Shown one piece after another: positions 1 to 22,607 of a stretch of 22,607 nucleotides of DNA; position 1 is the stretch's first letter; each line of letters opens with the position of its first letter. Made by a program: the position numbers and the translations under genes. The stretch is from a virus. The stretch spans positions 1-22,607 of the IMG/VR virus record IMGVR_UViG_3300035145_001615; one strand, 5' to 3'. Below the pieces are notes generated by a model. It did not search any database. It was given only the letters and a program-made list of their open reading frames with translations, and was not told the origin of the DNA.

Positions 1-159
1 TTGTACAACAAGGCAGGCGTAAAAGTGAAGCAGTACGTCCTCAAGGGTGCATGGCCTAGCGAGTACAGCATCGGTGACTTTGACGCTTCGTCTAACGACG
101 TTGTGATCTCTACGCTTACCGTACAGCACCACGGCATTATTGAGACGGATCTCCTCTAG
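1..159 (+). CDS. tail tube protein, gp19-like (C-terminal fragment)
   Basis: The window opens inside a gene read in frame 1 and ending at TAG 157-159; 52 residues are visible. The fragment contains KGAWPSEYSIGDFDASSNDV followed by a beta-strand ending in QHHGI. This matches the C-terminal pattern of T4 gp19-family tube proteins, where a G-x-W/F-P segment precedes a final strand that closes the tube beta-barrel. In that family the protein forms stacked hexameric rings inside the contractile sheath, making the channel for DNA. A tube gene directly upstream of a gp26-like chaperone and tape measure fits the usual T4-like/P2-like tail order. The sheath gene would be expected further upstream, outside the window. 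The true start cannot be seen, so full length is unknown. Family assignment rests on a short fragment plus context. Confidence 0.8.
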   Translation: MYNKAGVKVKQYVLKGAWPSEYSIGDFDASSNDVVISTLTVQHHGIIETDLL

Positions 160-188
160 CAATTAGAGGGAGGGGGCGGGCTCGGCCC
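151..188 (+). other. GC-rich hairpin potential after the tube gene
   Basis: CTCTA at 154-158 (with its neighbours) can pair with TAGAG at 164-168 around a GCAAT loop, overlapping the tube stop codon, and GGGC 174-177 can pair with GCCC 185-188. The only T-run (205-209) lies about 17 bases further on, so this is not a canonical intrinsic terminator. It might act as an mRNA processing or 3'-end stabilising element that lets the abundant tube protein be expressed above the low-copy chaperone and tape measure. That role is inference only. The 80-base gap 160-239 otherwise holds only the AGGA ribosome site (229-232) for the next gene; no convincing promoter is seen. Confidence 0.25.
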
Positions 189-239
189 ATAAGACATTCT
201 AAAGTTTTTGAAAAGACACTAATTCAACAGGACTAAAAC

Positions 240-1064
240 ATGATTGAGGCAAGTGACCGAGTCACGCTCCCTATTGGCGTGACGGTGGATGGAAAGCGTT
301 ACCGTGAGGTGGTCATCGACGAGATGACTGGTGTGGACGAGGAGAACCTCGCTTCTAAAAAGGTGAGGAACAACGGGGCGAAGGCGATCACGCTACTCTT
401 GAGGCGCTGTATTCAAGAGATCCCTGGTGTGATGGAGCGCAAGAAGAATCCTATGGCGCTTTGTGACGAGGCGATCATTAGGAGTATGTACGTTGCAGAC
501 CGAGACTATCTGATGCTCTGTATTAGGGCGATCAGCGGTAAGGCTGAGACGTTGTTGGAGTACAACTGTCAGGCGTGTAATGCACCTCAAGCTGAGGTCG
601 TTCGCGTGGACAATCTTGATGTGTATGAGTGGGACGATTCAGACCCAGAAGTGTACATCGAACTGCCTCGAGGTTTCCTAGACCCGACGGACAACCAATA
701 TAAGAACAAGCTCGTTTGGCGGTTCATTGATGGCAAGGCGCAGGAGAATATCTCAGCCGCTCCTGAGAATCAGATGGGGTCTGCGATGATCGTATCTGGG
801 CTTAGGAGCGTAGAGGGTATGGATCACCTGCCTTCTACTGAGGACGTGCGCCGTTTGTCTTTGCGTGATCGAGAGGCGATTGCAGACGCGATTGTGTCTT
901 GTAACGTAGGGGCCGACCCTAATATCGAGTGCGTGTGTAGTGCGTGTGGCGATGTGCAGAAGGTTGAGATCAACCTAGCGGCTTTTTTCAGTTCGGCCAC
1001 TCCACAAGCCCAGAAGGGCTCGAAAGATGGGACGAGTGGTCGCAGACTACGGAAGAAGCGTTAG
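240..1064 (+). CDS. tail assembly chaperone / T4 gp26-like baseplate protein (unshifted product)
   Basis: 274 residues. The start ATG at 240 has AGGA at 229-232, seven bases upstream. The body resembles the T4_baseplate (gp26-like) family: an N-terminal beta segment (LPIGVTVDGKRYREVVI), a helical region with a K-A-I-T-L-L-L-R-R-C core, and two Cys pairs, C110-x2-C113 and C233-x2-C236 (with an extra C231), which look like a split zinc-ribbon. In T4, gp26 takes part in hub assembly; in many other phages the gene just before the tape measure encodes a chaperone that binds it. The last 24 residues are Ser/Lys/Arg-rich and low in complexity, as expected of a default tail read when no frameshift occurs. 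A T TTT TTC heptamer at codons 249-250 allows an alternative -1 product. It is unclear whether the true role is hub assembly or tape-measure chaperoning; the position argues for the latter. Confidence 0.75.
   Translation: MIEASDRVTLPIGVTVDGKRYREVVIDEMTGVDEENLASKKVRNNGAKAITLLLRRCIQEIPGVMERKKNPMALCDEAIIRSMYVADRDYLMLCIRAISGKAETLLEYNCQACNAPQAEVVRVDNLDVYEWDDSDPEVYIELPRGFLDPTDNQYKNKLVWRFIDGKAQENISAAPENQMGSAMIVSGLRSVEGMDHLPSTEDVRRLSLRDREAIADAIVSCNVGADPNIECVCSACGDVQKVEINLAAFFSSATPQAQKGSKDGTSGRRLRKKR
983..989 (+). promoter_or_regulatory. -1 ribosomal frameshift slippery heptamer (T TTT TTC)
   Basis: The zero frame of the chaperone gene reads GCT TTT TTC AGT, so T983-TTT-TTC is an X XXY YYZ heptamer in the correct register. 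Tandem Phe tRNAs could re-pair with TTT TTT after a one-base backward slip. After the slip the next codon is CAG at 989-991 and the frame stays open to TAG at 1217-1219, nine bases before the tape measure ATG's A minus spacing. A small stem, AGCCC 1007-1011 with GGGCT 1016-1020 and an AGAA loop, lies 17 bases downstream of the heptamer. That is further than the usual stimulator spacing, so it may not be the active element. Frameshifting in the gene pair before the tape measure is conserved in tailed phages (lambda G/GT is the model). Confidence 0.75.
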
Positions 1065-1219
1065 CATCCATCGTTGTTGCGTTTGCAGAGCGATGGAGTT
1101 GGTCAGCTCATGATACAATGTCGCTACCCACAAGAAAAAGATCCTTATACCTTGAGAAGTTTGAAGAGATCGTAGAGCGAGAGTCTGAGGCCAGTAGAGC
1201 CGCATCTCGCGGGAGGTAG
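989..1219 (+). CDS. -1 frameshift extension of the chaperone, gp51/'T'-domain-like
   Basis: This 76-codon frame-2 segment fills almost the whole gap between the chaperone stop and the tape measure. It is open from 968, after a TGA at 965-967, but contains no ATG, GTG or TTG until an ATG at 1118 that has no ribosome site, so independent initiation is unlikely. With a -1 slip at 983-989 it would be fused to residues 1-250 of the upstream gene, giving a 326-residue product. The peptide looks like a real protein: a Trp-rich helical start (LERWDEWSQ), an amphipathic helix, then RWSWSAHDTMSLPTRKRSL and an acidic helix. The pattern W-S-x5-L-P-x-R followed by a charged helix is typical of gp51-like and short tail assembly chaperone domains that pair with gp26-like genes. 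Such domains recruit the tape measure protein. The assignment rests on pattern and position, not on a database match. Confidence 0.7.
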   Translation, partial: QFGHSTSPEGLERWDEWSQTTEEALASIVVAFAERWSWSAHDTMSLPTRKRSLYLEKFEEIVERESEASRAASRGR

Positions 1220-1224
1220 CGCAC

Positions 1225-4200
1225 ATGGCTTCGTTAAGACAAATGGTAGACATCGCGTTCAACGCAGATGTCACCCCGCTCCGTCGAGTTGTAAACCACG
1301 TCAACAAGATGGAGCGTGGGCTCTATTCTATGAATCGAAGCCTAGACGCGAACTCAAGGGCGCTGAGTCGCAACCAACGATCTGCGAAGAAGTTCAGCGA
1401 CCAGGGGTTGGCGAATATCCAAGCGGGCTTGGTTCAGCTCAGCACCTACATGATGCTGTTTAATCAGCGTCTTGATAATATGTTCGAGAAGGCTACCAAC
1501 CGCTTCTCAGGTGTAGATGAGTCTCTCACACAACTCCGTATTACGATGGGGTTGACGGGCGAGCGATCAATCGAGGCGCTCAGAGGTATGACGCCAGAAG
1601 ACTCTGTCTTAGGCCAATACGATGCGGTCACTCAGCGCATGGCGGAGTTGGCGAGGACTACGCAGTTCACCAATAAGGAATTGGTAGATGTAGCTGACAC
1701 CTTTAAGAAGACAGGTAGGAACGCTAGGGAGACGATGGTCTTAACAGACCTCGCTCGTCAGTTATCGTCTGCTTCTGCGGGCGCGATTGACCTCTCTACC
1801 GCCACCGACATGGTGAATAACTCTATCTACGCCTTTAATGGAAATGTAGACGCGGTGCCTTTGACCTTGGATCGCATGGTCAAGGGGTCACAGACTTTGA
1901 ATATGAGCCTTACGGACGTATCAGAGTCGTTCAAGTCTCTTAGCGGGGCGATGTCTAACCTAGACAACAGCAGGGGCGATGCCGACGCCTTCTTTGTTAC
2001 GATGCTTGCGGGTTATAAGTCTCTGGGCAAGAGCCCTCGAGAAGCCGCAGACAGCATCAAACAGTCTATGAACTCTGTCCTAAACGCATACTCAAAGGTG
2101 GACAAAGAGTTCCTTCGTAGCGCGGGCAAGATGCGCTCTCTAGATCAACTCAAGAAGGTCTATACTAGCCGTGTAACAAGGAACGCAGGCCGTAACGCCT
2201 TACTGGCGGCTCTTGGCCTCAGCGATGCGAACTCGGTAGAGGTGACAGCCAAGGCTCAAGAGATCGCCAAACAAGTCGGTTCTACAGTTACGACTGAGAT
2301 CAGGGAGGCGGCGAAAGACGCCTTAGCAAAAGAGCTCTTATCGGGATTCAGCGGTAAGATGACCCCAAGAGAGTTCGTTAAGTTCCTGTCCCTGAGTGAG
2401 AAGCGGTTAAAAGCTCTGGGCAGTAACGACACAGAGGTGGCATCTCGCCTGAAGTCGGCCTTCGGGGCTCAAGCGCTACCGACAATGCTTAAAGCCATGA
2501 AGCTTGTCACAAAGGATGGAGAGTCCTTTGGCGCTCAAATGGATAAACTCATCGATTCATTCGGCACCTTAGACAACGCGGCCAAAGAGAGTCTCAAGAG
2601 CCTGTCTTCAAGGATCAAGCTTGCTGAAAGCGCTGAAGACGCTCTGATGATAGCGATCATGAGAGAAGACGCGATTGCCAAGGGTGCTCTAGAGACATAC
2701 ACATCCTTAATCAGCGCTAGTACAGACTTTATGGATAAGAACCCGAAGGTCGCGCAGTCTGTAGCGGCTTTAGGGCGAGCGCTCCAGTACGCATCTGGGA
2801 TTATGACGAACGTAGGGTTCGCCCTGGTTGCTATGGCTACTTTCTCAATCGGGGCAACCTACGCCTTTAAGGGAACAGGTATGGCCGCGCTCTCGTTGGG
2901 GCGCATTATGGCGGGCTTCTATTCGGTCTTCTTAGCGCCTACTCTTATCATCTTAGTGAAGCTTGGCGTGGCGGTGGCGCTCTTATCTGCGGCCTTTGTT
3001 GGCTTCATAAGATACACGACAGGCGCTAAGACGGTAAGCGAGGGCATGGTTAAGGTCTTTGACTCTCTGAATCAGAAGATCAAGATATTCAGCGGGTTTA
3101 TGGGCCTATATAACAGCGAGATGGATATTTCATCCGAATCGATGAAGGAGCAGGTCGCAACTTCTCAGCGTTTAGAGAAGTTACAAGAAGCCCGCTTAAA
3201 GCTCGCGATGAAGTATAAGCAGGGCGGTGAGCCAGAAGCGCTTGAGCAAATTAGAAAGAAGTACCAAGCGCTAGGAACTGAGATTGACGGCTTAGAGACT
3301 AAGAGGCAGGGCTTCTTAAAGGCGTTCGGAGTTGACTCGCTCATCGCTCTCAAGCAATTGGACGCGGGCACAAGAGATTCTTTGGTCAATAGTTCAATGC
3401 GGATCATAAACGTCATAAGAGCGCTTGGTAACTTTATCGAAGGGTTTATTGAGCCCCTTGGTATGGGTATCAACTTGGTGTTCAATAGCGTTCGTGTAGT
3501 TCTAGAGGCCCTGTTCAAGCCCGTATTCGCCATTGCTCAGGCATTTGGCTACATGGGCACAATAGGAGATATGCTCGCGAACTCATTCGGGTTCCTTATC
3601 GGTTCTATTCTCTCTGGTGTGTTTGTGTTTAAGGCTGTTAGAGCGGCCCTTAACTTCCTGAGCAATTCAGCTACAAAGCTTATGGGAGGTATCGGAGCTT
3701 TGCGGAACGGGATCTCAGCTCTTAGAACGCAGATGGAACTAGAGAACCAATTACTTCAGCACACTAACTACTTATCAGATCAAAGCGAAGTAAGGGCGCG
3801 GAAGCTCGCTATTGGCGTTCAACTCTTAACGGGTAAGATAGGTCAAGCAGTAAGAGGGTATCGGGCGCTTAATCAAGAACTAGAGCGTCAGTTAAGGCTT
3901 CAAGCCCACCAAATGCCTTCTAGTTATCAAGGCCCTCTACCAAGATATGGTAGACGAGCTGAGTATGTAGGGGGAGCGACAGTTTTAACAAGGCTTGACG
4001 CTCCTACACGGGCGGAAAGCGTCATTCAGACTGCGCGTACTGAGGCGACAGCAGTTGCTCAATCAACCTCTCGACTAGATAGGTTCACAAGCCGTGCTAA
4101 TAGAGCGGCGGGCGCGGCCTTTGCTGTGGGCGGAGCGATGTCATTGATGGGCATGGCCTTTGGGATGAGTGGTGGCTTTGTAGACACGTTAGCCAATGGC

Positions 4201-4650
4201 CTTATGGTGGTAGGCATGATTCTGCCTATGCTTACGACTATGATAGGCTTCTTAACCACTACCTTGGGGGCTATGGGCCTTACGCTCGCTACTATCGCTT
4301 GGCCAATACTAGCAATTGTAGCGGCGGGCGCGGCGATATACGGTCTATACAGGCTACTTAGCCCTAGTACAGCGAGCGCTAATACTCTAGAAGGTGAAGC
4401 GTCAAGCGGGTCTACATTGTCTGCACCTAAGTCAGTTCCTGTTGCTCAGGCTAGTATCGCCCCTGGGCAGGTTGCGGTGCCAAGAGCTGTATCAATGCCT
4501 CAAGCGATGGGGTCTAGTTATGAGCCAACCTCTGCGATCTCAGCTCGCGAGGTTAATATCCATGTGCATGAGAAGGTACAGAACGCTGACGATCTTGCTA
4601 ACATGGTTAAGAGGGCGATTAAAGACAACCGAACTAACATCATAACGTAG
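1225..4650 (+). CDS. tail tape measure protein
   Basis: 1141 residues. ATG 1225 is preceded by GGGAGG at 1211-1216, eight bases upstream. The protein sets tail length and is ejected ahead of the DNA. The N-terminal 480 residues are helical with a core like TP901-type tape measures (SVLGQYDAVTQRMAELARTT, later NSIYAFNG and ADAFFVTMLAGYKSLGKSPREAADSIKQ). Hydrophobic stretches fall at about 524-600, about 785-800 and a long block at about 960-1046; such segments are common in this family and may form the membrane channel. A charged helical region (about 640-700) separates the first two. The extreme C-terminus is a short hydrophilic tail with VNIHVHEKVQNADDLANMV, a strand-helix motif often seen at tape measure C-termini that contacts the hub. 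At about 1.5 angstrom per residue, a known rule for this family, the tail would be near 170 nm. No peptidoglycan hydrolase motif is seen. Confidence 0.93.
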   Translation: MASLRQMVDIAFNADVTPLRRVVNHVNKMERGLYSMNRSLDANSRALSRNQRSAKKFSDQGLANIQAGLVQLSTYMMLFNQRLDNMFEKATNRFSGVDESLTQLRITMGLTGERSIEALRGMTPEDSVLGQYDAVTQRMAELARTTQFTNKELVDVADTFKKTGRNARETMVLTDLARQLSSASAGAIDLSTATDMVNNSIYAFNGNVDAVPLTLDRMVKGSQTLNMSLTDVSESFKSLSGAMSNLDNSRGDADAFFVTMLAGYKSLGKSPREAADSIKQSMNSVLNAYSKVDKEFLRSAGKMRSLDQLKKVYTSRVTRNAGRNALLAALGLSDANSVEVTAKAQEIAKQVGSTVTTEIREAAKDALAKELLSGFSGKMTPREFVKFLSLSEKRLKALGSNDTEVASRLKSAFGAQALPTMLKAMKLVTKDGESFGAQMDKLIDSFGTLDNAAKESLKSLSSRIKLAESAEDALMIAIMREDAIAKGALETYTSLISASTDFMDKNPKVAQSVAALGRALQYASGIMTNVGFALVAMATFSIGATYAFKGTGMAALSLGRIMAGFYSVFLAPTLIILVKLGVAVALLSAAFVGFIRYTTGAKTVSEGMVKVFDSLNQKIKIFSGFMGLYNSEMDISSESMKEQVATSQRLEKLQEARLKLAMKYKQGGEPEALEQIRKKYQALGTEIDGLETKRQGFLKAFGVDSLIALKQLDAGTRDSLVNSSMRIINVIRALGNFIEGFIEPLGMGINLVFNSVRVVLEALFKPVFAIAQAFGYMGTIGDMLANSFGFLIGSILSGVFVFKAVRAALNFLSNSATKLMGGIGALRNGISALRTQMELENQLLQHTNYLSDQSEVRARKLAIGVQLLTGKIGQAVRGYRALNQELERQLRLQAHQMPSSYQGPLPRYGRRAEYVGGATVLTRLDAPTRAESVIQTARTEATAVAQSTSRLDRFTSRANRAAGAAFAVGGAMSLMGMAFGMSGGFVDTLANGLMVVGMILPMLTTMIGFLTTTLGAMGLTLATIAWPILAIVAAGAAIYGLYRLLSPSTASANTLEGEASSGSTLSAPKSVPVAQASIAPGQVAVPRAVSMPQAMGSSYEPTSAISAREVNIHVHEKVQNADDLANMVKRAIKDNRTNIIT

Positions 4651-4661
4651 GGGTTAGCGAC

Positions 4662-5165
4662 ATGGATCAGAGGCTATCGACCAAAGGGCGCATATTTATT
4701 AATTTTCGAGGGTCTAAAGTGTCGGAGTATTTGGATTTCCAGTTTAACCCGACTACAATTTCAGAGAGGCATGGGGTCAGGTATCACTTCCCCGATGCAC
4801 AGGGCCAGTATATGCCTCTGACACAGTTCGGGATGAAAGAGCCTATAGAACTAGGGTTTGAATTGTTCTTCTATAACAACAAGGGCGTTACGCAGGGTCT
4901 ACAGTTCCTTAGAAGGTTAGTGTCTCCATTGCGTGACAGAGGCGTAGTCGATTACGAGCAATCCGCGCCACCTGTATGCAGGCTGAGTTTAGGCGTGATC
5001 GGGATCTATACTGGGGTGTTTGAGGATATAAACATCAATATCGATAAGTATAATAAGCGCACATTGGAGCCACAATCTGTGAGAGCGCAGGTGCGCTTCA
5101 AGGTTGTTTCAGGCGGCCCGAGGCGAGATCAGGGCTTCTACTTGAGCTCTACAGGGAGGGGCTAG
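4662..5165 (+). CDS. CIS_tube-domain hub adaptor / tube initiator
   Basis: 167 residues. ATG 4662 has AGGGG at 4649-4653, overlapping the tape measure stop. The sequence carries the signature of the contractile-injection-system tube N-terminal domain: an opening beta segment, then FQFNPTTISERHGVRYHFPD, and later ELGFELFFYNN. In extracellular injection systems such as Afp/PVC the homologous domain is fused to a C-terminal LysM; it has a tube-like fold and sits between the tube and the central spike hub. Here the LysM part is encoded by the next gene, so the two-domain protein appears split. C-terminal strands (RVSAQVRFKVV-like, at about 140-155) complete the barrel. It probably joins the hub trimer to the first tube hexamer, the role that gp48/gp54 have in T4. 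The name of the exact T4 counterpart is uncertain. Confidence 0.8.
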   Translation: MDQRLSTKGRIFINFRGSKVSEYLDFQFNPTTISERHGVRYHFPDAQGQYMPLTQFGMKEPIELGFELFFYNNKGVTQGLQFLRRLVSPLRDRGVVDYEQSAPPVCRLSLGVIGIYTGVFEDININIDKYNKRTLEPQSVRAQVRFKVVSGGPRRDQGFYLSSTGRG

Positions 5166-5168
5166 ACA

Positions 5169-5492
5169 ATGGCTCAGTTTGATAGCAAGACTCGATACAA
5201 GGCACTTGGGCTCGCTCGGCATTTTGAATACTCAAGTGAAGACCGTCTATTAGGAGCCGAGCCTAAATCATCGCACATAGTCGCATATAGCAGACCAACT
5301 GCGTTTGAGAGTGAACTACAGACCTTCCAGCATACCCTCAAGCAAAACGAGACTCTGCATCATCTAGCTTTGCACTACTTTAATGACGCAAGGCTATGGT
5401 GGTTTATCTCTGACTATAACGACGGTCGTACAGATTTTGAAGAAGGCGATTCGGTGACGATCCCGCCTAAAATCGAAGTAAGTCAGTATTAA
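5169..5492 (+). CDS. LysM-domain baseplate protein, gp53-like
   Basis: 107 residues. The start at 5169 has GGGAGGG at 5154-5160. Residues about 50-105 form a LysM fold: T-L-K-Q-N-E-T-L-H-H-L-A-L-H-Y-F-N-D, then LWWFISDYND and a closing GDSVTIPP. This matches LysM domains in baseplate proteins, where the module binds other baseplate proteins rather than peptidoglycan. T4 gp53 and phage Mu/P2 gpX-type proteins carry the same module. The N-terminal 45 residues are polar, with SRYKALGLA-like helix and HIVAYSRP strand. It lies three bases after the CIS_tube gene and twelve before the hub gene, so co-translation and direct contact with both are likely. It probably clamps the wedge ring to the hub. 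Confidence 0.82.
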   Translation: MAQFDSKTRYKALGLARHFEYSSEDRLLGAEPKSSHIVAYSRPTAFESELQTFQHTLKQNETLHHLALHYFNDARLWWFISDYNDGRTDFEEGDSVTIPPKIEVSQY

Positions 5493-5504
5493 GGAGGCTA
5501 TGCT

Positions 5505-7934
5505 ATGGGGTCACCTACACCCAGAGAGGATAGTTATGTAACTCGGGAAAAACTCATAACGCCGCCTGGTTATGAAGGCCCTACATACTATAAGGTTACT
5601 GTTTATAGGCTTGCCCCCGATGGGGGTCGTTATTATGAAGAAAGATTTCATATTGAAGATGCCAACGGTGATGTGTTTCCTGAGGAGCCCGTTTCACCTT
5701 TAGATTATGAAGAGCCTCCTCCTCCTCCTCCTCCTCCGCCTCCGCCTGCTTGGTCACCTTCAGATTCTGAAAGTGCTCCTCCTCCTCCTCCTCCTCCTCC
5801 TCCTCCTCCTCCTCCTCCTCCGCCTCCTCCGCCTACTCCTCCTAAAGAGGTAATTCCAGTTCAGATTCAAGAAGAGCAATCTGATGAAGAAATGCCTTTA
5901 TTCAAGCGATTACCTGCGTCTGAACTAAACCCTTACGCTTGGATATACAAAGAAGACGAAGTAAAAGAGAACGAGTTAAATACAGACGCTTTCAGTTTTA
6001 AGCCTATCACCTATGCAGGGTTGAGGGATCTTAAGCTGACGAATGAGTACGGTAAATACCCCACAGCAGAAATAGAACTGAGCGATCCAGAGTATAAAAA
6101 GTTAAGTAGCCAAGACCCTAAAACCGACTTAATCACTCGACTCAAAATCGGCACCCTGATCTCCGTCAAGTTCGGATATAGATCGTCCCACATTGTTTGG
6201 CGCTCTCTAAAGGTCATTGAGTCGGAGCTGTCTTTTACTGACGGGACAGTAATCCTCAAGATTAAGGCCATTGCGGGGCACAAGATCAGAGACACGACAA
6301 CGAGTGATGTCTACACCAAGTCTATGGGCGTGACCGCGATTGAGAGATTAGCGCAGTCAATAGGGATGGAAGCCAACCTTAAACGATTGCTTACAGAGGA
6401 GGTCGAGAGTCTTGCAGAGGAAGTCGAAACTAATGGCAGCGCTTCTATTAAACATTCGGCACACAAGCGTGGTTTAGATTACTACATTAGCCCCACATAC
6501 GGCACATTCCTCGTTGAGACGCCTTTTAAGTATGAACTGATTAAAAAGGGCGCTCATCCGATGCGGCTAACCTATGGGTACCCAATTTCATCGATAGCTT
6601 CATTGGATTACAAGCGCGAGCACCCTAAGAAGGGTGGTTCTAATGCTGGCGGGAAGCTGGGCAATACTCAGCAGAAGAGAGAGCAAATCGGACTAAACCC
6701 AGGCGATAAGACTTTCACTTCATATATACGGGGCGCTTTTAAGATCAGGAACGCCCCTAGTGATACTGATTACTTCTTAATTGACCCGCCGTCTAAAGAA
6801 CAAGCCACGTCCTTCTTTCCTATAGCCCAAGGGCACCTATACGAAGATGTGGTGGGCTTATATAGCGAACTTAGCAAGGTCAACGTTAAGAGGGTAGTGA
6901 AGGTTAAGGGCGATACGGTTGTCGAAGGGAGTCCGATAATTGTTAGCGCCAACAGGCTTAAAACCCTGTTACTAAACAATTCAACGGATAAGCACTACGA
7001 GTTTAGCCCCGACGGCTTTTACTATGAAGCGCCCGCAGAGGGTTCCCCTCTATCTGTTCAAGACGCCACCAAAGTAGAGGTTAGGGTTTATACATTTAAG
7101 CAGGCAAGCGACCGAAAAGCGCCTCCACCTAAAGATAAACCTCAGAGCACTAAGAGTGTGGTTGATGCTGATAAGGAGACAGAGTCTTACAGAGATGATG
7201 TAGATACTCTTGTCAGAATACCTTTAGGCCAAGAGGACGAGTCTAAGTTAAAGGACACGACCAGCCCTGGGTATAAGGCCCACCAAAGGATCAAAGAACT
7301 AGAGGCTCAAGCCAAGGCCGATCCTGACAAGTACAGGATTAGGCGTGGCGTAGCTGAAGATAAGTCTAAATATGTCGTGCTACAGACGCTCGTAACTACC
7401 GAAGCGCCCAGCGGTGGCAATAAGGCCAATAAAGAGATCGATGACGGCGCTAAAGTAGATGACGCAGTAGGCGGAACTGACATAGCGATGGCGGATCAAA
7501 CACCTAAGTCATCAGAAGTTAAGCCACCCGCTTCTGCCAGAGCAAGGCGTAGGGCTCCTAAGACGGAGCTAACCATCAAGTTCAAGGCGGGTGACTGGTC
7601 TATGCGGGTCGGAAGGATCGTTGAGATTGTTGATGTGTATAATTCGATTGATGGGTTCTATTACATCAACAAGGAGACACACACCGTCAACGTAGAGGGC
7701 TTTCATACTGAGGTTGTATGTCGTAAGGCTTTAAAGGGAGAGGTGAAGCGTTACGGCGCGGGCAAAGTCAAGGCTCTTAAGGGTACTTCAAAGCCAAAAG
7801 GCGGAGAGCAGGCAGAGAAGGCAAAGGCCGAGCCCGCGTTGAAGGTGATCAGCCAACAAGAACAAGCTCGCCTTGTTGAAGAAAAGAGGCTAGAGCGTGA
7901 AAGAAGTAAGGCTGTCTTTGAGGGCGATTTCTAA
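5505..7934 (+). CDS. baseplate hub protein, gp27/GpD (VgrG N-terminal)-like, with polyproline linker
   Basis: 809 residues. ATG 5505 has AAGGAGG at 5491-5497, seven bases upstream; a nearer out-of-frame ATG at 5500 is too close to that site. Residues 1-70 form a small Tyr-rich beta segment, followed by 11 prolines (71-81), a short acidic spacer and 19 prolines (92-110). From about 163 the protein resembles the hub family: FSFKPITYAGLRDLKL, IGTLISVKFGYRS, a helix at about 274-290 (VTAIERLAQSIGM), and near residue 688 ELTIKFKAGDWSMRVG with the closing beta-barrel strands. The middle, about 400-680, is charged and low in complexity. The C-terminus is a Lys/Glu-rich helical tail. In this family a trimer caps the tube and seats the spike, which is encoded next with a one-base overlap. 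At 809 residues it is about twice the length of T4 gp27; the extra length lies in the N-terminal extension and the internal charged insertions. Confidence 0.85.
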   Translation: MGSPTPREDSYVTREKLITPPGYEGPTYYKVTVYRLAPDGGRYYEERFHIEDANGDVFPEEPVSPLDYEEPPPPPPPPPPPAWSPSDSESAPPPPPPPPPPPPPPPPPPPTPPKEVIPVQIQEEQSDEEMPLFKRLPASELNPYAWIYKEDEVKENELNTDAFSFKPITYAGLRDLKLTNEYGKYPTAEIELSDPEYKKLSSQDPKTDLITRLKIGTLISVKFGYRSSHIVWRSLKVIESELSFTDGTVILKIKAIAGHKIRDTTTSDVYTKSMGVTAIERLAQSIGMEANLKRLLTEEVESLAEEVETNGSASIKHSAHKRGLDYYISPTYGTFLVETPFKYELIKKGAHPMRLTYGYPISSIASLDYKREHPKKGGSNAGGKLGNTQQKREQIGLNPGDKTFTSYIRGAFKIRNAPSDTDYFLIDPPSKEQATSFFPIAQGHLYEDVVGLYSELSKVNVKRVVKVKGDTVVEGSPIIVSANRLKTLLLNNSTDKHYEFSPDGFYYEAPAEGSPLSVQDATKVEVRVYTFKQASDRKAPPPKDKPQSTKSVVDADKETESYRDDVDTLVRIPLGQEDESKLKDTTSPGYKAHQRIKELEAQAKADPDKYRIRRGVAEDKSKYVVLQTLVTTEAPSGGNKANKEIDDGAKVDDAVGGTDIAMADQTPKSSEVKPPASARARRRAPKTELTIKFKAGDWSMRVGRIVEIVDVYNSIDGFYYINKETHTVNVEGFHTEVVCRKALKGEVKRYGAGKVKALKGTSKPKGGEQAEKAKAEPALKVISQQEQARLVEEKRLERERSKAVFEGDF
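5715..5834 (+). repeat. CCT trinucleotide microsatellite encoding two polyproline tracts
   Basis: 5715-5747 encodes 11 consecutive prolines (mostly CCT with two CCG), and 5778-5834 encodes 19 (14 CCT in a row, then a CCG/CCT mix). The spacer encodes AWSPSDSESA. Length changes by replication slippage would remain in frame, so this is a candidate for linker-length variation rather than on/off switching. Runs this long normally need EF-P to prevent ribosome stalling. Confidence 0.95.
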
Positions 7935-9268
7935 TGATTGATTACATTGAATATGAAAAACGATATGCACATAAGATCTACGGCAAGCGTAAGGCTAGGG
8001 TTTCAGACAACCGCGACCCTGAGCGCAGGGGTCGGGTTCGTGTAGAGAATGTTGAGCTCTTCGGCAATGGTCAGTCGGCTTGGGCGCTTCCGAATATGCC
8101 GTTCTATGGGGGTAGAGACAGCGGATTCTTCGCCGTACCACCTATAGGCTCGCTTGTTTGGCTAGAGTTTGAGGAAGGGTTAATTGACTACCCTATCTAC
8201 ACGGGTGGCTACTTTGACCTGATCAACGACGGCCACAGTACCGACGGATCGGACGTAGAAAACGAGTCTAGCTTCCAAAACGATCCGAGTTCTATCCCAG
8301 CACATGGCAGGGGTGTCTATGACGGTTCTGACTTCGGAGGTCTAAAGGGTTCTAACGGAGTGCCCGAATCTACATTTGAAGGGCTATACGGTCAGGTCAC
8401 CATCTTGCAGACCCCTGGCGGTCACATGATTGAATTGGATGACACCGAAGGTGCCAAGCGCATACAGATCCACCACTCTAAAGGCGCTCACATAGAGATC
8501 CTTGATGACGGTTCGATTAACATCGTGTCCAACGGCAAGGTTCTCACTAGATCAGAGAACCGAAAGGATATGATCTTCGGCAACCATGAGTCTGAGACAG
8601 CGGGCACTAAGGACAGCACCGTAAACGGTGACTTTTCAACAAGTGTCGGTGGCTCGTCTACGTTCAGCTCCGTCGGCCCCGCTTCTGTTAACGTGGCTTC
8701 TTCAGAGGTCAGTATTGAAGGGCCTCTAGGGTTATCATCTGACTCTATCACCGCCAACATCTTAAATGCTTTCGTGGTGAGCACGGGCGGGGATATAGAC
8801 CTCAGTTCATTCGGAGCCGTAGACCTTGTTTCAGCGGGTAGCGGGTATCTCGTATTCAATAATGTGACAGACCCGAAAGCAAGAGCTGTAGACGTGATAG
8901 GCTCTAGTGGGAAAGCAAGGTTCGCGAGCTCAGACCCTACTCAGACGATTCTTCACGGCGTTGAATCTATTGTAGGCCACGTTACCATAGGCAACGTAAG
9001 CGAGATCCCTGGTATAGAGGAGCCCGCTGTCATGGGCGCTCAGTTAAGCGCGTTCTTAACGGCTGTAATGACAAGTCTAGAAACATTCTATACGGTCATG
9101 AGTTCGGGGGGCTCTACGCCAGGCTTCGGAGCTCCAAACCCTGTACTCGCTGGAGCTTCTATCGCGGCTCTATCTGCCCTAACAACAGCTAAGACTACCT
9201 TCCTGACACAGCCACCTGTATCACCTACTTCGATACTATCAAGCACCGTATACATAACGAGGTTATAG
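7934..9268 (+). CDS. baseplate spike protein, gp5/GpV-like (OB-fold plus beta-helix)
   Basis: 444 residues. The ATG overlaps the hub stop as TAATG, with GAGGG at 7920-7924. Residues about 17-95 match the GpV/gp5 OB-fold: KARVSDNRDPERRGRVRV, then WALPNMPFYG, FFAVPPIGSLVWLEFE and YPIYTGGYF. Residues about 150-230 have the transition seen in VgrG/GpV proteins (VTILQTPGGHMIELDDTEG, IQIHHSKGAHIEI) before Ser/Gly/Thr-rich beta-helix repeats. The C-terminal 100 residues have HVTIGN and EPAVMGAQLSAFL, a pattern found at the end of Mu/P2-type spike proteins. It should form the trimeric needle below the hub that pierces the outer membrane. No T4-type lysozyme domain is inserted between OB-fold and helix, and no obvious HxH iron-binding tip motif is seen at the end, so the tip may be a separate protein. 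Confidence 0.88.
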   Translation: MIDYIEYEKRYAHKIYGKRKARVSDNRDPERRGRVRVENVELFGNGQSAWALPNMPFYGGRDSGFFAVPPIGSLVWLEFEEGLIDYPIYTGGYFDLINDGHSTDGSDVENESSFQNDPSSIPAHGRGVYDGSDFGGLKGSNGVPESTFEGLYGQVTILQTPGGHMIELDDTEGAKRIQIHHSKGAHIEILDDGSINIVSNGKVLTRSENRKDMIFGNHESETAGTKDSTVNGDFSTSVGGSSTFSSVGPASVNVASSEVSIEGPLGLSSDSITANILNAFVVSTGGDIDLSSFGAVDLVSAGSGYLVFNNVTDPKARAVDVIGSSGKARFASSDPTQTILHGVESIVGHVTIGNVSEIPGIEEPAVMGAQLSAFLTAVMTSLETFYTVMSSGGSTPGFGAPNPVLAGASIAALSALTTAKTTFLTQPPVSPTSILSSTVYITRL

Positions 9269-9270
9269 AT

Positions 9271-9573
9271 ATGGCTTTAGACAAGACCGCCCTCGCCAAT
9301 GCTTTGATTGCAATTGAGACTCAGATTGTAGAGGAGTCCCTAGCTCCGTTGGCGTTAGATGATACGACCAGAGAGAAGATAGAGCGTAAGTGCAACCTTA
9401 CCGCAGACGCGATCTATACTTGGATTTTAACAGCTACAGTTAATGTAAGCGTCAATACAACCACTCTACACCCTACAGGCGTGATCGCGGTTGCAGGTAG
9501 CGCCGTTGCACAGACTAACCCACTCCCTGTAGCTGGGACGGGTACGGGGTCTGGCACAGGCACTATAAGCTGA
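9271..9573 (+). CDS. small protein of unknown function downstream of the spike
   Basis: 100 residues. ATG 9271 has GAGG at 9259-9262 overlapping the spike's end, so translation is probably coupled. Residues 1-50 are helical and charged, ending in LTADAIYTWILTATVNV; the second half is a Val/Thr/Pro-rich stretch that finishes in a Gly-Thr repeat (GTGTGSGTGTIS). A W-I-L-T-A-T-V segment followed by a Gly/Pro-rich tail occurs in small genes next to spike genes of other myoviruses, whose function I do not know. I see no PAAR, lysozyme or signal-peptide features. Being wedged between the spike and structural genes suggests a minor baseplate component or assembly factor. Confidence 0.6.
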   Translation: MALDKTALANALIAIETQIVEESLAPLALDDTTREKIERKCNLTADAIYTWILTATVNVSVNTTTLHPTGVIAVAGSAVAQTNPLPVAGTGTGSGTGTIS

Positions 9574-9590
9574 ACCTTTGGAGCGTCAGA

Positions 9591-9941
9591 TTGAAAGATA
9601 AGACCATCATAACTGAAGTGACTAATATTCAAGAAGACCTGCCAGCTCCTTGGGATAAGACAAGCGAGACTGCTGACCAGTACATCGCTCGTCTAAAGAG
9701 CGACCTAGAGGGCGTCAGGGATCTGCTACAAGGTAGAAGTCAAGATTGTTCAATGGTACAATCCGCTGTTGAAGAGACAGTAGGCCTCTTGGCTTATGCG
9801 AGCGTCCAAAAGGAGCTCCATTCACTTAAAGCGATCCTTCAGTCATACGCCACAAAAGAGAAGCATCATGGCACAATCGGTTCAAAGGGGGCTGACCAGG
9901 GAGCGAGACTTCCAACAAGCCAAGGCGCTCCTACCAAGTGA
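9591..9941 (+). CDS. hypothetical protein, probable TTG start
   Basis: 116 residues if started at TTG 9591, which has GGAG at 9580-9583, seven bases upstream. No ATG lies early in the frame (the first internal Met is near residue 54), so the TTG start is the best supported. The protein is mostly helical and acidic with no membrane segment or Cys motif; residues 28-65 (AETADQYIARLKSDLEG-like region) and the segment after 60 could form a helical hairpin or short coiled coil. Its 3' end overlaps the next gene by 74 bases in a different frame. I do not recognise a family. Context suggests a small tail or baseplate accessory protein. Confidence 0.6.
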   Translation: MKDKTIITEVTNIQEDLPAPWDKTSETADQYIARLKSDLEGVRDLLQGRSQDCSMVQSAVEETVGLLAYASVQKELHSLKAILQSYATKEKHHGTIGSKGADQGARLPTSQGAPTK

Positions 9942-11151
9942 TATAGACATCAAGTGGGCTCTGGGCCTGTCTAGCGAAGAGGTGAGGAATCTTCCTTATC
10001 TCAAGCCCGTATTTGATGGTATTGAGTCTACCGCGGCCTCTTTATTAGATGCTATCGAGGTAGTCTCCTTCTTAGTAGAGGCTCTCACTACAGCTTTAAA
10101 TGTACTGTCTACGATTATAGGGGTAGCAGTGGACGCTCTTGAAGGCGTGGTCTTGATAGTCAGAGAGATCCTTGAGCAGATCCAAAGCCTTCTGACTGAC
10201 ACATCTATAAATCTAATGAGCCACGCCCCCACAGAGGCTAAAAGCAGGCGCAAGCCTTCAGACCTGCTGTATGACATTGGTATGTCATATTTAGACCGCC
10301 AAGATGCTAACAGGCCTGTCGCGACTATAGGCGGTTATGGGGTTGCAATAGTGGCGATGTCTTCTCTTCCAAACCCCGACGCGCTGATTCAGAGGCTTGA
10401 TTCTATCAAGAAGGCGTTTGAGCTGTCTAGCGATGAGTTCAAACGCACGGTTAAGGCATCTTCTACGTCTTCTTATAAGACTCGACAGTATGTTGTTGAG
10501 GGTTCTAGCGGGTTAGCCCCTGATTGGGACTACGGCTACTCACTAAGTTCTATACCTGCAATAAGGGACGGCATATTAGACCCCTTAAATAGCTGGATTA
10601 AAAGCGTGTCTGGCTCGAGAGGCTTTTTTGTTAAGGTCAATTCTGCCCTTAACTTGGCCAACCTTAAAATAAACAGAATCAACCAGTACAGCCAGCTACT
10701 GCTACGAGCCGTCTCTTCAGTTACCACAGCGCTTGCACTCGGGGATTCTAACGGCGTTCTTGTTATTGCAGGGCACGGCACAAATGAGGATTTTGCGAGT
10801 GCGATCATTAACTCGCCAAACCATCCAGACTACCCTAAAACTGAACTGAGCGAACTTAACTATGGGAATTATGTGCCTATAACAGCTCCATCGCCTCAAT
10901 TTGCTGACAGCGGGCTCTTCTCGGGCGCTCTTGTAATCCACTTACAGAGTAGCGCTTCAGACCAAAGCATCGCGTTGGTTAAGGCCGTGGCTTCTGCGTT
11001 TACACCTAAGATACAGGGTGAGACGTTGTCTAAGAAGTCATTTGATCAGTATTTAAAGTCTCAGGAAGACCCGCTTAACAACAAGTTAGCGGCAATATCA
11101 TCGGGTGATGGGTATAAGACCGCTTGGTCATCTCGTAAAGACCAAGCTTGA
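9868..11151 (+). CDS. unknown structural protein between spike and wedge genes
   Basis: 427 residues from ATG 9868. An in-frame ATG at 9796 would add 24 Arg/Ser-rich residues, but it has no ribosome site and lies deep inside the previous gene; ATG 9868 has AAGAG at 9856-9860. Residues about 45-115 are strongly hydrophobic and helical (LLDAIEVVSFLVEALTTALN, then VLSTIIGVAVDALEGVVLIV), reminiscent of the helical segment of tape-measure or baseplate helical-bundle proteins rather than a clear transmembrane protein. The rest alternates helix and strand, with GLAPDWDYGYSLSSIPAIRD and VLVIAGHGTNEDFASAI. This gene slot in related clusters often holds a virion protein of unknown function. I cannot assign a role; its size and the unbroken structural gene order support a virion component. 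Confidence 0.65.
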   Translation: MAQSVQRGLTRERDFQQAKALLPSDIDIKWALGLSSEEVRNLPYLKPVFDGIESTAASLLDAIEVVSFLVEALTTALNVLSTIIGVAVDALEGVVLIVREILEQIQSLLTDTSINLMSHAPTEAKSRRKPSDLLYDIGMSYLDRQDANRPVATIGGYGVAIVAMSSLPNPDALIQRLDSIKKAFELSSDEFKRTVKASSTSSYKTRQYVVEGSSGLAPDWDYGYSLSSIPAIRDGILDPLNSWIKSVSGSRGFFVKVNSALNLANLKINRINQYSQLLLRAVSSVTTALALGDSNGVLVIAGHGTNEDFASAIINSPNHPDYPKTELSELNYGNYVPITAPSPQFADSGLFSGALVIHLQSSASDQSIALVKAVASAFTPKIQGETLSKKSFDQYLKSQEDPLNNKLAAISSGDGYKTAWSSRKDQA

Positions 11152-11166
11152 GGAAAGAGGTGAGAC

Positions 11167-11538
11167 ATGGCTGAGTTAAAAGGGTTTGCGTTTCCATTCA
11201 GGCTTAGTGGTCGAGGCGGGGTTGTTGAAAAGACGGGCGTGGATAAGGTCAAAGATAACATGAAGGCCATCATTCTCACCTCTATTGGTGAGAGGCTAAT
11301 GTCTCCTAACGTCGGGACATACGGCTATGAGAGGTTATTTAAGAATATGACCGACCAAGATGTTGGTATAATCAAGTATGACCTGACAAGAGGGATCGAG
11401 AACGGCGAGAGTCGAGTTACCGTTACCGATATTCAAGTGACAACCCCAAATGAGTACGGCCATTGCTTAGTTAAGGTGGAGTTTATCTTGAACGCCACTT
11501 ATGACCAATACTCAATCACAGTAGACGTGGAGATTTAG
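11167..11538 (+). CDS. baseplate wedge protein, gp25-like (GPW/gp25 family)
   Basis: 123 residues, a typical length for the family. ATG 11167 has AAAGAGGTGAG just upstream. The protein shows the usual pattern: an opening FAFPFRLSGRGG segment, a helix with NMKAIILTSIGERLMSPNVG, a GYERLFKN turn, and C-terminal strands (TVTDIQV, LVKVEFIL). This small protein sits in the wedge core and holds the gp6/gp7-like heterotrimer next to the sheath; the same fold is TssE in type VI secretion. The conserved E-P-R motif before the final strands appears as E81-S82-R83, keeping the charged pair but not the Pro. The baseplate J gene follows after two bases. Confidence 0.92.
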   Translation: MAELKGFAFPFRLSGRGGVVEKTGVDKVKDNMKAIILTSIGERLMSPNVGTYGYERLFKNMTDQDVGIIKYDLTRGIENGESRVTVTDIQVTTPNEYGHCLVKVEFILNATYDQYSITVDVEI

Positions 11539-11540
11539 AC

Positions 11541-13445
11541 ATGGCTATTCGCCCTCAACCAATAAGCTTAGGCGGCGTACCGATCCAAATCGACTACACG
11601 GCTAGAGATTACGACACGATCAGGTCTGAGATGCTCGCTCTCGCTAGTCAGCTGCTTCCAGAGTGGACTGACCGAGAGCCCGCAGATATGGGCGTTACGA
11701 TTATCGAGGCAATGGCATATGTAGCAGACGTGCTCTCCTACAACCTAGACCGAGTCCAAAACGAGAGTTACTTAGCTTCAGCTCAAACCAGAGAGGCTGT
11801 GGTAGACCTTTTGAGGTTGATCGGCTATGAACTCTCGCCCGCCTCACCCGCGTCCGTTAACATGGTTATCCAGACCAATGGGACGGTAACATTGCCTGTT
11901 GGTTACAAGGTGTATACCCAGGCGAGCACAGACGCCCCCTCACTTGAGTATCGGCTCCCTAGAGCCGTTACCTTGACTGGGGCGGGCTACCATTGCGTAT
12001 CTGAGGAGACGGAGAGGACGCTTAGAGCGTTTGGTGCCACTCCAATCATTAACGATGATCTCATATTTATCGCAGGTGAGGTGAAGAGCGGTGCTCTCGG
12101 TGCCTCTAATGGTCTTAGGGATCAATCGTTTATCATTCCCGACTCTCCAGTATGCGTTGGCACAGATGACACGTCTACGATTAAGGTTCAGGTTAGCGGG
12201 ACGGATTGGGAAGGCCGTCTTAACTTCATCGGAACCGAGCCCACAGATGAAGTCTTTGTGTATCGCTTCCTATCTTCTCAGGAAGTGGTCATCCTCTTCG
12301 GAGACGGTGTGAATGGAAAAGTACCCCCAACAGGTTCAGCAATCACATACCAATGCAGGATTGACGGTGGGTCTATTACTAACCGTTCAGGTGTTGGCGC
12401 TATCTCTAATAATGACGGTACTGTGTCGGGCGTTATATCTGTCTATAACCTTCAGCAACCTAGCGGGGGCTCCGATCCAGAGTCGATTACAACCGCGAAG
12501 AAGAAGGGGCCTCTATCTTTAAGAGCGCTTGATCGGTGTGTCACGCTTGAAGACTTTGAGATCATGGCAAAGCAGACCCCTGGGGCTAGTATCAGGTCGG
12601 CTCGAGCCGTAGCGGGTGATCGGCCTTATAGTGTGGATGTGTATGTAGCAACCCAGGGGAACAACCCCATCCCCACGGGTGAGTGGTTCCCCTTGCTGAA
12701 CGCAGGCTATGGCAATATCGGAGCTGTAGGCAGGTATCTATCCTTGAAGAAGCCTGTGCCTACAGTTTTGAACATTAAGGCACCTACAGTCATCAACCCT
12801 TACTTTGTGGCTGATGTTTATGTCTATCCCAATATCATCAGGGAGACGGTTAAGAACGACGTACAAATCGCTCTACAGCAATTGTTCGGCGCTGTCACGG
12901 ATGAGTTCGGTGAGGGCGTAGCGCTCTCAGCGGTCATTCAAGCGATTGAGAACACTAAGGGCGTCGATTACGTCAACACCACGGAGTTCCACCGTATCCC
13001 TTCTGCGGTATTTTTGGGCGGTGATAAAGACGCCTTTGACGCCTCCGTTTTGACGGTAGACGGGTTCACAGCCCAAACGACCGCCGCTATTTACTATATC
13101 GAGTTCGTAAATAGCGCGACCTATACCTTGAGGCGCAAGGATACGAACGAGTATGTGATGGACGAGAACGGGGCGCGAGTCTTATATACGACAAACCAGT
13201 CTCACGTTGTCTCTGAGCATAACCCAAACTTCACAGACGTAGAAGCCAAGCGCTTAGAGCAATTTACAATCAATATACAGACGAACTCGCCAGCGCCTTC
13301 TGCGTATGACACTTGGTCATTCGGTGTGGACAACTTCTTAGGCAATATCAGCGCGGAGCCTTTTGAGATCGTAACAGCTCCTATTGGTAGCGACGGTAGA
13401 CTCTCTTCGGATCAGTTTAGGCTTACATATCTTGGGGGCTTATAA
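11541..13445 (+). CDS. baseplate J-like wedge protein (gp6-like)
   Basis: 634 residues. ATG 11541 has GGAG at 11529-11532. The N-terminus has the baseplate_J/gp6 opening (IDYTARDYDTIRSEMLALA, then PADMGVTIIEAMAYVADVLS and LLRLIGYEL). A beta region follows with VVILFGDGVNGKVPPTG at about 250-265, a hallmark of the family, and then LSLRALDRCVTLEDFEIMAK at about 325-345. The C-terminal part, after about residue 470, adds a beta domain absent from minimal P2 gpJ, as in longer T4-like forms. Two copies per wedge form the inner ring that ties the six wedges together and transmits the signal for sheath contraction. It sits in the conserved gp25-gp6-gpI order and shares a one-base TAATG overlap with the next gene. 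Confidence 0.93.
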   Translation: MAIRPQPISLGGVPIQIDYTARDYDTIRSEMLALASQLLPEWTDREPADMGVTIIEAMAYVADVLSYNLDRVQNESYLASAQTREAVVDLLRLIGYELSPASPASVNMVIQTNGTVTLPVGYKVYTQASTDAPSLEYRLPRAVTLTGAGYHCVSEETERTLRAFGATPIINDDLIFIAGEVKSGALGASNGLRDQSFIIPDSPVCVGTDDTSTIKVQVSGTDWEGRLNFIGTEPTDEVFVYRFLSSQEVVILFGDGVNGKVPPTGSAITYQCRIDGGSITNRSGVGAISNNDGTVSGVISVYNLQQPSGGSDPESITTAKKKGPLSLRALDRCVTLEDFEIMAKQTPGASIRSARAVAGDRPYSVDVYVATQGNNPIPTGEWFPLLNAGYGNIGAVGRYLSLKKPVPTVLNIKAPTVINPYFVADVYVYPNIIRETVKNDVQIALQQLFGAVTDEFGEGVALSAVIQAIENTKGVDYVNTTEFHRIPSAVFLGGDKDAFDASVLTVDGFTAQTTAAIYYIEFVNSATYTLRRKDTNEYVMDENGARVLYTTNQSHVVSEHNPNFTDVEAKRLEQFTINIQTNSPAPSAYDTWSFGVDNFLGNISAEPFEIVTAPIGSDGRLSSDQFRLTYLGGL

Positions 13446-14752
13446 TGAACCATGAGAATTGGCAGTTCTCTTTCGTCCAAGAGATTGGACAGAGCACTAT
13501 ATGGGTTCCTTCATTAGGTTGGGCCTATCCTCTAAATGTCCAGTTCTCAAACTTGACGGACGGGTCAGCGCCTTTTGAAGAGATGCCCACCGTTACCGTA
13601 AGCGGTGACCACATCAGGGTCTACTACGCTATCCCCTCAGATGTCTCAGGTGCAGAGTTATCAGACGGAGCGACTGAGTTTACCCTGACAGGCCGTATTA
13701 AGATCCTTAAAAAGACTAAGGGCTTCCCTAGAGGCGTATACGATACCGAGGCCACGGTTGTTGTGAATGAAGACTTTTCAACAACTCTGCCTTCATTGAC
13801 GAGAGATAATCCATTCCTCTATATCGATCATGAGATCGCTGATAGTAATAATCCCCTGTGGTACTACACCGTATTCTATGAGGGGGTCACAGATCTAGGA
13901 GATACGAAGTGGGGCTTCTCCCCTATATATGGGCATGGCAGGGCCTTCTCCTTAAACTCTGGCGAGAGTTCATACGGGCGTGACGCCTATGAGTATATGC
14001 CAAGAGCCTTTAAGGTTCTAGATACACGGAAGCACTCACGTCAGCTCTATCGGTTCCTTCAAGTCTTGGGGAAGCCCCTTGATGAGCTCTCAGAGCGGTT
14101 ACAGAGGTTCTTGGAAACGAAGCACAACCCTTCTACGGTAGATGCGGCTTTACTCCCTTACATAGATCATCTTTTAGGTTGGCCCACTAATTTTGAACTT
14201 TCAGAGCCTCGTAGACGCTTTGAGACTTCAACAGCGGTGTCCGTTTGGAAGTCTAAGGGCGCGAATGATGCGCTTGAAGTGACACTACAGAACATCACAG
14301 GTTGGGACGCTGAACTAGAAGAGGGTTATAAGTATGTCCTCACTACAGCCACCACGGAAGATGTGCTCGATGCTTCCGTGCCCCCTTCTGGGTGGGTAGA
14401 GTCCACAGACGGTGTTTGGGCTGATTTTGTAAACAGCCAACCGTTTAATGGGACTGTAGACTTGTCGGGCGCTTCCACCATTAACTTGAGCGGTGATTCA
14501 AACCAAAACGTGAGGGTGATTGCTGACTTCTCAGAAGACGGTTGGATTGAGCCCAGGGGCGTACTTGTTGACCTTTATACTGAGGGCGGAAATGTACTGC
14601 CTACCGATGTGACCATCAATAAAGTCAATCGCCTCCTAGCCCTACTTGGGGTATACTACGCGAAGTTTAAGATAAACGTCCGTGAGGCTATCCTTGAAGA
14701 CAGCTTCACAGAGAATATGGATCTGACCTACACAGAGACGCATACAGACTAG
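13445..14752 (+). CDS. P2 gpI-like baseplate/tail protein
   Basis: 435 residues. Start ATG 13445 overlaps the preceding stop; GGGGG just upstream can serve as ribosome site. Residues 1-180 are beta-rich (immunoglobulin-like pattern, e.g. TDGSAPFEEMPTVTVSGDHI). Residues about 184-290 match the gpI family core: YMPRAFKVLD, RQLYRFLQVLGKPLDELSER, LLPYIDHLLGWPTNFELSEP, RRRFETSTAVSVWKSKG and LQNITGW. The C-terminal third is again beta-rich with an NLSGDSNQNVR segment. In P2 gpI and the Afp12/PVC12 counterparts, this protein works with the gpJ-like protein in the wedge and anchors fibres. It is much longer than P2 gpI (176 residues); the added N- and C-terminal beta domains may be fibre-docking modules. 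Confidence 0.88.
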   Translation: MNHENWQFSFVQEIGQSTIWVPSLGWAYPLNVQFSNLTDGSAPFEEMPTVTVSGDHIRVYYAIPSDVSGAELSDGATEFTLTGRIKILKKTKGFPRGVYDTEATVVVNEDFSTTLPSLTRDNPFLYIDHEIADSNNPLWYYTVFYEGVTDLGDTKWGFSPIYGHGRAFSLNSGESSYGRDAYEYMPRAFKVLDTRKHSRQLYRFLQVLGKPLDELSERLQRFLETKHNPSTVDAALLPYIDHLLGWPTNFELSEPRRRFETSTAVSVWKSKGANDALEVTLQNITGWDAELEEGYKYVLTTATTEDVLDASVPPSGWVESTDGVWADFVNSQPFNGTVDLSGASTINLSGDSNQNVRVIADFSEDGWIEPRGVLVDLYTEGGNVLPTDVTINKVNRLLALLGVYYAKFKINVREAILEDSFTENMDLTYTETHTD

Positions 14753-14762
14753 GGCCGTAACA

Positions 14763-15335
14763 ATGCCAAGTAATAGATTTAGCCTTCATGCTAAAGGCTC
14801 CTATCAGGACACCTTGATTTGGGACTCGATCAATGGGTTTAAGAAGACTGAGATAAGGCCTTGGTTGTCTAATCAGATTCAGGATTCAGCCCTACTAACA
14901 GTCAGCGAGCGTCTTAGTGGATATAGCGAGCACCCTACAAACAACTATCAGTATTGGGGCGCGGTTAGACATATGAAGCTAGGTCAAGGAGATGTCTCTT
15001 GGGATAGTACATCCCCGACGAAGGACGTTACAGCGACCGATGTTTTAGACGGCGTCTATACAAAGCATCTATCTGTGGACAATTTCATATTCTTGAATGA
15101 GTCTGGCGCGGAGGTTAGCACCGTTAAGAGCGCGTTTCGCATCTCAGTAACCATCGGTTCGGACGAGGCGAACGGGTATGCTTTAAGAGAGTTCGGCCTC
15201 TTCTCAGGCTCCGAAGACAACCTGCCCTTTACATGGAATATGTTTAACTGGGTTGACCACCCAGTCATCAATAAAGATACCAACCTAGTTATACAGCGTA
15301 CTGTAGACATTCAATTCGGGATTACAAGGAGCTAA
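14763..15335 (+). CDS. fibre-attachment or peripheral baseplate protein
   Basis: 190 residues. ATG 14763 has AGGG near 14752-14756 at the previous stop. The protein is predicted beta-rich with a central strand-turn pattern. Its clearest motif is A140-L-R-E-F-G-L-F147, which resembles the x-E-x-G-L-F motif of tail-fibre N-terminal and tail-collar-like proteins, where it forms part of the baseplate docking domain. The last strand (VIQRTVDIQFGI) is also typical of such modules. Lying between the gpI-like gene and a 1636-residue fibre-like gene, it probably bridges wedge and fibre. I cannot identify a specific family, and a capping or chaperone role is possible. Confidence 0.6.
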   Translation: MPSNRFSLHAKGSYQDTLIWDSINGFKKTEIRPWLSNQIQDSALLTVSERLSGYSEHPTNNYQYWGAVRHMKLGQGDVSWDSTSPTKDVTATDVLDGVYTKHLSVDNFIFLNESGAEVSTVKSAFRISVTIGSDEANGYALREFGLFSGSEDNLPFTWNMFNWVDHPVINKDTNLVIQRTVDIQFGITRS

Positions 15336-15337
15336 CG

Positions 15338-18300
15338 ATGGCGTCACAACCTAACCTGAGCGCACCTGGGCACACATTCGACGATACAAAGCAGTACAAG
15401 AAGGTCGTATTCCAGCAGGGCAAACCCGTGCTTGATGTTGACCTCAATGACATGAGTGACGCAATCCTAGCGCAGACTACTTCAGCTCTCGCAGAGAAAA
15501 TGGGGTTCGGCCCTTCACAAGTAGACTATAAAGACTGGGCGCTATTGAATGTAGAGCATGGTACGCCTACGAGTGCTAGGAACGCCTATAACTTCGCGCT
15601 CTCATTGGGTCGTATTGACACCTTAAAAGGTGTCATCGATACAACCGTATGGCGTGGTGACGGGTTCGACTCAAAGGTAATCTTTGATTATCAATCCATT
15701 GTAGACGGCGGTGTGGATAACCCCACGGATCGAGCGTACTCAAACTACATTTTAAAGGGTACGGTGACCGCGTCTGGTGATGGGACTTCTATCACAGATG
15801 ATCATAAGAACTTTAGTACATACATCGGCCTTTTGGATCGCAACTACGAGCGTGTAATTACCTCGAGCGCGACTGCCTCCCAAGTCAACGCGGGTATCAC
15901 CACGGCTTCCACGTCTTTCGGAATCAGGGTAGAGGAAGGGGCCTGCTCTGTAGTGTTTACTTCGGGCAACGCGGCGGGCAACATCGTTCCTATTACATCA
16001 ATCACAAACGGTGGCCGTACACTAAATCTGAGTTCTAATATCGGAGCACACACCGAGGGGGATTCTTATATCATCCTCCCAAGCAACGAATTGCGCTCAT
16101 ACCGCGATGCGTATAATGCCGCCCAAACACAAGCTGACTCAAAGCATCTTGGACTGGGCAAGCTTCCTCGAGTGGTGACTTATCTACAAGTATTTGAGGA
16201 GAGCATCGCTTCGGACGAGGACGCGGGTATCCTGTCATCTGCTTTAGGTATTGAGACAACGCATAGGACACAGCTCCGTTGGTGCGTTAGAACAGCTCTA
16301 GTCTATTTCTCCACCGAAGGAGATATTTTAGACAGCACTAGCGTAACAGATCTTAGCCTTGCCCACATCTTCTCTGAACTTGTAGGCGATAGCGTTGATT
16401 ACCAGTCAATGCTTGATTCGGCCTCTAGCACAGACGAGACATTGATCACGCAGTATTGGCGCGGTGTAGACTCGTCTGGAGCGCTTGAGAGCAACCTGAT
16501 GGGCCAAATGCCGTCTGCGGTGGGTGTAGAGGGCGTGACACCGATGCACTTCTTCGCGTCTAAAGAGGCCCAGGCAGACCGACTCATTTGGCCCTTCTTA
16601 AAATCTGTGCTTCTAAGGTCGCTTGATGGGTTGAACGGGTATAATGACGTTCAAGTCCTGAATATGCACTATTCAGAGAGCAAGTCTGCCACAAACGCGC
16701 CGAACGAGTCGCTCTCGCCTTATTTTTATCTAGGCATGGTGACAGACAACACAGCCACGAACGTAGTCCACGCTCGGCTTGGTGTAGAGGGCTTGTTTAC
16801 GCCTATTGATTCAGGCTGTGAGCCTGCGTCTTATAAGTCCCCTATGAGGATCGTTACAAGCCAAGCAGACCTGAGCGAAGATAACATGCTGTCTCGTTCT
16901 CTCTACGGGCCATCGGGGGTTCTCTACGGCGCGACCGCACCGTTGGTCTTCCCAAACGTAGCTTCTCACCTGTCTTTTGTTGATCAGGCGCTCATTGGCC
17001 TTATGGGCCTTGGCTCTTTTGGTTCTGATAAAAACGGCTTCTCCGTACCCTCCGCAATCGACTATACCCCAGACGGGGCGAACGCTTCTGTAGCTCAGGC
17101 GGGCTACGGCTCGGGCGCTGTTAAGCCCTTCGGCCTTCTCGCTCCTTCTTCAGGCCTAGACGGCTTTAACTCGGGCTCTTCCTCATATCTACTGCGTGAT
17201 AAGGGCTCCCGTAGCAGTCACACCGTCAACATGGATGACGAAGACCTTGGTTGGAGCATCCACATAAAAGAGGCTAGTGGCTTAGAGGGCGCTGACGGAA
17301 CCGACCTCTCTCTCAGGTCTTGGCACCAAGGGCCTGCTCAGGCGGTGGCCTTTAACCAAGGTCTTAGCTTCCGTAAGCTCGCGATCAAGACCACAGCTCA
17401 CAAGAGCGCTGACCTCTTTACGGTATCCGCACAGCCCGCATACGATGCGAGCTCTGCACAGTTGACCGAGAAGCTTACCGCGCCAGGCACCTTTGCGATG
17501 ATCCCCGCCTATAAGACCGTCGGATCGACCTTAGATCTTGAGTCTTATGCGGGCGCGGGTGCGAAATACGAGGCAGGCGTCAACGAGTACCGTAACTCCG
17601 CCCAAAGCGAGCCTGGGCAGATCCAGACCAACCTCCCGAAGAATCTCTTGCTCCAGTACTACTCAGGGTATGGAGTCTCAGAGTCTACCATTGAGAATAC
17701 GAGCCGTGACCTGAACGACCACGGTTACGGCCCTTGGAACCGCTTTGACCAAAAAGACGCCAACACCAACAGCGGTTTTGACCCTAGTCTACACCCTGCT
17801 GATCTATGGGCTAACAGAGCCACCGCAATGAGGCTCAGGTACCATGTTGGTGACTTCTATCCAGGGTCAAAAGATGCTCGAGGAATCCCTGCTAATCAGC
17901 TCGTAGATAGCCTCAACCTGTTTGTCAGGGTAGAACCGCTCTCACTTACGCATTGGATGACGATGCCGAAGCACCAACACTCGATCTTAGAGAACAGTTT
18001 GGTGCTCGCAGAGGGTATTGAAGCGCTCTTGAAGGTGTCTCACGGTATCGGTGATACGCAGAAGCTTATCAACGGTGACGGTGCGCCCTTGGTGACCGCG
18101 AGTTCGCCCTATAAGGTGGACGGGAAGTATCCTCATAAGCCTGAACTGAACTCAACAGGCGCTGAAGGCGATGTCGATCCTTTTGACTTGCCTTTTGGAC
18201 ACGACGCCCACCCGTTTGTGCATTGGTACCATCCTGCTCAAAACGAACTGCAAATGCCCGCTCCAAACTCTACTGCGGATCAATTCTATCAAAACGCGAA

Positions 18301-20248
18301 TGGCGATTATTTTAGGGTTACTGTCTATCCAAAGTTTGGACGTAGGTCGTTAATTGTGCCTGCTCTTGTTCCCTTCACAATGAACGCACATGAAGTGAAT
18401 TTACAGCACGATACACATGACTCACACAGTATCCCTATCTTCTCGTATACAGAAGCTGGCACAACTGTGCCTTCTTACCCTGATGAGACAACGAGCAACC
18501 CTTATTCTGTAGGCATCAACCCAGACTTGGCAGACGCGGGGACAAATGATGTAGATGATGGGGTACTTCCTTATGTGCCCTATGCAACTAAAACCTCTAC
18601 AAGTTCGACGTATACATATGAATACCCCGACGGGTCTACAGAGGTGTTCAGGACGAACCAGATAACCTTCCCGACTCTGTTTGACAACTATAATGATGCT
18701 GAAGGCGTCGGTCCTGTATTCTTACCTGCTTCTAGAAAATACTTAAATTACAGCGGTGACGCTAGTTCGCCTGCGTTGGGCTTTAATAAATTGCTGAAAG
18801 CCGATTCTAGTAGCGTATGGGAATACATTGATTCCAAAGAGGATAGCGCTTTCCCTTACGATGAGAGAGAGCAGTATTATTACAGCGAAGGGGGCACAGG
18901 TATCTCAGGCGTTCCGAGTGGCTTGCTCATGAACTTTGAGTCTTGGTCTGTCCCTGTAATGCGAGCCGCTATCCGTACTCGAACCGTAGCGGCGATTGTA
19001 AACTTAGTCCGTACAAGCTTTGAAACGGGGCTCGACACTTACAGTCTATCAGCCGATTACGCTGACTTCTTCACGATGCCCGCAGAGACTTGGAATACTG
19101 CAACCAGAGCAGGTCTACAGACCCCTGGCATTGGCCCAGACGCCCCGACAGATACACTCTTTGTTGGTGATATGGGTACCGCTGTTGGAGGCTACAGCGA
19201 GCGCGTGGCCTTCGCGTCTCCTCTGAACTTGGGCGTGGGCGCTCTTAATGTGGGCGGGGGGCTTCTCCATAACTCATGGACGGGTCAGTCTGTTGTACGA
19301 GACTCTTTTGAGGCGGCTTGGTACTACGCTAGTGGCGAAGACAATACTCAGCCTGTCTTGAACACCTTTTGGGCTCTTAGACATCAAGGCCTTCAGCAGA
19401 AGCTCTTGTTCAATTGCTCCTTCCGCGTCCTTCACCACCGCCCTTCAGGCCGTGATGCTAACGATGGCCCGAGCTCTATGCCTAAGAGTTTAACTGAGAT
19501 GTTCTTGGTACATGATAGGACGCAAGGCAACGCTGTTAAGGCACTCACACGCGCTACAAACAAGGCCGATGCTAAGCCGTTCATTCACTTGGCGTCTACC
19601 CACCCAGCATCAGCGGGCGTAAATAATCAGGTCGCTCATCCGAACTACACTAAGATGAGCCACCTTTACTCTATGGTGTCGGACTCTATCGGCGGTAGCC
19701 ATGACCCAAATGCCTATGGGGAGTCCAACGGTTTTGTTGAGTATATCTTCAGCAACCCGACTACACAGACATCGGCTATGGGTGACACCTTCGCGGTAGA
19801 CCCTTATGACTACCTCTCAATCTCTAACGGGACAACGCTCAGCACAAAGTCTAAAGAGAACGCTCATAACAATAGCGGGATTGAGATTGAGTTACTCTCA
19901 GAACTGAGCGCGATTCATGATGATCCTACCACTCGAGGCTTAGACCTTACGGGCGGTGACTTTGAGTTGATCGATACGATCCCGACTCCTAATGAGCTCA
20001 CGCTCCCTGGTGACCATGAGATTGTGTTTGTGCTTTATACTGGTCACTACGGTGCCAAGCTCTTTGATACTGCGGGCATCGTTGATACGTCAAACACCCC
20101 GACTGTTGCAGGGTGCCACCTTACTGCTACCCTTGAGTTAAACAGACCCTCTGAGCGCATCAGTTCTACCGCTACCGATGAGCACCACTACGGCCAAACT
20201 TCTGAGGGTAACCCAATCAAGGTCTACTCTATCCCAAGCACAACCTAA
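15338..20248 (+). CDS. giant fibre-like / peripheral baseplate protein
   Basis: 1636 residues, the largest gene here. ATG 15338 has AAGGAG closely upstream. Residues about 13-45 hold FDDTKQYKKVVFQQGKPVLD and then VDLNDM, which follow the pattern F-x(7)-V-x2-Q-Q-G-x-x-x-L-D-x-D-x-N seen at the N-terminus of DUF4815/DUF6519-type phage proteins located with baseplate genes; that domain presumably docks the protein on the baseplate. The remainder is Ser/Thr/Asn/Gly-rich with scattered Trp and Tyr, has no transmembrane segment and no recognised enzyme motif, and looks like a long chain of beta domains. Gene position after gpI suggests the receptor-binding arm or a wheel-like baseplate periphery. 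Bases about 18240-18780 are markedly less GC-rich than the flanks, hinting at domain replacement. Its exact role is inferred from position and N-terminus only. Confidence 0.7.
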   Translation: MASQPNLSAPGHTFDDTKQYKKVVFQQGKPVLDVDLNDMSDAILAQTTSALAEKMGFGPSQVDYKDWALLNVEHGTPTSARNAYNFALSLGRIDTLKGVIDTTVWRGDGFDSKVIFDYQSIVDGGVDNPTDRAYSNYILKGTVTASGDGTSITDDHKNFSTYIGLLDRNYERVITSSATASQVNAGITTASTSFGIRVEEGACSVVFTSGNAAGNIVPITSITNGGRTLNLSSNIGAHTEGDSYIILPSNELRSYRDAYNAAQTQADSKHLGLGKLPRVVTYLQVFEESIASDEDAGILSSALGIETTHRTQLRWCVRTALVYFSTEGDILDSTSVTDLSLAHIFSELVGDSVDYQSMLDSASSTDETLITQYWRGVDSSGALESNLMGQMPSAVGVEGVTPMHFFASKEAQADRLIWPFLKSVLLRSLDGLNGYNDVQVLNMHYSESKSATNAPNESLSPYFYLGMVTDNTATNVVHARLGVEGLFTPIDSGCEPASYKSPMRIVTSQADLSEDNMLSRSLYGPSGVLYGATAPLVFPNVASHLSFVDQALIGLMGLGSFGSDKNGFSVPSAIDYTPDGANASVAQAGYGSGAVKPFGLLAPSSGLDGFNSGSSSYLLRDKGSRSSHTVNMDDEDLGWSIHIKEASGLEGADGTDLSLRSWHQGPAQAVAFNQGLSFRKLAIKTTAHKSADLFTVSAQPAYDASSAQLTEKLTAPGTFAMIPAYKTVGSTLDLESYAGAGAKYEAGVNEYRNSAQSEPGQIQTNLPKNLLLQYYSGYGVSESTIENTSRDLNDHGYGPWNRFDQKDANTNSGFDPSLHPADLWANRATAMRLRYHVGDFYPGSKDARGIPANQLVDSLNLFVRVEPLSLTHWMTMPKHQHSILENSLVLAEGIEALLKVSHGIGDTQKLINGDGAPLVTASSPYKVDGKYPHKPELNSTGAEGDVDPFDLPFGHDAHPFVHWYHPAQNELQMPAPNSTADQFYQNANGDYFRVTVYPKFGRRSLIVPALVPFTMNAHEVNLQHDTHDSHSIPIFSYTEAGTTVPSYPDETTSNPYSVGINPDLADAGTNDVDDGVLPYVPYATKTSTSSTYTYEYPDGSTEVFRTNQITFPTLFDNYNDAEGVGPVFLPASRKYLNYSGDASSPALGFNKLLKADSSSVWEYIDSKEDSAFPYDEREQYYYSEGGTGISGVPSGLLMNFESWSVPVMRAAIRTRTVAAIVNLVRTSFETGLDTYSLSADYADFFTMPAETWNTATRAGLQTPGIGPDAPTDTLFVGDMGTAVGGYSERVAFASPLNLGVGALNVGGGLLHNSWTGQSVVRDSFEAAWYYASGEDNTQPVLNTFWALRHQGLQQKLLFNCSFRVLHHRPSGRDANDGPSSMPKSLTEMFLVHDRTQGNAVKALTRATNKADAKPFIHLASTHPASAGVNNQVAHPNYTKMSHLYSMVSDSIGGSHDPNAYGESNGFVEYIFSNPTTQTSAMGDTFAVDPYDYLSISNGTTLSTKSKENAHNNSGIEIELLSELSAIHDDPTTRGLDLTGGDFELIDTIPTPNELTLPGDHEIVFVLYTGHYGAKLFDTAGIVDTSNTPTVAGCHLTATLELNRPSERISSTATDEHHYGQTSEGNPIKVYSIPSTT

Positions 20249-20260
20249 TAGGAGGTTCAC

Positions 20261-20635
20261 ATGGAAATGGAAGGCGTAATTAAGCATATCGCTGAGGCTC
20301 TACTGCCTGTCTTCGGCGCTCTTTTGACTGCGTTCTCAAGCTACGCGGTGACCCTTATCGCTAAGCGACTCAAGATCAAGCTCGCTGACGAGGAGCAAGC
20401 GCTCTTGAGGGCGTCTGTTCGCAAAGCAATCGCGGGGGCTGAAGAGTGGGCGGCTCGTAAGGCTAGTCTCGACACAGACCCTGTGGCGGGGGCTCGTAAG
20501 GCCCAATGGGTACATGAGCGCATCAAGGAGCACTTCCCGAAGGTCGCACCAGATGAATTAGACCGTATCCTCGACGAGGAGTTGGCTATGATTGCTGACG
20601 TCGGCGCGACTCGAGAGAAGAAGTTAGAGGTTTAA
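20261..20635 (+). CDS. holin, LL-H-type (probable)
   Basis: 124 residues. ATG 20261 follows AGGAGG (20250-20255) by five bases; an ATG two codons later has a longer spacing. Residues about 9-33 form one hydrophobic helix (LLPVFGALLTAFSSYAVTLI), followed by KRLKIKLADEEQALLRASVRKAIAGAEEWA. That arrangement of a single N-terminal membrane helix, a K-I-K-L-x-D-E-E-Q stretch and a charged amphipathic helix is characteristic of the LL-H holin family (phage_holin_6_1). Holins of this kind assemble in the cytoplasmic membrane and time lysis. The C-terminal 60 residues are a charged helix. It is the first gene of an apparent lysis cassette set between fibre genes, although no endolysin is present within the window. 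Confidence 0.75.
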   Translation: MEMEGVIKHIAEALLPVFGALLTAFSSYAVTLIAKRLKIKLADEEQALLRASVRKAIAGAEEWAARKASLDTDPVAGARKAQWVHERIKEHFPKVAPDELDRILDEELAMIADVGATREKKLEV

Positions 20636-20639
20636 CACC

Positions 20640-20870
20640 ATGACTTCGGCGATCATCGGCCTCCTCACAACAATAATTCCCATCGTTTTAGACATTGTTT
20701 GTGATAGAATAACGACATCTGAAAAGCCTAAAAATAAGGGTGAGAACGATGTTCGTAGACTTCAACAGTCTAACGACGCGCTCAGCGTCGCTTCTACTTT
20801 TGCTAGTCACGATGACAAGTTGCGGCGTCTTTTGCTCCGAGCAAAGGGCTCCAAACGAAAGTCAAAGTGA
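20640..20870 (+). CDS. small membrane protein, candidate inner-membrane spanin (Rz-like) or antiholin
   Basis: 76 residues. ATG 20640 lies four bases after the holin stop, with AGAGG at 20626-20630. Residues 3-20 (SAIIGLLTTIIPIVLDIV) form one membrane helix; the rest is hydrophilic with a Lys/Arg-rich end (LRRLLLRAKGSKRKSK). A different-frame lipoprotein gene begins inside it at 20749 and runs past its end, the architecture of overlapping Rz/Rz1 spanin genes. Against a spanin: the protein is short for Rz, lacks a clear coiled coil, and positive charge after the helix could place the C-terminus in the cytoplasm, as for a second holin or antiholin. The gene is probably real, given its ribosome site, spacing and cassette position. 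Its role is unresolved. Confidence 0.6.
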   Translation: MTSAIIGLLTTIIPIVLDIVCDRITTSEKPKNKGENDVRRLQQSNDALSVASTFASHDDKLRRLLLRAKGSKRKSK

Positions 20871-21012
20871 AGTAATAGTTGTTGAAAAGTCCGAGATTCA
20901 ACAGAACGAGGACGGCTCCTACACAGTTTCCAAGGGTTGGATGCTGAATAGGATTTATATGGAAGAGCAACTCGAAGAGGCTCTTAATGCTTGCTTAGAA
21001 GGTGAACTGTAA
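20749..21012 (+). CDS. candidate outer-membrane lipoprotein (o-spanin, Rz1-like), overlapping
   Basis: 87 residues from ATG 20749, which has AAGGG at 20736-20740; a GTG at 20740 is in frame but has no ribosome site of its own, so it is rejected as start. The N-terminus is a lipoprotein signal: a short polar leader with an Arg, a hydrophobic core (SASLLLLLVTMTS) and a lipobox M-T-S-C with the acylated Cys at 25. The mature part is short, polar and acidic, with YTVSKGWMLNRIYMEEQLEEAL near the end. The first 122 bases lie inside the preceding small-membrane-protein gene in the +1 frame, as in lambda Rz/Rz1. Its TAA overlaps the ATG of the next gene. The mature part is not Pro-rich as in classical Rz1. 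It could instead be an exclusion lipoprotein. Confidence 0.65.
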   Translation: MFVDFNSLTTRSASLLLLLVTMTSCGVFCSEQRAPNESQSEVIVVEKSEIQQNEDGSYTVSKGWMLNRIYMEEQLEEALNACLEGEL

Positions 21013-21365
21013 TGTCCCCTGGCATCTATAATATGACTATTGAGCAGGGGAGCACTTTTAAGCTGTCCCTTGTCTACAAAGACTCAAACAATGCGGTCGT
21101 AGACCTGTCGGGCTATACAGCTCGTATGCAGGTTCGCTCGACTTTAAGTTCGTCTGTCAAGCTACTTGAAGTGACCACCGACCAAGTAGACCAGCTTTGG
21201 ATCGTTCCTTCTGCGGGACAGGTCAACATCAAGTTACCCGCTAGTGTAACCGCGCTCTTATCGCCCGCCATCGCGGTTTACGACTTAGAGATTGTTTCGG
21301 GCGAGGGTGACGTGACGAAGATCATTAAAGGTAAATGCAAAATTGAAGGCGAGGTGACTCGATGA
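21012..21365 (+). CDS. small beta-sandwich structural protein (BppU-like, tentative)
   Basis: 117 residues. ATG 21012 overlaps the preceding stop (TAATG), with AAGG at about 20999-21002. The sequence reads as an immunoglobulin-like beta-sandwich: NMTIEQGSTFKLSLVYKD, then VVDLSGYTARMQVRS, and a late VYDLEIV strand. The combination x-x-I-x-Q-G-x-T-F, a K-D loop, and D-L-S-G-Y-T-A-x-M-Q-x-R recurs in small phage proteins that sit next to fibre genes, some related to the N-terminal domain of baseplate upper proteins. It may decorate the virion or adapt a receptor-binding protein. No signal peptide is seen. It overlaps the next gene by four bases. Confidence 0.6.
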   Translation: MSPGIYNMTIEQGSTFKLSLVYKDSNNAVVDLSGYTARMQVRSTLSSSVKLLEVTTDQVDQLWIVPSAGQVNIKLPASVTALLSPAIAVYDLEIVSGEGDVTKIIKGKCKIEGEVTR

Positions 21366-21703
21366 GCGTTGAAGTATACCCAAACATCTACAACGTGGAA
21401 GTTTACGACTCTGTCGTATATGTACCCACAGCGTTGTCTCTGGTTAAGGTGAACGAGGATACGGAAGCCCTAGCGAATAAGGCGTATGTCGCAGATACGG
21501 GGGCGGGTGCGGTAGTCCTGTCTTTACCTTTATCAGCAAAGTTAGGTGACAGCGTAGAGGCGGTCAGATTCGGGGCGAGCGCCCTCACTATCGACCGAAA
21601 CGGTCACAAGATCAATGGTCTAGACCAAGACTTGTTGCCAGGGGATCTAGAGAGCGCTCGACTTCGCTATGTAGACTCAACCATTGGCTGGATTCGATTC
21701 TAA
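21362..21703 (+). CDS. small beta-rich protein, fibre-tip domain-like
   Basis: 113 residues. The ATGA overlap with the upstream stop and GAGG near 21351 support coupled translation. The C-terminal 70 residues (ANKAYVADTGAGAVVLSLPL, then GDSVEAVRFGASALTIDRNG and RLRYVDSTIGWIRF) follow a pattern common at the C-termini of phage fibre and structural proteins: a strand, V-x-L-P, G-D-x-V, an N-x-L-T-I-x-x-x-G strand, and a closing W. Those segments usually form the distal trimeric domain. A free-standing copy suggests a separately encoded tip or virion decoration. I can name no specific family. Confidence 0.55.
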   Translation: MSVEVYPNIYNVEVYDSVVYVPTALSLVKVNEDTEALANKAYVADTGAGAVVLSLPLSAKLGDSVEAVRFGASALTIDRNGHKINGLDQDLLPGDLESARLRYVDSTIGWIRF

Positions 21704-21713
21704 GGAGATCTAA

Positions 21714-22094
21714 ATGCCTAAGCATAGAGTAACACCGCCCACTACAGAGGGGCGTTTTAGAGCTGTCTTTAGCGCGGCTAACTTAAACACGACCGACTGG
21801 ACTGATGTTGACTCTTCAGACTTTGTGAGCGTCTCAACAGGTAACGCGCTCGATTCAGGATTGACCTTCACCTCACTCACGGCGGTCAATCTGTCTGGGG
21901 ATACGTTTTATCTCAAGTACCGACCTCGCGATGGCGTGGGGGATTCGACCTTGGCAAGCGCGGGTGTGATCCCAGTAACAAGTTCATGGTTCGACAACCC
22001 GACCAATCTGTATGAGGGGCCTGTCACCACAATTTCCTTTAAGAAGTCATCTGCAACAGATGACGTTCTCTTCATCGCTGGCTTTGAACTCTAA
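21714..22094 (+). CDS. small hypothetical structural protein
   Basis: 126 residues. ATG 21714 has AAGGAG (21702-21707) at the preceding stop. The protein is beta-rich with several Thr/Ser-rich strands (e.g. FVSVSTGNALDSGLTFTSLT), has no Cys, no membrane segment and no signal peptide. It is the third of three similar-sized beta proteins placed between the lysis genes and the fibre gene, so a virion decoration or fibre-adaptor role is plausible. I do not recognise a family; FALFIAGFEL-like final strand (DVLFIAGFEL) suggests it ends on a buried beta strand. Confidence 0.5.
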   Translation: MPKHRVTPPTTEGRFRAVFSAANLNTTDWTDVDSSDFVSVSTGNALDSGLTFTSLTAVNLSGDTFYLKYRPRDGVGDSTLASAGVIPVTSSWFDNPTNLYEGPVTTISFKKSSATDDVLFIAGFEL

Positions 22095-22104
22095 GGGGCT
22101 TTAA

Positions 22105-22607
22105 ATGGCTATCTTCTACGCACCTCCTGGGGGAGGCGGATCTGCGTCGGTACCCGACGCGACTACAACTGTTAAGGGCATTGTTCGCCTAGCCACCATT
22201 CAGGAGGCACAGGGCAACTATCAAGACATCGCGGTGACCCCTGCGGGCGTCCAACAAGCTATCGCGGGCATCGTCGGTGGTATGATCTTCAAGGGGAGCT
22301 ACGATGTGGCCCTCGCGACACCTGCGCTTGAGAACGCTGAGCAGGGTGACTACTACGTCGTCTCTAACGTCAAGGTGAACCCTACGGACACGAACACCGT
22401 GTTCAACCGCTTCGGTCAAGAGTGGGCGGTCGGTGACCACCTCGTTATCAAAGAGGACATGGGTGGTACGATTGATGACGCTAAGATTCTCAAGGTCGAT
22501 AACACCGAGAAGGTGGCGTACCTCAATGATCTGCTCGATGTCACCGAGGCTCTCGCGTCAGCAGGACACGTCCTCATCCATGACGGCGTGGACTACAAGA
22601 ATCGTGC
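22105..22607 (+). CDS. tail fibre protein (N-terminal part, runs off the window)
   Basis: 167 complete codons are visible before the window ends. ATG 22105 has AAGGGG at 22093-22098. Residues 1-14 are Gly/Pro-rich (APPGGGGSAS); residues about 19-52 contain TVKGIVRLATIQEAQGNYQD and IAVTPAGV, the T4 fibre repeat pattern G-I-V-x-L-A-T-x2-E ... A-V-T-P (phage_fiber_2), found in gp34/gp37-like long fibre proteins. The next segment (GSYDVALATPALENAEQGDY, YVVSN, WAVGDHLVIKED) resembles a beta-structured domain of cyanophage and T4-like fibres; a second part LNDLLDVTEAL begins a D-V-T collagen-like linker. Such fibres bind receptors at the host surface. The full length and receptor-binding tip are outside the window. 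Confidence 0.8.
   Translation, partial: MAIFYAPPGGGGSASVPDATTTVKGIVRLATIQEAQGNYQDIAVTPAGVQQAIAGIVGGMIFKGSYDVALATPALENAEQGDYYVVSNVKVNPTDTNTVFNRFGQEWAVGDHLVIKEDMGGTIDDAKILKVDNTEKVAYLNDLLDVTEALASAGHVLIHDGVDYKNR

Follow-up and report, generated by a model that had tools for sequence, protein, structure and literature searches.

Evidence for a programmed -1 frameshift in a T4-type tail assembly chaperone gene and for a related arrangement in contractile injection systems

Genes and features of the locus

The analysed DNA, hereafter the window, comprises positions 1 to 22,607 of IMG/VR record IMGVR_UViG_3300035145_001615, read on one strand; all features of the chaperone locus lie on its plus strand. 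The window edge cuts a tail tube gene of the gp19 family, leaving its C-terminal end (1..159), which matches PF06841 (Phage_T4_gp19, E 7.5e-10) and the PHROG tail tube protein (E 3e-9). An ATG-initiated gene encoding a 274-aa tail assembly chaperone follows (240..1064; stop codon at 1062-1064), placed between the gp19-type tube gene and the gene of a 1141-aa tail length tape measure protein (1225..4650; PHROG tape measure, E 2.5e-10; PhageMin_Tail, E 5.7e-8). Cultured phages share this order, with sheath, tube, gp26-like gene, a small extension region and the next large gene.

Near the end of the chaperone gene, codons 981-989 read GCT TTT TTC, so that the heptamer T TTT TTC (983..989) stands in the X XXY YYZ phase of a candidate -1 slippage site. 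The -1 frame is open over 83 codons, from 968 to a TAG at 1217-1219, and its sole ATG, GTG or TTG in the window is the ATG at 1118, whose product would be just 33 aa long and which sits past the first half of the extension domain. Site, phase, open frame and lack of an earlier start were all confirmed as the original prediction had described them. Slippage would join 250 residues of the 0 frame to the 76 codons 989-1216, giving a long form of 326 aa alongside the short form of 274 aa, in keeping with the two product lengths proposed. The -1 frame extension (989..1219, TAG included) was recognised as a DUF6760-related helical domain from its conservation, dN/dS, profile matches and structural model, each described below.

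The short form matches T4_baseplate (PF12322; E 4.7e-8, 33.4 bits, curated cut-off 24.5), as do all 18 of the aligned members, which bears out the assignment of the N-terminal part to the gp26 family. It carries two CxxC zinc-ribbon-like motifs, while the match to Phage_TAC_7 at its N-terminal end is weak (window E 0.19; 7 of 18 members, best 0.013). Its AlphaFold model (pLDDT 84) is mostly confident to about residue 250 and disordered from residue 252, so the predicted fold ends where the slip codons lie (residues 249-250). Foldseek searches with this model retrieved Bacillus phage BCD7, Aeromonas phage 25 gp26 (E 2.6e-5) and, with E values as low as 2e-15, T4-like baseplate hub assembly proteins; the PDB gave no match. 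The extension is modelled as helices (pLDDT 82); no fold match was found among viral structures and no match to a solved structure by sequence.

Around the slip site, candidate stimulators were considered on both sides. Upstream, a weak Shine-Dalgarno-like AAGG (960..963) lies 19 nt before the heptamer and is regarded as a candidate stimulator only; in the relatives L007-L016, GAGG is found exactly 10 nt upstream of the heptamer, and it is kept at this position in L010 and L014 although GAA is the usual Glu codon there. Downstream, a possible hairpin (990..1048) is not conserved in relatives; the fold of 990-1075 has a stability z of -1.95, with 9 of 200 shuffles as stable, and no compensatory changes supporting the hairpin were found in relatives. 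A conserved RNA pseudoknot or hairpin as stimulator was therefore rejected, as downstream folds are inconsistently stable and show no covariation.

Elsewhere in the window, a hub-like protein (5505-7934) is unusual among baseplate proteins in carrying two long polyproline stretches close to the N-terminus. The ORFs 9591-9941 and 9796-11151 overlap in different frames (+1), the second starting at ATG 9796 or later. In the region 20261-21012, a small membrane protein (20640-20870) comes after a holin-like gene (PHROG holin, E 4e-5) and is overlapped by an ORF bearing a lipoprotein-like signal (20740-21012), a pair reminiscent of Rz/Rz1.

Conservation of the slip site and coding potential of the extension

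Viral relatives were pooled from a first scan (5 contigs), an alignment scan (18 loci) and further loci retrieved with the extension itself, giving 17 distinct relatives of 33-79% identity, or 18 distinct sequences with the window. A single extension used as query in the viral scan gave no matches, whereas the extension alignment did find loci. A terminase is encoded on the contig of L007, the closest relative, which marks the window as phage DNA and not an injection system.

An in-phase X XXY YYZ heptamer occupies the aligned position in all 17 distinct viral relatives (18/18 including the window), directly after the second CxxC motif, as against 25 of 4366 other codon junctions of the same genes (0.57%). 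T TTT TTC is carried by the window, L018, L021-L024 and L032, G GGT TTT by L008, L011-L013, L015 and L016, and A AAT TTT by L019; G GGT TTT overlaps T TTT TTC in L007, L014 and L017, and T TTT TTA in L010. Three chemically different versions are thus represented, each compatible with tandem -1 slippage. The distance from slip site to 0-frame stop ranges from 16 to 85 nt among relatives.

Past the 0-frame stop, the extension has a dN/dS of 0.04-0.26 (8 pairs; dN 0.17 and dS 0.65 for the window and L007), which argues that it is protein-coding and under purifying selection. Phe, Ala, Trp and Arg positions are invariant in its alignment, and Leu, Pro and Tyr nearly so; together with the helical model, this is in keeping with the suggestion that the -1 frame encodes a real helical domain. 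The W-S-x5-L-P-x-R motif noticed there was essentially right, its broader form across relatives being W-x-W-x4-L-x-L-P-x-R-x-R.

The expectation that relatives would keep the heptamer therefore held throughout, while that of a start-less -1 frame held in most of them: no ATG, GTG or TTG exists in this frame in nine loci (L002, L008, L009 and L011-L016, L002 and L012 being the same contig), but L019 contains start codons there, as do, upstream of the slip, L007 and L024. No -1 frame had a stop before the domain end, and in most relatives no start codon would give the whole domain, so that none of the observations named beforehand as contrary to frameshifting held. Estimates of chance from the single sequence (3 of 4927 83-codon stretches open in the -1 frame of the window's genes; heptamer and -1 frame open to the 0-frame stop in 3.0% of synonymous recoding trials of this one gene) are, on their own, suggestive of a frameshift; the observation is settled because all 17 distinct relatives carry the aligned in-phase heptamer. 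Site, phase, conservation, coding extension, gene order and family are thus established at the sequence level.

Outside this set, two further phages point to independent parallel cases of the same -1 arrangement. In the cultured Agrobacterium phage Atu_ph07, T TTT TTC precedes the 0-frame stop by 3 nt and the -1 extension has 76 aa, only 40 of them annotated; the huge phage LR756511 has G GGT TTT TTC. A similar-looking extension is found in the +1 frame of gp26-like genes of the Streptomyces phages BRock, LuckySocke and pSt2308 (loci L154, L155 and L157), Bacillus phage SP-15 (L156), and Streptococcus phage GXN1 and huge phage LR756508 (L158 and L159). The junction ATC CTG TTT CRN GAA CTC TRA TTA is common to L154, L155 and L157 and could hold a +1 site.

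A related arrangement in contractile injection systems

Pfam DUF6760 (PF20546) matches the extension weakly in 14 of 18 members (best E 6e-5), with scores under the curated cut-off of 27 (window, 16.6 bits; best member tested, 23.4). Profile-profile comparison of the extension with DUF6760 of contractile injection systems (eCIS) gave E 5.5e-8, with 0 of 200 column shuffles as good, and indicates that the two are related. The link also holds for the preceding protein, residues 1-122 of the window protein showing homology to the eCIS chaperone family (E 1.7e-10). A scan of bacterial genomes with the phage protein as query found no bacterial relatives, whereas the eCIS chaperone query did.

In a Nostoc contractile injection locus (L037), DUF6760 lies in the -1 frame directly after a gene annotated as 'phage tail assembly protein' and is itself annotated from an ATA codon. 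DUF6760 was in the -1 frame every time in 25 loci and two plasmids, with G GGG GAR, G GGG GGN or C CCG GGG as slip site, the 25 loci coming from Acidobacteriota, Cyanobacteriota, Pseudomonadota, Chloroflexota, Actinomycetota, Nitrospirota and delta/myxobacterial lineages. A DUF6760 profile survey gave hits in 19 of 194 cyanobacterial genomes, 83 of 150 in the family of G011 (Streptomyces) and 3 of 274 in the class of G004; all 46 resolved loci combined a -1 frame DUF6760 with an in-phase G-rich heptamer, and five further eCIS loci read by eye had the same -1 arrangement. These sets comprise L037, L039-L064 and L102-L152, with L153 left out (below the DUF6760 cut-off) and L065 and L066 lacking a usable junction; the counts do not represent independent events, because some contigs occur in them twice and many of the Streptomyces loci are close relatives of one another.

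The eCIS heptamer is usually located 0-3 nt before the chaperone stop. The codon preceding GGG ends in G whether it specifies Ser, Leu, Pro, Val, Gln, Thr, Met or Ala, a sign that the heptamer, and not the peptide, is under selection. An unannotated -1 frameshift in contractile injection systems is therefore likely on these sequence data. Within 30 nt of the stop, the DUF6760 frame has no ATG, GTG or TTG at 12 of the 46 loci; at 23 of 46 the only start in this frame overlaps the stop, and coupled reinitiation may operate at the latter.

Two variants were observed among these systems. The chaperones of the cyanobacterial eCIS L112, L114, L117 and L121 have no C-terminal CxxC, with the slippery run and -1 DUF6760 kept. 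The eCIS on a Paracoccus ferrooxidans plasmid (L038:5419-6135) has one ORF, possibly an in-frame fusion of a T4_baseplate-like N-terminal and a DUF6760-like C-terminal part, both matches being weak (E about 0.02 each).

Alternative origins of the extension

Expression of the extension as a separate small gene from its own start (ATG 1118 or a non-standard codon), possibly through termination-reinitiation at the 0-frame stop, is the alternative that survives best, though it is very unlikely. It draws on the annotation of the domain as an ORF of its own (DUF6760) in eCIS, on the presence of ATG 1118 in the window's -1 frame, on the ATG or GTG that overlaps the stop in some eCIS loci and on the resemblance of G GGG GAG to a Shine-Dalgarno sequence. 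A free gene starting at ATG 1118 was rejected, since the conserved first half of the domain would be lost, and a start of any standard kind is missing from the frame in nine related viral loci and from the vicinity of the junction in 12 of the 46 surveyed eCIS loci. The annotated start in Nostoc is ATA, the -1 relation is present in every resolved eCIS locus, and reinitiation leaves unexplained why phages conserve a heptamer 16-85 nt before the stop.

Slippage of RNA polymerase, rather than of the ribosome, on the T run could also yield the long form, and the six T of the window would suit it. Runs of four or five T are too short for efficient transcriptional slippage, yet they occur in relatives as A AAT TTT A and G GGT TTT TC, respectively, versions that suit tandem tRNA slippage; moreover, the polymerase would need no X XXY YYZ phase, and the phase is kept. 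This mechanism was rejected as highly improbable. A degraded in-frame fusion, for which the single Paracoccus ORF might be cited, or a sequencing error is scarcely credible, both being refuted by relatives: separately assembled sequences with as little as 33% identity repeat the same layout, and the in-phase heptamer is present every time.

Proposed mechanism

A programmed -1 frameshift at 983-989, producing the tail chaperones of a contractile-tailed phage in forms of 274 and 326 aa, is thus the reading we hold with very high confidence on comparative grounds, the heptamer being aligned in 18 of 18 sequences and the extension under purifying selection. Most ribosomes would terminate at 1062-1064 and release the short form, while some would slip back by one base on TTT TTC within T TTT TTC and continue in the -1 frame to the TAG at 1217-1219, yielding a long form that ends in the helical DUF6760-like C-terminal domain. 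The ratio of the two forms would be set by the efficiency of slippage. If lambda gpG/gpGT is a guide, the part common to both forms would coat the tape measure protein (1225-4650), the expected client of the chaperone, and the extension would recruit the tube protein encoded just upstream. Slippage, its efficiency and the binding roles are what we infer here, the binding roles from lambda.

Relation to T4 gp26 and gp51 and wider significance

The original prediction regarded the product as a fusion of gp26 and gp51 replacing two separate genes, and this was not borne out. T4 gp51, like gp26, falls in PF12322 as a full-length member (E 4e-52), so that gp26 and gp51 are paralogues, and direct family search of the extensions, including the 76-residue one of the window, against PF12322, the gp51 core, gave no match for any of them. 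Identity of the extension with gp51 was accordingly rejected in favour of a DUF6760-related helical domain.

A different correspondence emerges at the C-terminal ends. Orthologues of gp26 terminate at the slip-site position (in T4 with LKEFFELL before the stop), whereas those of gp51 extend about 45 conserved residues past it. In profile-profile comparisons, the phage fusion aligns with gp26 as far as the slip-site Phe-Phe (E 7e-8) and with gp51 across the extension up to the gp51 C-terminus (E 9e-6); the extension against the gp51 C-terminus alone gave a weak but in-register match (E 5.5e-4) that beats 200 of 200 column shuffles. The short form therefore seems to correspond to gp26 and the long form to gp51, with T4 apparently having the two forms as separate genes. 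As genes 26 and 51 lie on opposite strands, no fusion is possible in T4. One review describes G-T frameshifting as a conserved trait of long-tailed phages, with T4 as the exception (PMC5009743); gp26 and gp51 are both listed as hub assembly chaperones, gp51 being essential and of unknown function (PMC3004832).

Taken more broadly, a single recoding-controlled chaperone, with a gp26-type core and a DUF6760-type extension, probably underlies many contractile tails. This reading includes -1 frameshifting in phages and in eCIS of about seven phyla, the latter mostly at the non-canonical G GGG GAR, a +1 extension in other phages and, in T4, a separate paralogous gene for each form (26 and 51). If it is correct, the T4 exception would be a duplication that replaced frameshifting, with gp51 as long-form and gp26 as short-form chaperone, and the annotation of DUF6760 as a free protein would be mistaken. 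On the comparative evidence, the T4-type chaperone family uses a known mechanism where it was thought absent, and a so far unannotated frameshift product is predicted in the eCIS of many bacteria, which bears on how these particles are assembled to a set length. No prior report of frameshifting in a T4-type chaperone or of an eCIS frameshift product was found in the open-access literature searched.

Comparison with known systems

The programmed -1 frameshift of phage lambda gives gpG and gpGT, with gpE and E+E' as the P2 counterpart. Criteria for a chaperone of the G/GT type include two products in a set ratio, their absence from the virion, and binding to tape measure and tube. The window resembles lambda G/GT in its location between the major tail tube and the tape measure and in its start-less -1 extension, and the proposal of a tail chaperone of this kind is supported by that position, the heptamer and the mostly start-less, selected -1 ORF. 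Unlike in lambda, the 0-frame protein is a gp26/gp51 (T4_baseplate) family member carrying zinc-ribbon-like motifs, and the extension is DUF6760-like. T4 gp26 and gp51 belong to the same family as the window protein, but the two forms come from separate genes on opposite strands, without frameshifting. The eCIS loci share a homologous chaperone followed, after a slippery run, by DUF6760 in the -1 frame, and differ from the window in having a shorter chaperone with one CxxC motif and, where annotated, two genes.
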